NCBI GenBank assembly: GCA_024234575.1
Contig: JACKOB010000002.1
Span: 1,240,001-1,304,000, forward strand
Length of the DNA: 64,000 nucleotides
Direction: 5' to 3'
Source: Hahellaceae bacterium
GTDB taxonomy: Bacteria > Pseudomonadota > Gammaproteobacteria > Pseudomonadales > Oleiphilaceae
Shown: in pieces, positions 1 through 64,000 of the stretch
How the letters are laid out: the number at the start of each line of letters is the position of its first letter
How positions within the stretch are numbered: position 1 is the first letter of the stretch
The notes under the pieces: model-generated
The model's input: the letters and a program-made list of their open reading frames with translations, nothing else
Databases searched by the model: none
Told to the model about the DNA's origin: nothing
Made by a program: the position numbers and the translations under genes

Positions 1-1869
1 TTGCTGGTGGGGTTACTCACCATGGGGGTGATGTTCTTTTCAGGCAAGCATTTTTATGTGGGGGCCTGGAAGTCTTTTTGGAATCACAGCGCCAACATGG
101 ACACCCTGATCGCATTGGGTACTGGCACCGCCTGGCTTTATTCTATGGCGGTGGTTACTTTCCCTGAAGCTGTGCCGGAAATGGCGCGACATGTCTATTT
201 TGAGGCCACCGCGATGATTATCGGCCTGATCAACCTAGGTTTGGCACTAGAGCTGAAGGCTCGTGGCCGTACATCGTTAGCGATTAAGCGCTTAATTGGT
301 CTGCAAGCGAAAACAGCACGAGTAATCAGGGATGGAAAAGAAGTCGATATTGCTATCGGGAAGGTACTGTTAAATGATCGGGTGCGTATTCGCCCCGGTG
401 AGAAAATCCCGGTAGATGGCAGAGTGCTGGAAGGACGTACCTCGGTTGACGAATCCATGCTGACTGGTGAACCCATGCCAGTTGAGAAGAATGCAGGTGA
501 TGAGCTAGTTGCCGGTACGCTGAATAAAACCGGCTCGGTGGTCATTAACGCCACAAGGGTAGGCAAAGACACTGCCCTGGCGCGGATTATCAATATGGTG
601 AAGCGGGCGCAAAACTCGAAGCCTCCGATTGGCCGCTTGGCGGACGTGATCTCAGGGTACTTCGTACCTGTGGTGATGATCATCGCCGTGCTGAGTGCGC
701 TGGCGTGGCTTAACTTCGGCCCGCAACCGGCGCTGGCCTTGGCAATGGTGGCGGCGACCACTGTGCTGATTATTGCCTGCCCCTGTGCTTTGGGGTTGGC
801 GACGCCAATGTCCGTGATGGTGGGGGTCGGCAAGGCGGCAGAGGCCGGTGTGCTGATTCGCAATGGCGAAGCACTGCAAATGGCCTCGAAAATTACCGCC
901 ATGCTTCTCGATAAAACCGGAACGATTACGCTAGGGGCACCCAAGGTGACCAGCGTGCATGTGATTAATGCCGGGGAGGGTGCCGATGACGAAGAGGTTA
1001 TATTGCAGCTGGCAGCGAGCCTCGAAGCTGGATCAGAGCATCCATTAGCCGCAGCCATTGTCGAGTCTGCCAAAGAGCGTGGGCTCACGCTTACCGCCGT
1101 CGACCGCTTTACGGCAATCGCCGGATATGGGGTTGAAGGGGTTGTCGAAGGTAAATCCTTACTGTTCGGCAATGAAAAACTGATGCGCGAGAGGGCGGTT
1201 CATGTGGATGAGGCAATCCGTGTAGCCCAAAACATGGCGGCCGATGCTCAGACGCCGATGTATTTTGCCGTCAACGGACAGCTTGCGGCAGTGATTGCAG
1301 TGGCCGATCCGATTAAAGAAGACTCCATCGCTGCCATTAAGCGGTTGCAGCATAATGGTATTCGCGTCCTGATGCTTACCGGTGACAACCGTGATACAGC
1401 TGAAGCGGTCGCCAAAAAAGTTGGTATAACTGAGTTCTTTGCTGAAGTTTTACCAGAAGACAAATCGAAAAAAGTTGCCGAGTTGCAAGCTCAGGGCGAA
1501 ATAGTCGGCATGACCGGCGACGGTATCAACGACGCGCCAGCCCTGGCCTTAGCCAACGTTGGTTTTGCAATAGGTACTGGTACGGATGTCGCCATTGAGA
1601 GCGCGGATATCACCTTAATGCGCGGCTCTTTGCCCGGGCTGGCGGACGCCATCGCCGTAAGCAAAGCCACCTTGCGTAATATCAAACAGAATCTGTTTGG
1701 TGCCTTTGTTTATAACATGGCCGGCGTGCCCCTCGCCGCAGGGGTGCTTTACCCCTTTTTCGGCATATTGCTTAGCCCGGTTATTGCGGGTGCCGCCATG
1801 GCTTTCTCATCAGTCACTGTTGTTACCAACGCCAATCGCCTTCGTTTGTTTAAAGCACAGGAGCATTGA
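1..1869 (+). CDS. copA: Copper-translocating P1B-type ATPase, 5' end cut by window
   Basis: Inner-membrane pump that exports Cu(I) using ATP. The visible 622 residues hold the phosphatase motif TGEP (about 155-158), the copper-binding CPC of the membrane segment (260-262), the phosphorylated Asp of DKTGT (D304), the SEHP nucleotide-binding motif (about 347) and the hinge GDGIND (506-511). Full-length family members have N-terminal metal-binding domains and two more membrane helices; these are missing because the frame is open at base 1, so the gene starts upstream of the window. The next gene, a cupredoxin, starts 2 nt after the stop, which supports a copper-handling operon. Function is confident; metal specificity rests on CPC plus the neighbour. 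Confidence 0.95.
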
Positions 1870-1871
1870 TC

Positions 1872-2228
1872 ATGTTATTTATCAATCTGTTAGGTGTGCT
1901 CTTAATTGTGGCAATAGTCTGGTGGTTTTGGCTGTATAAGCCTAAAACATCCAGCGCCGAATCCGGGAATTTACTCATCACCGTCGAGAATGGCGTCTAT
2001 CAACCAGCCAGAGTGCGTATTGCAACAGGCAAGGAAACATCGATAACCTTCCTGCGTAAAGACGCCTCTCCCTGCGCGGAAGCCTTGATATTCCCGGATC
2101 TGGATATCAGTGAAGAGCTGCCGCTAGATAGAGAGAAAATCATTCGATTACCTGCGCTACAATCCGGAAGTTACCCTTTCCACTGTCAGATGAAAATGTA
2201 CAAAGGTGAACTTGTCGTGGGTGAATGA
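1872..2228 (+). CDS. Membrane-anchored cupredoxin-domain protein
   Basis: 118-residue protein with one N-terminal membrane helix (about 2-21) followed by a small cupredoxin-like beta domain that would face the periplasm. Likely copper ligands are visible: a Cys in the SPC segment (about residue 68) and a C-terminal His-Cys-x-Met-x-Met cluster (FHCQMKM, about 103-109). Such proteins are commonly encoded beside CopA and are thought to bind or hand over copper. I chose ATG 1872, two bases after the copA stop; a TTG two codons earlier is possible. Translation is probably coupled to copA. Confidence 0.85.
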   Translation: MLFINLLGVLLIVAIVWWFWLYKPKTSSAESGNLLITVENGVYQPARVRIATGKETSITFLRKDASPCAEALIFPDLDISEELPLDREKIIRLPALQSGSYPFHCQMKMYKGELVVGE

Positions 2229-2769
2229 GCTGGTAGAGAGCCTAATGTTTTAAGTAGATCGAAACGCATTGATGTGGCATCTAAGGTGAATAAACCCCAA
2301 TAGTCCTAAGATCGATAGCTCGTGCGGAAGGCGATGGGTGGTTTTCTTTGTGATGAACTTGGTTGTTGTTGTCTGTGCAGAGCCGGTATCACCAGCGATT
2401 ATTACCCCGAATTAACAAACTAGACGCTGGTATTTCGAGAAACAAGTCGCCTCGGGGAAAGGTTGTCTACGAGGGCTTTTTTAGCAGCCACCATCCTACA
2501 GCGGCGCCAATTAGATACCCGCTAGTTAAAAGCACTCTAGCCAGAAAATACGAGATAATCGTTATCTGAATATGAATTGAAACTGTTTATTGTGCGTCCT
2601 GTGCTTTGATATCGATAATTGAAATTTTGATCCTGGATAGACGCATTTTCTTCGTAGAGAGACACTGTGTTTGATTGAGTCTGTTCGCATATTTGTGGCA
2701 CATTAATTGACATTAATATGTATTGGCGGCACCATAAGTGACATTAAACTATAGCCCCTAAGCAATGGA
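2229..2769. other. Intergenic region with nested inverted repeats and phased promoter repeats
   Basis: 541 bases with no gene I can support. Two interleaved complementary pairs occur (2391-2397 with 2425-2431; 2405-2410 with 2452-2457). Near the right end the word ACATTAA occurs three times (2700-2706, 2710-2716, 2741-2747), spaced about one and three helical turns, just upstream of the next gene. The short plus-strand frame at 2363-2569 has no recognisable features. Confidence 0.5.
2700..2747 (+). promoter_or_regulatory. Triple phased ACATTAA repeat upstream of the DUF6091 gene
   Basis: Three direct copies of ACATTAA start at 2700, 2710 and 2741, offsets of 10 and 31 bp, so all lie on one face of the helix. 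They end 22 bp before the ATG at 2770. The layout suggests a regulator-binding site; the TetR-family gene at 3847 is the obvious local candidate, but that link is inference. Confidence 0.4.
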
Positions 2770-3789
2770 ATGAGAATGAACAGTCATATCAGGAAAGCTT
2801 GGTCAATATTGTTGTTTGCAGCGTTGTTAAATCCTAACTCGGGTTATGCGGAGGTTGTTCAGCGATCATTTTGTGTATGGGATCCGATTGGTACAAATGG
2901 CCCCTATTTCAGTATGATGAAAAACTTGCAAATAAAAGCATCGGCCTGGGGGGTAGCGCTACAGCTGCAGGCCTATACCGACGAGGGTGTGGCCGCTAAT
3001 GATTTTAAAACAGGGCAGTGTGATGCGGTTGCGCTTACGGAGATTATCTCGCGTTCATATAACGCCTTTGCAGGTACCGTCGGTGCGGTGGGTGCCTTAC
3101 CAACGCTTGACGAACTACATATTGTATTAAATATTCTCGCTCAGCCCAGTGCCGCAGGGCTTATGATTAACGGGCCTTACGAAGTCGCTGGGATACTGCC
3201 TGTTGGCCCCATCTATACTTTTGTAAACGACCGCTCCATTGATAGTTTTAAGGGATTCCAAGGCAGAAAAATGGCCACTTTTGACGTTGACCCAGTGCAA
3301 ATTGAAGTGGCAAGACAGGTAGGAGCATCACCTGTTAGTTCGAGCCTGAGCCGGTTTGCGGGGCAGTTTAATAATGGTTCGGTAGATATCGCTTTTGCGC
3401 CCGCAACGGCGTACATGCCCATGGAGCTATACAAGGGTTTACGGGCAGGTGGGGGAGTGATAAAAAGACCCCTTCTCCAGGCAACATTGCAAGTTTTGAT
3501 TCACCGCGAGAAATTTCCTGCTGATTTTGGCCAAAATGCCCGCCAGGTTTTTTTGGGCATGCTAGATGGGGCTTTTCAAAACATAGAAAGCGTTGAGATT
3601 GATATCGCGAAAGAGCATTGGATTTCTGTGAGTGACAAGGCTACTAACGAGATGGATAAGCTATTTCGTGAGTCCCGAATTAAACTGAGAGACAAAGGCG
3701 TCTATGATGCCAAGGCTTTAAGGTTGATGCGCAAGGTGCGCTGCAAGCGAAATCCGTCTAACGCAGAATGCGTTGAAGAAACGGAATAA
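2770..3789 (+). CDS. Putative secreted solute-binding protein, DUF6091-like
   Basis: 339 residues with a signal peptide (about 1-27, cleavage after GYA). The mature part resembles a periplasmic binding protein fold of the TRAP/TAXI type: early segment FCVWDPIGTNGP, a DxxTGQCDAV stretch, and later FAPATAYMP. It matches my recollection of the DUF6091 'putative solute-binding protein' family, whose ligand is not known to me. No transporter permease lies nearby, so it may act in sensing or lipid/solute trafficking instead of classical uptake. A downstream TetR regulator and a glycosyltransferase follow on the same strand. ATG 2770 is used; ATG 2776 is an equally possible start. Confidence 0.7.
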   Translation: MRMNSHIRKAWSILLFAALLNPNSGYAEVVQRSFCVWDPIGTNGPYFSMMKNLQIKASAWGVALQLQAYTDEGVAANDFKTGQCDAVALTEIISRSYNAFAGTVGAVGALPTLDELHIVLNILAQPSAAGLMINGPYEVAGILPVGPIYTFVNDRSIDSFKGFQGRKMATFDVDPVQIEVARQVGASPVSSSLSRFAGQFNNGSVDIAFAPATAYMPMELYKGLRAGGGVIKRPLLQATLQVLIHREKFPADFGQNARQVFLGMLDGAFQNIESVEIDIAKEHWISVSDKATNEMDKLFRESRIKLRDKGVYDAKALRLMRKVRCKRNPSNAECVEETE

Positions 3790-3846
3790 GCATAAGAGGC
3801 ACTGCCAGTACGTCAGATTTTTATTTGGGGCAGAAGGTAAAACTTA

Positions 3847-4506
3847 ATGACAAAGACTTGCTCAGAAAAAGATAGCAATAGCATCAGTAACGATACGGAT
3901 GACAATGGCGCGGAACAATCAAAGCGGCGCTATAAAATGTCGAAAAGGGCAGAAACTTCTGCGCAGACAGCGATAGATATTTATCAGGTCACCGTTGCCT
4001 TGTGGCATGAGCGTCCATTGTCGGATATAACGCTGGAAACAATAGCGGAACGCGCCAATGTTTCGGTGCGAACGATCATTCGGCGATTCGGATCTAAGGA
4101 AGGCTTGTTCGAAGACTGCATAAAAAATAATGTCGCTGATATGGAGAGTAACCGTCACAAAGCGAAGGTAGGCGATATTGAGGGGGCGCTTAACTGTTTG
4201 CTGGATGATTATGAGGCCCATGGGGACGCGATGATTCGCACGCTCGCTGTTGAAGAACAGTTAGCTATTGCGCGCCGGGTTTTGCAAGCCGGGCGAATTT
4301 ATCACCGTGAATGGTGCGCTCGTATATTTGCGCCATACCTACCTGCTAGTGGTGAGAATCACTACGATGAAGTGTTGTTGGCATTTGTCGCAGCGACAGA
4401 AATTTATTTGTGGAAGCTGCTTCGGCGTGACCTTAACTACGATTTACCCACCACCAGGAAGGCTTTTTTGCGACTCGTGCAGGGGCTTGTGAATAATCGC
4501 GTTTAG
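3847..4506 (+). CDS. TetR/AcrR-family transcriptional regulator
   Basis: 219 residues. After a polar, low-complexity N-terminal tail of about 35 residues comes a TetR DNA-binding domain with the helix-turn-helix around residues 60-95 (ITLETIAERANVS then RTIIRRFGSKEGLF). The C-terminal ligand/dimerisation part is not conserved enough to name an effector. It sits 57 bp after the solute-binding-like gene and 73 bp before the glycosyltransferase, so it probably controls this cluster. The repeats at 2700-2747 and the palindrome at 7164-7209, which share a TTGACA-type core, are candidate operators. Confidence 0.9.
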   Translation: MTKTCSEKDSNSISNDTDDNGAEQSKRRYKMSKRAETSAQTAIDIYQVTVALWHERPLSDITLETIAERANVSVRTIIRRFGSKEGLFEDCIKNNVADMESNRHKAKVGDIEGALNCLLDDYEAHGDAMIRTLAVEEQLAIARRVLQAGRIYHREWCARIFAPYLPASGENHYDEVLLAFVAATEIYLWKLLRRDLNYDLPTTRKAFLRLVQGLVNNRV

Positions 4507-4579
4507 GGCGTGGGGTGTCTGAATGTCATCAATGTGCTGAATAAAGCCGTTTCTTTCATTGCTAAAACAGGTAAGCGGG

Positions 4580-5830
4580 ATGGATAAAAAGTCGTATTTA
4601 TTTGTGACTTGGGAAGGCGGTGGTAACGTGCCCCCTGTTCTTGGTGTTGCACAGAGAATGATCGCCCGTGGGCATGAGGTGGTGGTGCTGTCCGAACCCT
4701 GCTTGCAGGCAACGATAGAGGCAATTGGCGCGAAATTCATTCCCTTCGAAAAACACTTTACACGCACAGACAGGACGCTCGATATTATCCAGGACGCCAG
4801 TGCGGGGCCGATGAATCTTGCTACGTTCGATAATGTTATCGTTGGTCCTGCGGAGGATGTTGCAGCCGAGACACTGACGGCAATCAGGGCGAATCAGGTA
4901 GATGTGGTTGTCGCGGATTTGATGATGATAGGCAGCATGATCGCAGCTGAGGCAGCAGGTAAGCCTTGTGTAGTCTTGTTTCATATGCCGGAATACTTGC
5001 CTGGGCCCAATCGACCACCCGGCGGGTTCGGCCTAAATCCGGGTAAGGGGGCTTTGGGTCGTCTGCGAGATCTGCTCTTGTCTAAAGTATTTAATCGGGT
5101 GACGAAACCTTTATTAGCGCAGATTAATCGTGTTCGTAAATTGCATAACCTGGCTTCGATGACTTCATTTGGCGACATCTATCATCGGGTCGATTTACGA
5201 CTGCTACAAACAAATGAGGTGTTTGATTTTCCTATTTCTCCGCCACCGCCGAATCTGCGTTATGTGGGGCCTGTGCTTGATGATCCTGACTGGACAGGAG
5301 AGACCACGGCTAAACTACCGGGTGAAAAAACTGAACCGCTTGTGGTTGTCAGCTTGTCTTCGACATTCCAAAACCAGCGCCAAGCCATAGATAATGCCAT
5401 TGTTGCTCTGTCGACTTTGCCGGTGAGTGGATTAGTTACCCTTGGGCCTGCAATGGCGAAAGAAACGTTCAATGCTTCGAGAAATACCAAGGTAGTCCCC
5501 AATCTTCCACACAGTAAAGTGTTTCCACATGCTAGTGTGGTAGTGACCCATGCCGGGCATGGTACGGTTATGAAAGCGCTGGCTTTTGGCTTGCCGCTTG
5601 TGTGTCTGCCAATGGGAAGAGATCAAACAGATAATGCGGCGCGCATCGCTTACCATGGCGCAGGTATAAAGCTAAGTTCTAAAGCCAGGCCTGCCGACAT
5701 TGCCAGGGCCATCACACGGGTGTTAAGCAATCCCGAGTTCGCTCTCAACGCCCGGCGGCTACAAGCAGAAATACATAAGGATTTGAAAACGGACAAGGCG
5801 GTTTTCGAGCTTGAAAATATCCCAGTGTGA
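4580..5830 (+). CDS. GT1-family (UDP-glucuronosyl/MGT-like) glycosyltransferase
   Basis: About 416 residues in a GT-B fold. The N-terminal acceptor domain opens with YLFVTWEGGGN and a P-x-x-x-x-A pattern typical of macrolide/flavonoid-type GT1 enzymes. The C-terminal donor domain has HAGHGTVMKALAFGLPLVC followed by PMGRDQTDNA (about residues 320-355), the PSPG-like nucleotide-sugar site with its His and the D/N-Q end. It would move a sugar from a nucleotide donor to a small lipophilic acceptor; the acceptor cannot be told from sequence. ATG 4580 fits the family N-terminus; a TTG at 4559 is the alternative. It is last in the plus-strand cluster and convergent with the DUF6160 gene. Confidence 0.87.
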   Translation: MDKKSYLFVTWEGGGNVPPVLGVAQRMIARGHEVVVLSEPCLQATIEAIGAKFIPFEKHFTRTDRTLDIIQDASAGPMNLATFDNVIVGPAEDVAAETLTAIRANQVDVVVADLMMIGSMIAAEAAGKPCVVLFHMPEYLPGPNRPPGGFGLNPGKGALGRLRDLLLSKVFNRVTKPLLAQINRVRKLHNLASMTSFGDIYHRVDLRLLQTNEVFDFPISPPPPNLRYVGPVLDDPDWTGETTAKLPGEKTEPLVVVSLSSTFQNQRQAIDNAIVALSTLPVSGLVTLGPAMAKETFNASRNTKVVPNLPHSKVFPHASVVVTHAGHGTVMKALAFGLPLVCLPMGRDQTDNAARIAYHGAGIKLSSKARPADIARAITRVLSNPEFALNARRLQAEIHKDLKTDKAVFELENIPV

Positions 5831-5930
5831 CGGCCTTAACTTTCTTACCGTGGCTTTGGGATAACTTGCTAAAGAACGCCAATTTGATTGGTGCAAACTG
5901 GCTTTCCGGCCAACTTCTGTTAATGCAGTT

Positions 5931-7100
5931 TTAGTTATGCCCGCGTATATTCATGGATGCTTGCACAGTCATGTCGGTAACGTATATCGCGCCGATTGAC
6001 ACCCCGTTTTTACCCAATACGATGCGATCTATATCAAGATCTCCTTTGATTGCCCCAGCGATTTGCAGGCCTTGGCTTGCCTCCGGTGCTGCGCCTATAT
6101 ACCACTTGGCATGGGCAAAGCCAAAAGATTCAGTGGCGATATCATCGGCAGTATCTGCAATTCCATCGGCACCCGAATTTTTGTTTAGGCCAGTGCTGTC
6201 ACCGCGGCGGTTGTGAAGTCTGACGCCTGAGACAGAAACACCCAGAAAGTCGACATCGACACTTAAGTCGCTAATTTCAAAGTAGTCACTAATGGTAATC
6301 TTGCTGTCGGGAATGCCATTTGTGCTGCCGCTACCATTGTTCTCGATGACGATATCGAGAGGGCCGGTCAGTACTTCTGCATTAAAGTCAGACATCAATA
6401 CTGTGCCGTCATCGGTCTTGGAGCCCACTTCATAGTCAGATCTATGCAACTTAACTTTGCCGATGCTGATGCCAAATGGGGCAGAGTTTCTCCAGTCATC
6501 CATGGTGTCTATAAATGAATTGCTCGGGGATGATGTTGGGCCAGCGCCAGAAATTGCCACATCAGAGTCTGTCGCTAGGTCATAGCGGGTGCCATCGAAA
6601 AGAGTGGCGGAAGTATTGTGAAAGACCAGAGCACCATCCCCATGAACTTTCGCATCATCGTTCGTGTTAATGGCGTTACTCCAATCAGCATCTGGTGCGG
6701 AAACCTCGCTATAGTATTGGTCGAGGCTCGAAAAACCATAGGCCAGGGCTTCGCTGCCATCGGTAACATCAATCACCATCTTCCAGTTGTCAAACGAGCC
6801 CGCGACACCAGTGGTGCCGGTTCGATTTGCACCTGCCCAGATAAAATCCTCAATAGCCAAATAGCCGCTGTCCTGGTAGGCGATTTCACCAACCTCTAAT
6901 TTTAAATCTATCTCAACTGTTAAACCCGCTTTACCGGTTACTCCTGACATAGTCAGGTCATCCAAAATCTGTAGCTCGGCTTGCGCCGTTGATATCGAGC
7001 ATATCCCCAACGTCACTAATGCGGGTAATGACCAGTGATGCGTATTCTTTGCGGCATTTCTAATGTAAGCGTTCACCTGTTTCTCCCTGATCGTTTTCAT
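5931..7100 (-). CDS. DUF6160-family secreted/outer-membrane protein
   Basis: About 389 residues from ATG 7100: a long basic N-region, a hydrophobic core and an AQA cleavage site, then the signature LDDLTMSGVTGKAGLTVEID, which in DUF6160 proteins (FilA-like in Acinetobacter) follows the signal peptide. The rest is beta-rich, Asp/Gly/Ser-rich and ends with alternating hydrophobic strands, consistent with a surface or outer-membrane protein. Upstream in-frame ATGs (7163, and one inside the palindrome) would give a poorer signal peptide. The 46-bp palindrome at 7164-7209 lies in its promoter region. Function is unknown; clustering with the TetR and glycosyltransferase genes suggests shared control. 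Confidence 0.75.
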   Translation of the reverse strand: MKTIREKQVNAYIRNAAKNTHHWSLPALVTLGICSISTAQAELQILDDLTMSGVTGKAGLTVEIDLKLEVGEIAYQDSGYLAIEDFIWAGANRTGTTGVAGSFDNWKMVIDVTDGSEALAYGFSSLDQYYSEVSAPDADWSNAINTNDDAKVHGDGALVFHNTSATLFDGTRYDLATDSDVAISGAGPTSSPSNSFIDTMDDWRNSAPFGISIGKVKLHRSDYEVGSKTDDGTVLMSDFNAEVLTGPLDIVIENNGSGSTNGIPDSKITISDYFEISDLSVDVDFLGVSVSGVRLHNRRGDSTGLNKNSGADGIADTADDIATESFGFAHAKWYIGAAPEASQGLQIAGAIKGDLDIDRIVLGKNGVSIGAIYVTDMTVQASMNIRGHN

Positions 7101-7163
7101 CCCGCCGTCGAACAAGCAATCTTTGTTTCGCAGGGGATTTCTGCCAGTTAATGTTGTAATCAT

Positions 7164-7209
7164 GTCACTATTATTGACACTAAAATATAATGGTGTCAAT
7201 TATAGTGAC
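7164..7209. promoter_or_regulatory. 46-bp imperfect palindrome, probable operator over a promoter
   Basis: Two 17-bp arms (7164-7180 and 7193-7209) are reverse complements with one mismatch, separated by 12 AT-rich bases. Each arm contains TTGACA. On the minus strand a TTGACA (7199-7194) is followed about 17-18 bp later by an AT-rich hexamer that could serve as -10, so the palindrome would cover the promoter of the DUF6160 gene. This is the arrangement expected for a dimeric repressor such as the nearby TetR protein. Confidence 0.6.
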
Positions 7210-7371
7210 TCTAATATCGTTTACAGAATTACGATTTTGGATTCAGTTCACAAAAACAGGCCTAATAAGAGAAAGAGCAGGTGGTTGGGCAAGCCAATTT
7301 AAGGAGGATCGATTAGGTTTCGCAACCACGTGGATTATGGACTATGAACAGAACAAGGGGGGGCGCTGGGT

Positions 7372-7405
7372 GGCGATGCCCCTCGCTAGGAAGTAAGGCA
7401 TCGCC
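7372..7405. terminator. 9-bp perfect hairpin, possible terminator
   Basis: GGCGATGCC at 7372-7380 pairs perfectly with GGCATCGCC at 7397-7405 across a 16-base loop. A moderately T-rich stretch follows on the plus strand only. The only nearby 3' end is that of the minus-strand MscS gene at 7496, so the orientation does not fit a classic rho-independent terminator; it may be a structural or transcript-protecting element. Confidence 0.3.
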
Positions 7406-7495
7406 GCTCTTTATTGTCTTAGCCTGCTAATTTCTTGTACGAGCCCATCCGGCTCAACGGTTAACAGACTGTTCATTGAAGATATCACTATCTTA

Positions 7496-8566
7496 CTATT
7501 GCGCTTTTGGTGTTGCGTTGATGTTATAAAGCGTCTGCGTTGGGAAGGCAAACTCAAGCCCGGCGGCGTTAAAGCGTTTTAATACTGCCAGGTTGACTCT
7601 ATTTTGGGTGGCGGCGATGTTGCTGCTTTTGTTGATGTAATAGATAAACGTGATGTTCATCGAAAAATCACCAAAGCCGCTGAAGAAAATAATGCTGCCT
7701 TCATTTACCCCTTCGTCCTCGTTGGCAATTTCTTGCAGTATCTGCAACCCTTTTTCCATATCTTCTGGTGGGGTGTCATAGGTTAAACCAAGCTCCAGCG
7801 TGACTTTACGGGCAGGTTCCCAGCTGACGTTCTCGACGGCAGAGTCGGCAAATTTAGAGTTAGGAATTGTCACGATGCGACCGGCCAGCGTTTTTATCCG
7901 CGTGCTGCGAATACCGATTTCTGTCACCGTGCCATCGTATCCGTCGACCTGTACCCGATCATTTATTGAAAACGGCTTATCAGTCAGAATCGTAAAACCA
8001 CCAAATATATTGGCGACAGTATCTTTGGCTGCCATGGCAAGGGCCAAACCGCCAATGCCCAAACCTGCGATAAGTGCCGCCACATCGTAGCCTGCGTTGT
8101 TCAGGCCAACAATAATCGCCATACACCAGATGATCATTTTTAGCCCTTTACGCAAGAAGGGCAGTAGTTGGTCATCAAGGGTATTTTCACTGGACTTGGT
8201 AAGAGGCACCAGATACTCCTCGAACAAAGAATCTATTAACCTGCTGAGCAACCAGGCAACCATCATAAAAATGCCAAACTGCATCACGTGGCCTATCAGC
8301 GTTGACAGACCATCGGGAAGTGTCAACCCCTGTGTGGCCAGCCAGATGCCCGCAATAACGATCATCGCCACCAGAGGTTCTTCAACCATGTCGACTAAGA
8401 TGTCATCCAGTCGCGTGTTTGTGCTTGCGGTTAATTTTCGAAACACGGTTTTAAATATTCGGTAGACGACTCTGGCGATGAGCACCACCCCCAGAACGAT
8501 TCCCATCGCGGTTAGCCATTCCAACACGGTATTGTTGTAGTAAGTGTTGCTTAGCATCTCAGGCAT
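7496..8566 (-). CDS. MscS-family mechanosensitive ion channel
   Basis: 356 residues. Several N-terminal membrane helices (about 15-35, 60-80, 90-110, 130-150) precede the pore-lining helix AGLGIGGLALAMAAKDTVANIFGG (split pattern of Gly/Ala packing, about 165-188), the hallmark of MscS TM3. The soluble vestibule with the MscS beta domain follows (FSINDRVQVDGYDGTV). It opens under osmotic downshock to release solutes. Single-gene unit, ATG at 8566. Confidence 0.93.
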   Translation of the reverse strand: MPEMLSNTYYNNTVLEWLTAMGIVLGVVLIARVVYRIFKTVFRKLTASTNTRLDDILVDMVEEPLVAMIVIAGIWLATQGLTLPDGLSTLIGHVMQFGIFMMVAWLLSRLIDSLFEEYLVPLTKSSENTLDDQLLPFLRKGLKMIIWCMAIIVGLNNAGYDVAALIAGLGIGGLALAMAAKDTVANIFGGFTILTDKPFSINDRVQVDGYDGTVTEIGIRSTRIKTLAGRIVTIPNSKFADSAVENVSWEPARKVTLELGLTYDTPPEDMEKGLQILQEIANEDEGVNEGSIIFFSGFGDFSMNITFIYYINKSSNIAATQNRVNLAVLKRFNAAGLEFAFPTQTLYNINATPKAQ

Positions 8567-8778
8567 AAAAATCTCCGAATTAAATTGCCCTTAAAAAAGG
8601 CGAAAGAATAGCATTGGTAACCTGGCCTGAACAGGCAGGAATAGCGCTGATTGTCAGGCCAGCTTCAGCCGGGCGTGTTTATTTTCGTGGTAATGCAAAA
8701 ATATTTACGCTTTTTTTGAACCGTTTTTTAGTAATGCACGACAGAGCTGTGTAAACAAACAAATCACTGAAAGGAAAA

Positions 8779-9117
8779 ATGATTATGAAAACGACTTCAA
8801 AGACCTTCGCTGCTGTTGCAACACTAACTTTGGCATTCACCTCGGCAGCACATTCTGCAGTATTTGCAAAATATGACGGTATTGATGGCGAAAGTTCCTT
8901 CGCTAGTACCACGCAAATCGAATCATCAGGCAGTCAACCTGCGCGAAGTGCATCACCCCAAGGTCCCAATCACATTCAGTCGAATACAACTGGGACGACC
9001 ATGTTATTACTGCCCGCAGTGCAATCGGCCAGAGAGGCGGCTCGACGCGCATCACCTGCACCTACTAAGAAAAGAGCGGTAGAGGCTACCTGGAAGGTAG
9101 AAGAGGGTACCAAATAG
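8779..9117 (+). CDS. Small secreted protein with Hcp-like start and DUF1559-like tail motif
   Basis: 112 residues with a clean signal peptide (about 1-27, cleaved after AHSA). The mature N-terminus FAKYDGIDGESS matches the first strand of secreted Hcp-like proteins (usually KxDGIxGES). The C-terminal half contains MLLLPAVQSAREAARRA, which is very close to the segment after the prepilin helix in planctomycete DUF1559 proteins. It is far shorter than a full Hcp (about 160 residues). The Shine-Dalgarno AAAGGA favours ATG 8779 or the ATG two codons later. It looks like a mosaic or a decayed Hcp-like gene; function unknown. Confidence 0.6.
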   Translation: MIMKTTSKTFAAVATLTLAFTSAAHSAVFAKYDGIDGESSFASTTQIESSGSQPARSASPQGPNHIQSNTTGTTMLLLPAVQSAREAARRASPAPTKKRAVEATWKVEEGTK

Positions 9118-9141
9118 TTAAACTCTGGACGTTTCCAAAAT

Positions 9142-9162
9142 CCCGGTTCCGCGAGAGCCGGG
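9142..9162 (+). terminator. GC-rich hairpin after the small secreted protein gene
   Basis: CCCGGTT (9142-9148) pairs with AGCCGGG (9156-9162), one G-T wobble, with a 7-base loop, 25 bases after the stop codon. No long T run follows, so it is at best a weak intrinsic terminator. Confidence 0.35.
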
Positions 9163-9272
9163 TTGGACTCTAAGTGGCTAATTGTAGAGAGAATGTTGGT
9201 TTTAAGGTGGCTCAAGTATGAGAATGGGTTCTATTATCTATTCCGTAATGAAGAAAGTGAGGGACTGAGCCG

Positions 9273-9312
9273 TATACTGCTGTCTGGATGTATCACCAGA
9301 CAATCTATACTG
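9273..9312 (+). promoter_or_regulatory. Palindrome framed by direct repeats upstream of the surface-protein operon
   Basis: TGTCTGG (9281-9287) and CCAGACA (9296-9302) form a perfect 7-bp inverted repeat with an 8-base centre. TATACTG occurs as a direct repeat on both sides (9273-9279 and 9306-9312), start-to-start 33 bp, about three helical turns. The element ends 43 bp before ATG 9356, so it probably overlaps the promoter or 5' leader of the five-gene operon. Confidence 0.45.
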
Positions 9313-9355
9313 AATTAATCAAGCATAACCAAAACTCGTGTAACAGGATGTTCAG

Positions 9356-11449
9356 ATGCCGCCTCAGATTTGTATATCGGTTGCTGCTCAACTAAAAAGC
9401 CTCATCGTACTGGCTTTGATCGGGAGTTTGCTGACACCCTCAGTGTTGGCACAAAAGAGCGTGTTTTCAGAAAAGAGTGAGTTGTTAGTGCTGGATGCTA
9501 ACCGGCTGCTCACCGTTGCCTTACCTAAGAAGATAAATACCTTAGATGGTGCGCAACTGGCCGTCGAATTGGATGGTTATGATGTGTCACTGTTTGCTAG
9601 TGTCGAGGGCGTCAAGCTGTCATTGCAGTTAACAACCCCTATTGCTGAAGGTTCCCATGAGCTGAATGTTCTTGTTTTTCTGCCAAATGGTGAAATTGAG
9701 ACATTACTGGCGCAATCCTTTAATGCCCAACCGTTACCGGCAGATAGCCCCGATTGGGCGCTGAACTCCACATTGGCTACCAACTATCGGGTTGATGAAA
9801 AAGAAGAAGCAGATTTTGCAGAGATCAGAAAATTGTCTGGGCGGGGGGCGGTATCCGCAAGTGTTTATCAGCAGGCGGGTGGCTGGGAGCTCTCTGCCGA
9901 TATGGATGCACTGTATGACTCGGTGAGCCAGAACAACCCAGATAATGATGAGTGGGCATTACCTTCTTATTATTTGTCAGCGATCTATCCCGGTGAATCG
10001 GTCAACAGCAAATTGGCGATGGGTAATATTCGGCTGCAAAGAGATGATCTTTTATTTTCGGCCTATCAAAGACGCGGCGTCGAAGCCGGGGTCAGTGACT
10101 TGGATAACCGCTTTGATGTGCAGTTTTTTGGTCTTAAAGCTGAGCCTACGGCTGGTTACCATGGCAACCAGGTATTGCCCGCAAAGAGCCAGGAACAAGT
10201 CACTGGTGCGACGGCAAGGGTGGCGGTGCTGGATCAGTATCTGCAATTAAGTACCGGCTACTTAAATGGTGAAACCGCTTTGGGTGGTGCAGGTGTCAGT
10301 ACCGTGGGTGGTAATGCGCTTGAATATGGTGGCGATAGCTGGAACCTGGCGCTGGACTCGCAATTTATGCGCAATAGTATCTGGCTGCATGTTGAATATG
10401 CCCAATCTGAATTTGATAGTGATGGAATTGGTGTTGGTGAGAACGCAACCAAAGACGATGCAGCACAAGCGCTGTTGCAACTTTCGTCCGAGGGAGATTT
10501 TGGTAGCGGTGTTTTCGATTTCTGGTCAGGGGTGTTACAGCACCAGAAAGTGGGTGCGGATTTTTTTAGTCTGGGTAACTTATCCCTGCCGGGGGATCGC
10601 GCGCTGAACCGATTGTTGTTTAAAGGGGCGCGCGGCGGACTGGGGTTTGAAGTGAGTTGGTCAGACGAAGAAAACAATACCGATAATGACCCGACACTGC
10701 CCACCCAAACGTTGAATCGTGTTGGCTCGGACATTAATTACACACCAATGTGGCTGAATCCGGAAAACCCGGTCTGGCAATTGCTGGGCAATCCGTCCCT
10801 CGCTGCACGATATTACCGGACACGGCAGGATCAGCCAGGGGAGCAGGCTGAGGTATATGGCTTTGATCTCGACAACACAACGGATGAAACCGGACTAACG
10901 CTAAGTTTCGCCCGCAACACTTTTAACTGGAGTGTGCAATATCAGCTGATTGATAGAGACGACCGCTCTCGCGAAGTCTATCTGGGGGAGTATCTGGCGT
11001 ATGTTCCACCCTCCGACAGTGAAAATCATCTGACCGGGGTTCAACTGGGCTGGTTCCCCAGTCAGCGCTTCTCACTCAATGCCTCCGTGCAGTGGAACAA
11101 ACAGATTGAGCTTGATTCGGGGAATCGCTATCGCCGGCGTAATTTTAGCATCGGTGGTTACTCTCAGGTTATACCGGATGAGGTATCCGTCATGGTGAAT
11201 TACAACTATGGTAAAAATACCTCCGATCTGACTGACAACTTGTTTGTTGATGAAGACTTTCAGAGCCAGTTTGTTAATGGACAGGTAACCTGGAGTGCGC
11301 GCAAGAGCAAAGGTATCCATCCCGGTATCAATCTTTATTTAAAGGGCAGCTACGGCCTGCAGGACAATCAGGCATATTCGCAAACTACCGAACAATGGTC
11401 GGCGCTTCTGGGCGCTGAAGTATTCTGGGATACAGGAGCAAGGCGATGA
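9356..11449 (+). CDS. Predicted outer-membrane beta-barrel protein, first gene of sigma/protease operon
   Basis: 697 residues with a signal peptide (about 1-32, cleavage after VLA). An N-terminal beta domain (about 35-135) is followed by a long region of alternating hydrophobic/aromatic strands with Asp/Asn/Gly-rich turns, as in an outer-membrane barrel of about 20 or more strands. The end, VFWDTGARR, is aromatic but lacks the classic C-terminal Phe. I do not recognise a named family. The next gene starts inside its stop codon (ATGA overlap), so the two are translated together; the barrel may export or anchor the repeat protein. Function is inferred from context only. Confidence 0.75.
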   Translation: MPPQICISVAAQLKSLIVLALIGSLLTPSVLAQKSVFSEKSELLVLDANRLLTVALPKKINTLDGAQLAVELDGYDVSLFASVEGVKLSLQLTTPIAEGSHELNVLVFLPNGEIETLLAQSFNAQPLPADSPDWALNSTLATNYRVDEKEEADFAEIRKLSGRGAVSASVYQQAGGWELSADMDALYDSVSQNNPDNDEWALPSYYLSAIYPGESVNSKLAMGNIRLQRDDLLFSAYQRRGVEAGVSDLDNRFDVQFFGLKAEPTAGYHGNQVLPAKSQEQVTGATARVAVLDQYLQLSTGYLNGETALGGAGVSTVGGNALEYGGDSWNLALDSQFMRNSIWLHVEYAQSEFDSDGIGVGENATKDDAAQALLQLSSEGDFGSGVFDFWSGVLQHQKVGADFFSLGNLSLPGDRALNRLLFKGARGGLGFEVSWSDEENNTDNDPTLPTQTLNRVGSDINYTPMWLNPENPVWQLLGNPSLAARYYRTRQDQPGEQAEVYGFDLDNTTDETGLTLSFARNTFNWSVQYQLIDRDDRSREVYLGEYLAYVPPSDSENHLTGVQLGWFPSQRFSLNASVQWNKQIELDSGNRYRRRNFSIGGYSQVIPDEVSVMVNYNYGKNTSDLTDNLFVDEDFQSQFVNGQVTWSARKSKGIHPGINLYLKGSYGLQDNQAYSQTTEQWSALLGAEVFWDTGARR

Positions 11450-14400
11450 GATCCTTAAGGCTAAAATGTTCGATGATTGAGCGGCCAGTGCTGCGTTTTA
11501 GCGTCAACCAATGGGATCATGTTCGTATGTCTGGCAACAAATTATGCAGAAAGATTTTGCTGGTGATCACGGCGATGCTATCGCTTCTAGCGGTCAATGC
11601 ATTCGCGAGTATTACGGGCGTCACCGTGACACCGTCTCAGCAAACGATGAGTGTAACGGTTACTAATACTGTGTCGTTAATCTGGAAGGCTACCGCCACA
11701 TCGAGCCACATCTCAGGCGTCACCTCTGCGCAGGCATTGTTTGTTCACCCGTCTACGGGGGCGACCCTGGGAACCGCCAGCGGCACCCTATCAGGATCGG
11801 GTAGCGGACCATTTAGCCTCTCAGAAACTTTAACCATCAGCACATCCCAGGTACTGGCATGGCAAGGGCTTGGGCTCTCAAAAGTGCTGGTACGGCGCAC
11901 GTTTGGTGATACCGCTTCAACGACAACGGTTGCTGCCGAGATGGCGCTGTTGATTCCGGCTGCAGCGGTTGGAGGTTTGACCGGCGCCAGCGTCTCACCT
12001 GTGCAAACATCGTTAAGTGGGACATCGAATTCGTCGATAACCGCCAGCTGGCAGCTCAGTACAGCGTCGGGGCACAGTACCGGGGCGACGTCGAGCGTAG
12101 CCATTGTCATAAATCCTGCAAATGGTGCCAGTTTAGGTTCTGTCGGATCAACCTTGTCGGCCAGCGGCACGGGGCCCTTTAACCTCAACGAAACGATCAA
12201 TATAAGCCTGGCCCAGGTGCAAAGCTGGCAAGCACAGTCGTTGAGTCAGGTACGATTGCGACGCACCTTTACCGATACGGCCACCTCAACCTCGGCGACA
12301 GCAGAAATGATTTTGCTGGTGCCTGCGCCACTACCAACAGGGTTGGTAAGTGCTAATGTGAGTCCCGCACAAAGCAGTCTGGATGATGCTGATATGAATA
12401 ATCTGTCTTTGACCTGGCAGGTAATAGCGGCAAGTGGGCATAGCACCGGGTTTAATTCAGCCAGTGCCAGCTACATTGATCCCGGCAATGGCAGCGGGCT
12501 GGGCAATACTGGGGCCAGTTTGAGCGGCACGGGAGGCGGGCCATTTAATTTGAGCGAGTCTGTTTCGATCTCCGCGTCTCAGGTGCAAAGCTGGCAATCA
12601 CAAGGTTTGTCTCGCGTTGTGTTACGCCGGGTATTTAGTGATGCCAGCACTGCCACTTCCGTTACTGCAGAGGTTGAGTTGCTCGTTCCCGAAGTATCAC
12701 CGATTGGCTTGATCAGTGCTGCAGTGACGCCATTGCAGACGTCTCTGGCCGATGCGAGTGGTGTCAGTATTAGTCTTAATTGGCAGGTATTGGCGCAAAG
12801 CGGCCATGTTTCAGGGCTTTCATCCAGTAACGGCAGTTATATTCATGCTGCCAACGGTGCAGTGATTGGCACGGCTGGCACGATGCTTTCCGCGGCCGGA
12901 GCAGGGCCGTTTAATCTGGGCGAAGCACTTACTTTGTCTGCAGCGCAGATACAAAGCTGGCAACAGCAGGGCGTTACCGAAGTATTGTATCGCCGTACTT
13001 TTTCAGACCCGGTATCTGCGACTTCGGTTGCTGCAGAGTCTCTAATTCTTATACCTGATTTGGCGGCATTGGGGGGATTACTTAACGCCAGTGGCACGCC
13101 AACGCCATTACAATTGAGTGCCGGGCAAGTGAATAATTTAAGTATTCGCTGGCAAGTGATTGCGCAAAGTGGTCATACGACAGGGGTGTCATCGGCCGCG
13201 GCCAGCCTGCAGCATCCGACGAACAGCACCCTGTTGGGAATGGTAGGAGGGAGTTTGTCAGCTGCTGGTGCCGGGCCTTTTTTGTTGAATGAGACGATTA
13301 GCATCAACCAGGGTCTGGTGCAGACATGGCAGGCACAAGGGATTGACCGTGTTATCCTGACACGAAATTTTACCGCACCCGACAGTGCCGGTGGCAATGC
13401 CACCGAAGTGACAGCCAACATTGTGTTACTGGTGCCTTCTATCTCGGGGTCGAATGATGGCGGTGGTACAAATGGCACGCTTGGTTTAAACAGTGCAAGC
13501 GTGAGTCCTGCCCAGTCGGTGGCCAGTGCCGTAACGACCACGAGTTTGGGCCTGGCATGGCAGATTAGTGCAGATAGTGGCTACAGTGGTGGTGTTGAGT
13601 CGAATGCAGTCAGCGTTGTTGATCCGTCGACTGGCGCTGTACTGGGTACAATGGGCATGCGCTTGGCTGCGGCAGGTAGCGCGCCATATCTCCTGAATGA
13701 AACCCTTGTTATTTCATCCGGGCAGGTACAAACCTGGCAAGCGATGGGGCTGGAAACGTTGCTGCTGCGCAGAGTGTTCGGTGATGCCTTGGCGACGACT
13801 CAGGTAACTGCAGAACTGGTCCTGTCACTTCCCGCGCGAGGCAGTATCAACAGTGCACGGGTGAGTCCGGCCACGTATCAGGCATATGCCAGTCAGGATA
13901 ATACGATTATGGCGAACTGGCAGGTCAGTACCGGTACAGCGCACCAAAATGGCATTGTTTCTCCCGTGGCTTCGGTGAAAAACCCCCGGTCGGGCGCACT
14001 ATTAACAGAAGTGGCTGGGAGCTTGAGTGCCACCGGGACGGGCCCCTTCTTTTTTAATGAAACACTAACCCTGGCCGATGATTTAGTGCAAACCTGGCTT
14101 AGCCAGGGAATAAAACAAGTTGTCATTGAGCGTGTCTTTAGTGATCCGGTGGATGGTAGTAAGACAATGGCTGCGATGGCCGTCAGTATAAATAGCAGTG
14201 CCTTGACTGCGGCGCGTAATGCCTCAGAAAGTGTCTTGCGGGTGCAAGGATTACGTCTCGAATTCGACAATGGCGTCAATCTGACCCTGATAGACTTGAA
14301 CGCTGAGATAACCGCCAGGTTGACGTTGAGCTATTCAGGTGTGGGTCTTCTCGAAGGAATTTGGCAGGTGGCTGAGGCAGGCAGTACGGATAGTTTGCCA

Positions 14401-14973
14401 CTGTATCGCACGTTGATGCTGGTTCGGGAAAACCTGTCGGGAAGCCAGCGCGCCACGCTGCAGAGCCCTGTCTTACCCAGCTCGCGTTCAGGTAAATATC
14501 TGGTTCGCTTCTGTGTCACCGGGCCGGCGGCTAACGCTGCGGGTAACAATGCTTCCGGGCAGTGTAGTGAGGATCTGTTAAGCGTCAATGGTTCTTATCA
14601 AGTGCAAGCGTCTGGTACCGTTACGCCGAAGATAACGGTGTTATCACCAAGACAGCAGACAGTCGTCGATACCACGCCCTTTAGTTGGCAAGCGTTTGCA
14701 GAAGCCCGTATTTATCGTATTCAGATATTTGAAAAGGTAGCGGGGCAGCAAAAACTGGCCAGTTCTGTCGAGCAGGCAGAGATGTCTGTGCCAGCGTTTG
14801 TTTCCGGACAAATACTGCCAGCCCATATTACCAGCAGCGCATTGTCAGAGCTGGTGCGTAGTAAACTGCAACCAGGCCGACTCTATCAATGGCGTGTAAC
14901 GGCCCACGATCAGGACGGAAAAGTTGTTGCCAGCAGTAGTTTGTTTACCTTTGCCTATCAACCACATGAGTGA
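11446..14973 (+). CDS. Giant secreted protein with seven tandem repeats of about 120 residues
   Basis: 1175 residues. A signal peptide lies at about 28-54 (MSGNKLCRKI then a hydrophobic core, cleavage after AFA). Seven repeats follow to about residue 920, each with the pattern SxxVSPxQ, SLxWQV, SGHSTG, GxxLSAxGxGPFxLxET, VQxWQ, LxRxFxD and ending VTAEVxLLVP. The C-terminal 250 residues are different and finish in a fibronectin-like sandwich (YQWRVTAHDQDG). Shine-Dalgarno AGGAG and the ATGA overlap with the barrel gene support ATG 11446; ATG 11527 would give a standard-length signal peptide. The next gene, the sigma factor, overlaps or abuts its stop. It is likely a surface or adhesive protein and may be the substrate of the operon's protease. 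Confidence 0.8.
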   Translation: MRSLRLKCSMIERPVLRFSVNQWDHVRMSGNKLCRKILLVITAMLSLLAVNAFASITGVTVTPSQQTMSVTVTNTVSLIWKATATSSHISGVTSAQALFVHPSTGATLGTASGTLSGSGSGPFSLSETLTISTSQVLAWQGLGLSKVLVRRTFGDTASTTTVAAEMALLIPAAAVGGLTGASVSPVQTSLSGTSNSSITASWQLSTASGHSTGATSSVAIVINPANGASLGSVGSTLSASGTGPFNLNETINISLAQVQSWQAQSLSQVRLRRTFTDTATSTSATAEMILLVPAPLPTGLVSANVSPAQSSLDDADMNNLSLTWQVIAASGHSTGFNSASASYIDPGNGSGLGNTGASLSGTGGGPFNLSESVSISASQVQSWQSQGLSRVVLRRVFSDASTATSVTAEVELLVPEVSPIGLISAAVTPLQTSLADASGVSISLNWQVLAQSGHVSGLSSSNGSYIHAANGAVIGTAGTMLSAAGAGPFNLGEALTLSAAQIQSWQQQGVTEVLYRRTFSDPVSATSVAAESLILIPDLAALGGLLNASGTPTPLQLSAGQVNNLSIRWQVIAQSGHTTGVSSAAASLQHPTNSTLLGMVGGSLSAAGAGPFLLNETISINQGLVQTWQAQGIDRVILTRNFTAPDSAGGNATEVTANIVLLVPSISGSNDGGGTNGTLGLNSASVSPAQSVASAVTTTSLGLAWQISADSGYSGGVESNAVSVVDPSTGAVLGTMGMRLAAAGSAPYLLNETLVISSGQVQTWQAMGLETLLLRRVFGDALATTQVTAELVLSLPARGSINSARVSPATYQAYASQDNTIMANWQVSTGTAHQNGIVSPVASVKNPRSGALLTEVAGSLSATGTGPFFFNETLTLADDLVQTWLSQGIKQVVIERVFSDPVDGSKTMAAMAVSINSSALTAARNASESVLRVQGLRLEFDNGVNLTLIDLNAEITARLTLSYSGVGLLEGIWQVAEAGSTDSLPLYRTLMLVRENLSGSQRATLQSPVLPSSRSGKYLVRFCVTGPAANAAGNNASGQCSEDLLSVNGSYQVQASGTVTPKITVLSPRQQTVVDTTPFSWQAFAEARIYRIQIFEKVAGQQKLASSVEQAEMSVPAFVSGQILPAHITSSALSELVRSKLQPGRLYQWRVTAHDQDGKVVASSSLFTFAYQPHE

Positions 14974-14978
14974 TTAGT

Positions 14979-15572
14979 ATGAGCCGCTTCAAGACGGAGA
15001 AAAGTAACGAACCGGATGCCAGTGACGAATCTTTGCTGCGACGCATAGCCAGTCAGGATGAGCAGGCAATGGAATTATTTTATCAACGGCATGGGAGTGC
15101 CGTTTTTCAGTTTGCCGAGAAAACGTTGCGTAATCCGGCAGATGCCTCAGAAATATGTAACGAAGTAATGATGGAGGTCTGGCGTAAAGCCAATACTTTT
15201 TCAGGCGGGTCGAAAGTAAAAACCTGGTTGCTTAGTATTGCCCATCATAAAGCAGTGGACACAGTGCGCCGAAAATCCCGGCACGATGGCAATGACCCGC
15301 TGGACGAAGAATTTGTTGTCAGCCAACAATGCTCGCTTGAAGACGCTCGTGCTGGTGCCGAAGACAAAGTGCGTATCAAGCGTTGTATGAGTGAATTAAA
15401 GCAAGGGCATCAGCAAGTGGTTCACCTGACGTTTTTTGAAGGCTTAGGTTATCCGGAGATTGCTAACATATTAGAAATACCTGCCGGCACGGTAAAAACG
15501 CGGATGATGCACGCGAAAAATCAACTCATGAATTGTTTGTCGAGGATCGTTGGTCGCGGCGCGGTAACCTAA
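14979..15572 (+). CDS. ECF (sigma-70 family) RNA polymerase sigma factor
   Basis: About 197 residues. Sigma region 2 spans about 30-95 (MELFYQRHGSAVFQFAEK, then KVKTWLLSIAHHKAVD with the -10 recognition helix) and region 4 spans about 125-180 (QVVHLTFFEGLGYPEIANIL, then GTVKTRMMHAKNQL). No region 3 is present, as in ECF sigma factors. ATG 14979 is used; a GTG at 14970 overlaps the previous stop as GTGA and is possible. An anti-sigma gene follows 128 bp later, so the pair forms a signal-responsive switch that probably controls its own operon. Confidence 0.95.
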   Translation: MSRFKTEKSNEPDASDESLLRRIASQDEQAMELFYQRHGSAVFQFAEKTLRNPADASEICNEVMMEVWRKANTFSGGSKVKTWLLSIAHHKAVDTVRRKSRHDGNDPLDEEFVVSQQCSLEDARAGAEDKVRIKRCMSELKQGHQQVVHLTFFEGLGYPEIANILEIPAGTVKTRMMHAKNQLMNCLSRIVGRGAVT

Positions 15573-15616
15573 GCGTTTATATTGAACCTATTCACATTTT
15601 GATACGACAGATAGTT

Positions 15617-15697
15617 ATGGCAATCCTTGCTGGTCTAAAGATCGCTTTGGGCGTTAATAAGCCGCTGCAGGATGCGCAGGAAAAGTTTCTGAGGTGA
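15617..15697 (+). CDS. Possible 26-residue ORF between sigma and anti-sigma genes
   Basis: ATG 15617 opens a 26-codon frame (MAILAGLKIALGVNKPLQ and on) that stops 3 bases before the anti-sigma ATG. Its last codons contain GAGGTG, the likely ribosome-binding site of the anti-sigma gene. No strong ribosome-binding site precedes it. It may be a leader peptide that tunes anti-sigma translation, or a chance frame. Confidence 0.25.
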   Translation: MAILAGLKIALGVNKPLQDAQEKFLR

Positions 15698-15700
15698 CCT

Positions 15701-16300
15701 ATGAAAGACCATGAACTAGAAAATTTATTGCCCTGGTATGTAAACGGCACCCTGGATAGCGAAGAGCAGGCGGCGGTTGAATCGTTATTACAACGATCGC
15801 CACAAGCGCGGGAGCAGGTTGCGGTACTGCGTAGCATTGCACAACAGGTGCAATCCGAGCCAAAGGCCGAGGTATCTGAATTAGGCTGGCGGCGTTTACA
15901 GCGGGATATTCGAGCCGAAGCTAAACCGGCGTCCCATGACTGGTGGAAAAAAGGGTTTGCCGCCGCCGCGATGCTGGTGATTGCTTTGCAAGTGGGCATA
16001 CTGGCAAAAGACCCGGCGACGGACGACATCAACACGCGTCTGCTTGGTGGCGCCGTGCCGGGTATTGAGCAGCCGCACTGGCTGCTGCAAGTCGAATTTA
16101 AGGAAGACGCCCCTTGGACGCATATTAGCAGCGTGCTTGCAGAGGTTGACGCTCAGCTGGTTGGTGGCCCCGGCAATTTGGGGCTGGTTCGGATTGCCAT
16201 CCCCAAAGAGCAAAGCAAGTTTGTTGATGCTGAGGCACTGCTAAAATGGTTTCACGAGCAGCCATTAATTACCCACGTGGCGTTGGAAGCAGAAAAGTGA
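15701..16300 (+). CDS. Membrane-anchored anti-sigma factor with propeptide-like periplasmic domain
   Basis: 199 residues. The N-terminal cytoplasmic part (HELENLLPWYVNGTLDSEE, about 3-60) looks like an anti-sigma domain but lacks the HxxxCxxC zinc ligands. One membrane helix lies at about 85-102 after WWKK. The periplasmic domain (about 126-199) has a beta-alpha-beta-beta-alpha-beta pattern with QLVGGPGNLGLVRIAIP and EALLKWFHEQPLITHVAL, similar in layout to inhibitor I9-type propeptides of subtilases. The following gene is a secreted subtilase whose GTG start overlaps this stop. It probably holds the ECF sigma factor at the membrane and releases it on a periplasmic signal. The propeptide resemblance is my inference. 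Confidence 0.85.
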   Translation: MKDHELENLLPWYVNGTLDSEEQAAVESLLQRSPQAREQVAVLRSIAQQVQSEPKAEVSELGWRRLQRDIRAEAKPASHDWWKKGFAAAAMLVIALQVGILAKDPATDDINTRLLGGAVPGIEQPHWLLQVEFKEDAPWTHISSVLAEVDAQLVGGPGNLGLVRIAIPKEQSKFVDAEALLKWFHEQPLITHVALEAEK

Positions 16301-18204
16301 AACGGTACGGCGGACTGATTCGGCACCTGGGTGTGGTGGGGTTGTTACTGGCGGGTTTCAATGTTAGTGCCGAAACTGCCCGAGACACCGCCGCTGGCGC
16401 AAATACACTGCCGCCAAGAGCCGCGGTGAGCTCACGCCCTGCTGCATCTTCAGCACCAGTGGAACCCGCTACGGCCACTCCGGTAACGGGCGCGTTTCCA
16501 TCTTCAACAGCGCCAACTTCAACACCGTCAGGCCCAATACCATCAAGCGCACCAACCACAGGCCCTGCGAGCCCTTCCTCCCCACCGACGACTACGGTAC
16601 CTGTCGTTAGGGTTCCGCAACCCGGTGTGAGCAGCCCTCGGCCCACATCCTCAGCACCTTCGATACCCGCGGAACCGACTACTGGTGTGCCTGCTGATCC
16701 TGTACCGCTATCGATACCAGCAGCCAATATCCCGTCGACGTCATCGCGGTCACCCGCTACTAGCTCATCACCGACAGGCAGCCCCCTGAACTTTTCTGTA
16801 CGTGTCACACCAGAACCTGCTGTACAGCCTCTGCCATCCGCGGATGTATCAGCATCTTCGGCAAGTGTTCCAGCAGATAGACAGGTTCCTGCGGCGGCCG
16901 TGCCCAACGCGGCCGCGCCTGATCATACCAGCGTAGCCGCTCCGACAAGGCCCGATGCAGAACCGGAGCCCCTACCAGCTAAAGATACGCGCACAGAGTC
17001 AACCTTGTTGACAGAACCCACCGAGGTGGTCAATGCAAAGCCTGACCCTGATACGCAACGGTTGCCTGATGTTGCTGACGATGCAAGTCCAACAAAATAT
17101 CAACCCACGCCATCGTTACTAAAGTTGCAGCGAGCCGATAGCCTCAGCGGCATGGCAATACCTAGCGCCCCAGCGCTTATTGCCACCGAGGGTGAATTGC
17201 CACCTTTGGGCCAGCTGTTACTTGATGCGCCAGACATGGCCAGCGCCGAAAAACAACGTCGTGAGCTTGCGCCCATGGGTTTAAAAATTGTTTCGCGTAA
17301 AAACTTGCCGGGGCTTGGGCTGGTGCTTAGCACATTCCGTTTGCCGGATGATGCCGATAGTGATGGCGTTCTTGCGGCTGTTAAAGCCCTATTTCCGCAG
17401 GCCACCGCAGAACTTAACCAGCGTTACCGCCTGTTGTTCAGTAAAAATCAAAGCTATGCCCAAAAACTGGTCGGCGTGCAAACACCGTCGCGATGCAGGC
17501 AAACCGTTGCGTTGGCGATGCTCGATAGTGCGGTGAATACTCAGCTTTCTTTTTTACCGGGGGAGCGGGTAAAGAGTATTGATGTCACCAACCGGGAAAC
17601 CCTTTCAGCAAAACATGGTACAGGTGTGGCGACAATTATGGTGGCAGATGATCAAGCTTATCCCAGCCTGTTACCCAACGGTCAACTCACGGCCGTGAAC
17701 GTGTTTGCCCTTGATGAGAAAGGTGACCCGGAAACACGTACCGATTGGCTTCTCTATGGCTTAAATGCGTTAACCAGTATTCAGCCGATGCCTCTGGCAG
17801 TGAATCTTAGTTTTGGTGGCAATGACAGCCCCTTGCTTAAAAATGCCATCAACCGATTATCTGCCATGACGACTTTTATTGCCGCTGCCGGTAACGATGG
17901 CAGTGATAAACTGGTTTACCCGGCGGCCTACCAATCAGTTTATGCGGTAGGTGGTGTGGATGCAAAAGGCCGAAAAACAAGCGGTTCAAACTACGGCAAA
18001 CATTTAGCCATAATGGCCCCCGGAGAGGATATCTGGACCAGTGATGATAGTGGCAACGGTTATTACGCCACAGGCACCTCCTTTGCCGCCCCCTTCGCTA
18101 CCGTGGCGATAGCGCTGGCCAAAAACGCCGGTCTTTCGGTGGACGATTTTGTCGCATCCTTGGGTGAGAGCCGGTTAGTGAATTTGGCTGGTTTATGTCC
18201 CTAG
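16297..18204 (+). CDS. Secreted subtilisin-like serine protease (S8) with long Pro/Ser/Thr linker
   Basis: 635 residues from GTG 16297, which overlaps the anti-sigma stop as GTGA and gives a good signal peptide (about 1-26, VSA). Residues about 30-290 are a low-complexity Pro/Ala/Ser/Thr-rich linker. Residues about 303-390 resemble an I9-type prodomain. The catalytic domain has Asp410 (AMLDS), His440 (KHGTGVATIM), oxyanion Asn533 (AAAGNDG) and Ser595 (GTSFAAPFA), so it should be active. The long linker suggests reach across the periplasm or cell wall. In this operon it may cleave the anti-sigma factor or the repeat protein; neither is shown. Confidence 0.9.
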   Translation: MKRYGGLIRHLGVVGLLLAGFNVSAETARDTAAGANTLPPRAAVSSRPAASSAPVEPATATPVTGAFPSSTAPTSTPSGPIPSSAPTTGPASPSSPPTTTVPVVRVPQPGVSSPRPTSSAPSIPAEPTTGVPADPVPLSIPAANIPSTSSRSPATSSSPTGSPLNFSVRVTPEPAVQPLPSADVSASSASVPADRQVPAAAVPNAAAPDHTSVAAPTRPDAEPEPLPAKDTRTESTLLTEPTEVVNAKPDPDTQRLPDVADDASPTKYQPTPSLLKLQRADSLSGMAIPSAPALIATEGELPPLGQLLLDAPDMASAEKQRRELAPMGLKIVSRKNLPGLGLVLSTFRLPDDADSDGVLAAVKALFPQATAELNQRYRLLFSKNQSYAQKLVGVQTPSRCRQTVALAMLDSAVNTQLSFLPGERVKSIDVTNRETLSAKHGTGVATIMVADDQAYPSLLPNGQLTAVNVFALDEKGDPETRTDWLLYGLNALTSIQPMPLAVNLSFGGNDSPLLKNAINRLSAMTTFIAAAGNDGSDKLVYPAAYQSVYAVGGVDAKGRKTSGSNYGKHLAIMAPGEDIWTSDDSGNGYYATGTSFAAPFATVAIALAKNAGLSVDDFVASLGESRLVNLAGLCP

Positions 18205-18258
18205 ATATGCGTTTACAGGATAAGTCCGCTCACAACCCACGGCCAACCTGATCTAAGT

Positions 18259-18274
18259 ACATGATGCATCATGT
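18259..18274. repeat. Perfect 16-bp palindrome between convergent genes
   Basis: ACATGATGCATCATGT is its own reverse complement. It lies 55 bp after the subtilase stop and overlaps the stop codon of the convergent histidine-kinase pseudogene. No T run is attached, so it is more likely a protein-binding site or chance than a terminator. Confidence 0.35.
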
Positions 18275-20574
18275 GTTTAAATATCTTGTTAGTGTTTCAA
18301 TCAGTACCTCTTTTCTAACGGGTTTTGCCAGATAAAAGTCCATCCCACAATCGATACAGCGCTGCTGATCCTCTGTGGAAACATTCGCTGTCACGGCAAT
18401 GATCGGTATTTTAGAGTAAACGTTATGGTTTCTGATGATTCGAGTAGCCTCATAACCGTCCATTACTGGCATTTGACAATCCATTAGAATTGCTTCGATA
18501 TCGTTTTGTTCATTCAAAATAGAAATCGCGTCCTCACCATGTATGGCTGCCAATGGGCTGTATCCAACCTTTTCCAGTAGTTTGCACAGTAATTTTGAAT
18601 TTACAGGGTTATCTTCGACAACAAGTATTTTTGATTTCTTCGTGCCTTCATTTGGCGTAACTTGTGCTGAGGCCAAGTCATTTTTCTTAAGCGATGCTAT
18701 TTCTTCCTGGGAAGGAAGGGATAGAGGCATGACGAATGTTGCACGGGTTCCTTTGCCAACTTCAGATATCAACTCAAGTTTAGTATTAAATAAGTTGAGT
18801 ATATCTTTAGCTAGGATAGGCCAATTCCTAATCCTCCGTGCTCTCTTTTTAATGAGTTATCGGCTTGATTGAAGGCCTCAAACAAGGTATCTAGCTTTTC
18901 TGAATCGATACCAATACCTGTATCTTTTACCGATACACGGCAATGCGAATCTCCTTCGAGAGTTAAACTCATTACAACGCTGCCTGACTTAGTGTATGAA
19001 CATGCGTTTTTCATCAACTGGGAAAGTACAAGGGTGAATTTCTTCTCATCAAGAAGTACATAATCAGGTAGTTGTGCGTCCCAGATAAAATCTAAGCTAA
19101 CACCATTCTTTTTAGAATTATGAAAGTAATTGAAAACATTCTCGCAGGATTGTTTAAATCTAACGAGCGATTCTTCAAGTTTGATAGATCCTCTTCGAGC
19201 CTCGACAAATGTAAACATAGACTCAATAAGTTTGAGTAAATGAGAGTTAGAGTCGTTAGCTGTTTGGTATAGCTGCTTGTCTTCACTGGTTATAAATTTG
19301 TCCTTTAGTAAATCGAGGCTAAGTCGAATACCATTTACCGGTGTCAAGAGCTCGTGCGTTATTGTAGACATGAACTCATCTTTTAATTTATTTGCACTTT
19401 GCTCAGTTTTTAACGCCTCAGCTTTTAACAAATTGATGCGATCGGCGAGACCTAGTGAAAGTAATACCGCTTCAATGACGCTTCCAATTTGAACTGCATA
19501 CAAAGTGAACCAATCACTTGGTAGTAAACCCATTAACCTGAACAGGAATAGAAAAGAAGATAGTAATAGAACTGACCAAGCGGCTAAGTAAAAGCGAGCT
19601 TGCCTACTGCCTGCTTTTAGCGAGGCTATCCCAGCAGAAGCCATGGCAACTGAAGATAAAAGCCTAGAAAAACAGCGAGGTAAGCTGGTATGGAAAAAGG
19701 AAGAAGAATAACTAGTAGGCAATTAATTAATGACCCGTACCCTAGAATTTGCATCGCGTTATGATGCTTAGGGCAGTATCGTTGTGTGAATAAAATGACT
19801 GAGTAAAGCGCAGAGCGAAAAGCAAGGTTAAGCTAATGCCAAATATCAAGGCGTTATTTGTCCACCACGGCCAGTCTGGCCAAACTAGCATGACACCATA
19901 GCCTTGAACAGTAAGTTGGAATATCCCCATGCAAAGAATAAACAGGACATAGTAAAGATAAGTTCTGTCTCTAACCGAAAGATAAATAAACAAATTATAT
20001 AATGCCATTACGAACAAAATTCCAAAGTACACGCCTTGAAAATAGCTAAAACTAACGGCAGTCTCTATTAGCGATGTTTCAGAAATCAATGTCATGGAAA
20101 GATTCATTACGCTTTGGGTTTCAAAACGAGCGTAATAAGTGGCTGCGTCATTGCTTGGATTGATAGGAAACAGGAAAAATTATTTTTCGTAGGTCGACTG
20201 GCAAAAGGTCTCTTATCCCCGGTTTTTATAACTGTATAAGTGCCGGTGCGTTCATTGGGTGAATAAAAGTCTATGTAATCTGTAGGAGGGTAGTTGACTC
20301 GCAAATGCCAGTCTTGATGTTGCGACAGATTCTCAACAGTAAACCGCACCCAGTAGATCGAGTTAGTGATCCCAAAATTTAAGCGATTTGGGCTGTCAAA
20401 TTTTTTAGTTCTTATTTCGTCAAAAGATTCTTGTCCATCGTCATCGATATAAATTTCAAGCTTTTTGCCAACCTCGAATTTAAGATCATTGTCTGTAAGC
20501 GTGATAATGGCATGAGAGTCAAAAGAAATCAGAAGTAAGATTGTAAAAAATGATCTATAAAAACGACTTAGCAT
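18269..20574 (-). pseudogene. Hybrid 7TMR-DISM sensor histidine kinase broken by four frameshifts
   Basis: One gene read in five successive frames. From 20574: signal peptide and 7TMR-DISMED2 extracellular domain (IYWVRFTVEN); then seven-helix DISM membrane domain (YFGILFVMALYNLFIYLSV onward); then a coiled linker and His-kinase domain with H-box HELLTPVNGI, N-box NACSY, DTGIGID and GLGIGL; then a receiver domain (VVEDNPVNSK, phospho-Asp in LMDCQMPVMDG). Breaks lie near 20185, 19750, 19655 and 18828. Each acts as a one-base loss, and adding one base to a short run (T5, A3, T4 or T5, C2) restores the family sequence, for example GLGIGLSLAKD. Either a decayed gene or local sequence errors. The region looks more AT-rich than its neighbours. 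Confidence 0.85.
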
Positions 20575-20823
20575 AACGGGTAAATTTCAATAATTGTATT
20601 TACCCTTGATTGTAGAATAGGTTTGAGAGATTGCAGGCATCAATAATAAAGCATCTGCTTATGATGACCGTTCAAGTTTGTTCTTGGATTTTACCGGGTT
20701 ATCAATTCCAGATAATTATCGAGTCATCCTCATTCAGAATTAACTTTCTGCCCATCATTTTCAGCTTCATTTAAGCTTCCCCGTTTACAGTGATTGCAAC
20801 ATTCAAAATTAAGGAGCGTTGCA

Positions 20824-21426
20824 ATGGCTACGAAAGACTCAACGATAGATGAACTTAGAGAAAAGAAGGTATTCGTCTGGGATTTGCTGGTGCGGCTATT
20901 TCACTGGGGCTTGGTCGCCGCATTTTTAATTGCTTATCTCAGCGAAGATGATTTTCTTACCATACATTCCTGGGCGGGTTACATCATTCTCGGGCTATTG
21001 CTGGTTCGGGTAGTCTGGGGCTTTGTGGGCTCTCGTCATGCCCGTTTTTCAGACTTTGTGTATACACCGAGCCAGATTGTAGCATTTGTAAAAGACACGC
21101 TGTCATTGCGGGCTAAACGCTACATCGGTCATAACCCTGCAGGGGGCGCGATGGTGTTGCTGCTCATGCTCAGTTTGGTGCTTACCTCGGTCACTGGTGT
21201 GGTTTTATTTGGTGTTGATGAGGGGCAAGGGCCGCTGGCTTTTCTTGTGTTAAGCGGTGAAAGCTTTTGGGGTGAGCTGCTGGAAGAGCTGCATGAGTTT
21301 TTTGCCAATTTCACGCTCTTTTTGGTATTCATCCACGTTGCAGGCGTGATCGTCGAGAGCCTGATACACCGAGAGAATTTAGTGTCGGCAATGGTTGACG
21401 GAAAAAAACGACCGCTTGAAAAGTAA
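20824..21426 (+). CDS. Cytochrome b561-type membrane electron carrier
   Basis: 200 residues. Four membrane helices carry heme-ligand His residues: FHWGL in helix 1, IHSWAGY in helix 2, then LHEFFANF and FIHVAGV in the last helices. This is the cytochrome b/b6 fold seen in Ni/Fe-hydrogenase and c-type cytochrome partners. AAGGAG lies 7 nt before ATG 20824, ten codons inside the longest frame. It starts a run with an SHP-like and a diheme cytochrome c, so it likely passes electrons between the quinone pool and those periplasmic carriers. Confidence 0.9.
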   Translation: MATKDSTIDELREKKVFVWDLLVRLFHWGLVAAFLIAYLSEDDFLTIHSWAGYIILGLLLVRVVWGFVGSRHARFSDFVYTPSQIVAFVKDTLSLRAKRYIGHNPAGGAMVLLLMLSLVLTSVTGVVLFGVDEGQGPLAFLVLSGESFWGELLEELHEFFANFTLFLVFIHVAGVIVESLIHRENLVSAMVDGKKRPLEK

Positions 21427-21467
21427 TGAGCAAAGATCTCGGTAATGGCATATATGCAGAGGCGATC

Positions 21468-21917
21468 ATGGTGCATCGAGCAGAAATAAAAGCAAAGTTT
21501 GTAAATCGATATAGCGCAATTCTTGTAGGCGGCTTGATGATGTTATTACCTGCCTGCGCAAGTGCGAACGAGTCTGGCGCAACAATTGATAATGTTTTGG
21601 CCGGCTATCAGAGCGCGGGGGCCGTGGAGTTTAGTCGTCAGCGAGGTGAAGCGCTTTGGGCGAAGCAAGTGGTTGGTGCCGAGCCATTTTCATCGCGCAG
21701 TTGCACCAGTTGCCATGGTGCTGATCTAAAAAAGCCGGGTCAGCACGTGCAGACTAAAAAAACTATAGCGCCAATGTCGGCCGCAGCAAATTCCCAACGC
21801 TATCAAACAGAGGCTGATATCGAAAAATGGTTTTTACGAAATTGTAAATGGACTTTTGGCAGAGAGTGTTCCGCCCAGGAGAAGGGTGATTTTCTCACCT
21901 ATCTGCGCATGCAATAA
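21468..21917 (+). CDS. SHP-like monoheme cytochrome c (DUF1924)
   Basis: 149 residues from ATG 21468, which has AGAGG 5 nt upstream; an ATG at 21426 overlapping the previous stop is an alternative. A signal peptide (cleaved near ASA) precedes one heme-binding CTSCH motif. The C-terminal FLRNCKWTFGREC fits the SHP (sphaeroides heme protein) type, in which an Asn is the sixth heme ligand and two Cys form a disulphide. SHP proteins bind oxygen or NO-type ligands and are reduced by diheme DHC, which is the next gene. Confidence 0.8.
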   Translation: MVHRAEIKAKFVNRYSAILVGGLMMLLPACASANESGATIDNVLAGYQSAGAVEFSRQRGEALWAKQVVGAEPFSSRSCTSCHGADLKKPGQHVQTKKTIAPMSAAANSQRYQTEADIEKWFLRNCKWTFGRECSAQEKGDFLTYLRMQ

Positions 21918-21995
21918 AGGCTGAAAGCGCTGTTTAGCAAAGCGGTGTCAGCCCATTGATTACAAATTTAGCAACTCAAATTAGAACAGGAAAGA

Positions 21996-22583
21996 ATGAT
22001 GAAAATAGTGACAGCAAGCGTGAGTGCTATCACGCTAGGTATGATTATTACTGCCGCAGTGTTTTTTAGCACAGACAAGGCGTGGAGCGATGAAGATGGA
22101 GATAAATCAGCATTCTGGGATATATCTGATTTGAAACGGCCTGGTGTAGCAGCAGTCTCAAACGAGTTGTATCTGAAAGAATGTGGTAGTTGTCACATGG
22201 CCTATCCTCCCGGTCTGCTGCCAGAGAAATCCTGGGTAAAAATGATGGGTGAGCTGGAAAATCATTTTGGCGAGAATGCAGAGCTAGGTGACGCTGTGCG
22301 TACGGAATTGTTAGTTTATATGCTCAACAATTCCGCAGACAAAGCAGACTATCGGCGGTCGAAAAAAATTATGCGGTCGTTATCTGCCGATGAAACCGTT
22401 GACAGGATCAGTCTGACTCCCTATTTTTTACGCAAACACGATGAGGTTCCGCAGCGTTTTGTCGCTGATAATCCGAAAGTGCGAAGTTTCAGCAATTGCG
22501 ATGCCTGTCATTTAAATGCGGTTAAAGGTAATTTCAACGAAGATGAAATCAGCATTCCTGGCGTGGGTTATTGGCACGACTAG
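21996..22583 (+). CDS. Diheme cytochrome c (DHC family)
   Basis: 195 residues with a signal peptide (about 1-30). Two heme motifs: CGSCH followed by MAYPPGLLP (about 62-75) and CDACH near the C-terminus. The family is known as the electron donor of SHP, and the gene directly follows the SHP-like gene and the cytochrome b gene. Together they form the cytochrome b-SHP-DHC set, a periplasmic redox branch. Confidence 0.9.
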   Translation: MMKIVTASVSAITLGMIITAAVFFSTDKAWSDEDGDKSAFWDISDLKRPGVAAVSNELYLKECGSCHMAYPPGLLPEKSWVKMMGELENHFGENAELGDAVRTELLVYMLNNSADKADYRRSKKIMRSLSADETVDRISLTPYFLRKHDEVPQRFVADNPKVRSFSNCDACHLNAVKGNFNEDEISIPGVGYWHD

Positions 22584-22643
22584 AACGGTACGATGCCAGT
22601 AGTACAACTATCATGATCAACACATAATTAACGGAGAGACAGG

Positions 22644-22964
22644 ATGGAAGCGTTGAGATATCGGATGAAATCACTACATTTATGCCTGCTAGCAGGAATC
22701 TTGCTGCCTCTGTCATTTGCGTTATATGCGAGCGACCATAAAGATGCTAAGAAGTTGTTGGATGCAGGTAAGATTCTACCTCTGGAGACCATTCTCAAAA
22801 AACTGCCCGAGGAAGAAAACAAAAGAGTGATTGAAGTAGAGCTAGAGGAGAAAAAAGGACTGTGGCTTTATGAAATTGAAGTCATAGACGGGCATGGCGT
22901 GGTGAAAGAGTATGTGTTTGACGCAACTGATGGAAAACTGTTGAAGCAAAAGCGGGAGGATTAG
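22644..22964 (+). CDS. PepSY-domain periplasmic protein
   Basis: 106 residues: signal peptide (about 1-29, cleaved after LYA), then one PepSY domain (ILPLETILKKLP, VIEVELEEKKGLWLYEIEVID, ending VFDATDGKLLKQ). Such small PepSY proteins often precede PhoP/QseB-type two-component genes and may sense or modulate periplasmic conditions. GGAGAGACAGG precedes ATG 22644. The response regulator starts 3 bases after its stop. Confidence 0.9.
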   Translation: MEALRYRMKSLHLCLLAGILLPLSFALYASDHKDAKKLLDAGKILPLETILKKLPEEENKRVIEVELEEKKGLWLYEIEVIDGHGVVKEYVFDATDGKLLKQKRED

Positions 22965-22967
22965 CCG

Positions 22968-23633
22968 GTGCGAATGCTGCTGGTTGAAGATGACAAAGAT
23001 TTGGTAACAACTTTGCGTCCGTCGCTTGAACGAGCCGGCTATGCGGTTGATGTGGTAGGTAATGGTGTTGATGCAGAGTTTCTGGGTAGTGAATCGCTTT
23101 ATGATGTCATCGTTCTCGATTTAGGTTTACCCGATCGTGGAGGCTTGGAAGTGTTAGCCAGTTGGCGCGCCCAAGGCTTTACCATGCCGGTGATCATTCT
23201 TACCGCCAGGGATAGTTGGAATGAACGTGTCGAAGGCTTCAAAACGGGGGCCGATGACTACCTTGGTAAACCATTCCATGTGCAGGAGTTGTTGGCGCGG
23301 CTCAATGCTGTTTTGCAGCGAACGCATCGGGCGGCACCGTCAGAGCTGCTGCGTAAAAATGGTCTGACACTGGATTGCAGCAACCAGACTCTGACAACCG
23401 GTGGTGGTCTCAGCCATTCTTTAACAGGAGTCGAGTTTCGCCTAATGCGTTACTTTATGCTGCACCCGGGGAAAATATTATCCAAATCTGTGTTAACGGA
23501 GCATGTTTATGATTTTGACTCGGATAAAGACAGTAATGTTATCGAGGTGTATATCAACCGGTTACGGCACCTGATTGGCAAAGATAAAATCGAAACCCGT
23601 CGTGGCCAGGGCTATCTTTTTAAGGGGGAGTGA
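22968..23633 (+). CDS. OmpR/PhoP-type response regulator
   Basis: 221 residues. Receiver domain with acidic pocket EDD (7-9), phospho-acceptor Asp51 (VLDLGLPDRGG) and KPF Lys near 101, then a winged-helix DNA-binding domain ending VEVYINRLRHLIG and TRRGQGYLF. GTG 22968 is used; ATG 22974 is possible. It overlaps the histidine kinase start and probably regulates the cytochrome operon it closes. Confidence 0.93.
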   Translation: MRMLLVEDDKDLVTTLRPSLERAGYAVDVVGNGVDAEFLGSESLYDVIVLDLGLPDRGGLEVLASWRAQGFTMPVIILTARDSWNERVEGFKTGADDYLGKPFHVQELLARLNAVLQRTHRAAPSELLRKNGLTLDCSNQTLTTGGGLSHSLTGVEFRLMRYFMLHPGKILSKSVLTEHVYDFDSDKDSNVIEVYINRLRHLIGKDKIETRRGQGYLFKGE

Positions 23634-24952
23634 TGCGATCACTTCAAGCAAAACTGGGAATGGGGCTGTTTTTAAGTTTGATGGCGGCGTTTATCCTTTT
23701 GTGGATATTCATTAGTGTCAGTATGCGCTATGTCATCGAAGATTATATCTACAGCAGGTTGGCCCATGATGCAGAAACGCTATTGGCTGCGGTTTCTAAA
23801 AATACAGAAACGTTTACCGTTGATGTTGCAAGAGTGGGGGCGGTCTACCAACAGCCTTTTTCAGGGCACTACTTTGAGTTAGCAAGGTCTGGCGAAATTC
23901 TGCGTTCGCGCTCTCTTTGGGACGTTCAGTTACAGTATGGCAAAACAACTTCGACCCTCGTTGAACGTCAGTATGGCAGCGGGCCCCAGGGGCAACCCTT
24001 GTTGATTTTGGTGAGTCAGTTTGTCAAAAATGATGTACCCGTACAGATTGTCGTTGCCGAGGATTTATCACCAATAGAGGCGGCGATCAGCCGTTTTCAA
24101 AACCAATTTAGTATTACCATTGTTGCCATTTTGCTATCGCTGGTGCTGTTGCAGGTGTGGTTGATGCGCCGAGGATTGCGCCCGATCAAACAAGTGCAGC
24201 ATGACCTTGGCGAGCTGGAAGCAGGCAGGATTCGAAGCCTGCAAACGGATGTTCCACAAGAGCTTGTACCGTTGGTCAACGAAATTAATCACCTGCATAA
24301 TGCCTTGGAATCCAGACTAGCGCGGCACCGACACGCCCTTTCTGACTTGGCTCATGCGCTGAAGAAACCGTTGACAGTGATACAGCAGTTATCTACCGAT
24401 GAGAGGTTACGTGAGCTTCCTGAAATCTCATCTATTTTACAGAGGCAGTCGGAAACAACCGCACAGCTAATTCATCGAATACTGACGCGCGCAAAATTAG
24501 CTGGCGCAGCGCAAACCGGCAGGGTATTTGACTTTAATGAAGATTTGTCAAATCTGCTGGATACCCTGCAGATGATGTACCGTGACAAAGCCTTACGAGT
24601 TACCATGCAGATCCCTGATCAGATAAGCACCAGAATGGATGCCCACGATATGTTAGAGCTATTGGGTAATTTGCTGGATAACGCTTTTAAGTGGGCAAAG
24701 CATGAGATTAAAATTTCGATTAGCCAGACGGATAAGTTACACATCGTCATTGAGGATGATGGGCCCGGCATTCCTGCCGAAAGCTGCACTGCCATTACCC
24801 AGCGAGGTAAACGTTTAGATGAACAAGTAGAAGGCCATGGCATGGGGTTGGCTATTGTTGGAGATATCGTGGACGATTATCAGGGCGAGCTAAATTTTAA
24901 AGGGTCTGAGGCATTGGGTGGCTTAAGGGTGACTTTGTTGTTGCCCCGCTAA
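23633..24952 (+). CDS. PhoQ/QseC-like sensor histidine kinase
   Basis: About 439 residues. Membrane helix 1 (about 8-32), a periplasmic sensor loop of about 125 residues, membrane helix 2 (about 160-180), HAMP-like linker, an H-box LSDLAHALKKPLTV (His near 241) resembling PhoQ, N-box LLGNLLDNAFKWA, and ATP-lid motifs DDGPGI and GHGMGLAIV. ATG 23633 overlaps the regulator's stop as TGATG; GTG 23630 is the alternative. Partner of the preceding response regulator. Confidence 0.92.
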   Translation: MRSLQAKLGMGLFLSLMAAFILLWIFISVSMRYVIEDYIYSRLAHDAETLLAAVSKNTETFTVDVARVGAVYQQPFSGHYFELARSGEILRSRSLWDVQLQYGKTTSTLVERQYGSGPQGQPLLILVSQFVKNDVPVQIVVAEDLSPIEAAISRFQNQFSITIVAILLSLVLLQVWLMRRGLRPIKQVQHDLGELEAGRIRSLQTDVPQELVPLVNEINHLHNALESRLARHRHALSDLAHALKKPLTVIQQLSTDERLRELPEISSILQRQSETTAQLIHRILTRAKLAGAAQTGRVFDFNEDLSNLLDTLQMMYRDKALRVTMQIPDQISTRMDAHDMLELLGNLLDNAFKWAKHEIKISISQTDKLHIVIEDDGPGIPAESCTAITQRGKRLDEQVEGHGMGLAIVGDIVDDYQGELNFKGSEALGGLRVTLLLPR

Positions 24953-24956
24953 TAAC

Positions 24957-25298
24957 TTAGTGCTCCACAATTTCCCAAACCTGCCCCAGATCGCTTTTGG
25001 TTGTGTTATAGATTTGCAGTTTGGCAAGCATATCGATCATTGAGTTTTCCCGTGTGATGCAGAGAATAACATTGACACTATGCAGGTTGATCTCGCCAGA
25101 ACGTATGGACTGAACGGTTGCTTCAACTTGATATTTATCCAATAGCAGATCCATCTCGGATAGCAGATCAAGGTGTCCTGGCAAGCTGCTATCAACCAAA
25201 ATTACGGCATGGGGAATGATTTTAATATCGTCCTGGTAAGTCGCAAGCCAGTGTTCAAACATTACGTCTAACTGGGTAATCTGAATGGGATCAATCAT
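24957..25298 (-). CDS. Hypothetical protein of about 113 residues
   Basis: I do not recognise the family. From ATG 25298 (AGGGG 7 nt upstream) it reads MIDPIQITQLDVMFEHWLAT and contains a beta-alpha pattern with HAVILVDSSLPGHLDLLSEMDLLL and VNVILCITRENSMIDMLAKL. No signal peptide or membrane helix. It is convergent with the histidine kinase (4-bp gap) and divergent from a solute-binding-like gene. The strand/helix alternation suggests a small cytosolic alpha/beta protein. Confidence 0.6.
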   Translation of the reverse strand: MIDPIQITQLDVMFEHWLATYQDDIKIIPHAVILVDSSLPGHLDLLSEMDLLLDKYQVEATVQSIRSGEINLHSVNVILCITRENSMIDMLAKLQIYNTTKSDLGQVWEIVEH

Positions 25299-25487
25299 AG
25301 GGCACCCCTGGAAACTTTGCGTTCTTTCAGTATGGCCAAACATCCCTTGAAGCGAAAGCTTAAATGACAATCAAACCATACGGAATATTGTGCGAAGAGC
25401 GGGGATGTGGCCAAAAAACACCGTTGTTTTTTGGCGTTAAGGTCAATATGGTGTATTTTTAAAGGTAACAGATTTAGCAGCAGGTGA

Positions 25488-26264
25488 GTGGGGCTTTTGG
25501 GGTTTAGACGCGCAAGGTACATATGGTTTCTCGCAGCTTTGATAGGTGATAATGTTTTTGCCGCTGAGAAAGTTGTTATGGGCGTGAGTGAGTGGCCACC
25601 ACTTGTTTCTAAAGAGCTTGATAATAACGGTGCTTTGGCACGATTAGTGACAGAAACCTTTGCCCTTCAGGGTGTTGAGGTAGAATATCGCTGGGCACCC
25701 TGGCGTCGCGCCTATGAGAATGTCAAAAGTGGAACGTGGGACAGTTCTCCTGGCTGGATAACCTCGCCAGAGCGACTAAAAGAAGTAAGCTTTAGCGAGG
25801 CGGTGTTTGAATCCTATCAGGTATTCTTTCATTTAAAGTCGGCTGCTTTCGATTGGAATGATATGTCTGATTTGAAAGCGGTAACGATAGGCGCAACGAT
25901 AGGGTATAACTATGGGCAACGCTTTCAAGAGGCAGAAAAAGCCGGGTTTATCAGTGTCGAAAGGGGGGCCTCTGATGAGGTAAATATCAAGAAACTGGTT
26001 TTTGGTCGTATCAAGATATTTCCGTTAAACATTTTAACCGGTTACGATATTGCTCGAAAAGCACTGACCCCCGAGCAGTTTGGTTTACTGACGCACCATC
26101 CTGAAAAACTGGATGACTCCCGAACCTATCATCTGATTTTTAGTAAAAATGAGAAAGGCGAAAAAATGCGACAGATGTTTAATCGTGGTCTTGAACTGAT
26201 GCAAAGTGAGGGAAGAGCTGAGCGTTACTTGCTAAAAGCGTTGCATCCTATGGCTGCGCAGTAA
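25488..26264 (+). CDS. Periplasmic solute-binding-like protein (SBP_bac_3 type)
   Basis: About 258 residues: signal peptide (to about 25, FAAEK), then the bacterial family-3 binding fold with VVMGVSEWPPL, WAPWRRAYENVKSGTWDSSPGW and FSEAVFESYQVFF. Such stand-alone members often bind amino acids or act as sensory/orphan binding proteins. Start is uncertain: GTG 25488 directly follows AGGTGA, while TTG 25497 would be 9 nt from it and gives a shorter, more usual signal peptide. No permease lies next to it. Confidence 0.8.
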   Translation: MGLLGFRRARYIWFLAALIGDNVFAAEKVVMGVSEWPPLVSKELDNNGALARLVTETFALQGVEVEYRWAPWRRAYENVKSGTWDSSPGWITSPERLKEVSFSEAVFESYQVFFHLKSAAFDWNDMSDLKAVTIGATIGYNYGQRFQEAEKAGFISVERGASDEVNIKKLVFGRIKIFPLNILTGYDIARKALTPEQFGLLTHHPEKLDDSRTYHLIFSKNEKGEKMRQMFNRGLELMQSEGRAERYLLKALHPMAAQ

Positions 26265-26409
26265 TCAGTTTTTTTGGTCTATCGGTTTTGCTTATCTGTC
26301 ACTGTCTTTGATCATCTCTGCCAATTCCCAGTTTGTTGTTTTTGTTATAATCGCGCTCTCATAGCGCCGCTTCGTTGGCCGCTTTTCTTCCAAAGCAATG
26401 CAGTAGTGG

Positions 26410-27546
26410 ATGGATATTATGATTGCCGCATCAAAAAGCGCGATAAAGTCTGGTGTTAATTTTACCCGTAATGCGATTGACTGGCTGGGGCTGGCTGATC
26501 ATCTGGTGCAGGCCGAAAGAACGGCCTTTGATATCGTATATCAGGAAGATATCGAGAGACTTCGCCACTATCGTCCACTAACGGAAGCAAGCATAGTTAT
26601 TAATGGGCAGGAAATACCGGTTGAAAAAAAACGCCACAAGACACCGGTGCTGATTGTTGCGCCACTGGCCGTCAATATGTACATCTACGACCTATTTCCA
26701 ACCCGTAGTTTCGTGCGGTTTCTGCTGGCGAAAGGGTTTGATGTATATATGGTCGATTGGGGCAAGCCAACCGTGGCTCATAATCACTATCACATCAGTA
26801 CTTATTTTGACGAAATTTTACCGAGAATGATCAGTGCGGTGCGACAGCACAGCGGCTCGCAGAAAATCAGTTTACATGGCTGGAGCTTTGGCGGTTTGTT
26901 TAGCTATTGCTACGCGGCGAAAAGTGGTGATGTGGATATCGCCAATATCGTGCTGGTGGGGGCGCCCTGTGATTATCACCGCAATGGGGATATCGGAAAA
27001 ATTTACCAGCGGTTGTCGCGATCATTAAAAAAGGCCGAGTCAGTAGCGGGCTTTCGCGTTCACAATACGCGACGACGATATTGGCGCTCTCCCGGCTGGC
27101 GCAATGCACTGGCCTTTAAACTGACAAATCCCGTCGCCAGCGTGCAGGGCTACACTGCGTTAATTCGCAATCTGCACGATCGCCAGTTTGTTGCCAACCA
27201 TGCGACTAACGCGGCATTTCTTGATCGCATGGAAGCCTACCCCGGAGGTGTGATTCAGGACTGTATTCAATATTTATGGGTCGATAACGTGGTAGCCGAA
27301 GGCCGCTTACCCATGCCGGGTACGCCAGAATTATTGAACGCTGTGCGAGCCAATATATTCTCGGTCTCTGGCAAGCAAGATCCCATTTGCACACCAGAGT
27401 GCACTACCAGGCTTTTGCAGCTTGTAGGTAGTGATGACCAAAGCTCACATTTGGTCGACGGTGGCCACATGGGGATTTTAGGCGGAAGTGCTGCCCCCGA
27501 AAATAGCTGGTTTACCATGGCAGAGTGGCTGGCAGCGCGAAGTTAA
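26410..27546 (+). CDS. PHA-synthase-like alpha/beta hydrolase with Ser nucleophile
   Basis: 378 residues that follow the class III polyhydroxyalkanoate synthase layout: N-terminal cap, VDWGKP strand, nucleophile elbow, Asp324 in SGKQDPICTP and His353 in DGGHMGIL. The nucleophile elbow is HGWSFGG with Ser159 where PHA synthases have Cys (GxCxGG). The Ser suggests a hydrolase or depolymerase, not a polymerising synthase, although lipase-box Ser-to-Cys swaps are known to keep some activity. A single-gene unit; no PhaE, phasin or PhaB is nearby. Confidence 0.75.
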   Translation: MDIMIAASKSAIKSGVNFTRNAIDWLGLADHLVQAERTAFDIVYQEDIERLRHYRPLTEASIVINGQEIPVEKKRHKTPVLIVAPLAVNMYIYDLFPTRSFVRFLLAKGFDVYMVDWGKPTVAHNHYHISTYFDEILPRMISAVRQHSGSQKISLHGWSFGGLFSYCYAAKSGDVDIANIVLVGAPCDYHRNGDIGKIYQRLSRSLKKAESVAGFRVHNTRRRYWRSPGWRNALAFKLTNPVASVQGYTALIRNLHDRQFVANHATNAAFLDRMEAYPGGVIQDCIQYLWVDNVVAEGRLPMPGTPELLNAVRANIFSVSGKQDPICTPECTTRLLQLVGSDDQSSHLVDGGHMGILGGSAAPENSWFTMAEWLAARS

Positions 27547-27635
27547 GGGCCGGGCTTGTTACAGGTTGCTGCAGGCAAACATTTTCAATGTGATGAATAT
27601 GCTAGAATCCGCTTTTTAATGTGTAGTCAGTAGAT

Positions 27636-28788
27636 ATGGAAGCTCATCGATTAAACACCGGCTTTGCCGAAGTCGAACTGAAAGTGCTGCATTTTCATCC
27701 TAAGTCCCCTTTGCGCGCATGGAATGCAGCAGATGAGTTGGCGCTATTACACCTGCAAGACATCCCTATGCCTGCGAGGGCGCGTGTATTGGTCGTCAAT
27801 GATACCTATGGCGCACTCGCGGTATCGTTGCATCAGTTTGGCCCGGATAGCTGGGGCGATCATCATACCGGCCGTTTGGCCATGATGAGTAATTTGGAAC
27901 GCAATAACATTGCCCCAGATGCGGTAAATTTTATTGCCAGTACGGATGAATTGTCGGGTATATACGATGTCGTCATTATTCAGCTGCCCAAAACGCTGTC
28001 GTTATTGCACTGGCAACTAACGAAACTACGCCAGCACTTACATGCAGATAGTCGTGTAATCGGCACAGGGATGGTCAAGCACTTACCGAAAACCATGATC
28101 GACCTGTTCGAGAGTTGTGTTGGCCCGACAACGACATCTTTGGCGCAGAAAAAAGGCGCGGCTTATTTTTTCTCGCTTTGATCGGTGTCTCACCCCGCCA
28201 GAAGTGGCCGCCGCAACCTATGATGTTCCTGATTCGCCATTAAAACTGACGAGTTACGCCAATGTTTTTTCCCAGCAGAAGCTTGATGTGGGCACACGTT
28301 TTTTTCTGCAAAACTTTCCGGATGTTGGTGCCGCCCATCGTATTGCCGATGTGGGTTGTGGTAATGGTGCGCTCGGGATATTCGCCGCCTGGCGCAACCC
28401 AGCCGTAGCAGTAACATTTCTTGATGAGTCCTATCTCGCCCTGGCAAGTGCAAAAGCATCATTCGTAAGTAACTTGCTACCCAATATCGCTCATTTTATC
28501 GCAGCGGATACCTTTTCTGGCGTTGATGAGCAAGAAGCCAGGGAGAAGTTTGATATTGTGTTGTGTAATCCGCCATTTCATGAAGGCAGTAAAATTCACA
28601 CGGATATTGCCGTTAGAATGTTTGCTGGTGCTGCGCGGCACCTTGTTTCGAATGGCGAGCTATATGTGATCGGTAACCGGCATCTTGGCTATCATGAGAT
28701 CCTGAAAAAACACTTCCATCAGGTCGTTTTAACGGCTAGTAATGCAAAGTTTGTCATCATCCAAGCGGCAAAGCCACGCAGACAATAA
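27636..28788 (+). pseudogene. rlmG: 23S rRNA G1835 methyltransferase RlmG with one frameshift
   Basis: The two halves of RlmG lie in different frames. The 5' frame (27636-28181) encodes the N-terminal non-catalytic methyltransferase-like domain up to PTTTSLAQKK. The 3' frame continues as KKARLIFSRFDR, then the catalytic MTS domain with SAM motif DVGCGNGALG and NPPFHEG. Removing one A from the run of six at 28149-28154 joins them into one protein of about 383 residues, the normal RlmG size. E. coli RlmG has the same TLAWKKARLI junction. As written the gene makes only the N-terminal half. True frameshift or base-calling error cannot be told apart here. Confidence 0.85.
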
Positions 28789-28798
28789 GTTAGACGAA

Positions 28799-30037
28799 TT
28801 ACTCTGCCAGTGCTTTTAATGTTTCGTGCGCCCATAACCCTGCCTCAAAATGGGCAATAAATATTTTACGCCGGTCCTGCATGGGCAGTTTTCCTAGCGG
28901 CGACCAGTGGCTGCCTTCAATATCAAAAATGTTATCGAGGGTTTTGCCAATGACACCTTCATGCAGCAGAATCGCCTTTTGTACATCGCCTCCCAAATTT
29001 ATTTGAGCCATGGCAACCCCCTTATCTACCTGCAATAAAAGATCCACGCCAGACAACAAACCCGCCATAAAGTACTTTTCGGTTTCAACCAGATTGGATA
29101 GCTCGGCGTAGCGTTCGCAGGCACGGGCACGGGTTAATAAAATCCGGATGAGTTCTATCTGGGAATCGTTGGAGGATGACAACAGTATCAGCAGGGCCCA
29201 TTTTTTTAGTTGGGTAATACCCAAAAAGACTATGGCTTCTTTAATGTTTTCGACTTTTCGAGGTAAGCGGCAGGCAGGGCTGTTGAGTACCCGTAGCAGC
29301 TGATAAACAAGCCGGGGCTCCTGGGCGACAGTTTTGGCTAATTCGTCCATGCTGATCTTGTCCGATTGCACTTTCTTCAGAACTTGTAACACGCCTTGTT
29401 GGCTGGGTTTAATACTTTTACCAAACACTTTATCTGGCATTGCCAGGTAGTATCCTTGAAACAAATCGAAACCGGCTTGGCGACATTTGAATAAAACGGT
29501 TTTGTCTTCGACTTTTTCTGCGATAAGAACACAGTGTTGCTTATCGAGATTTTTGGTTTTTTCAAGAATAACCTCTAAAGGCTGCATCAATAAATCGACT
29601 TTAATGAAGTCCATGAGGGGAATCAGCGGATCAAACTTTGGTTCGAAGTTGTAATCATCCAGTGCAAAACGAAAGCCCTCGCTTCGCCATCTTTTTACCG
29701 AAGCAATCAGGTCGGCATCGACAAGTTTGTGTTCGAGAAGCTCAAGTACCACCGCGTTAGGATCTACTGGGAAGAACACATCGCTAAGCAGAAATTCACG
29801 GGTGATATTAATAAAAAGCGGCTGTTTTAATGCTTTGAATTGATGGTTGATGCTGGTGCATAGATTAGTCACTACCTGGCTGGTGGCTAAATCAAAGCCG
29901 ACGCCTTCGGCGGTTTTACCGGTAGCATCCCTAAACAGCAACTCGTAACCATACAAATGGCTATTGGTGTCATAGATAGGTTGTCTTGCCATCAACAAAT
30001 CGACAAAGGTGGGGTCTTCCAGCAACTCTTCTTTCAT
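28799..30037 (-). CDS. EAL-like and HDOD two-domain signalling protein
   Basis: 412 residues. The first half (about 15-205) has the EAL fold start LMARQPIYDTNSHLYGYELLF but the catalytic EAL tripeptide and many metal ligands are not conserved (VVLELLEHK), so it is probably not an active c-di-GMP phosphodiesterase. The second half (about 210-410) is an HDOD domain (LAKTVAQEPRLVYQLLRVLNSP). This matches the YuxH/CdgJ-type family, which links signals to motility or biofilm behaviour. Single gene, ATG 30037. Confidence 0.88.
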   Translation of the reverse strand: MKEELLEDPTFVDLLMARQPIYDTNSHLYGYELLFRDATGKTAEGVGFDLATSQVVTNLCTSINHQFKALKQPLFINITREFLLSDVFFPVDPNAVVLELLEHKLVDADLIASVKRWRSEGFRFALDDYNFEPKFDPLIPLMDFIKVDLLMQPLEVILEKTKNLDKQHCVLIAEKVEDKTVLFKCRQAGFDLFQGYYLAMPDKVFGKSIKPSQQGVLQVLKKVQSDKISMDELAKTVAQEPRLVYQLLRVLNSPACRLPRKVENIKEAIVFLGITQLKKWALLILLSSSNDSQIELIRILLTRARACERYAELSNLVETEKYFMAGLLSGVDLLLQVDKGVAMAQINLGGDVQKAILLHEGVIGKTLDNIFDIEGSHWSPLGKLPMQDRRKIFIAHFEAGLWAHETLKALAE

Positions 30038-30182
30038 CTGGTAGCACTTTTTAAAGGATATTTATCGCTCAGTTCTGGTTAATTGGTAAGCATAGTTCAA
30101 AGGGCACAAAGTTGCCTTGTTGTTTCTCGCTCGGTCAGAGGTTGCGGCCTTAGATTATTAGTGACCGCACGTCTCGCAGATG

Positions 30183-31646
30183 TCACTCAGCACTGCGCTG
30201 TAAGAGTTGGTAGTAAAAACTGATCAGCCTTTGATAATCATTGATAGCTATCCGCTCGTTATGCCCGTGAAAGCGGGATATATCGTCTTTGCTTAAAACA
30301 ACCGGCATAAAGCGGTAGATGTTATCGGCGATGCCTTGATAGTGACGAGAGTCGGTAGCTCCCACAACATTGGCCGGGGCTACAATGGCTCCAGGGAAGT
30401 GCTGCCGGATCACATTGGCCAGTTGCTGGTAGCTGTCACTTTTGGTTGAGGAAATGGCCGATGGCTCGGCCAGCATCTCGCCGTATTTCTCAATACTGAT
30501 CCGGTCATCATTGATCGTGTTGCGCACATAGCTGATAACGCTGCCGATGCTATCGGTGGGGCTAATACGAAAATTAACTACGGCCCAGGCGGTATTGGGC
30601 AATACATTTTCTTTTATGCCGCCTTCTATCATAGTCACCGCTGTCGTGGTTCGCATCAGTGCGTTGGTGCTGGGCTTTGCTGCCAGCTGCTTTTCAACCA
30701 CTGGCTGAAACAGCCAAAGGTTGGCAAAAATCATCTTTTTAAGAAAAGGCATTTCTGCCCCTAAAGCCGCAAATGTTTGCCCCAGCAATCCATCCAACCC
30801 TCCTGGTACGGGATTATCTTCAAGCCGGTTGATGGCCTGACTAAGAATGCCAATCGCTGTGTGCTGTGGTGGTGTGGACGAGTGACCCCCTTCACTTTCA
30901 GTGCTGAGTTTTAGGCTGAGAAAACCCTTTTCGGCGATACCGATCATTGCCGCTGGTGCGGGTAAACCCGGAATCATACCGTCGAGCACAAAGAAGCCTT
31001 CATCCAGCACTGACGATAGCTGCACGCCTTGTTGTTGCAGGTGTGCGGCAATGCGCTGGTTACCTTCTTTGCCTCCCAACTCTTCATCGTGACCGAAGGC
31101 AAAATAGATACTGCGTTTGGGCTGAAAACCCTGGCCGATAAGCTGCTCGGTTGCCTCCAGCAGGCCCATTAAACTGCTTTTGTTATCCAGGGCACCACGA
31201 CCCCAGACAAAACCATCGATAATGGCCCCAGAAAATGGGGCTTGTTGCCAGTATTCAGGTTTGCTGGTGTCGGCCGGTACGACGTCACTATGCGCCATAT
31301 AAAGTACAGGCTTTAAGGAAGGGTCAGAACCTTGCCAGTGAAATAATAGGCTGTGGTTGTTAATCACTTCTTTCTGGAGGGTCGCGTGTACCTGAGGGAA
31401 CTGTGTAGCCAAAAACTGGTGAAAACGGACGAAATCAGCGGCGTGTGCGTTAAGGTCTGTTGATACTGAAATTGTCTTTATTCTGAGTGCCTCTGCGAGT
31501 CTAAGTGTTGCCTCCGGGTAGGCTTGCAATTTACTGGATGCTTCCGACACAACAGTCTGCTGCGAACGGTACATCAGAGTATTTGCCAGCAGTGCCAGAA
31601 ATAATCCAGCGACCGCTAGAATAAATAACAGGAAAAAACGCCGCAT
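30183..31646 (-). CDS. M20-family metallopeptidase (PM20D1/CPS1-like), membrane-anchored
   Basis: 487 residues. One N-terminal membrane anchor (about 3-24). Metal-ligand motifs of M20 peptidases in order: MAHSDVVP, GRGALDNKS, FGHDEELGG, an SVLDEG segment and FHGHNERI near the end. The dimerisation (lid) domain lies in between. Members cleave C-terminal or N-acyl amino acid bonds; the closest layout is yeast CPS1 and animal PM20D1. Probably faces the periplasm. Single-gene unit. Confidence 0.9.
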   Translation of the reverse strand: MRRFFLLFILAVAGLFLALLANTLMYRSQQTVVSEASSKLQAYPEATLRLAEALRIKTISVSTDLNAHAADFVRFHQFLATQFPQVHATLQKEVINNHSLLFHWQGSDPSLKPVLYMAHSDVVPADTSKPEYWQQAPFSGAIIDGFVWGRGALDNKSSLMGLLEATEQLIGQGFQPKRSIYFAFGHDEELGGKEGNQRIAAHLQQQGVQLSSVLDEGFFVLDGMIPGLPAPAAMIGIAEKGFLSLKLSTESEGGHSSTPPQHTAIGILSQAINRLEDNPVPGGLDGLLGQTFAALGAEMPFLKKMIFANLWLFQPVVEKQLAAKPSTNALMRTTTAVTMIEGGIKENVLPNTAWAVVNFRISPTDSIGSVISYVRNTINDDRISIEKYGEMLAEPSAISSTKSDSYQQLANVIRQHFPGAIVAPANVVGATDSRHYQGIADNIYRFMPVVLSKDDISRFHGHNERIAINDYQRLISFYYQLLQRSAE

Positions 31647-31822
31647 TGATAAATCCTTAAGTTGGCTGCCTGGCCGGGCGAGCTGTCATAGAATAGTGCG
31701 CATTGTTTGGGTGCCATGTAAATCGGAGCAAATAGATATTAACGGACAATGCTATAACGAGAATATGTAAAATATTAGCGCTATACTTAGCACGAAGCTT
31801 ACCCTTTTCGTGTATATAATTT

Positions 31823-32566
31823 ATGAATAAAATGTTTTTGTTGTTCGCTCTTATAGGTTTGATACCCGGCTTATCTTTCGGAAAACAAAATATTTCATTT
31901 GCTTGCAATTATTTCCCTCCGCAAAAAATAACATCTCCAAAAGAATCCAGCCACCCCGGTTATGATGTCGAGATATTAGCATCCGTAATCAGTGATATGG
32001 GGCATGAGACAACCTTTGAGTTTTTTCCTTGGAATAGAGCTTACGAAATGGTTAAAACCGGAAAGCGGGATGGCTTGTGCAGTTGCTCTTATCTGCCTGA
32101 GCGGGAAGAAGACTTTGTGTTTTCCGAGCCAATTGGCTTGGCGGTGCGCGGTGTTTTCTACCGCGATGACGCAGGCATTAAATCATCTGAAATCCTTACC
32201 CTAAATCACTTGAAAGGTAAAAAAACAGCGGTGGTTAGGGGCTATAACCTGGAATCTGAGTTAAAAGAAGCAGGTGTTGAAAATATAGAAGTGGTAAATA
32301 CTGATAAACTTTTACTTAACCTACTGTTGTTCAAACGCGTTGATTATATTTACTCTTACGAATCAACGATTCTGTTTGAATTGCAACAGTTAAATCCGGC
32401 GCCAGTATTAGCGTTCAGAGGGTTTGGTGAAACGCCTTATTACGCATGTTTTAGTCGACGGACTCATAACAGTATAGAGCTGGTGAAGAGTTTTAATGAT
32501 GCGTTGCACAAAATGAAACAAGACGGTCGATATAGGGATATTATGTTGCGCTACAGAGCGCCATGA
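31823..32566 (+). CDS. Periplasmic solute-binding-like protein (SBP_bac_3 type)
   Basis: 247 residues: signal peptide (about 1-20), family-3 binding fold with FEFFPWNRAYEMVKTGKRDG, FSEPIGLAVRGVFY and a terminal KMKQDGRYRDIMLRY. Same general family as the gene at 25488. A TATAAT only 3 bases before ATG 31823 and no Shine-Dalgarno suggest that translation may start at the next ATG (31832) or that the mRNA has almost no leader. An outer-membrane protein gene follows 26 bp later, so the two may be co-transcribed. Confidence 0.8.
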   Translation: MNKMFLLFALIGLIPGLSFGKQNISFACNYFPPQKITSPKESSHPGYDVEILASVISDMGHETTFEFFPWNRAYEMVKTGKRDGLCSCSYLPEREEDFVFSEPIGLAVRGVFYRDDAGIKSSEILTLNHLKGKKTAVVRGYNLESELKEAGVENIEVVNTDKLLLNLLLFKRVDYIYSYESTILFELQQLNPAPVLAFRGFGETPYYACFSRRTHNSIELVKSFNDALHKMKQDGRYRDIMLRYRAP

Positions 32567-32591
32567 GAACAATATCACTAAGGAAAATAAC

Positions 32592-33197
32592 ATGAGACAG
32601 GTAACACTGGCAGGTAGAAATTTTATTGATACCATAGTCAAACCCACAATGTCGTTAATGATGCTGGCCTGCATGGTGCTGAACTCTGCGCAAGCTGCTG
32701 AAGATTCGAATGGAGACTACATCGGTGGTTTTTACATCGGTACTTCAACCGGGCAATTAACTATTACAGCAGATGATTTTAAAGGCGACTTTGAAACCAC
32801 CACGTTGGATGTCATGTTTGGGGTAGATATTGTTGATAAATATGTCGGCCTGGAATCGCGCTTTGGGTGGGGTAACAGCGCCTACTCGGATTTCACCACA
32901 ATTGACTTAAAACGCTACTTTTCAGCTTATGCCAAGCCCCAATACAACATCGGTATTTTTCAGCTCTATGGCTTGCTTGGTGGCACAATAGCGAGAATAG
33001 ACTTGGCGACAACAGTTTGTAACCAGTTGTGTTTCAAGGTTTATGGTGAAGATAATGACTTTGGGTTGTCTTACGGGGCGGGAGTCGGGGTTAACTTTGA
33101 CATGATTGGTCTCAAGCTTGAATATCTGCAGCTGCTTGATGGCGGTGATTATCAGATCAGTCGTCCTGCCCTCGCGTTTACATTTTCCCTTCACTAA
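32592..33197 (+). CDS. Small outer-membrane beta-barrel protein (OmpA-like fold)
   Basis: 201 residues. A signal peptide ends near AQAAED (about 35), then GGFYIGTSTGQ, typical of the first strand of eight-stranded barrel porins, followed by paired hydrophobic strands. The final strand ALAFTFSLH ends close to an aromatic residue, the usual insertion signal. Probably a small structural or ligand-binding barrel; no specific function visible. Confidence 0.75.
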   Translation: MRQVTLAGRNFIDTIVKPTMSLMMLACMVLNSAQAAEDSNGDYIGGFYIGTSTGQLTITADDFKGDFETTTLDVMFGVDIVDKYVGLESRFGWGNSAYSDFTTIDLKRYFSAYAKPQYNIGIFQLYGLLGGTIARIDLATTVCNQLCFKVYGEDNDFGLSYGAGVGVNFDMIGLKLEYLQLLDGGDYQISRPALAFTFSLH

Positions 33198-33820
33198 ACC
33201 CTAGGGAGTTACTGAAAGCGTTTTTCTTAGCCACTAAATAAAATAAACACCCTACTTTATACAGAGCGAGTCTTTGTGGTGAGCCAGACAGCCTTGATAC
33301 TGGCCAGCTGCAGCGTTGGACAGAGCTGTTCCTGGAGAAAATATACCGTTACCAGCTAACCTGGTTGGGAAAGCCATATTGCATCAAATCCATTTCTCGT
33401 ATTGCATCAGTTACGGGTTAAGGCACGTTATTGTTTTATGCTGGAAGAAGCCGAATACACAATCAAGGGCTTTATCAAAGGCTCGGTGTGTCGGGGCATA
33501 TCCCAACCCCTTATTTAAATTGCAGGCTAGTTAAGCGGAAGAGTTTGTCAGGCAAATATTTTCACTATCGAGTGAGGAAGGCTATGCCAAATTTGCTGCA
33601 AAGTTTGCGATACGCAGGAATAGCCCTCAGTTTTGGCAACATAGTGACTTATATTAATCAGGCAGCGATGTTGGCAGATACATTGCGCGCGCGGATTTGA
33701 GTATATAATCGGTTGGATAAAATGCGGATGCAAATAAGAATCGTTTGCATTAAGTGGGGTGCTTTGATAATGTGTCGATATTGAAGCACTTTCGACTCTG
33801 CACAGCACTGAGGTCAGCAA
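33198..33820. other. 623-base region without a supported gene
   Basis: Between the barrel gene and the 57-residue gene. Apart from the fragment at 33242-33421, short frames at 33431-33700 show no domain, signal peptide or good ribosome-binding site. No tRNA-like or strong terminator structure was seen. Confidence 0.5.
33242..33421 (+). pseudogene. Protein-like fragment resembling a sulfotransferase remnant
   Basis: An open 59-codon stretch without a start codon reads QLQRWTELFLEKIYRYQ and then WLGKPYCIKSISRI. The W-x-x-x-F-L and GK-P-x-x-x-KS-x-x-RI pattern resembles the end of the 'gkplvlKSPxhxaRi' region of sulfotransferase-like proteins. It stops abruptly and no matching N- or C-terminal parts are visible in other frames. 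Weak evidence: it may be the remains of a lost gene or chance. Confidence 0.2.
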
Positions 33821-33994
33821 ATGGAAATGAATGTCACTGAGAACACACTTCGTGTTGAAATACCGGCCAGCGTTTTCGCAAGAATTATGCGCAATAAGGC
33901 TATCGCCGTTGCCGACTTGAAGTGTCTTGATGCCCATACCAAAGACAGTATTCGACAAATCTGTTTGCAGGTTTGTTTAGCCACCGATAAATAA
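33821..33994 (+). CDS. 57-residue conserved-looking small protein
   Basis: ATG 33821 is preceded by GAGG 9-12 nt upstream. The product is MEMNVTENTLRVEIPASVFA followed by an amphipathic helix-rich half with two Cys near the C-terminus (ICLQVCLATDK). Balanced codon use and the clear ribosome-binding site argue for a real gene; I do not recognise the family. The pattern of a short beta N-terminus and a regular helix suggests a small regulator or structural peptide. It ends just before the terminator hairpin of the convergent lpxC. Confidence 0.55.
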   Translation: MEMNVTENTLRVEIPASVFARIMRNKAIAVADLKCLDAHTKDSIRQICLQVCLATDK

Positions 33995-33999
33995 AAAAT

Positions 34000-34030
34000 C
34001 CCTATGACCTTAGAGTTTCAGGCCATAGGG
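34000..34030 (-). terminator. Rho-independent terminator of lpxC
   Basis: CCCTATG (34000-34006) pairs with CATAGGG (34024-34030), with three further base pairs inside the stem. On the minus strand the hairpin is followed by a run of six T. It lies 46-76 bases after the lpxC stop codon. Confidence 0.75.
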
Positions 34031-34075
34031 CAAACGGGTTCTTCTCGCAAGTATCCTGGGCTTAGATCAGTGCTC

Positions 34076-35014
34076 TCAAACAGCTAAAGAGTAATCAACT
34101 AGCTCGCTCCAGTTTTCTTCCGCCTGTTGTGTGCTGGTAAATATCCAGTTGTTTTCTTGCATCATCATCTCTCGCAGTAATAAGTTGTTTAGGTGGTGTC
34201 CACTTTTGTTGCCGATAAATTTCCCAACAATCGTTGCGCCAGCCAGTGCCAGGTCACCAATACTGTCCAGAACTTTGTGGCGGACAAATTCATCCTGATA
34301 ACGCAACCCTCCTTCGTTTATAATCTTTTCCCCATCAACCAGTAGTGCGTTTTCCAATGTTCCGCCTTTTGCCAAGCCAATTCTTTTTAGAACAGATATT
34401 TCCTGGGCAAAGCCGAAAGTTCTGGCATTGGTTACGTCATTTTTTGTAAACGCATGTTCAAGAGTGGTGGTAAAAGCTTGCTCACCTATGGCTGTCTTCG
34501 GAAAATTGATACTTATCTCGAACTCGCTCACTGGTGATGGCACTAACATAGCCACGGCACCGTTTGCTGCAACCGCAATGGGTTTTGTAATGACAAATGC
34601 CGTACGCACCCGTTGTAGTGTCTTTTTTCCAGCCATATTGATTGACTCAACAAAGGCCTTTGCACTGCCGTCCATAATGGGAACTTCCGGCCCATTCAGT
34701 ACAATCCTGGCGTTATCAATACCACAGCCATAGAGCGCTGCGACCAGGTGTTCGATGGTGTTTACCTCAACACCAAAGCGATTACTCACTGAGGTTGACA
34801 GCTTGGTCTGCGACACCGTATTCCAACGGGCAGCCACTTCGCCTTGGCCGTTGGCGATATCCTTGCGGTAAAAAACGTAGCCTGTGTCCGCCTCGCCGGG
34901 CATCACCGTCATGGATACCCGCGCACCGCGATGAATACTGCAGCCAATACAGCTGAACGGTTTTGCCAATGTCTGCTGAAACCTGCTTTTTCTTGAATTC
35001 TCCATGTTGTTCAT
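34076..35014 (-). CDS. lpxC: Stand-alone LpxC-family UDP-3-O-acyl-GlcNAc deacetylase
   Basis: 312 residues. LpxC removes the N-acetyl group from UDP-3-O-acyl-GlcNAc, the committed step of lipid A synthesis. Active-site features are intact: Glu88-His89 in NTIEHLVAAL, His246 and Asp250 in RHKVLDSIGD, and the late catalytic His in SGHHLNN (273/274). The N-terminal segment CIGCSIHRG differs from the usual GVGLHSG. In most gammaproteobacteria lpxC sits after ftsZ in the dcw cluster; here it stands alone with its own terminator and a divergent AraC-type regulator, so it may be a second copy. GGAAG lies about 9 nt before ATG 35014. Confidence 0.88.
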   Translation of the reverse strand: MNNMENSRKSRFQQTLAKPFSCIGCSIHRGARVSMTVMPGEADTGYVFYRKDIANGQGEVAARWNTVSQTKLSTSVSNRFGVEVNTIEHLVAALYGCGIDNARIVLNGPEVPIMDGSAKAFVESINMAGKKTLQRVRTAFVITKPIAVAANGAVAMLVPSPVSEFEISINFPKTAIGEQAFTTTLEHAFTKNDVTNARTFGFAQEISVLKRIGLAKGGTLENALLVDGEKIINEGGLRYQDEFVRHKVLDSIGDLALAGATIVGKFIGNKSGHHLNNLLLREMMMQENNWIFTSTQQAEENWSELVDYSLAV

Positions 35015-35164
35015 GGTTGCGATCTTCCGTTATTGCGATGTGACAAGCATAAAAAATTAGTGACCTTGCTTTTTGTCATTCACCGCCATACTGTTATCTG
35101 AGGTTTGTCATTTCGCGCCAATCATTTGGCATTTCGTTAATTTTTAAATAGTTGGAGAGGCGCT

Positions 35165-36169
35165 GTGGCAGCAACAACCTTGGCATCCTGGGCGGTTCTT
35201 ATCTGGCGTGAGTTAGAGTTCAGAGGGTTGGATGCGCGCCGCTTCTTTCACGCCTGCCAGCTCGACCCATCGAAAATGGGACAGGCCGGTGCGCGCTATT
35301 CCAAAGAGTCTATGTCCCGCCTTTGGGATCTTTGTATAAAGCAAACCGCAGACATTGGTTTTGGCGTAGCCGTTGGCAAGCGTTGGAGTCCAACAACGTT
35401 TCATGCGCTGGGGATTTCGTGGTTGGCAAGCAGCTCGTTGGGGGACGGGCTGCAACGGTTTGTGCGCTACGGTAAACTGGTGACCGATGCGGTGACGCTT
35501 GAAGTAGAAGATAAGGGGCCGGTCACACAGATGAATATTTTATCGGCGACGCCGGTGCACCCGGCAGCCTCTGCCGCCTCTATTGCCGCGGTGATCGCGA
35601 TGACAAGAATGCTTGTTGGCGATTCATTTGTACCGGTTCGTATTGACCTGATCAGTGCCGAGGGTTTTGCTGTTGACGCACTCACAGAGTATGCCCAGTG
35701 TCCAGTTGAGCAAAACGCCGGGCGTATCAGGATTGTTTTCAGCCGATCCGACATTGTCCGCTTCTTGCCTACTGCCAACAGCGCGCTAAGTGAGGCGAAC
35801 GACGCGGTAGCGGTGGCGTATTTATCTTCGCTGGATAAAAGTTGCGTCAGTACACAGCTTATAAATCTGCTGCATGAACTGTTGCCAGTGGGTAAGGTGA
35901 CAGAAGAGATGGTCGCCAGATCGCTTAATATGAGCACAAGAACAATGCAGCGGAGATTAGCCGAAGAAGATACGAGCTTTGGCTTGCTGTATGAAGCGTT
36001 ACGTCAAGAAAAGGCGGTACAGTATCTTCGCATTGCACATCTTTCAGTAAGCGAAATAACCTACCTGTTAGGCTATTCTGAACCTGCAAATTTCACGCGA
36101 GCCTGTAAACGGTGGTTTGGTCTGTCGCCTACTCAGTATCGTCAGCAGCAAGCATCTGTTGTTGCGTAA
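35165..36169 (+). CDS. AraC-family regulator with arabinose-binding-like N-domain
   Basis: 334 residues. The N-terminal domain (about 1-210) matches the PF12625-type 'Arabinose_bd' region found in OruR/ArgR-like members. The C-terminal AraC DNA-binding domain (about 235-330) has MVARSLNMSTRTMQRRLAEE and ITYLLGYSEPANFTRACKRWFG. GGAGAGG lies 4 nt before GTG 35165. It is divergent from lpxC with a 150-bp shared region, so it may control that gene. Confidence 0.92.
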   Translation: MAATTLASWAVLIWRELEFRGLDARRFFHACQLDPSKMGQAGARYSKESMSRLWDLCIKQTADIGFGVAVGKRWSPTTFHALGISWLASSSLGDGLQRFVRYGKLVTDAVTLEVEDKGPVTQMNILSATPVHPAASAASIAAVIAMTRMLVGDSFVPVRIDLISAEGFAVDALTEYAQCPVEQNAGRIRIVFSRSDIVRFLPTANSALSEANDAVAVAYLSSLDKSCVSTQLINLLHELLPVGKVTEEMVARSLNMSTRTMQRRLAEEDTSFGLLYEALRQEKAVQYLRIAHLSVSEITYLLGYSEPANFTRACKRWFGLSPTQYRQQQASVVA

Positions 36170-36288
36170 TTTATTCGTCTAACCCTTTTGGGCTACCCAA
36201 TCTTCTTTTCGGTACTATCCTATAAGTATCGGATCATCGATTCATTCTGTATTTCTACCCTGACAACCAACATAAAAGAAAAAATAAT

Positions 36289-38136
36289 ATGCTAAAGCGA
36301 GCGATCTTAACTGTCGCGTTTTTGTTGTTGATGTACGGATTCTCTGCCAGCAACGATTTTACGGCGATATGCGCCGGTGTGGCGATTTTTCTGTTTGGAA
36401 TGATGACCCTTGAAGAAGGGTTTAAAGCGTTTAGCGGAGGTATTCTGGAGCGCTTGCTTAAACGCACGACAGACAAAACCTGGAAAAGCCTCTCTTTTGG
36501 CGTGGTGACAACCAGCATCATGCAATCGAGTTCGCTGGTATCGGTGTTGACCATCTCGTTTCTCAGTGCCGGATTAATTACGTTGTATCAAGGGCTTGGA
36601 ATAATTTTTGGAGCGAACCTTGGTACGACCACTGGTGCCTGGCTGGTGGCTGGCATTGGCCTGAAGGTAAAAATATCAAACTACGCCATGCCATTGCTGG
36701 TGATCGGTATCTTACTGATCATGCAGAAAGGCCGTAATCTGAAGGGTATTGGCTATGTGCTGGCAGGTATTGGTTTTCTTTTTCTGGGAATCCATTACAT
36801 GAAGGAAGGCTTCGATGCCTTTCGTGAACAAATCGACCTGGCCCAATATGCTATCCCCGGCATCAAGGGAATGTTGATCTATACATTCATTGGTATCGCT
36901 GCCACGGTCATTATGCAATCCAGTCATGCCACCCTGGTGCTGACCATCACCGCGTTGTCAATGGATCAGATTAGCTACAGCAACGGTCTGGCGCTGGCGA
37001 TTGGGTCGAATGTTGGTACCACCATAACTGCTATAATTGGTTCTCTCACCTCGAATATTCAGGGGCGAAGGCTGGCAGCGGCTCACGTGGTTTTCAATGT
37101 TGTCACCGGCTTGATCGCCCTTATATTTATTGTGCCTTTGCAGCAGCTGGTGGATGTTATTGCCTCTGGGCTGGGCATTGCTGCAGATGACTACACGCTA
37201 AAGCTATCCGTGTTTCATACGCTGTTTAACGTGCTTGGCATTGTGCTGATGCTGCCGCTGATGTCGAAGCTAGAGCAGGCGCTGCAGAAATTACTGCCCG
37301 ACAGAGAACGACGTGAAATGCTGTCTGTACCTGCGGGAGAAGACGACAGAAGGAAGCAGGTTGAGTCAGCCTTGTATCTGGATAAGGCTGCACTGGCGTA
37401 CCCTGATGCGGCATTAGGTGTCATGATTAAAGAGGTGCAACATCTCTATGACAATGCCATTCAGGTGGTGATGCAGGGCTTGATGCTACCGGCAGAGATA
37501 TCACAGCCTGATGCGAACATACGTCAATTGGTGGCTCACGCATCGCCGGTGCAATTCAAGAATTCAGTGGATGATTTGTATGAGCGCTACATTAAAGTGA
37601 TTTCGGGGGAAATTATCGATTTTGGATCGAAGTCCCAGGCACACTTCAGTAGCAGTCAGGGGGCGCTTCTGGTGGAACTGATGTCCAGTTGCCAGCGTAT
37701 CGTCGAGTCCATTAAGGCTACGAAGCACCTGAATAAGAATTTACGAAGGTTCTCCGAATCAGAAAACAAATGGGTTGCCGAAGAGTATCAGCGTTTTAGA
37801 GTGGTGCTGGCAGAGTTAATTGTCGAGTTAAATCGCATACGTGCCGCAGGTAAAAAAGAAGATGTACTTTTTGCCGACCGGTTGCGGGTTTCGATTACCA
37901 AAGCTGACTCTTTCAAAAATGGCGCTTTGGCTTCGCAGATTAGAGAAGGGCGGTTCCCAGGGTATATTGCCGGATCAATTATGAACGATTCTCGCTATGT
38001 CTCCCAGATTGCTTTCGGGCTTATTGATTCTTTAGAGGTTATTAGCCGGGCAAATACCTCTGGCGAAAGAAGTGATGACTCTTTAAGTCTGGATGAAACT
38101 GAGATTAATCAGCTGGCCCAACAGAATAAGGCGTGA
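36289..38136 (+). CDS. Na/Pi cotransporter (NptA/PNaS type) with PhoU-like tail
   Basis: 615 residues. Two inverted PNaS repeats are marked by QSSS (IMQSSSLVSVL) and QSSHATLVL with GANLGTTTGA and GSNVGTTITA in between, the sodium/phosphate-binding elements. About 8-9 membrane helices fill residues 1-340. The remaining 270 residues are helical and PhoU-like, presumably regulatory. Imports or exports phosphate with sodium. A small basic coiled-coil protein follows 64 bp later. Confidence 0.93.
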   Translation: MLKRAILTVAFLLLMYGFSASNDFTAICAGVAIFLFGMMTLEEGFKAFSGGILERLLKRTTDKTWKSLSFGVVTTSIMQSSSLVSVLTISFLSAGLITLYQGLGIIFGANLGTTTGAWLVAGIGLKVKISNYAMPLLVIGILLIMQKGRNLKGIGYVLAGIGFLFLGIHYMKEGFDAFREQIDLAQYAIPGIKGMLIYTFIGIAATVIMQSSHATLVLTITALSMDQISYSNGLALAIGSNVGTTITAIIGSLTSNIQGRRLAAAHVVFNVVTGLIALIFIVPLQQLVDVIASGLGIAADDYTLKLSVFHTLFNVLGIVLMLPLMSKLEQALQKLLPDRERREMLSVPAGEDDRRKQVESALYLDKAALAYPDAALGVMIKEVQHLYDNAIQVVMQGLMLPAEISQPDANIRQLVAHASPVQFKNSVDDLYERYIKVISGEIIDFGSKSQAHFSSSQGALLVELMSSCQRIVESIKATKHLNKNLRRFSESENKWVAEEYQRFRVVLAELIVELNRIRAAGKKEDVLFADRLRVSITKADSFKNGALASQIREGRFPGYIAGSIMNDSRYVSQIAFGLIDSLEVISRANTSGERSDDSLSLDETEINQLAQQNKA

Positions 38137-38200
38137 GTAAGAGGCCATTGACACCTGATTGTCATGTAAAGGCATTAAGATTTTTTTGGAGCGTAGTCAG

Positions 38201-38464
38201 ATGACGGGAAAAATGAAAAGGATTCTTAAAAAGATAGAAGAATTTCTTGATGCCGGGCGTCGCAAACAAGAAAAACAGCGCAAAAAAATTGTTCAGCAAC
38301 TGCTACCGTTGCGCAAGCGAATGAAGGCCATTAAGCGTAAGCTGAAGTCTGAGGGGGATGAGGCAAAGCGAGAACAATGGCGCAAAGAGCTCGCTTTGAT
38401 AAAAGCTAAGAGAAAAAAGGCACTGCAAGTGCTAAAAGAAATTCGTGATTCAAGAAAAGAGTAA
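38201..38464 (+). CDS. Small highly basic coiled-coil protein
   Basis: 87 residues from ATG 38201, with GGAG about 11 nt upstream. The sequence is dominated by Lys, Arg, Glu and Gln in heptads (KMKRILKKIEEFLDAGRRKQ and on), with no Cys, Trp or signal peptide, so it should form a long basic coiled coil. It may bind nucleic acid or a membrane. Function unknown; it follows the Na/Pi cotransporter. Confidence 0.7.
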   Translation: MTGKMKRILKKIEEFLDAGRRKQEKQRKKIVQQLLPLRKRMKAIKRKLKSEGDEAKREQWRKELALIKAKRKKALQVLKEIRDSRKE

Positions 38465-38553
38465 TTGTGTATTGTGCTCGGTAGCTGTGCTGTAAAATGT
38501 GTGGGGCAACGCGCCCTTTATCGGGCAACAGGGTGTTAAGTGAATGCGAATGA

Positions 38554-38880
38554 TTAGAGTGATTGTGCTGTTTGGATTACGGCAATAATCCAGACACCTA
38601 AAAGTAATAAGCAGAAGATACCGAAGAGTAATTGATGGTGTCTTTCTATCTTGCCTTTGGCCACATTTAGCCAGCGAACATATAGATTGCCAGCAAATGC
38701 AGCCAAGGTAACAGCACTTGCCAGAATGGGAACCGCCAGATACCACCAGGTAATTTCCATGCCGGCAGTATTTAATCGGCCAAGCCAGACCAAACTACCA
38801 ATCAAAATCAATAGGCTGGTAAATTCGATGACTAGCGTATTGGTTACCGTCAGTCGGTCAATCCATTTGCGTTCGTTCAT
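38554..38880 (-). CDS. Small three-helix membrane protein
   Basis: 108 residues. A short cytosolic start (MNERKWIDRLT) is followed by three clear membrane helices (about 14-34, 46-68, 83-104) with a basic loop (VRWLNVAKGKIERHH). I do not recognise a family. It is convergent with the basic coiled-coil gene. ATG 38880. Confidence 0.65.
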   Translation of the reverse strand: MNERKWIDRLTVTNTLVIEFTSLLILIGSLVWLGRLNTAGMEITWWYLAVPILASAVTLAAFAGNLYVRWLNVAKGKIERHHQLLFGIFCLLLLGVWIIAVIQTAQSL

Positions 38881-39050
38881 AACGGTTCATCGCTCCCAGC
38901 TAGAGTGTTGGCTTATCTTGGGTAACCGGCATCGATGCAAGACTTAACTCAACAGGCACAGATGAGGTATCAATACGGACTATTCTCGGTATTTTCGTTA
39001 GCAGAAACCACTTTAACCGCTTATTTTTTCGATTCTGTACTGTAGATAGT

Positions 39051-39078
39051 TTGAGCGACGCGCTTATATCGTTATAAT
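39051..39078 (+). promoter_or_regulatory. Sigma-70-type promoter for cytochrome c5
   Basis: TTGAGC (39051-39056) and TATAAT (39073-39078) are separated by 16 bp and lie 70 bp upstream of the GTG start of the cytochrome c gene. The -10 is a perfect consensus; the -35 matches four of six. Confidence 0.5.
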
Positions 39079-39147
39079 GCCGCATTGAATTTTCCGGCTA
39101 CGCTGTAGTCTCCGTTTCAAGACATCCGACATCTGAAGAGGTGAATA

Positions 39148-39573
39148 GTGAAATACCTGATCAAATTATCCGTGTTGCTTTCTGTATTTTTAGCGTCAGC
39201 GGCACAGGCCGATGGCCATGAAGCGGCAATAAAAGAGCGTATCAAACCCGTAGGTGAAGTCTGTGTTGAAGGTACTGCCTGTGCAGATGCCTCGGCAGCC
39301 CCTGCTACCGCGGCTGTTGCATCGTCAGGTCCACGCTCAGGCGAAGACCTGTATAATACTAAGTGCATGGCTTGCCATGGTACAGGTGCGGCGGGTGCAC
39401 CAATGAAAGGTAATAAAGGGCAGTGGGCACCAAGAATCGAGAAAGGTCTGGAGCAGTTAGTGGCTAATGCCATCAGTGGTATTAACGCTATGCCACCAAA
39501 AGGTACTTGTATGGATTGTTCAGACGAAGAAATTCACAGTGTCGTTGAGTATATGGTTAACGCCAGCCAGTAA
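39148..39573 (+). CDS. Cytochrome c5-type monoheme protein
   Basis: 141 residues: signal peptide (about 1-21, AQA), an Ala-rich linker, one heme motif CMACH, Met ligand in NAMPPKG and a CMDC disulphide pair, all as in cytochrome c5/c-555. A periplasmic electron carrier to terminal oxidases. GTG 39148 is preceded by GAGGTG. It is followed by a strong bidirectional terminator. Confidence 0.93.
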   Translation: MKYLIKLSVLLSVFLASAAQADGHEAAIKERIKPVGEVCVEGTACADASAAPATAAVASSGPRSGEDLYNTKCMACHGTGAAGAPMKGNKGQWAPRIEKGLEQLVANAISGINAMPPKGTCMDCSDEEIHSVVEYMVNASQ

Positions 39574-39584
39574 TTAACATGACC

Positions 39585-39619
39585 AAAAAAAACCGCACAT
39601 GCTAGTGCGGTTTTTTTTT
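39585..39619. terminator. Strong bidirectional rho-independent terminator
   Basis: AACCGCAC (39591-39598) pairs with GTGCGGTT (39605-39612) with a 6-base loop, extended by an A run on the left and a T run on the right. It separates the convergent cytochrome c5 and oxidoreductase genes and works on both strands. Confidence 0.93.
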
Positions 39620-39624
39620 GGGTT

Positions 39625-40662
39625 TTACACGGTGAGTACGACCTTGCCTTTGTTTTTTCTTGCCTCGATGTATGCATGTGCTTTAGCGACACCCTCGAAG
39701 CGGAAGGATTTATCAACATGAGGCCGTATCCAGTCTTCTTTGATTCCTGTCAGAATCCTATCCATCCACTGTCGTATCTTGGCTGGCTCGTGCCAAAGCT
39801 TGCCCATATTTACGCCGAACACACTTTTGTTTTCGTTCATGAGTGATACCGGGTGAAAAAACGGCATCTGCGCCGCCGTTTTCAGTAGTTTTAATTTACC
39901 CGCCAGATGTGAGTCTGCCGCGGTCGAAATGCCGAACATGCCCAAGCGCCCGGTTGCCCGCAGTGCCCGGTAGCTTTTTCGCCAGTGACCACCCCCTAAT
40001 GGATCTATGATTAACTCTACACCGGCATTGTTGGTTAATTGCGCCAACTCTTGTTCCCAGTCCTGATTGCGGTAGTCGATACAGTGGTCCAGGCCTCGAT
40101 GTTTGAGAAATGTATGCTTCTCCGGGCTGGACGTGCCATAAGTAGTTGCACCGATATGTTTGGCGATGTCCAGTGCCGCCAGGCCCACACCACCACCGGC
40201 GTTGTGAATCAGAATACTGTCGGTTGGTTGCAGGCTTCCCATTACGACTAACAACTGCCAGGCGGTCAGATAGTTAACCGGAATGCCAGCTGCTTCTTCA
40301 AAACTAATGTTATCGGGCTTATCAAAAATCTGCTGTAACGGTACGCAGACCTGTGTGGCGTAACCATTAAAACGGCTCATACCGAAAACTGCCCGTTCCA
40401 GTAAGTCTGGCTCGATACCTTCACCAATTTTGCTGACAACGCCAGAAAATTCGTAACCGACACAACAGGGAAGTCGGGGAGCATCGGGGTACAAACCTTG
40501 CCTGGCAAGGATGTCGGCAAAGTTGATGCCGATTGCTTTAACATCGACAACAACCTGACCAGCCGGTGGCGTAAGATCTTCATGCTCTTCAATGGCAAAT
40601 ACTTCTGGGCCGCCGGCTTTGGTGATAATCAATTTTCTCACGGTGAACCGCTCTCCTTGCAT
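39625..40662 (-). CDS. Zinc-independent quinone oxidoreductase-like MDR protein
   Basis: 345 residues. Medium-chain dehydrogenase/reductase of the quinone oxidoreductase (VAT1-like) branch: catalytic GroES-like half (GINFADILARQGLYP) and Rossmann half with HNAGGGVGLAALDIA. The zinc-ligand Cys set of alcohol dehydrogenases is absent. It probably reduces quinones or activated alkenes with NAD(P)H. ATG 40662 opens the frame; GTG 40641 gives the common family start MRKLIITKAGGPEVF and may be the true start. Confidence 0.9.
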   Translation of the reverse strand: MQGERFTVRKLIITKAGGPEVFAIEEHEDLTPPAGQVVVDVKAIGINFADILARQGLYPDAPRLPCCVGYEFSGVVSKIGEGIEPDLLERAVFGMSRFNGYATQVCVPLQQIFDKPDNISFEEAAGIPVNYLTAWQLLVVMGSLQPTDSILIHNAGGGVGLAALDIAKHIGATTYGTSSPEKHTFLKHRGLDHCIDYRNQDWEQELAQLTNNAGVELIIDPLGGGHWRKSYRALRATGRLGMFGISTAADSHLAGKLKLLKTAAQMPFFHPVSLMNENKSVFGVNMGKLWHEPAKIRQWMDRILTGIKEDWIRPHVDKSFRFEGVAKAHAYIEARKNKGKVVLTV

Positions 40663-40849
40663 ACGGGGATTCGAGTAAAAAATGTACTAACAAGGTTAAG
40701 CCTAGCAGGAATTTACCTAAATGTTATATTCTGCGACGTCCTTCCCACTAAGTGCTTGTCTGCTCTCACTCTTGGTGTTTTTGGCTATATTCGTTGCTCA
40801 GATTAATTTGTTATAGTGTCGCCGGTTTATTAAAAATTAAAGGACAATA

Positions 40850-41359
40850 ATGATGAAAACCATTGGGATACTTCTACTTTCACTTATTTTGACCGCATGT
40901 GCCTCGGGTGGCCGAAACATTCAACAATCTCATGATGAGTCGATTAATTTCGCAGACTTTAAATCATTTTCTGTTGAAGCCGTACAACATATGGAAGAGC
41001 TGAATGCGGTTAACGACATGATTACCGCCGCATTTGTCCAGCAGTTACAGGCAAAGGGCATGCGTTATGTGAAGTCGGGTGAAGCTGATCTTTACGTTCG
41101 CTTTGCCACCAAAGTGACGTCTGGTCAAGAAATGAAAGCCGAATATATACCCGCCGGAAAAGGTGTTTACACACGTTACAATATGGAAGCAGTGAACGAA
41201 GGCGAGTTTTTGGTAAATATGGTGGATAACCGTACTAAAAAGGTCGTCTGGAAAGCCTCCAGTATCAGAGACATGGCAGGGGTTGATATCGGAAAAATCA
41301 GTCAGGAAAAAATTAACGAAGGCTTGAGTCGTGTGCTTGAAGGCTTCCCGCCACAATAG
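40850..41359 (+). CDS. DUF4136-family lipoprotein
   Basis: 169 residues: lipoprotein signal with lipobox LTAC (Cys near residue 17), then a DUF4136 domain (FADFKSFSV, EADLYVRFATKV, VVWKASS). Members are outer-membrane lipoproteins of unknown role. AAAGGA precedes the double ATG at 40850. Single gene. Confidence 0.88.
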   Translation: MMKTIGILLLSLILTACASGGRNIQQSHDESINFADFKSFSVEAVQHMEELNAVNDMITAAFVQQLQAKGMRYVKSGEADLYVRFATKVTSGQEMKAEYIPAGKGVYTRYNMEAVNEGEFLVNMVDNRTKKVVWKASSIRDMAGVDIGKISQEKINEGLSRVLEGFPPQ

Positions 41360-41403
41360 TGGCCGTGAAAACTTTGCTACCAGGTCGAACCAGAAAGAAA
41401 AAA

Positions 41404-41421
41404 GCCGCCAGGGAGGGCGGC
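41404..41421 (-). terminator. Rho-independent terminator of the OmpA-family lipoprotein gene
   Basis: GCCGCC (41404-41409) pairs with GGCGGC (41416-41421) around a 6-base loop. On the minus strand it is followed by six T. It lies about 57 bases after the stop of the gene at 41478. Confidence 0.85.
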
Positions 41422-41477
41422 AAAAACGTCAGCAGGGCGCCGACTGAAACAAGGAAGTGATCTGGAAATGAAACGCT

Positions 41478-42320
41478 TTAATTGGCGGCGAACTTAACCT
41501 CTTCAAATTGAATTTCTACCCGTCTATTTTCCTGATAAAGCGTATTAGAAACGAGTGGTCGCTGGCTGCCCCACCCAAATACATCTATTTGCCCGGCTTT
41601 GGCTCCTTCCTCTTTAAGAATGCTGGCGACTGTCTCTGCGCGTTTTACAGAAAGCTCACGGTTAAAGTTATCTTGACCCCGTGCATCGGTGTGACCGTGT
41701 AAAATTACCCGCATTTGAGGGTTCTTCGCCAGGTATTGCCCCGCTTTGCGAATGCGTTCTATATCACTGTCATTTAACGAATTTTTGCCAAAGCCAAAGA
41801 ACACCTTTTGGTCTTTTGGTAAGGCGTTCTCGTTTTTTTCGAAAAGCTCACCCTGTTGTGCCGATGTAGCCGTCATGGTAGCAACCTGTTGATTGAATAA
41901 GTCAGGGTTTTCTATCACTAGCGTTGTCATATCCTTGCCCTCATTGGTAATTACTGTTTGGTCGGTTGAGGCGGGTTGACTGTCGTGGGTGGCAGTCTTC
42001 GGCGTCGCAGATGCATCCTCCACAACTTGCGCCATTGCCAGAACTTCTGATTCTTGCGCAGCGGGTGGTGGGTTCTTGTTTTCGATTTTGCCATGGTTGT
42101 TTACCTCTCCTGCATCGTTGAGCTGTTCAGGCAGTGTCATGCTGCCTTTGTTTTCTGACGTTAAGCCGGTGTCATTTTTGGCTATAAATAAGTGAGAGTT
42201 CATGGAATTGGTTTCAGTATTGGCCTGAGCGGAAGGCCCGGTTTGCTGGCTAGCGCAGGCAACAAGTAGAGCCAGCGGTAAAACGGCGAGAACGGGTTTA
42301 GCAGTGTTGTATATTTTCAT
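41478..42320 (-). CDS. OmpA-family (Pal-like) lipoprotein
   Basis: 280 residues from ATG 42320 (AGAGGAAAG upstream). A lipobox LVAC is followed by a long, polar, disordered region (about 25-160) and a C-terminal OmpA domain (about 165-275) with FFGFGKNSLND, HGHTDARGQDNFNRELSVKRA and NRRVEI, the peptidoglycan-binding site with its Asp and Arg. It anchors the outer membrane to the cell wall. Confidence 0.92.
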   Translation of the reverse strand: MKIYNTAKPVLAVLPLALLVACASQQTGPSAQANTETNSMNSHLFIAKNDTGLTSENKGSMTLPEQLNDAGEVNNHGKIENKNPPPAAQESEVLAMAQVVEDASATPKTATHDSQPASTDQTVITNEGKDMTTLVIENPDLFNQQVATMTATSAQQGELFEKNENALPKDQKVFFGFGKNSLNDSDIERIRKAGQYLAKNPQMRVILHGHTDARGQDNFNRELSVKRAETVASILKEEGAKAGQIDVFGWGSQRPLVSNTLYQENRRVEIQFEEVKFAAN

Positions 42321-42628
42321 GATCTTTCCTCTGCGTTGATGGCAAATATCTATGTCTGGATTAAGACGATGCGAGTTTCGCTGTTGACGGTTTCTATTAA
42401 ACAATTGGAATCTGACTTTGAGGCGGGAGAAAAAAGGCGAAAACGCGTTGCTTTATGGCGAATGATGGCAATTGTGGCAGTGCCTGCGGTAAGGCAGGTC
42501 TCGTTGGGTGATTAGGCATCAGTAAATGCAATGCTGTGCTATGGTAAATCAGAGAAAAGATCAATTTAAACGAACGTGCTGATGCGCTCTGTAAGGCAAC
42601 AGTCTGGGTAGAAATTCAGGAACTGCGG
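42321..42628. other. 308-base intergenic region
   Basis: Divergent region between the OmpA-family lipoprotein and the rhomboid gene. It should contain both promoters, but I see no clear consensus pair, and no gene, repeat or RNA structure. Confidence 0.4.
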
Positions 42629-44077
42629 ATGATCATCATACCTGTTGAGAAGTCTATTGATTGGCGAAAACCGCCTATGGCTACGATTGCGCTGGTCATA
42701 TGCAATGTGGCTTTGTTTGTCTGGTTCTCTATCCAGGATAATAGCCTGCATACCAGGGCATTACAGCAGTATGAAGCTCAGGCGCTGCCAGCCATGGAAA
42801 TCCCGGCTTATGAAATTTATCTGCAGCGGCGAGTCAGGTTGCAAGGCTCATCCGATGCGGAATTGTTACTGGAGATTAAAGAGGCTCAAGAAGAAGGCAA
42901 TGCTCGGTGGGTAAGCAACTATATGCTCTACGATCTGGATTTTGTTGCTTATCTGGTAAAGGATGGCCCGTTCTTCTGGCACGAAGATGAATATCGTAGC
43001 TGGCTTGAAAAACGGCAGCAGATTAATGATCGTTACCTGGTGTACATCAGTGGTTTTGCCTACGGGCTTTTGCCTGGTGATACGCACCTGTCTGATTTTG
43101 CCACCTATCAGTTTTTGCATGCTGACTGGTGGCACCTTCTGGGCAATATGATTTTTTTGTTTGTTATCGGCTTTACGGTTGAGCGGGCCCTTGGAGCAAT
43201 GCGGTTCGTTTTAGCCTACTTACTGTGCGGCATGCTGTCGGGTCAATTCTACACATTGTTTTCAGCAGAAGAACTCGTGCCCCTGGTTGGTGCATCCGGC
43301 TCTATATCTGGTCTGATGGGTATGTATGTCGCACTATTTGGCTTGCAACGCATACGCTTTTTTTATCACTTTGCGATCTACTTTGGTTATTTCAGCGCCC
43401 CGGCACTTGCTGTGTTGCCGGTATGGCTGGGCAAGGAGCTTATCGAGTTCGTGTTTACGCGCAGCAGTAACGTAGCGTTTCTCGCACATATTGGCGGGCT
43501 GCTTGGCGGTGCGGGGTTAGTGGCACTATTTGGCAAAAGCTATTTACAGGTAAAGGAAGATTTTCATGAAGTCACCGAAGACGAGAGTGATGAGATTTTT
43601 CGCAACGAATATGACATAGCCTTGAAAGCATTGGCGCGCATGGAGTTTGCCAATGCCCGCGAGCGTTTTCGCGTACTGCACCAGAAGTACCCCAGCTCTT
43701 TTGATATTCTGCAGCACTGTTATCATCTTGAAAAACTGCTTCCGTCTAGTGAAACCTTTGCACAGGTATTTACAGAGATGATTGATACATGCATTAAGCG
43801 GGGTGATTTAACTATCTTGATGCAAGTCTACCGGGAAGGCACGACACTAAGTGACAAGGCTACGACAATAGACAGCTCGGTGGCCACGAAAGTGCTCTAT
43901 GCTTGTATTCGTCAGGGCGAGCTTAAAGATGCGGAATTGGTGTTCTCACACTTGCGCCAGCAAGCTACCCCGGAAATGGCTCGAGAAGGCTGTTTGCTGC
44001 TGGTCGAAGCATTTAAGCAACGACAGCAAACAATGAAAGTGAATCAGTACCAGGGAGTGCTGAAGGCGTTACCGTAA
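42629..44077 (+). CDS. Rhomboid serine protease with C-terminal TPR-like region
   Basis: 482 residues. Six-helix rhomboid core with catalytic Ser223 in GASGSISGLMG and His287 in AHIGGLLGG, after an extended loop domain between the first two helices (about 40-155). The C-terminal 170 residues are soluble and TPR-like (helical pairs with LARMEFANARERF). It cleaves membrane proteins within the bilayer. It converges, with a 2-bp gap, on another membrane-plus-TPR gene of similar architecture. Confidence 0.92.
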   Translation: MIIIPVEKSIDWRKPPMATIALVICNVALFVWFSIQDNSLHTRALQQYEAQALPAMEIPAYEIYLQRRVRLQGSSDAELLLEIKEAQEEGNARWVSNYMLYDLDFVAYLVKDGPFFWHEDEYRSWLEKRQQINDRYLVYISGFAYGLLPGDTHLSDFATYQFLHADWWHLLGNMIFLFVIGFTVERALGAMRFVLAYLLCGMLSGQFYTLFSAEELVPLVGASGSISGLMGMYVALFGLQRIRFFYHFAIYFGYFSAPALAVLPVWLGKELIEFVFTRSSNVAFLAHIGGLLGGAGLVALFGKSYLQVKEDFHEVTEDESDEIFRNEYDIALKALARMEFANARERFRVLHQKYPSSFDILQHCYHLEKLLPSSETFAQVFTEMIDTCIKRGDLTILMQVYREGTTLSDKATTIDSSVATKVLYACIRQGELKDAELVFSHLRQQATPEMAREGCLLLVEAFKQRQQTMKVNQYQGVLKALP

Positions 44078-44079
44078 AA

Positions 44080-45498
44080 TTAAATTCGCCCACCACGTGC
44101 GATGGTTTGCTCCATCTCCCGCAGCGCATCAATGCTTGGGTAATCAGGAAATTGCTGTATCAGAAAGCGCAGGTAAGCCTGTGCTTTGTCTTTTAAGCGC
44201 AGGCCATTGGCGAGCGTGCGGGCCAGTAAAATATAGGCGTCGGTGATGTTGTTGGCGTCGGGGAAACGGCTGTGAAAGTCTTTTAAAAGACGAACAACCA
44301 ATTTGTACTCGTGCTGGTGATAAGCAAACTGGGCCATTTTAAACGACACCACAGCATCTTTAAGGGCAAATTCCTCATCTTCTAAATATAGCTTTTTCAG
44401 CAATGTAATTGCCTGTTCTGGCTGGTTGCGCACAAGCAAAGTGTCAAGCAGCTGGATGATAAAGGGCTTCAGCGAGGTAATATCGCCTTGTGCATCGCAA
44501 ATACGGTAAAGCTGCTCCATGCGCCAGGGATCATCTTTCTTCTTTTTTAACTCACCAGCGACTAACTGTTTAACGTGTTGGTACTCGCCTTCTTTAAGAT
44601 AAAGGTCAATGTCTGCGTCTATGCGGCCCGCACGATTTGCCAAAACATTGGTTTCATCATCGTTTTGCTGATCAGTGGTGGCATAGCCCAGCTTCTCTTG
44701 ATACTGAAATAAAACATAGCCGAGCATGTGAAAAGCAATTATGGTGAAGTAGCCATTAATAAAACCGGCGCCAACCCCAGCGAGCATCGCCGAACTGTGC
44801 TCGATAAGAAAATCCACGGCGACTCCCATCGACAGAAACAGTAGCATCAGGTGCGCATATAAAACGAAGTAAGGCCAGCCCAAGGTGCTAATTAGCAGCG
44901 TTAGTTGTAGCGGGTTGATAGCACTGATAATGGTACGTTCACGAGCAAGGCTCATCACACTGGCGGGTAGCACCAGTAATACGAAGGCAGTGGCAAGCCA
45001 GCCAAGCAGTTGCCCACCAGCCTGGCTTGCGCCGAGGATGATCAAGCCAAAAATAATGAAAACGCCAATTTGCTGAAACAATGTATTCAGACCTTCTGAA
45101 CTGAACGCACTGACGAGAGTAGGCGGATTCATGTGTCCTTCGGCGGTGTTGTCAAGAATACTGTAGAGATACTTTGTCATGACACATAACAATGTCAGGG
45201 TCACAATAAATGCCAGCAATTGACTAGAGATCAGTAACGGAGCAACGGTGCAAATACCTACTAATGCAAGCGGCGCTTTTGCTAAAGGATACTGAAAAAA
45301 GGCAGGTAACCTCTCCCAGAATGGAATGGCCGTATTTGCCGCCCCTAAAAATTGTAATGAGTGGTTGCAGCGTGGGCACTGACAACGCCTGGTTCTCTCG
45401 TTTGCTCCTGGCAAACAAGCTTTACAGTAGTTACGCTGACAGTCACGGCAGCGCCATTTGGCCGGACTGATCGGGTGGTAGTGGCAAAATGCGGTCAT
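44080..45498 (-). CDS. Membrane protein with N-terminal zinc finger and C-terminal TPR repeats
   Basis: 472 residues. A B-box-like Cys/His cluster sits at the N-terminus (CHYHPISPAKWRCRDCQ, then CKAC and CQCPRC). About six membrane helices follow (about 75-270), then a helical TPR-like tail (about 300-470). I do not recognise a named family. It shares the membrane-then-TPR plan with the convergent rhomboid, which suggests they may work on the same substrates or complex; that is inference. Confidence 0.8.
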   Translation of the reverse strand: MTAFCHYHPISPAKWRCRDCQRNYCKACLPGANERTRRCQCPRCNHSLQFLGAANTAIPFWERLPAFFQYPLAKAPLALVGICTVAPLLISSQLLAFIVTLTLLCVMTKYLYSILDNTAEGHMNPPTLVSAFSSEGLNTLFQQIGVFIIFGLIILGASQAGGQLLGWLATAFVLLVLPASVMSLARERTIISAINPLQLTLLISTLGWPYFVLYAHLMLLFLSMGVAVDFLIEHSSAMLAGVGAGFINGYFTIIAFHMLGYVLFQYQEKLGYATTDQQNDDETNVLANRAGRIDADIDLYLKEGEYQHVKQLVAGELKKKKDDPWRMEQLYRICDAQGDITSLKPFIIQLLDTLLVRNQPEQAITLLKKLYLEDEEFALKDAVVSFKMAQFAYHQHEYKLVVRLLKDFHSRFPDANNITDAYILLARTLANGLRLKDKAQAYLRFLIQQFPDYPSIDALREMEQTIARGGRI

Positions 45499-45707
45499 GG
45501 TTTCATTATCATAAAAGCGTCATCATTAATTTACGTGCGAGGTTCCTTTCTTGGTAACAGCACATTCGACTTACAGCCATGAGAGCATTGTCATGTGTTA
45601 AGGTCGTGGCAGCGCAGATTATTGCGGTGCGTAATTTGATCACTCAAGCTAAGATGACTCTGCTAACCTTAGAGTATAAACCCTCTACCAGAAAACGAGA
45701 TTTTTTC

Positions 45708-46697
45708 ATGCAGATCCAGCGCCGAACAAGCAACAGACGTATACTCAGGCAAATGCTGTTTATCCTGCTGGGTACAAGTTTGTCTGGTTTGGCGCTGGCC
45801 AGTTCCAAAAACGGTTTTTTACTGGATGCGCCACTCGTGCATGAAAGAGAGATCTTACAGGGAGGGCCACCTCGTGATGGTATCCCTTCCATAGATGAAC
45901 CACAGTTTGTTGATTCTGACCAAGCTCACTTTTTACACCCGTCTGACCGGGTACTGGGTGTTGTTTTTAATGGCGACACCAAAGCCTACCCCATTAAGAT
46001 ATTGAACTTCCATGAGATAGTGAATGATTCATTTGGTCGTCATCCTGTGCTTGTTTCTTATTGCCCGCTGTGTGGTACCGGCATGGCTTTTGACGCGTTA
46101 ATGAATGGCCAGTCGTATTTGTTTGGTGTGTCGGGGCTGCTCTATAACAGTGATTTGTTAATGTATGACCGAAATAGCCAAAGCCTTTGGTCGCAAATTG
46201 AAGCGCTGGCAATTAATGGTCCAATGAAAGGCTCTCGCTTACAGAGAATTCCTTTAGAGCACACCACCTGGCAGGATTGGCGAAGCCGCTACCCAGCCAC
46301 CAAAGTACTATCGACTCAGACCGGTTACTGGCGGGATTACGGCACCAGTCCATATCCCGGTTACAGTACCTCCGAGCATGTTTACTTTCCTGTAGCCAAT
46401 GCGGATAAACGCTATCACCCGAAAGAGCTTGTGCTAGGCGTAGAAATTGATGGTCAGGTCAAAGCCTACCCATTTACAGAACTAGACAAGCTAGATCAGG
46501 GACAAAACCATGCCAGCAGTACACAAACCCTCACAGACTCGATTAATGGTAAAAACTACAGCATCCGTTATGATGCCGAGCACCGCACTGCGCAACTTAA
46601 AAACAGTGCTGAGGAGGTTATACCTACCGTTATTGTTTATTGGTTTGCATGGATAGCCTTTCATCCGAAAACGGATGTTTTTGTTGCTAATCCATAG
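45708..46697 (+). CDS. DUF3179-family secreted protein
   Basis: 329 residues from ATG 45708: signal peptide with an Arg-rich N-region (MQIQRRTSNRRILRQ), then a DUF3179 domain with repeated FNGDTKAYPIKIL and VEIDGQVKAYPF elements and a conserved YCPLCGTGMAF Cys pair. Such proteins are extracytoplasmic; function unknown. A longer frame from 45579 has no signal peptide at its start. Confidence 0.9.
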   Translation: MQIQRRTSNRRILRQMLFILLGTSLSGLALASSKNGFLLDAPLVHEREILQGGPPRDGIPSIDEPQFVDSDQAHFLHPSDRVLGVVFNGDTKAYPIKILNFHEIVNDSFGRHPVLVSYCPLCGTGMAFDALMNGQSYLFGVSGLLYNSDLLMYDRNSQSLWSQIEALAINGPMKGSRLQRIPLEHTTWQDWRSRYPATKVLSTQTGYWRDYGTSPYPGYSTSEHVYFPVANADKRYHPKELVLGVEIDGQVKAYPFTELDKLDQGQNHASSTQTLTDSINGKNYSIRYDAEHRTAQLKNSAEEVIPTVIVYWFAWIAFHPKTDVFVANP

Positions 46698-46777
46698 GAA
46701 TTCATCCAGCTCGTTTTTCAGAGGACGATAGTGGTTAACAAGACAATCACCACGCGCAACAAAGAGTATCCGTGTTG

Positions 46778-47422
46778 ATGCAGTGGCAGCAACGCCTGTG
46801 GCGGGTTTTGACGCAGCCTTCGGGGTCGCAGTGGCTGGTTTGCGGCTTGCTGCTCTTGCTGATGACATGGCTTGAGCTGGGTGGCGATACCATGCGTTTA
46901 CAGCTGCGTTATGAAGCCCCATTGGTGGATAACGGTGAATGGTATCGTCTGTTAACCGGACATTTTGTGCACCTGGGGATCAACCATCTGGTGCTGAATC
47001 TTGCGGGCATCGTGTTATTTTTCTATTTGTTTATTAAAACCATTTCCGTCGTAGAAATCATGCTAACGGTGCTGGTATATGCCCTCGCTATTTCTTTGGC
47101 TTTGCACGCAAGCGGTAGTATTTATTGGTACGTTGGATTTTCTGGTGTGCTCTATGGGTTATTCGTTTATGGCGTTATCCGTGACCCTAAAGCAACGCTT
47201 GCCGCAAAATGGCTGATGGTGATTTTGATTATTGCCAAAGTGCTCTACGATCTGCTGTTGGGGGGAGATCCGACACTGGCCGAATTTACTGGCGGAAGTG
47301 TCATTTCCCAGGCACATTTATACGGTATAGTGATGGCTCTTACCCATAGCGCCATGTGCTGGCTTTACGGCCATAAAATTAACAGCAAAAACAATACTCA
47401 CAAAGGATATTCCCATGACTGA
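46778..47422 (+). CDS. Rhombosortase-like rhomboid protease
   Basis: 214 residues with six membrane helices. Catalytic Ser122 in GFSGVLYG and His180 in the QAHLYG segment. The short size and GxSGxLYG/AHLYG motifs match the rhombosortases, which process proteins carrying a C-terminal GlyGly-CTERM signal for surface sorting. No GlyGly-CTERM protein is visible in this window, so substrates lie elsewhere. ATG 46778 is used; GTG 46772 is possible. It overlaps the GFA gene by 8 bp. Confidence 0.85.
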   Translation: MQWQQRLWRVLTQPSGSQWLVCGLLLLLMTWLELGGDTMRLQLRYEAPLVDNGEWYRLLTGHFVHLGINHLVLNLAGIVLFFYLFIKTISVVEIMLTVLVYALAISLALHASGSIYWYVGFSGVLYGLFVYGVIRDPKATLAAKWLMVILIIAKVLYDLLLGGDPTLAEFTGGSVISQAHLYGIVMALTHSAMCWLYGHKINSKNNTHKGYSHD

Positions 47423-47801
47423 TGCAGACATATCTACCCAGAAAGGGCCACTTATTGGCAGTTGTCATTGCGGTACTGTTAAATTTAAAGCGGTTTTGGA
47501 TACCACCAATGCGGTGCGCTGTAATTGCAGCCTGTGCCGGCGTAAGGGCAGCGTCATGATTACCGTGGTTGATGGCTCCTTCGAGCTGCTCGAGGGTGAA
47601 GATGCCCTGACACTTTATCAATGGAACACACAGGTTGCTAAACACTATTTTTGTAAACACTGTGGCATTTATACCTTCCACCGACCGCGGAGTAATCCAG
47701 CGATTTATCGCGCCAATGCAGGTTGTTTCAGCGAGATAGACCCATTGAAGCTGGATTGGAAGCTTGTTGAAGGTGCCTGGCTATCTGTTGAATCACCTTG
47801 A
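47415..47801 (+). CDS. GFA-domain protein (glutathione-dependent formaldehyde-activating type)
   Basis: 128 residues with the GFA zinc-binding Cys sets: GSCHCGTVKF, CNCSLCRRKG and FCKHCGIYTFHRP. Members bind two zinc ions; most are of unknown substrate despite the name. Translation is probably coupled to the rhombosortase gene through the 8-bp overlap. Confidence 0.92.
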   Translation: MTDADISTQKGPLIGSCHCGTVKFKAVLDTTNAVRCNCSLCRRKGSVMITVVDGSFELLEGEDALTLYQWNTQVAKHYFCKHCGIYTFHRPRSNPAIYRANAGCFSEIDPLKLDWKLVEGAWLSVESP

Positions 47802-47879
47802 TTAGTACTGCCATAAACTATTGATATCGATTGCCTTATCGCATCGGTGTCGTCATCCATATCAGTCAAGGAAGTAGCT

Positions 47880-48521
47880 ATGAAACTGGTGATCGGTAAT
47901 AAAAACTATTCGTCCTGGTCGTTACGCCCCTGGTTTTTGCTCAAAGCCTTTGGCATCGATTTTGATGAGGTAAAAATCGGCCTGTACCAAGCGAATACAG
48001 CCGACCGTTTACGCCAGTATTCCCCTTCACTAAAAGTGCCGGTGTTAGTCGATGGCGATTTAGTCGTGTGGGATTCTCTGGCCATTTGCGAATATATTTC
48101 CGAGCAATATCTGGCAGGCGAAGGCTGGCCGGAGTCTGTTGCCGACAGGGCTATTTGTCGTTCCGTTGTCGCAGAAATGCATTCCGGATTTTTTGCCTTG
48201 CGTAATGAACTACCCATGAATATCCGACATAGCAAACCTTTGGATGTCACTGAAGCAGCCAGGAAAGATGTGGTGCGCGTGGTGCAGGTTTGGGGTGGAC
48301 TACGGGATAAATATCAGCATGAAGGGCCATGGCTGTTCGGCAGGTTTTCTATCGCGGATTGCATGTTTGCCCCGGTCGCACTGCGTTTTCGCTCGTATCA
48401 GATTGAACTGCCAAACGTGGCCGAGCATTACAAGCAAACACTACTCGATCACCCGGCAATGAAAGCGTGGATGACTGACGCAATATCCGAGAAAGAACAC
48501 ATTGATGAAGTTGAGCTGTAG
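47880..48521 (+). CDS. Glutathione S-transferase
   Basis: 213 residues from ATG 47880 (AAGGAAG 6 nt upstream). N-terminal thioredoxin-like domain with the catalytic NYSSWSLRPW and VPVLVDGDLVVWDSLAICEY (glutathione site with cis-Pro and Ser), then the all-helical C-terminal domain (FSIADCMFAPVALRF). It conjugates or reduces small electrophiles. It probably belongs with the GFA gene upstream. Confidence 0.93.
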   Translation: MKLVIGNKNYSSWSLRPWFLLKAFGIDFDEVKIGLYQANTADRLRQYSPSLKVPVLVDGDLVVWDSLAICEYISEQYLAGEGWPESVADRAICRSVVAEMHSGFFALRNELPMNIRHSKPLDVTEAARKDVVRVVQVWGGLRDKYQHEGPWLFGRFSIADCMFAPVALRFRSYQIELPNVAEHYKQTLLDHPAMKAWMTDAISEKEHIDEVEL

Positions 48522-48625
48522 TGCGGTGGCTGTTATTCCGATATAACGTGTATGGCTAGGCACCGGTCTTTACGGGAGAGGCGATTACAGCAGCGCGCTC
48601 TCCACCAAACAACTGTTCGGCATTA

Positions 48626-48790
48626 TTAGTTCGTGTCAGTTAATTGTATTCTTATTGCTTCCGCTTGGGCAGTCAGTTCAGAGTACAGGCGGATATTACC
48701 GTTTCTCTGTGCGAGAAATGCCTCATGCAGGCGCTTTTCGTACTGTTCTTTTAATTTCTTTTGTGAGTCTCTCTTTAAAAATCCAAACAT
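48626..48790 (-). CDS. DUF6435 (Lacal_2735) family small protein
   Basis: 54 residues from ATG 48790, with GAGGG 7 nt upstream. MFGFLKRDSQKKL followed by YEKRLHEAFLAQRNGNIRLY and SELTAQAEAI is the family pattern. Helical hairpin, cytosolic; function unknown. The longer in-frame extension to 48925 overlaps the glutathione peroxidase gene and is not used. Confidence 0.85.
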   Translation of the reverse strand: MFGFLKRDSQKKLKEQYEKRLHEAFLAQRNGNIRLYSELTAQAEAIRIQLTDTN

Positions 48791-48875
48791 TAGGTAACCC
48801 TCGTGGTAAGTGACGCTTTCAAAATATTTTAGGAAGCTGGCTACATGCGTTCCGGTTGCTGTGTCGTGCGGAATC

Positions 48876-49433
48876 TTACAAGGGTGAGCCAATGTCTTGC
48901 CTGATGGCTGCTTCGAGTTCGCCATGCAATGGCGATGCGCTTGACGGAAAGTAGGTTATTGATTCCTGGTTGCGATTGATAAGATACTTGTTGAAATTCC
49001 AGCGTGGCTGCTGACCAGAGCGCTGAGTGAGAACTTTAAAAAAGGCATTTTGCTCTATACCTATTACTGCGCTGGGGGCAACCATGGTAAAACTGACGCC
49101 GTAGTTTTTATAGCAGACTGATGCAGTGTCTTTCTCATCGGCCAGTTCTTGTTTGAAAGAGTTTGATGGAAAGCCGACAATCTCTAGACCTTGGTCCTTG
49201 TATTTCTGATACAAGCTTTCCAGTTCACCCAACTGGGGGGTGAAACCGCATTCACTTGCGGTATTAACAACGAGAAGTGTTTTACCGTAAAAACTATTGC
49301 AGAAGTCGACCATTTGACTCGAGTGTAAGCGTTTGCTTTCAAAATTTAACAACGAATCGCATTGATCAGATGCTAATGCAATACTGGGTAGTGAGATCAT
49401 TATATAAGTCACCAGGCAGAGTTTTGCGTTCAT
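48876..49433 (-). CDS. Secreted glutathione-peroxidase-family protein
   Basis: 185 residues with a signal peptide (to about 22). The peroxidatic Cys lies in NTASECGFTPQL, and the Trp/Asn part of the tetrad in PRWNFNKYLINR. The segment usually written FPCNQF reads FPSNSF, so the second catalytic residue (Gln) is replaced by Ser. It probably reduces hydroperoxides in the periplasm using thioredoxin-like partners, with possibly altered activity. Confidence 0.88.
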   Translation of the reverse strand: MNAKLCLVTYIMISLPSIALASDQCDSLLNFESKRLHSSQMVDFCNSFYGKTLLVVNTASECGFTPQLGELESLYQKYKDQGLEIVGFPSNSFKQELADEKDTASVCYKNYGVSFTMVAPSAVIGIEQNAFFKVLTQRSGQQPRWNFNKYLINRNQESITYFPSSASPLHGELEAAIRQDIGSPL

Positions 49434-49683
49434 GCTTTAATTATCCTAATCGATTTGGGCTCGGTGATGACGAGCCATTAGCGTGCTTGGATTTATCCTG
49501 AGTTACTAGTTATTACGGTATGTGGACGAAGTCAGATCACATATGGCGCGATAGATTATCGAGGTCATACTCAAGTTAGAAAAATAGGCAGTTGCTGAAG
49601 TCAATTAGGTGGTAGCTTTCTACTCCGCAGGCATCTAAAGTAGTTTGCTCCCGATAGTTAAATAGTGGCGTGACATTGGCCCG

Positions 49684-50598
49684 ATGCTTCCTCTTATTTA
49701 CCACGATAACTACTCATGTCCGTTTCCTGAAAATCACCGTTTCGTGATGAGTAAATTTCGCCGTCTGCACAAACTGGCACAGGATCGTGGTTATATCACA
49801 CCTGATCGATCTAATTTATTCACCCCGCAAACGGCGCTTTTGGATGATCTCGCCATTGCTCACAGCCATAAATATTTGCAGGACCTGCTTGGCAATAATG
49901 TATGCCCAAAGGCATGGCGCAGAGTGGGTCTCGAGTGGAGCCAGGGGTTGGTTGAGCGAACGTTGACGGCACCGAACGGCACCTTATTAAGTGCACGATT
50001 AGCGCTGAAATACGGCATTGCATGTCACTTAGCGGGGGGCACTCATCACGCGCACCGGGATTTTGGAAGCGGTTTTTGTATGATCAATGATTTGGCTTAT
50101 ACGGCATTGCAGCTACTCGCTACCAAAGAGGTGAAACGCGTTCTTGTTTTTGATTGTGATGTTCATCAAGGAGATGGCACCGCCTCAATCCTCGCCGGTG
50201 TGAATGGTGTCTACACTTGCTCAATTCATTGTGAGAAGAATTTTCCCTTTCGCAAGGCGACGAGCGATCTGGATATCGGCTTACCATTGCACATGCAAGA
50301 TGATGCCTATCTGGATATTGTCGACAACACTTTGGTTCGGCTGCTATATCAACTGGAGCCAGATATCGTCCTTTATGATGCAGGAGTCGATGTTTGGGAG
50401 CATGACGATTTGGGAAAACTAAATATTAGCTGGACGGGGATAGAAAAACGCGACCATCTTGTGCTTGAAACCTGTCTTAATCGAGGCACGCCGATCGCTA
50501 CCGTTATTGGTGGGGGCTACGACACAGACCACGAGCGTTTGGCACAGCGCCATTGTATTGTCATCGAACAAGCTCATGCCCTTGTTCAAGCGGGGTAG
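49684..50598 (+). CDS. Histone-deacetylase-family zinc hydrolase
   Basis: 304 residues. Class II-type HDAC motifs: GGTHHAHRDFGSGFC (His pair), FDCDVHQGDGT (zinc Asp and His), YDAGVDV (third zinc ligand Asp) and GGGYDTD. Bacterial members deacetylate small amides, polyamines or proteins. The stop codon overlaps a terminator. No neighbour hints at the substrate. Confidence 0.93.
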   Translation: MLPLIYHDNYSCPFPENHRFVMSKFRRLHKLAQDRGYITPDRSNLFTPQTALLDDLAIAHSHKYLQDLLGNNVCPKAWRRVGLEWSQGLVERTLTAPNGTLLSARLALKYGIACHLAGGTHHAHRDFGSGFCMINDLAYTALQLLATKEVKRVLVFDCDVHQGDGTASILAGVNGVYTCSIHCEKNFPFRKATSDLDIGLPLHMQDDAYLDIVDNTLVRLLYQLEPDIVLYDAGVDVWEHDDLGKLNISWTGIEKRDHLVLETCLNRGTPIATVIGGGYDTDHERLAQRHCIVIEQAHALVQAG

Positions 50599-50622
50599 AG
50601 CTCTTTGTAGCTCTCTGTTTTT
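50597..50622 (+). terminator. Rho-independent terminator overlapping the stop of the deacetylase gene
   Basis: AGAGCT (50597-50602) pairs with AGCTCT (50609-50614) around a 6-base loop and is followed by CTGTTTTT. It ends transcription before the convergent helicase gene. Confidence 0.65.
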
Positions 50623-50712
50623 AAAGTTCCATAGTTTGATGAGTGTGCGGCAGGTTCGTTGTATTTTGGGTAGGTAAGTCGCGTGGTGAATGCATCATGG
50701 TCCGCGTGGAAA

Positions 50713-53052
50713 CTACTCCACACTAAAATAAAGATGCGCACTTTTTTTGCTGAACTCCATCACCCTGGCATCATCAAAGGTGACTTTAAAGGCGTTTTCC
50801 GTCTCGCTGACAATGCTGCCGGGGCCAAATATGGCGTGGCGGATTCGCTTGGTGCGCCAAATCTCGCTGCAGTCATTTTTGTCTGCCATGATGGCGGCCG
50901 CGCGGCCAATTTTGGGTAGCTCTGGTTCAGTATAATCGGTGTTTTCGGCATCGCAGTAGCGCTTTGCTATTTCGGTCAGACGTCTGTCGGCGGTAAATTG
51001 TCTGCGTCCGGGGGCGGAGTCACTGGATTCGGTCGGTCGGGGCTGATAGAGAAAACCTCCCAGCGAATCACTCAAAGCGTGCTGTAATTCTGCGACAAAA
51101 CGGCTGGGTTTGTTGTCATCCAATTGCTCTGGCGTTACATACGAATGCGAGCTGGCATGCCTGTTGGGGTAAGTGGCAGCGCGGGTTGTGTTGTCGGCCA
51201 GGGGTGCAGTTATCAGGTGCAGTTCATGAATGCTGCGAGTCATGGCTACATACAGCAACCGTCGTTCACTCTCGATGATTGACTGCGTAATTTCTTTCTC
51301 GCGCTCGGTATAGGGGAGAAATTTTTCGATAAGACCGGGAATGATCACCGTCGGCCATTCCAGACCCTTGGCGCGATGGATGGTAGTTAGCAATAGCCCT
51401 TTACTTTTATCCATGCGGCGCACCCGGTCTTTAAGGCCATCAATGTGTGCCAGTGTCCCGTGAACGTCCAATTTGAGCTGGCGCACGTAGTTAAGAAAAC
51501 CTTTTACAATACCGATCTTCTCTTCGGCACTTTCATGAGTCAGCGCTAAGCTGCGGATGCCTTCGTAGAGGCCTGTTTGGTCAATATAGCTCGTTAGAAC
51601 ACGCATCGACTGCTGTGGCAAGGCTATCAGGTCCAGTGCGGCCGCAAAGGTTTTAAGCCGTTTCTTTTGCAGGGCGTTGAAGTTGTTTTCAGCAATTTCC
51701 ATTAACGTTAAAGGCCAGTGGGCATTTTCTCGTGCCAACAGGTCACTGATATAGTTGATGCGATCCTCGTTGAGGCCCGTGTGAGGAAAACGCAGCAAGG
51801 CATGAAATCGCAGTCGCCTGCTCTCGACTGATAAGTCGGCGAACCTGCCAGCAGAAAATTCTAGCAAATACACCAGGGCCACGACTTCACGGCTGGCCAG
51901 TGCGCCTTTTCCAACATCTATTTGGTAGTCTGTTTCTTGGGCGAGCAGGGTGAGCTCAATAGGAACAGTCTGGCTCCATACCCGGCACAAAACGGCAATG
52001 TCTTCCAGTGGCTTATTCCGCTGCTGATGCTTGCGGATAATATCGCTAATTGCCGCACTGGGATCTTGTTGATGCAAATAGATGTGCGTGTCACTGACGC
52101 TGGTGTGGGAGTGGCAGAGCACATCTTTCCTGCCCTTGTTGTGGCTGATTAAATGATTTGCCAGCAGCGCGACACGATGCCCGTAGCGAAAGGTATAGCT
52201 AAGCGTTAGTTCTTTCGGGCTCTCGAACTCTTCGGCAAAGCGGTTGAGAATATACTCTGGGCGCGCCCCTCTAAATTCGTAAATCGTCTGATCTGGGTCG
52301 CCAACAACGGTAACTCGCGCTCGTTGACCGGCGATATACTTCAGTAATCGATGTTGGATTTCGTTGGTGTCCTGGTACTCATCGACCAATATCAAGTCCA
52401 TTTTATCGGCCACCAGCGTTTGCAATTCTGGCTTTTCACTGATGAGCTTTACCGGCTCATAAAGCATGTCGGCAAAGGTGATACGGCCATAATCTTTGCG
52501 CCATTTTTCGAAGGCATCAAATAAATCCAGTAAAAACCGATATTTTTCTGAGGCGCCAATAGCTGTGAAAACTTCCATCGCCGTGGCCAGGGTAGACTTC
52601 ACCTGATCAATGAAATTACTGGCGATGGCAACGTTCTCTTTTTTATTCCTTTTAATTTCATCCTGCAGATCGGGTGGTGCCAACGTGCGGATCAGGTTCC
52701 ACACCTGATAGTGTACTTCTTGCTCGGTCAGCACTTTAGGGTGTATCGGCGCCAGGTGGCCATCACGAATAAAACGTTGATACAGGCGATAACCCATCGC
52801 GTGATAGGTGCGTATCTCTGGTAGTTTGAGGTGTTCCAACCGGCAGAGCGACTGCAGTTTGCGTTCAAAATCTTCTTTAGCGCTGCGATTAAACATGAGA
52901 ATCAACATGCGCTCTGGTGCATGGCCGGTTTGCAGTAGACGGTGAATTCGGCAGGCGAGGGTCGTTGTTTTACCACTTCCGGCAACCGCGGTAATAACAC
53001 AATGCTCAAAGCCGAGATCGATAATGGCTTGCTGTTCAGCGGTCAGTAACAT
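50713..53052 (-). CDS. UvrD/Rep-family superfamily 1 DNA helicase
   Basis: About 779 residues. Walker A AVAGSGKTTTL, motif II LILVDEYQDTNEIQ, motif III VVGDPDQTIYEFRGA, motif V/VI region TIHRAKGLEWPTV and RRLLYVAMTRSIHEL. The C-terminal tail KRIRHAIFGPGSIVSE matches the tudor-like domain of PcrA/UvrD that contacts RNA polymerase. It unwinds DNA 3' to 5' in repair. ATG 53052 is used; a TTG two codons upstream is possible. Confidence 0.93.
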   Translation of the reverse strand: MLLTAEQQAIIDLGFEHCVITAVAGSGKTTTLACRIHRLLQTGHAPERMLILMFNRSAKEDFERKLQSLCRLEHLKLPEIRTYHAMGYRLYQRFIRDGHLAPIHPKVLTEQEVHYQVWNLIRTLAPPDLQDEIKRNKKENVAIASNFIDQVKSTLATAMEVFTAIGASEKYRFLLDLFDAFEKWRKDYGRITFADMLYEPVKLISEKPELQTLVADKMDLILVDEYQDTNEIQHRLLKYIAGQRARVTVVGDPDQTIYEFRGARPEYILNRFAEEFESPKELTLSYTFRYGHRVALLANHLISHNKGRKDVLCHSHTSVSDTHIYLHQQDPSAAISDIIRKHQQRNKPLEDIAVLCRVWSQTVPIELTLLAQETDYQIDVGKGALASREVVALVYLLEFSAGRFADLSVESRRLRFHALLRFPHTGLNEDRINYISDLLARENAHWPLTLMEIAENNFNALQKKRLKTFAAALDLIALPQQSMRVLTSYIDQTGLYEGIRSLALTHESAEEKIGIVKGFLNYVRQLKLDVHGTLAHIDGLKDRVRRMDKSKGLLLTTIHRAKGLEWPTVIIPGLIEKFLPYTEREKEITQSIIESERRLLYVAMTRSIHELHLITAPLADNTTRAATYPNRHASSHSYVTPEQLDDNKPSRFVAELQHALSDSLGGFLYQPRPTESSDSAPGRRQFTADRRLTEIAKRYCDAENTDYTEPELPKIGRAAAIMADKNDCSEIWRTKRIRHAIFGPGSIVSETENAFKVTFDDARVMEFSKKSAHLYFSVE

Positions 53053-53144
53053 GGGCAAAAGGATAGCCTGATTTAGCTGGTTGATATCAACAGTGAAGAG
53101 CGCTGAGCCTATCGCTCTGATAAAAGTCCGTTACTATGCCGCGA

Positions 53145-54221
53145 TCAATACGAAAATGACAGCGTCATATACAGTGTATTTTCATCCGAGTTTTTGAACA
53201 TATCGGTAGACTCTTGAATTGATGTGGCAAAACCAAATTGATTGATCTGGTAGTAGCCACCGATAACATAGCGTCCCTGCACGTGAATGAGGGGCACGCC
53301 GTGGCTGTCATTAAAAGTGTTGCCTTCAATGGTGATGTCGTTAAATACGTAACTTCCATAGAGGGTGGCGAAGACACCCCAGTCACCAGGTTTCAAATGT
53401 GTTGAAAAAAGGCCATAACCTGGCGTTAGCCAGTGCTCCGGGTAGCTTTGAGCCAGGCCGCGACCGATACGAAAACTGACGCCTGTGCCGATGTCGCTGT
53501 TAAGGTTGCCCAGCTTGGCGTCTGCTAAAATGATGGTGTCGGTTTCGTAGCCGCTGATCAGATTATCTGACGAATAGACACGCCAGCTTTTTTCAAGTGC
53601 CGCCCGCAGCACAATCTCGTTACCAATCTGATTGTCCCATCCGTTCGGGTTTTGTGCACCGATGATTGTATGCACCATGTTCTGGATTGCTTCTGAGCCA
53701 GTCATCGGGCCGACGGCTCCCGCCAGAAATTCATAACGGGTTGCGCTGTCAATGGTGTAGTGTTGCATATAAAGCGTGCCATACATCAAGCCGGTATAGG
53801 GGCGGTCATCTTCAATGAGTTCAGCGTCCTGAATATCTGTCGGGGTGTAGATTTCGTGGGCGATTTTATAGCCAAGTGTCGTTTTATAACCACTGCTTAG
53901 CCCCTGCCAGGAACTCACGCCAGTCATCCAGTGATTAACGGTTTGCGCCCAGTTGGTAGCGCACTCAGGCTTGGCGTACCCCCAGGCATAGGCAAAGCTG
54001 TGGGAGTATCCAGCATCGTCAAAGGCAATGGCATCGTTGTCCCAGATCGCTGTATGGTAGCGCTTGCAGTGGTCATCAGCGGCGCTTACCCACCCACTCA
54101 ACATACAGGTAGTTAGCAGCAGGGTGGTCAGGCGTATCGCGTTTAGTGGATGGTATCGATTGTTAAGCAAGGGTACGTGGCGTTGTGTTTGAGTTTTTCG
54201 AAAAGGTTTTGGGGGGTACAT
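53145..54221 (-). CDS. LpxR-family lipid A 3'-O-deacylase-like barrel (DUF2219)
   Basis: 358 residues with a signal peptide preceded by a long basic N-region (cleavage after VSA near 48). LpxR-family features: DNDAIAFDDAGYSHSF near the mature start, DDRPYTGLMYG, and GWDNQIGNEIVL around the place of the catalytic His in Salmonella LpxR (usually QNQLH); here that His reads as Gly, so activity is uncertain. Twelve or so outer-membrane strands, ending LSFSY. It would remodel lipid A at the surface. Confidence 0.82.
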   Translation of the reverse strand: MYPPKPFRKTQTQRHVPLLNNRYHPLNAIRLTTLLLTTCMLSGWVSAADDHCKRYHTAIWDNDAIAFDDAGYSHSFAYAWGYAKPECATNWAQTVNHWMTGVSSWQGLSSGYKTTLGYKIAHEIYTPTDIQDAELIEDDRPYTGLMYGTLYMQHYTIDSATRYEFLAGAVGPMTGSEAIQNMVHTIIGAQNPNGWDNQIGNEIVLRAALEKSWRVYSSDNLISGYETDTIILADAKLGNLNSDIGTGVSFRIGRGLAQSYPEHWLTPGYGLFSTHLKPGDWGVFATLYGSYVFNDITIEGNTFNDSHGVPLIHVQGRYVIGGYYQINQFGFATSIQESTDMFKNSDENTLYMTLSFSY

Positions 54222-54432
54222 CCATTATCTCGTGGCATTATTAAAACTAGCTGACGAATCTAGGGTGCATGCCCGTAATTGTCAAAGGTTATTCGTGCTT
54301 AATATAAAGCAACGGTGGCTTTGCCTTTAGGTCGGGGTATCATGAAGCCCGTTTTATGGGGAAAAGTGTATTTTTAAGCGCCTAATGTGACCGTTTTACT
54401 TTCATTTAAGGGGTAACTTGGGCGAAAATCAG

Positions 54433-54441
54433 TTATCCACA
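54433..54441 (+). promoter_or_regulatory. Single consensus DnaA box
   Basis: TTATCCACA matches the DnaA-box consensus exactly, 23 bp upstream of the ankyrin lipoprotein ATG. Only one box is present, so no origin is implied; it could mediate DnaA control of the gene or be chance. Confidence 0.35.
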
Positions 54442-54463
54442 AAGGATCCAAGGAAATGGGACA

Positions 54464-55165
54464 ATGAATATAATAAAACCAGCCCTATCAGGGGTATTTG
54501 CTATATCTATTCTTCTTGGCGGTTGTCAAACATCGCCGCAGCAAGAGCAAACTGCAGGTAACCCTGCGTTACAGGAAAAAATCGCGAATGAGCCAACCGC
54601 ATTAATGAAAGCGGTGGCCGCAGGTGATCTTGATACCGCCAGGGCACTGATCGATGCCGGTAACTCGGTCAATGTCTCAACGCCTCAAGGCTCTGCACTG
54701 AGCTGGGCTGTGGAAAACAAGCAAGTGAATGCCGTGATGTATCTCTTAAGTTTGGGGGCAAATCCAAATATAGGAATTCCCGAAGGTAAGAGCTCGCCAC
54801 TGATGACCGTTGCTGGTGAGGGCGAAACGCAGATGGTGCGCTTGATGCTGGCTGCCGGTGCCAATGTAAATTATGCAGATAGTGTTGGCAATACGGCCAT
54901 TGCCCAGGCGGCATATAACGGTCATCTAACCACGGTTAAAACGCTGTTAAAAGCTGGAGCCAACGTGAATATTGAGCCCGGCGGCCGATCATTGTTAATG
55001 CATATTGTTGAGGGTAATGATCTGATGCTGGCGCAGGTATTGATCGCGGCAGGAGCGGATGTCAACTTTCGCGACGCGGCCGGTAACTCTGCTTTACAAA
55101 TAGCGAAAGAAAAGCGCTATGGCGATCTTGAAATGTTATTGGTGCAATCTGGCGCACAGTCCTGA
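54464..55165 (+). CDS. Ankyrin-repeat lipoprotein
   Basis: 233 residues: lipobox LGGC (Cys near 21), then about five ankyrin repeats (LMKAVAAGDLDTARALIDAG, MTVAGEGETQMVRLMLAAGA and similar, each about 33 residues). Probably a periplasmic or outer-membrane interaction scaffold. It lies ahead of the DUF2914 and kinase genes, but 170-bp gaps separate them. Confidence 0.9.
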   Translation: MNIIKPALSGVFAISILLGGCQTSPQQEQTAGNPALQEKIANEPTALMKAVAAGDLDTARALIDAGNSVNVSTPQGSALSWAVENKQVNAVMYLLSLGANPNIGIPEGKSSPLMTVAGEGETQMVRLMLAAGANVNYADSVGNTAIAQAAYNGHLTTVKTLLKAGANVNIEPGGRSLLMHIVEGNDLMLAQVLIAAGADVNFRDAAGNSALQIAKEKRYGDLEMLLVQSGAQS

Positions 55166-55334
55166 ACCTGTCTGCAGTGCTTCTCATGGCTAAAACAAGG
55201 CTCACTAGTGGGCCAGTGTTGCCAGCAGGCATTGATACTTGCCGCGTCTGATTTCCTGACAGAATTATAACTAACCATCCAACTAAGCCAGGTGCCTCTT
55301 TTTGGTCTGGCCCGAAAAACTTCTGGAAAATTAC

Positions 55335-56270
55335 ATGTCAAAAAAACTGGTTATCAAGATCAATAATCTTGGCGCAATAGACGAAGACGCGCTGGCCAGA
55401 AAACACGAAGTAGAACAATTGTTGTGGGGGCGGATTGTCGGCGCGATTGCTGCCGGTGTGGTGCTGCTACTTTTAGCGGTTTGGTTTGTTTTTTCAAAAT
55501 CTGCAAGTCAGACGGTTGTCAGCCCTGATGTTACTGCAGTTGACGCGACCCCTACAACAATGACACCCGCAGAGGCTGAACAAAGCACCCAATCAGTTAG
55601 CAGCGGAGCGGCTGCTGACCAGCCTAAGCCGGTAATCGTCGACAAGCCTCCAGCGGCGGCGCAAACAGCCCAACCCCCGGTTGTTGCGGAAGCAGCTTTA
55701 CCAGCGAAAACAGTGCTGGCCGATGCCCCTGATGCTGGTGTATCGACATCTTTTGTTGAACAGAAGGCGGAAGAAGAACAGAACTTAAGTCAAAGCGGGG
55801 TGACACCTAAGCTTAGTGATAAGCGCGGTGATGAGATGGTGACTATTCAGTCTATTGCAAGCCAGCCCATGCCGTCAGCGGGTGATAGCGCCGCGATCAA
55901 CAGCGCTGATAATGAGGTTAAGATTAAACTTCTGTCTGATGGCATAGTGCATGCTCAGCTTGCTCACGCACTCGACAACGAGAAAAAGCCAGTAGATACA
56001 CTGACCAAATCATTGCGCATGAACGCGGAAGGCTTGCTGCGCGTTTATCTATACACAGAGATCCGTGGACTATCGGGAACAACGCTTTATCACACGTGGT
56101 ACCTCAACGGAGACCGCATGGCCCGTGTGCGAATTCCTGTTGTGCGCGACGATTATAGAGCTTCTTCCAGTAAGTTTATCGACACGATGATGCTAGGTAC
56201 CTGGCAGGTCACTATTACTGATGATAGCGGTAAACCATATGCGGATGTCTCGTTTGTTGTGACAAATTAA
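55335..56270 (+). CDS. DUF2914-family membrane-anchored protein
   Basis: 311 residues from ATG 55335. A short cytosolic part and one membrane helix (about 34-55), a long Pro/Ala/Gln-rich periplasmic linker (about 60-200), then the DUF2914 domain (about 205-311) with YLYTEIRGLSGTTLYHTWYL and a GTWQVTITDDSG end. Family function unknown; often near surface or signalling genes. Confidence 0.88.
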   Translation: MSKKLVIKINNLGAIDEDALARKHEVEQLLWGRIVGAIAAGVVLLLLAVWFVFSKSASQTVVSPDVTAVDATPTTMTPAEAEQSTQSVSSGAAADQPKPVIVDKPPAAAQTAQPPVVAEAALPAKTVLADAPDAGVSTSFVEQKAEEEQNLSQSGVTPKLSDKRGDEMVTIQSIASQPMPSAGDSAAINSADNEVKIKLLSDGIVHAQLAHALDNEKKPVDTLTKSLRMNAEGLLRVYLYTEIRGLSGTTLYHTWYLNGDRMARVRIPVVRDDYRASSSKFIDTMMLGTWQVTITDDSGKPYADVSFVVTN

Positions 56271-56480
56271 TAGGCGTTTGGAAGGCTTGTAAAAGCAAAG
56301 TCAGATTTATTTGGTAAATTGATTGGTCGAAAGTGAGTATTCGCCAGATTTGGCTATATACTTTTAGCGGTGACCGTAGCAAATTTGGTCGAGAAACATA
56401 ACTGGCTGCCATTGTAGGCGTGTGGATAAGAGTTTGCCCCGCGCTGGGTTGCAGCCACGACCCCTGACGGAATAAGAGCT

Positions 56481-59400
56481 TTGGATTTTCCCAGTATACC
56501 CGGATATAAAGTAGAAAAAGTTCTCGGCCAAGGAGGCATGGCATGTGTATACCTTGCCATCCAGGAGAACTTTGACCGGCATGTCGCCTTAAAAGTAATG
56601 GCCGAGCATCTGGTGCGAGATGAGTCTTTTGCCAAGCGTTTCTTGAAAGAAGCGAAAACGGTTGCCCGCTTGTCACACCAAAGTATCGTGCCGGTATTCG
56701 ATGTGGGTGCGGTAGGAAACTATCACTATATGGCGATGGAGTTTTTGCCAGGTGGTGATCTCAAGCATAAAATGCGTGCGGGTTTATCGCTGCTTGAGTC
56801 TATCAAAATTGTTAAGGCAATTGCTGCCGGCTTGCATTATGCGGGCAATAAAGGGCTGGTTCATCGAGATATAAAGCCCGAGAATATTCTGTTTCGAGAG
56901 GACAATAGTCCGGTTATTTCTGATTTTGGTATTGTGCGCGATACCGACTCTAAAACCAACATGACTGTAACCGGTGCGGTCATTGGTACCCCCCATTATA
57001 TGAGTCCCGAACAGGCCGAGGGGGCCTCGGTTGACCCTCGCTCAGACTTATATAGCCTGGGTATTATTCTTTACGAGATGTTAACAGGGCATGTACCGTT
57101 TACGGGTGAGTCTGCGGTTTCTATCGGTATTAAACATATCACGGAAATGCCCGAAGCCTTACCCCAGGATGTTGCCGGTTTTCAGAAAGTTATCGATAAC
57201 ATCCTGGCGAAGCACCCCGATGATCGATATCAGAGTGGTGAAGAGTTTATTGCCGCACTCAGTGAGCTTGAGCACAATCTGTCTGATTCTGGTGCGAAAA
57301 CTATTGTGATGTCCCGGGATGATATCCGTCGCAGTTCTCGAGGCAAACAAACAGGTAGAACCAGCGCGCGCACCGGTGCCAGAGCACCCACGGCTATGCG
57401 CCGGCAAAATACCGCCCCACCTGAGAGCAAAGCGAAAACTGTTTTTCTCGCTTCAACACTCTCGGTCGCTGTTGCTTTGGCGGGGGCTGGTGGTCTCTGG
57501 TACTTCATGGGCCCCTCGGGTGATGTGCGGCCGCCAGTGCCAACAGCGCAACTGGAAGAGCTGGACCCGGTACTGAAGAGTAAAACACAGGAGCTTCTTG
57601 GGTTAGCTGAAACCGCCGTGGCGGAAGACCGGCTGTATTTGCCGGTCAATGACAATGCCCAACATTATCTAACAACATTGTTGGCGCTTTTCCCCGATCA
57701 CCCGCAAGGTAAAGTCGCGGTTGAAGAGTTGTTTGGTTTGTTCATGGCAAATGCCAATGCGTCAATGAGTGAAGGGGATCTGGCCCAGGCTGCCACGTTT
57801 TTGAATCAGGCATCGCAGATCTCTTTTTATATTAGTAATAAGGCGCTGCAGGAAGATTTCGCCAACCTCTATCGCAGTATGAATAACCTGCGCCAGAAAG
57901 CACTGATATCCCAGGAAAAGCAGCGCTTGATCGACTCGTTACTCGTGAAAGCAGATGCGGCGCTTGCCGCCGGATCATTAACGGCACCTTCAGATAATAA
58001 TGCTTACGATCTTTATCAGCAGGTATTGGTTGAAGATGCTGACAATCAGCTCGCAAAAATGGGGCTGCAGAATATTTCGGCGCGATTCCTCGAAAAAGCG
58101 CGAGCCGAGTCTGACAAAAAGTCATTTGGCCTGGCAAAGGCTTTTGTAGCGGCAGCGATTCAGGTTGATGCGCAGCATCCGCAAATAGCCGAAGTTCAGC
58201 AGGCAATCCAAGCCGCTGAAGACGAAGAAGCCAAGCGACAACTTGCTTCTGAAAACCAAAAGGTAACCGAGCTCGAAAAAGCCCGAACTGCCAGAGAAGA
58301 AGGGCTCAAGCAAAAGCAGAAGCGGATAAGTGACTGGCTATCGGCAGCTGCGCTCGCATTTAAAGATAATCGCCTGACCGAACCAGCCGATGGTAATGCA
58401 CTGTCATATTACGAAAAAGTCCTCGCTGAAGAGCCTGCTAATATTCAGGCGCTGCAGGGGAAAGAGCGTGTTGGTAGCCGGTATATCGAGCTGGCGCGTA
58501 AAGCGATAGAAAAAGATGAGTTCGAGCTGGCGGCAGAGCACTTGGTATCTGCTTCAGGAATTGTGTCATCAAATGTCGAGTTGGCCCGTGCTAACCGCGA
58601 GCTGGATGCCCGCAAAGAGCAAAAGCGTATTGAAGATATTATCGCCAAAGGTGATGAGGCGTTGGCCAGTGATCGATTGACCACACCAGAAAAAGAAAAC
58701 GCGTTGTATTACTACGAGACAGTGCTCACTGAAGACCCGTCTAATGTCAGTGCTCAGCAAGGCAGAGAACGAGTAGGAATGCGGTTTATTGAGCTGGCAA
58801 AAGAAGCTGTAGAGAAAAACAAATTTGATGATGCCGAAAAGTTTTTAGGCACGGCGCGGGAAATATCAACATCTGTTGTTGAAATTGAGGTCGCGACCAA
58901 TATGCTGGGTCAGGCACGGCTGGCGATGAAGTCTGAAAAAGAGCGCAAGATCGCATTGGCCGAGCAGCAGCGTTTAGATCAAGAAAAAGAGAGGGCCGAG
59001 GCCGCCCGGCGAAAACTTAGCCGCACCGAAAGCTTGTTGGATGAGGCCAAAGATATAGATAAAGCGAAAGATTCATCAGAAAATAACGCCCGCCTGCGAG
59101 CCATCTATCAGGAAGTTTTAAAAATCGAATCTGGCAATAGAGCTGCTATCAATGGTTTAAATAAAACCAGTGACTACGAAGCATCATTAGCTAAGTCGAG
59201 TATAGAGCAACGCAACTTTAATAAAGCGCTGCAACATATTGCCATGATCAGTTCAACTACCCCCAAATATAACGGGTTGAATAAGCTTCGGTCAGAGCTT
59301 GCAGAAGCCCAGTCTGGCCATGACAAAGCTACCGCATTGCTGTCCACCGCATCAGGGTTGATTAATTCACCATACGAAAAGCCCGGATTATTTGGCAATA

Positions 59401-59693
59401 ACGATGATGCCAGAGAGAAGCTGGTAAAAGCATATCAAAATATTGATCAGGCGAGACAAACAGATCCCAATCACCCGGAGTTGAACTCGGTACTAGGCAG
59501 CCTTGAAGATAAATATATCAGGATAGTGAAAACCCTTGCCAAAGATGGTGATTACAAAGATGCCCAGGCCTTTATCGGCGACACTCGTCGCTTTCAGTGG
59601 ACAGCTCAACAACTCGCGGCTGTTGAGAAAGAGGTGTTGAACGATGCTAACACTGTTAAGAAAAGTGCTCCCAAAGCGATGGGAGGGTTTTAG
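56481..59693 (+). CDS. PpkA-like membrane Ser/Thr protein kinase with repeat-rich periplasmic part
   Basis: 1070 residues from TTG 56481 (the natural N-terminus MDFPSIPGYKV). Kinase domain 1-270: G-loop GQGGMA (16-21), Lys38, HRD 128-130, DFG 148-150, SPEQ 175-178. A basic linker, one membrane helix (about 318-340), then about 730 residues of helical and coiled-coil repeats with the recurring unit LAxDRLTxPxxxNALxYYExVL. In T6SS, PpkA phosphorylates Fha to start secretion and PppA reverses it; TssM, TagF and a PppA-like gene lie opposite. The gene is on the other strand from these partners. Confidence 0.9.
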   Translation: MDFPSIPGYKVEKVLGQGGMACVYLAIQENFDRHVALKVMAEHLVRDESFAKRFLKEAKTVARLSHQSIVPVFDVGAVGNYHYMAMEFLPGGDLKHKMRAGLSLLESIKIVKAIAAGLHYAGNKGLVHRDIKPENILFREDNSPVISDFGIVRDTDSKTNMTVTGAVIGTPHYMSPEQAEGASVDPRSDLYSLGIILYEMLTGHVPFTGESAVSIGIKHITEMPEALPQDVAGFQKVIDNILAKHPDDRYQSGEEFIAALSELEHNLSDSGAKTIVMSRDDIRRSSRGKQTGRTSARTGARAPTAMRRQNTAPPESKAKTVFLASTLSVAVALAGAGGLWYFMGPSGDVRPPVPTAQLEELDPVLKSKTQELLGLAETAVAEDRLYLPVNDNAQHYLTTLLALFPDHPQGKVAVEELFGLFMANANASMSEGDLAQAATFLNQASQISFYISNKALQEDFANLYRSMNNLRQKALISQEKQRLIDSLLVKADAALAAGSLTAPSDNNAYDLYQQVLVEDADNQLAKMGLQNISARFLEKARAESDKKSFGLAKAFVAAAIQVDAQHPQIAEVQQAIQAAEDEEAKRQLASENQKVTELEKARTAREEGLKQKQKRISDWLSAAALAFKDNRLTEPADGNALSYYEKVLAEEPANIQALQGKERVGSRYIELARKAIEKDEFELAAEHLVSASGIVSSNVELARANRELDARKEQKRIEDIIAKGDEALASDRLTTPEKENALYYYETVLTEDPSNVSAQQGRERVGMRFIELAKEAVEKNKFDDAEKFLGTAREISTSVVEIEVATNMLGQARLAMKSEKERKIALAEQQRLDQEKERAEAARRKLSRTESLLDEAKDIDKAKDSSENNARLRAIYQEVLKIESGNRAAINGLNKTSDYEASLAKSSIEQRNFNKALQHIAMISSTTPKYNGLNKLRSELAEAQSGHDKATALLSTASGLINSPYEKPGLFGNNDDAREKLVKAYQNIDQARQTDPNHPELNSVLGSLEDKYIRIVKTLAKDGDYKDAQAFIGDTRRFQWTAQQLAAVEKEVLNDANTVKKSAPKAMGGF

Positions 59694-59713
59694 CGATAAA
59701 ATAAAGGCTGTCA

Positions 59714-59749
59714 CCACCTCAGGGTAATTTAATTTTTACCCTGAGGTGG
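59714..59749. terminator. 14-bp perfect hairpin between convergent genes
   Basis: 59714-59727 and 59736-59749 are perfect 14-bp complements (CCACCTCAGGGTAA on the left arm) with an 8-base AT-rich loop. It sits between the kinase gene and the outer-membrane protein gene and should stop transcription from both sides, although no long T run follows. Confidence 0.75.
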
Positions 59750-59773
59750 GGTTATGCAGAAGAAACAGCTAGT

Positions 59774-60688
59774 TTACAAAAACATCTGTAATCCAGCGGT
59801 TAGTGTCGTGATTGTTTCCTCAGTTTTTACTTTACCGCCAAAACTGCCTGTTTTATCCGATGCATCCATGTCATACATCTGGGTACGCAGGTCTACATAG
59901 TAACCGAGCAGGTTATTGAGCGGGGCCGCCCAGGTTAGTGCCAGACTCAACCCCTTTGAATCACCTTCGAAGTTGAACGATACATCCTGTACGGCGCCAA
60001 TTACGGTGTAATTGTCACTGTATTTACCATCCATTAATGCGTACGCCAAACTGGCTGAGAGTGTGCCGGTATCGAGAAGGCTTAAACCATAACTGCCACC
60101 AAGGAACCAGCCGTTTTCCTTATAGGTTTGTTTATATTGCCCCAACCCTTGCAGTTGATGATCTTTGGCCAGGTTTGAGATAACCGTTGGGGTGCAGCTG
60201 TTTTGTGCGACGCAGCTTCGGTTGTCAGCGCCCGGAAACTCTATATAGGTGGGCATTGGTTCTATTTCGGTGGTGCCTGATATGTAGCCGCCAAATACGT
60301 TTAAGCCTTCCCACACGTTCATACCTACCGTGAAGTTAAAGTCCTGCCGGTCAATGGCGGAGTTCGCATTGGTGAAGGGTGCGGTGGAATTGGCGTAGCT
60401 GTCTTCGAAGTTGGTTTCGTATTTTAACGAGGCAAACAGCATGCTTTTATATACGGTTGTAAAGGCTAAAGATATTGTCGGTAAATCTGCATCGAAGTCA
60501 CCCCTTAATCCATTGCCAGAACCACCAATGTACTTCTGGCTAAAATCGAGATTCTTTTTCTGAATAGCGAGTTGCGGGATAAACGTAAAATCTGCAAGCC
60601 CAGATTCTTCCGCCTGCAGCGGTGTAATGACACCTGTTGCCAGTGTTACGGTCATAAGGGTGGGTATTACTATTCGGTGTGTGCGCAT
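59774..60688 (-). CDS. Outer-membrane beta-barrel protein linked to T6SS regulatory genes
   Basis: 304 residues from ATG 60688 (AGGAG 8 nt upstream). Signal peptide to about 26 (LQA), then alternating amphipathic strands and a final strand TTLTAGLQMFL. A short loop carries a Cys pair (NRSCVAQNSC). No named family recognised. It follows the small SHOCT-like and phosphatase genes on the same strand. Confidence 0.75.
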   Translation of the reverse strand: MRTHRIVIPTLMTVTLATGVITPLQAEESGLADFTFIPQLAIQKKNLDFSQKYIGGSGNGLRGDFDADLPTISLAFTTVYKSMLFASLKYETNFEDSYANSTAPFTNANSAIDRQDFNFTVGMNVWEGLNVFGGYISGTTEIEPMPTYIEFPGADNRSCVAQNSCTPTVISNLAKDHQLQGLGQYKQTYKENGWFLGGSYGLSLLDTGTLSASLAYALMDGKYSDNYTVIGAVQDVSFNFEGDSKGLSLALTWAAPLNNLLGYYVDLRTQMYDMDASDKTGSFGGKVKTEETITTLTAGLQMFL

Positions 60689-60781
60689 GGGGTAGGCTCC
60701 TGTTGTTGCAAAGTTGTTCTTATAATGAATGAGCATTGTCGTACATTGAAACATCGTCTCAGTGTTGCCGAGTGGATGTTT

Positions 60782-61000
60782 CTATAGCAGCCAGTAGGCA
60801 GCCAGAAATAGACCTCCGATAACAATTGGTAAAAGCACCAATATACTGGCTTTTTTCTTCGCTGGGACAGGTTTCTTAGAGGCCATTTTGTCAATGACGG
60901 CCCGCCGCTCTAAGCGGTATTTCTCTAGACTGATCTGTCCGCCCTGGTATTGCTTACCAAGATCACAGAGTTCTGTATTCAATTCGTGCTTCATTGCCAT
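60782..61000 (-). CDS. Small SHOCT-like protein with C-terminal membrane anchor
   Basis: 72 residues. DLGKQYQGGQISLEKYRLER resembles the short SHOCT helix pair, followed by a Lys-rich stretch and a C-terminal membrane helix (about 51-72). It starts 3 bases after the phosphatase stop (ATG 61000, or 60994), so the two are co-translated. Probably a membrane tether or adaptor; function unknown. Confidence 0.7.
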   Translation of the reverse strand: MAMKHELNTELCDLGKQYQGGQISLEKYRLERRAVIDKMASKKPVPAKKKASILVLLPIVIGGLFLAAYWLL

Positions 61001-61003
61001 AAG

Positions 61004-61732
61004 CTAAAAAGGCTCTATCACGATAAACGAGAAGTTATCTCGTGCCGGTGTATTAAGTATTTTATTCGTAAACACATCTGCCACCTGATCAAAGGGTCTG
61101 GCTCTTATCAGTGTATTAATTTCTTGTTCAGTTAGCTCGTTGTACAAGCCATCTGAACAGAGCAGAAAGCGATCACCTGCAGCAATGTCGAAGGCGTTAA
61201 TATCAATATCCACCACTTCGTGCGCTCCCAACGCTCGTGTCAGCACGTTTTTAAAGGCGCTGTTTTCAGCCTGTTCGGCGGTGATAACCCCTTCATCGAC
61301 CAGTCTTTGCACTTCGCTGTGATCTTTTGTTAACTGTACGAGGTGATCTTCTCGCAGCCGGTATAGTCTCGAATCGCCAACCCATAAAACCACTCCTAGC
61401 TGACCCCGTGTGATCATGCATACTGCAGTTGAACCAACGGTTAAGCCATTAAGCTTCTTTTGACTGTAATCCAACAGGTCCTGGTTGATACGCACAAGCG
61501 TGTCGTCAACCAGGTCAATATAATCTGAAATATAGGCACGGGGAGAAAGTTGATCAAGTGTGTTGACGATCATCTGGCTGGCAATGTCCCCGGCTTCATG
61601 ACCACCCATACCATCAGCGACAACCCACAGCCCCTGGGCTGGTTTGTCCAGTACAGAGTCTTCATTGTGCTGTCGGACTTTTCCGACGTGGGAAACCGCT
61701 TTGGATTTCCATTGAAAGCTAGCGTCCACCAT
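61004..61732 (-). CDS. PP2C-family Ser/Thr phosphatase, PppA-like
   Basis: 242 residues with all PP2C metal motifs: RQHNEDS, VADGMGGHEAGD, GDSRLYR, CSDGLYNEL and DNFSF. In T6SS clusters this is PppA, which dephosphorylates Fha and opposes PpkA. Here it lies between TagF and a small membrane protein, with the kinase on the opposite strand. ATG or GTG near 61732 opens the frame. Confidence 0.93.
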   Translation of the reverse strand: MVDASFQWKSKAVSHVGKVRQHNEDSVLDKPAQGLWVVADGMGGHEAGDIASQMIVNTLDQLSPRAYISDYIDLVDDTLVRINQDLLDYSQKKLNGLTVGSTAVCMITRGQLGVVLWVGDSRLYRLREDHLVQLTKDHSEVQRLVDEGVITAEQAENSAFKNVLTRALGAHEVVDIDINAFDIAAGDRFLLCSDGLYNELTEQEINTLIRARPFDQVADVFTNKILNTPARDNFSFIVIEPF

Positions 61733-61844
61733 AAGTCGACTTTTGTTCCCTGATGTGTCAGATCACGCGGAAGCGGTGAACTGAATATATTTTAAGCATT
61801 GTGCATCTTGGCGGATTAGCAAGTTTTTTATGTAATCGGCCACC

Positions 61845-62546
61845 CTACATTGGGTCCCAATACCAGTTTTGCCAATTTCCATCCAGTAGTGCTGTATAAC
61901 TGACCGGTTTAGGTAACTTGTCACTAACCAGAGCCATTGGCGCGACATGTTCGCTGCCACTGGTCCACCATACACTGCTGGCTTTGTTCGTTTGCGCCAT
62001 AAAATAATCGGCAAATAGTGATAAGGCGCCGGTCAGCTTTTCGGCCCCGTCACTGAGGCTGACAAAGCGTTGGCTGCTGCCCCGAGACGAGCTGCCCAAG
62101 GCCGTTAATGGGTCGATTTCCGGAATTATTATCTTATCCATCATACCGGCGATATTTTCCAGGCGCAGCCCGTGCTGCAAAGATGTCAGCGCGATGTTTT
62201 CAATATCGCCAAACCACTCCTCATAGACTTCTATCGTTCTGAAAAGCGGCATATTGGCTGCTATCTTGCCGGCAAATGTCAGCGGGTAATACCTGCCAAC
62301 ACTGTCTACGCTTGGCAGCATCATTCCCAGCCAATGATGCTGGTCATCAATGACGCCTTTGCTGAGCGCAAATCGCCAGACTGGGCTGACCAGAAATAAT
62401 TCGAGCCAGCGGCTGCCAAGCTCTTCCTGGCTCGCCATGATGGCGTGCTGCATCCATGAATCCCAAACGCTAACGAATTCAGGCGGCATATTGTGCTGAA
62501 TAAAGTCCCCGTGTGCGGGGAGTTTGCCATACAAACCATTTATCAT
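61845..62546 (-). CDS. tagF: T6SS-associated protein TagF
   Basis: 233 residues of the TagF family: MINGLYGKLPAHGDFIQHN at the start, LGMMLPSVDSVGRYYPLTFAG in the middle. TagF represses T6SS assembly by binding Fha in Pseudomonas, in a pathway with PpkA and PppA. It lies 15 bp after tssM on the same strand. Confidence 0.92.
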   Translation of the reverse strand: MINGLYGKLPAHGDFIQHNMPPEFVSVWDSWMQHAIMASQEELGSRWLELFLVSPVWRFALSKGVIDDQHHWLGMMLPSVDSVGRYYPLTFAGKIAANMPLFRTIEVYEEWFGDIENIALTSLQHGLRLENIAGMMDKIIIPEIDPLTALGSSSRGSSQRFVSLSDGAEKLTGALSLFADYFMAQTNKASSVWWTSGSEHVAPMALVSDKLPKPVSYTALLDGNWQNWYWDPM

Positions 62547-62561
62547 CGCTGTCGTTAACCT

Positions 62562-64000
62562 CTATAGGCTGCCAGGACAGCGATAGCTGCGCATCCACGA
62601 AGATTCAAAAGGATTTAAAAAGCTTTTTGCCGTTAGTTCGTAGTTGGCTTTTCTACCTTCGACGTCGAATGTCACATAAAACTGTGAGGCCTTACCGGTT
62701 TTCTCAATACTTAATGCATCAAGTGCCCGGAAGAATGCCCATTCACCGGTGAATGTTTTGTCTCGCAGTGTTTCGTTGATATCTTCGAAGAGCATGCGCA
62801 CGGTAGTTTCGCTATTCGCAGGCCACGTCAGGTTATTAGGTAGTTTAGGCCCATGTGAATAGCGTACCTTCTGGTCACCAATAGAGAGTTCAAACCTTCG
62901 CACACTCGAATCCATCTGCCGCGGCTTCAAGGTGAAGTCGACAGCAGGTGCGGAGGCACTCTTACGGAAGAAAACACTGCGAATGGTATCTGCTCGCCGC
63001 ATCTGCTCCAGCGCCTCGTTCGAAATGCCTAACCCACGATCGTTCAGCGACTTATTTGACCAGGTTTTTCCCTCAGAGATAAACGGTTTAAGAAATTGCT
63101 CCTTAAAGCTTTGCTCAGTGCCTCCCGGCTTGAAGTATTCAGTAAAGTCTATCAGCGCTACTTCTGAGGCATTGCGACTAAACGGGAAGCGATTTGCAAT
63201 ACCCGCCTGATAACTCTGATAAACCTTAGCCTGCCAGAGAGAGTCTATATGGCTCTTGGATTCAACGAGCACGACTTTCCAGGACTGATCGGCTAATTCC
63301 GTCAGCCAGCGATTGACCGGCTCAGGGGACTGGGAGGCGCGAATCAACAGCTTTCTCATCGGATCTGCGGCAGAACCTTCAAATCGGCCTTTGGAAAAAC
63401 TAAAGGCAGCGCCAGCCTGGCTTGGTGAAAGCGAGAAGCCTTCGAGCAGGTCAGCCAGAGCTTTAATATCGGTAATAACGGTGTCGATAGACTTGTTGTC
63501 CACAAACTGTTGCAGGGGCGTAAAGTTTTTATCAACCAGCGTTGGCGGCAGCGCTTTTTCTTGCAAGGCTGCGACAGCTTCGCCTGCCAGGCTGTTTTTC
63601 TCTCCCGCTTTCGTTAGCAGGTTGATCTGTGGTGTTAAGCCTGTCTCTTTTCGCGTCAGCTCAAGCAGCGCGATTAATGGCGAATCTGACGCAGAGGTCA
63701 GCACTTTAAGCGCATCGCGGGCGTCGGTCATGTTAGCGATATCTTTAATGTGCAGACTCTTCAGGGCGTTAAACCAGGTTTCGCTGTATTCGGCCAGATA
63801 GATTGTCTTTACCTTTTCAGCTATATCCTTGATGTCTTGATCGGTAAAATCTTCGACATTCTCAGTGCCTAAAATCCACTGCTCCGAGGCAAATTTACGT
63901 ACCAGTGGACTGTTTTCAGACAAATCTAATGAGTCGTAGCCAGATTTGCTGAATAAATAAGGAATTTTCAGCTCATCCGCATTATTGCCAAAGCTGTACA
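62562..64000 (-). CDS. tssM: T6SS membrane-complex protein TssM (IcmF), C-terminal part only
   Basis: The frame is open through base 64000, so only the last about 479 codons are seen; the Walker-type N-terminal cytosolic domain and membrane helices lie beyond. The visible part is the periplasmic TssM C-terminal region (SKSGYDSLDL, WILGTENVEDF, ending in the FLNPFESSWMRSYRCP beta sandwich that contacts TssJ). It is the core of the T6SS membrane complex with TssL and TssJ. Downstream tagF is 15 bp away. Confidence 0.93.
   Translation of the reverse strand, partial: YSFGNNADELKIPYLFSKSGYDSLDLSENSPLVRKFASEQWILGTENVEDFTDQDIKDIAEKVKTIYLAEYSETWFNALKSLHIKDIANMTDARDALKVLTSASDSPLIALLELTRKETGLTPQINLLTKAGEKNSLAGEAVAALQEKALPPTLVDKNFTPLQQFVDNKSIDTVITDIKALADLLEGFSLSPSQAGAAFSFSKGRFEGSAADPMRKLLIRASQSPEPVNRWLTELADQSWKVVLVESKSHIDSLWQAKVYQSYQAGIANRFPFSRNASEVALIDFTEYFKPGGTEQSFKEQFLKPFISEGKTWSNKSLNDRGLGISNEALEQMRRADTIRSVFFRKSASAPAVDFTLKPRQMDSSVRRFELSIGDQKVRYSHGPKLPNNLTWPANSETTVRMLFEDINETLRDKTFTGEWAFFRALDALSIEKTGKASQFYVTFDVEGRKANYELTAKSFLNPFESSWMRSYRCPGSL

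What the first reader, a model, noticed from the sequence alone, without database searches (positions are those of the whole stretch)
9356..18204. Five-gene surface-protein / ECF sigma / anti-sigma / subtilase operon
The genes encode an outer-membrane barrel, a 1175-residue tandem-repeat secreted protein, an ECF sigma factor, a membrane anti-sigma factor and an active-looking secreted subtilase. Three of the four junctions overlap or nearly abut (ATGA, GTGA, GTGA-type), so they form one translational unit. I know of no described system combining these five parts. It could be a self-regulating surface system in which the protease trims the repeat protein or the anti-sigma factor.
Basis: partly seen in the sequence, partly recalled or inferred. 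Interest (0 to 1): 0.75.

Follow-up and report, generated by a model that had tools for sequence, protein, structure and literature searches.

The report
Sigma circuit with prodomain-like anti-sigma and subtilase
A conserved bacterial gene cassette pairs an outer-membrane barrel and a secreted repeat protein with a gene-switch protein, its membrane-bound inhibitor and a secreted protease; the inhibitor carries a domain related to the part that subtilisin-like proteases use to restrain themselves, and a matching promoter sequence suggests which secreted proteins the switch turns on.

Summary
In detail: barrel-like protein, repeat protein, ECF sigma, anti-sigma and subtilase lie in that order. 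The order is conserved: complete in 13 of 80 loci found by the anti-sigma, and in 11 of 12 full-length-barrel loci found by the barrel, the twelfth cut by its contig end; two loci are in both sets.

Two things were missed. (1) An ECF-type promoter motif, TGAACC-N16-CGAC, with two perfect sites in the window: one before a small secreted-protein gene upstream of the operon, one in the 128-nt gap before the anti-sigma gene. So the five genes are probably not one transcript. 23 of 24 operon loci have sense sites; from barrel to anti-sigma there are 26 sense, 0 antisense, 0 control. In Oceanicoccus 11 of 20 sites, against 0 of 13 controls, precede signal-peptide-like ORFs: probably an exported-protein regulon. 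(2) The anti-sigma's periplasmic domain belongs to a family related to a subtilase prodomain.

Best reading: the subtilase docks on this domain and is the site-1 protease; this step is inferred. Novelty: new variant of a known kind.

The parts
8717..8742 (+). ECF-type promoter-like site TGAACC-N16-CGAC before the small secreted-protein gene
   Evidence: perfect match, one of two in the window; same motif in 23 of 24 operon loci
8785..9117 (+). small secreted protein (110 aa; ORF opens at 8779), probable regulon member; family with K-x-DGIDGE and LLLPAVQ motifs
   Evidence: site 36-42 nt upstream; relatives behind the same motif in Oceanicoccus L121, L123, L124, L136 and, without the second motif, in L106
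9356..11449 (+). outer-membrane barrel-like protein, 697 aa, no known family
   Evidence: ORF; one full-length copy in 11 of 11 operon genomes searched; full-length homologues lie in this operon where the contig allows
11446..14973 (+). secreted repeat protein, 1175 aa; seven N-terminal modules (about 11605-14206), then the C-terminal part shared with the one-module ~400-aa relatives
14970..15572 (+). ECF sigma factor
   Evidence: Pfam/NCBIfam
15583..15608 (+). ECF-type promoter-like site in the sigma/anti-sigma gap, 92 nt before the anti-sigma start
   Evidence: perfect match; same place in 11 of 24 operon loci
15701..16300 (+). anti-sigma factor: anti-sigma domain (LPWYVNGT), one TM helix, periplasmic domain
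   Evidence: TM helix read from sequence
16070..16297 (+). periplasmic domain of the anti-sigma, of a family related to the fervidolysin-type subtilase prodomain
   Evidence: A3 vs A5 hhalign 99.5%, E 4.4e-23; A5 members L048 and L054 exceed the PF22148 cut-off; no Pfam match for the window's own domain
16297..18204 (+). secreted S8 subtilase: signal peptide, Pro-rich linker, own prodomain-like segment, catalytic domain
   Evidence: PF00082 1.5e-23; D/H/N/S intact
17194..17436 (+). prodomain-like segment of the subtilase (A4)
   Evidence: by position and alignment of 16 proteins; PF22148 in 2 of 16, best E 0.021, so weak

Best explanation
This is an envelope-signalling and export cassette run by an ECF sigma factor. 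Shown by sequence: conserved five-gene order; an ECF-type promoter motif before the operon or a neighbouring secreted-protein gene, before the repeat gene in some relatives, and before the anti-sigma gene; genome-wide sites before signal-peptide-like ORFs in Oceanicoccus; a subtilase with its catalytic residues; and an anti-sigma family whose periplasmic domain is related to a subtilase prodomain family. Inferred: this sigma factor uses these sites, and the anti-sigma holds it at the inner membrane. The exported subtilase docks on the anti-sigma's prodomain-like domain, as a subtilase docks on its own prodomain, so that the protease is restrained and poised. When envelope cargo (unassembled repeat protein, barrel load or secreted regulon proteins) competes for or frees the protease, it makes the first periplasmic cut in the anti-sigma, intramembrane proteolysis follows, and the sigma factor is released. 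It then switches on the barrel, the repeat protein and exported proteins, and also, from the internal promoter, fresh anti-sigma and protease, which closes a negative feedback loop.
For: Order complete in 13 of 80 anti-sigma-anchored loci and in 11 of 12 full-length barrels, the other cut by its contig end (two of the 11 already among the 13); 4 of 4 short barrels have no operon. Motif: 40 sense sites in 24 operon loci; from barrel start to anti-sigma start 26 sense, 0 antisense, 0 reversed-pattern controls. The sites before the anti-sigma and most before the repeat gene lay outside the discovery set. Oceanicoccus: 7 of 20 genome sites lie within 19 kb round the operon, 11 of 20 precede signal-peptide-like ORFs against 0 of 13 controls. 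Two target families recur behind the motif in four genomes each. Prodomain: PF22148 matches 24 of 81 anti-sigmas at E<=1 (best 7.4e-7) and 11 of 19 domains of the window's subset (next family 2 of 19); L048 and L054 exceed the cut-off; their group and the window's are homologous. 58 of 65 domain-positive anti-sigmas with room have an S8 (46) or caspase-like C14 (12) gene next door.
Against: No binding, cleavage or expression data. The window's own domain has no Pfam match and the A3 profile aligns with the protease's own prodomain only weakly (hhalign probability 5%, E 0.007); the A4 segment itself is a weak PF22148 match. PDB profile searches gave no subtilase prodomain. Four of nine domain-negative anti-sigmas also have an S8 neighbour, and 12 domain-positive ones sit beside a caspase-like protease, so the pairing is not S8-specific. 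In the motif discovery two unrelated GC-rich pairs also exceeded the shuffles (6 of 24). In Marinobacterium only 4 of 30 examined sites (35 in all, 11 control) precede a signal-peptide-like ORF, so many sites there are chance. The window has no site with <=2 mismatches directly before barrel, repeat or sigma gene, and L017 has none at all.
Confidence: 0.5

Rival explanations
1. The subtilase is an effector only: it matures or trims the exported regulon proteins or the repeat protein, and the anti-sigma is controlled by something else (e.g. housekeeping DegS/RseP-type proteases). The prodomain-like domain is then just a small sensor fold.
For: The probable regulon is exported proteins; in L021 a subtilase is fused behind repeat-protein-like domains; the anti-sigma domain is only weakly similar to the protease's own prodomain.
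Against: Anti-sigma and protease genes stay neighbours also where no barrel or repeat gene is detected (58 of 65 with S8 or C14 next door).
Confidence: 0.3
2. Cell-surface signalling: the barrel contacts the anti-sigma, or the repeat protein bridges them, and shields or exposes it to proteolysis, much as TonB-dependent transducers do; the subtilase is secondary.
For: Barrel, repeat protein, sigma and anti-sigma co-vary (r 0.78-0.90) and stay in one operon. PMC11637429 (title and start of abstract seen) reports a barrel transducer protecting an anti-sigma from proteolysis.
Against: No family match for the barrel, so no TonB-dependent receptor was recognised; 66 of 80 anti-sigma loci lack a detected barrel, though some are short contigs.
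Confidence: 0.15
3. An ordinary ECF sigma/anti-sigma operon next to unrelated envelope genes, without functional link.
For: Sigma, anti-sigma and protease occur widely without a detected barrel and repeat protein.
Against: Same five-gene order from an independent anchor in two classes, correlated distances, shared promoter motif.
Confidence: 0.05

Closest known systems
Sinorhizobium meliloti RpoE6-EcfR6 (group ECF26) with divergent serine protease SMa0142 (PMC6180224: passages and section 7 read)
   Same: ECF sigma, membrane anti-sigma and a sigma-dependent serine protease gene side by side; autoregulation, and a possible sigma-dependent promoter for the anti-sigma inside the sigma gene. A S. 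meliloti plasmid locus with sigma, anti-sigma and divergent S8 gene is probably the same locus; that identity is inferred from the gene order.
   Different: Promoter GGAATA/GT in that paper, not TGAACC/CGAC; protease divergent; anti-sigma periplasmic domain not prodomain-like in 3 of 3 such alphaproteobacterial plasmid loci examined; no barrel or repeat gene annotated within the about 9 kb shown for each.
Group ECF54 (PMC8999054: passages seen)
   Same: Conserved subtilase and CHAT-domain genes nearby; control by proteolysis proposed.
   Different: Described as lacking an anti-sigma factor; here there is one.
RpoE-RseA with DegS/RseP (recalled; passages of review PMC8103513 seen)
   Same: Envelope sigma factor released by stepwise proteolysis of a membrane anti-sigma - the model borrowed here.
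   Different: Neighbouring subtilase instead of DegS; prodomain-like periplasmic domain; other genes.
Cell-surface signalling, FecA-FecR-FecI/IutY type (starts of abstracts seen; otherwise recalled)
   Same: Outer-membrane barrel encoded with sigma and anti-sigma.
   Different: No recognised TonB-dependent receptor; extra subtilase and repeat protein.
Subtilase prodomains (Pfam PF22148 Fervidolysin_NPro-like)
   Same: Family-level relation of the anti-sigma periplasmic domain.
   Different: Here it is part of a membrane anti-sigma, in trans to the protease.

Membership tests
ECF sigma70 factors | sigma regions 2 and 4 only | tested here: met
   Sigma70_r2 5.1e-15, r4_2 6.5e-11; sigma70-ECF above cut-off
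ECF sigma70 factors | assignment to a numbered ECF group | not testable with these tools
   the ECF classification paper (10.1093/nar/gkaa1229) is not held and no ECF group models are on hand
Membrane-bound anti-sigma factors (zf-HC2/RskA-like) | N-terminal anti-sigma domain, gene next to sigma | tested here: met
   NCBIfam anti-sigma model 5.5e-12 (below its curated cut-off) and sub-threshold zf-HC2 for the window; 74 of 81 family members match zf-HC2 at E<=1; sigma upstream in 79 of 80 loci
ECF26 sigma systems | GGAATA-type promoter | tested here: not met
   motif found is TGAACC-N16-CGAC; the GGAATA consensus is from PMC6180224 section 7
ECF26 sigma systems | EcfR-type periplasmic domain | tested here: not met
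   anti-sigmas of 3 such loci do not match the domain profiles, though their N-terminal halves match the family
ECF54 | no anti-sigma factor encoded (as described in PMC8999054) | tested here: not met
   anti-sigma present
FecI/FecR cell-surface signalling | TonB-dependent receptor as barrel | tested here: not met
   no Pfam or NCBIfam receptor match
S8 subtilase | catalytic D, H, S and oxyanion N | tested here: met
   residues aligned in 20 of 20 proteins; PF00082 1.5e-23
Subtilase prodomain (PF22148) | match above curated cut-off | tested here: inconclusive
   of 8 relatives scanned singly 2 above, 3 below, 3 without match; none for the window itself; homology of the two groups by hhalign
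Subtilase prodomain (PF22148) | binds and inhibits a subtilase | not testable with these tools

The most novel reading that the evidence does not exclude
The anti-sigma factor is itself a captured subtilase prodomain acting in trans: it restrains, and is the regulated substrate of, a neighbouring protease (a subtilase, or a caspase-like protease in other lineages). This would be a widespread, undescribed site-1 proteolysis module that links protease state in the periplasm directly to transcription of an exported-protein programme.
Probability: 0.4. Interest if true: 0.85.

Novelty: new variant of a known kind. Interest (0 to 1): 0.7.

Why it matters
How most anti-sigma factors sense signals outside the cytoplasm is unknown (my general knowledge). 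If a prodomain-like domain couples an anti-sigma factor to its neighbouring protease, a directly testable sensing mechanism exists for many sigma systems in Proteobacteria and beyond. The promoter motif and its exported-protein targets give a concrete, checkable regulon, and uncharacterised barrels, repeat proteins and small secreted proteins get a first functional context.

Tried and rejected
Tandem Repeats Finder found no array in the repeat gene; the repeats are old and visible at protein level. PDB sequence and profile searches with the anti-sigma or its domain gave only chance-level matches (ribosomal S6 is among the weak hits). The protease's own prodomain as close kin of the anti-sigma domain: only weak; profiles of the anti-sigma domain against 50 subtilases gave weak, mostly partial hits. 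Terminator and sigma-70 scans were near shuffle level. A structured RNA end after the protease: no (z 0.02). ECF26 and ECF54 membership rejected on tested features. The small protein's resemblance to T6SS Hcp N-termini and to a planctomycete motif is recalled only; Pfam gives no match. PF22148 in four operon genomes found one protein, in a 675-aa open frame on another contig than the operon, so Pfam alone does not find these anti-sigma domains.

Literature: ten searches of the open-licence PMC library listed no paper whose title or abstract start describes an anti-sigma factor with a subtilase prodomain or this gene order; (TGAACC with ECF terms) and searches found no paper at all. Searches showed only 20 of 34 and 8 of 683 papers. 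Subscription papers are mostly missing, and the main ECF classification paper is not held.
Full report
What is there. The protease most likely starts at GTG 16297, inside the anti-sigma stop, with a signal peptide read from its sequence. [quoted passage not shown] The repeat protein has seven modules of about 122 aa and a C-terminal part; relatives of about 400 aa have one such module and the same C-terminal part, so the array is longer here than in any of the relatives aligned.

Conservation. A search with the anti-sigma gave 21 proteins, including one from Oceanicoccus sp. KOV_DT_Chl. A genome scan with their alignment, through two peptide patterns, gave 111 confirmed places, of which the best 80 were kept. 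Sigma lies upstream in 79 of 80, a subtilase downstream in 50 of 80, and the complete five-gene order in 13 of 80. L006 has the first four genes and ends with its contig; its sigma was found inside a longer ORF, not by the position filter. The 13 include Marinobacterium, Pelagibius and other Alphaproteobacteria, Chromatiales, Sedimenticola and a Nitrospiria genome (titles). Because that scan was anchored on the anti-sigma, I repeated it with the barrel. Of 390 genomes in the order of Marinobacterium (G001) 12 matched, of 289 in the class of G005 (the genome of L007) 6 matched. Full-length barrels: 12 genomes, two of them those of L001 and L007. One (L108) runs into the contig end after sigma; the other 11 have the whole order (L001 and L007, nine new; in L103, Oceanicoccus, the repeat gene is in several pieces). 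Four short barrels have no operon, and two weak partial matches (L117, L118) neither. Distances between the five proteins correlate at 0.76-0.90 over 22 loci.

A promoter motif. Counting 5-mer/4-mer pairs (spacer 15-19) upstream of 24 barrels gave GAACC..CGAC in 7 sequences, against at most 5 for any pair in ten base-shuffled sets; overlapping pairs (TGAAC..CGAC, GAACC..GACT) and two unrelated GC-rich pairs reached 6. The strict form TGAACC-N16-CGAC occurs twice in the window without mismatch, at 8717-8742 and 15583-15608; allowing one mismatch gives 4 matches against 2.9 expected by chance, so the weight of these two sites comes from the relatives. In 24 operon loci (window, 14 of the anti-sigma set including the cut L006, 9 of the barrel set) there are 40 sense sites from 1 kb before the barrel to 2.5 kb past the anti-sigma start: 11 within 150 nt before the anti-sigma, 10 before the repeat gene, 11 in the 1 kb before the barrel, 5 between tandem repeat genes and 3 just behind the protease. 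By strand: barrel start to anti-sigma start 26 sense, 0 antisense; the 1 kb before the barrel 11 sense, 4 antisense (L003, L008, L106 twice; all four precede divergent ORFs of 108-658 aa whose starts look like signal peptides or, in one, a lipoprotein signal); behind the anti-sigma start 3 sense, 1 antisense. The reversed control pattern gave 0 in all these ranges. Part of the barrel-upstream sites are circular with the discovery; the anti-sigma sites are not. L017, whose barrel lies at its contig end, has none. In the wider set 13 of 66 loci have a site by the sigma start, 0 of 66 a control. The half-sites look like an ECF -35/-10 (recalled knowledge of ECF promoters).

A regulon. The genome taken as Oceanicoccus (G185; anti-sigma identical to P0005) has 20 sites against 13 of the reversed pattern. 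Seven of the 20 lie in the 19 kb round the operon. An ORF with a signal-peptide-like start follows 11 of 20 sites and 0 of 13 control sites. With a stricter motif (TTTGAACC) in five other operon genomes there are 15 sites against 2 controls, and 8 of 15 precede such ORFs. In Marinobacterium the motif is mostly noise: 35 sites, 11 controls, 4 of the 30 sites examined, though three sites by the operon have plausible targets. Recurrent targets: relatives of the window's 8785-9117 protein (7 database relatives at E<=0.01); secreted proteins of 178-194 aa in four genomes, alike at E about 2e-18 or better, one scanned and found to hold a CARDB domain; secreted proteins of 377-433 aa in four genomes, alike at E about 2e-16 or better; and lipoprotein-like proteins. 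The signal-peptide test is a simple rule of mine, applied alike to sites and controls.

The anti-sigma's outer domain. Among 81 anti-sigmas the commonest Pfam match after zf-HC2 is PF22148, a subtilase prodomain family: 24 of 81 at E<=1, best 7.4e-7 (25 of 54 matching families shown). Scanned singly, two of eight exceed the cut-off of 21 bits (29.9 and 24.7), three match below it, three do not match. The window's own group is homologous to that group (hhalign 99.5%, E 4.4e-23), and 11 of its 19 members match PF22148 themselves at E<=1, but the window's domain does not. Against the protease's own prodomain the similarity is weak. Neighbourhood fits: 58 of 65 domain-positive anti-sigmas with at least 900 nt of contig behind them have an S8 (46) or caspase-like C14 (12) gene next door; seven do not, one of which (L021) has a subtilase upstream fused to repeat-protein-like domains and three a C14 gene 2.8-4.2 kb away. 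Of nine domain-negative ones with room four have S8 and five neither (one of the five, L033, has a CHAT-TPR gene). Six loci were set aside as cut (five positive, one negative). The loci were chosen by likeness to the window and the domain profiles were built from some of them, so these are not frequencies for anti-sigmas at large.

Mechanism. The sequence evidence supports an autoregulated sigma circuit for exported proteins with an internal feedback promoter. That this sigma factor reads the motif, and that the subtilase docks on and cuts the anti-sigma, are inferences from the prodomain relation, the gene pairing and general knowledge of regulated proteolysis. What signal is sensed is not known; load or misassembly of the barrel/repeat/secreted proteins is the simplest guess.

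Known systems. The closest studied case is S. meliloti RpoE6-EcfR6 with the sigma-dependent serine protease SMa0142 (PMC6180224, passages and section 7); plasmid loci of Sinorhizobium, Aminobacter and Paracoccus carry sigma, anti-sigma (hypothetical protein in the last) and a divergent S8 gene. Its promoter and the anti-sigma outer domain differ. ECF54 is reported to have subtilase and CHAT neighbours without an anti-sigma (PMC8999054 passages). The ten literature searches named in Tried and rejected listed no paper on the present combination.

Noticed in passing
window 18272-20574 (-): A 7TMR-DISM hybrid histidine kinase with receiver domain lies in four ORF pieces, so it looks broken (or carries sequencing errors).
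   Followed up: partly
window 8785-9117 (+): Small secreted protein whose N-terminal motif recalls T6SS Hcp and whose LLLPAVQ-x-AREAARR motif recalls planctomycete DUF1559 proteins (both recalled, no Pfam match); relatives sit behind the same promoter motif in Oceanicoccus.
   Followed up: yes
L023, L032, L037, L043, L047 and others: In Rhodocyclaceae/Burkholderiales-type genomes the anti-sigma with prodomain-like domain is followed by a caspase-like Peptidase_C14 gene instead of a subtilase.
   Followed up: partly
L021:264-2744: Subtilase fused behind repeat-protein-like domains, upstream of the sigma/anti-sigma pair in a Methylomirabilota genome.
   Followed up: partly
L109-L112: Shorter barrels (521-608 aa) without the operon: a related barrel family of unknown context.
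   Followed up: no
L103 (Oceanicoccus), 5444-7448: The repeat gene is split into several ORFs, by frameshift or assembly error in the repeats.
   Followed up: no
window 7496-8566 (-): MscS-type mechanosensitive channel gene upstream of the cassette, opposite strand.
   Followed up: no
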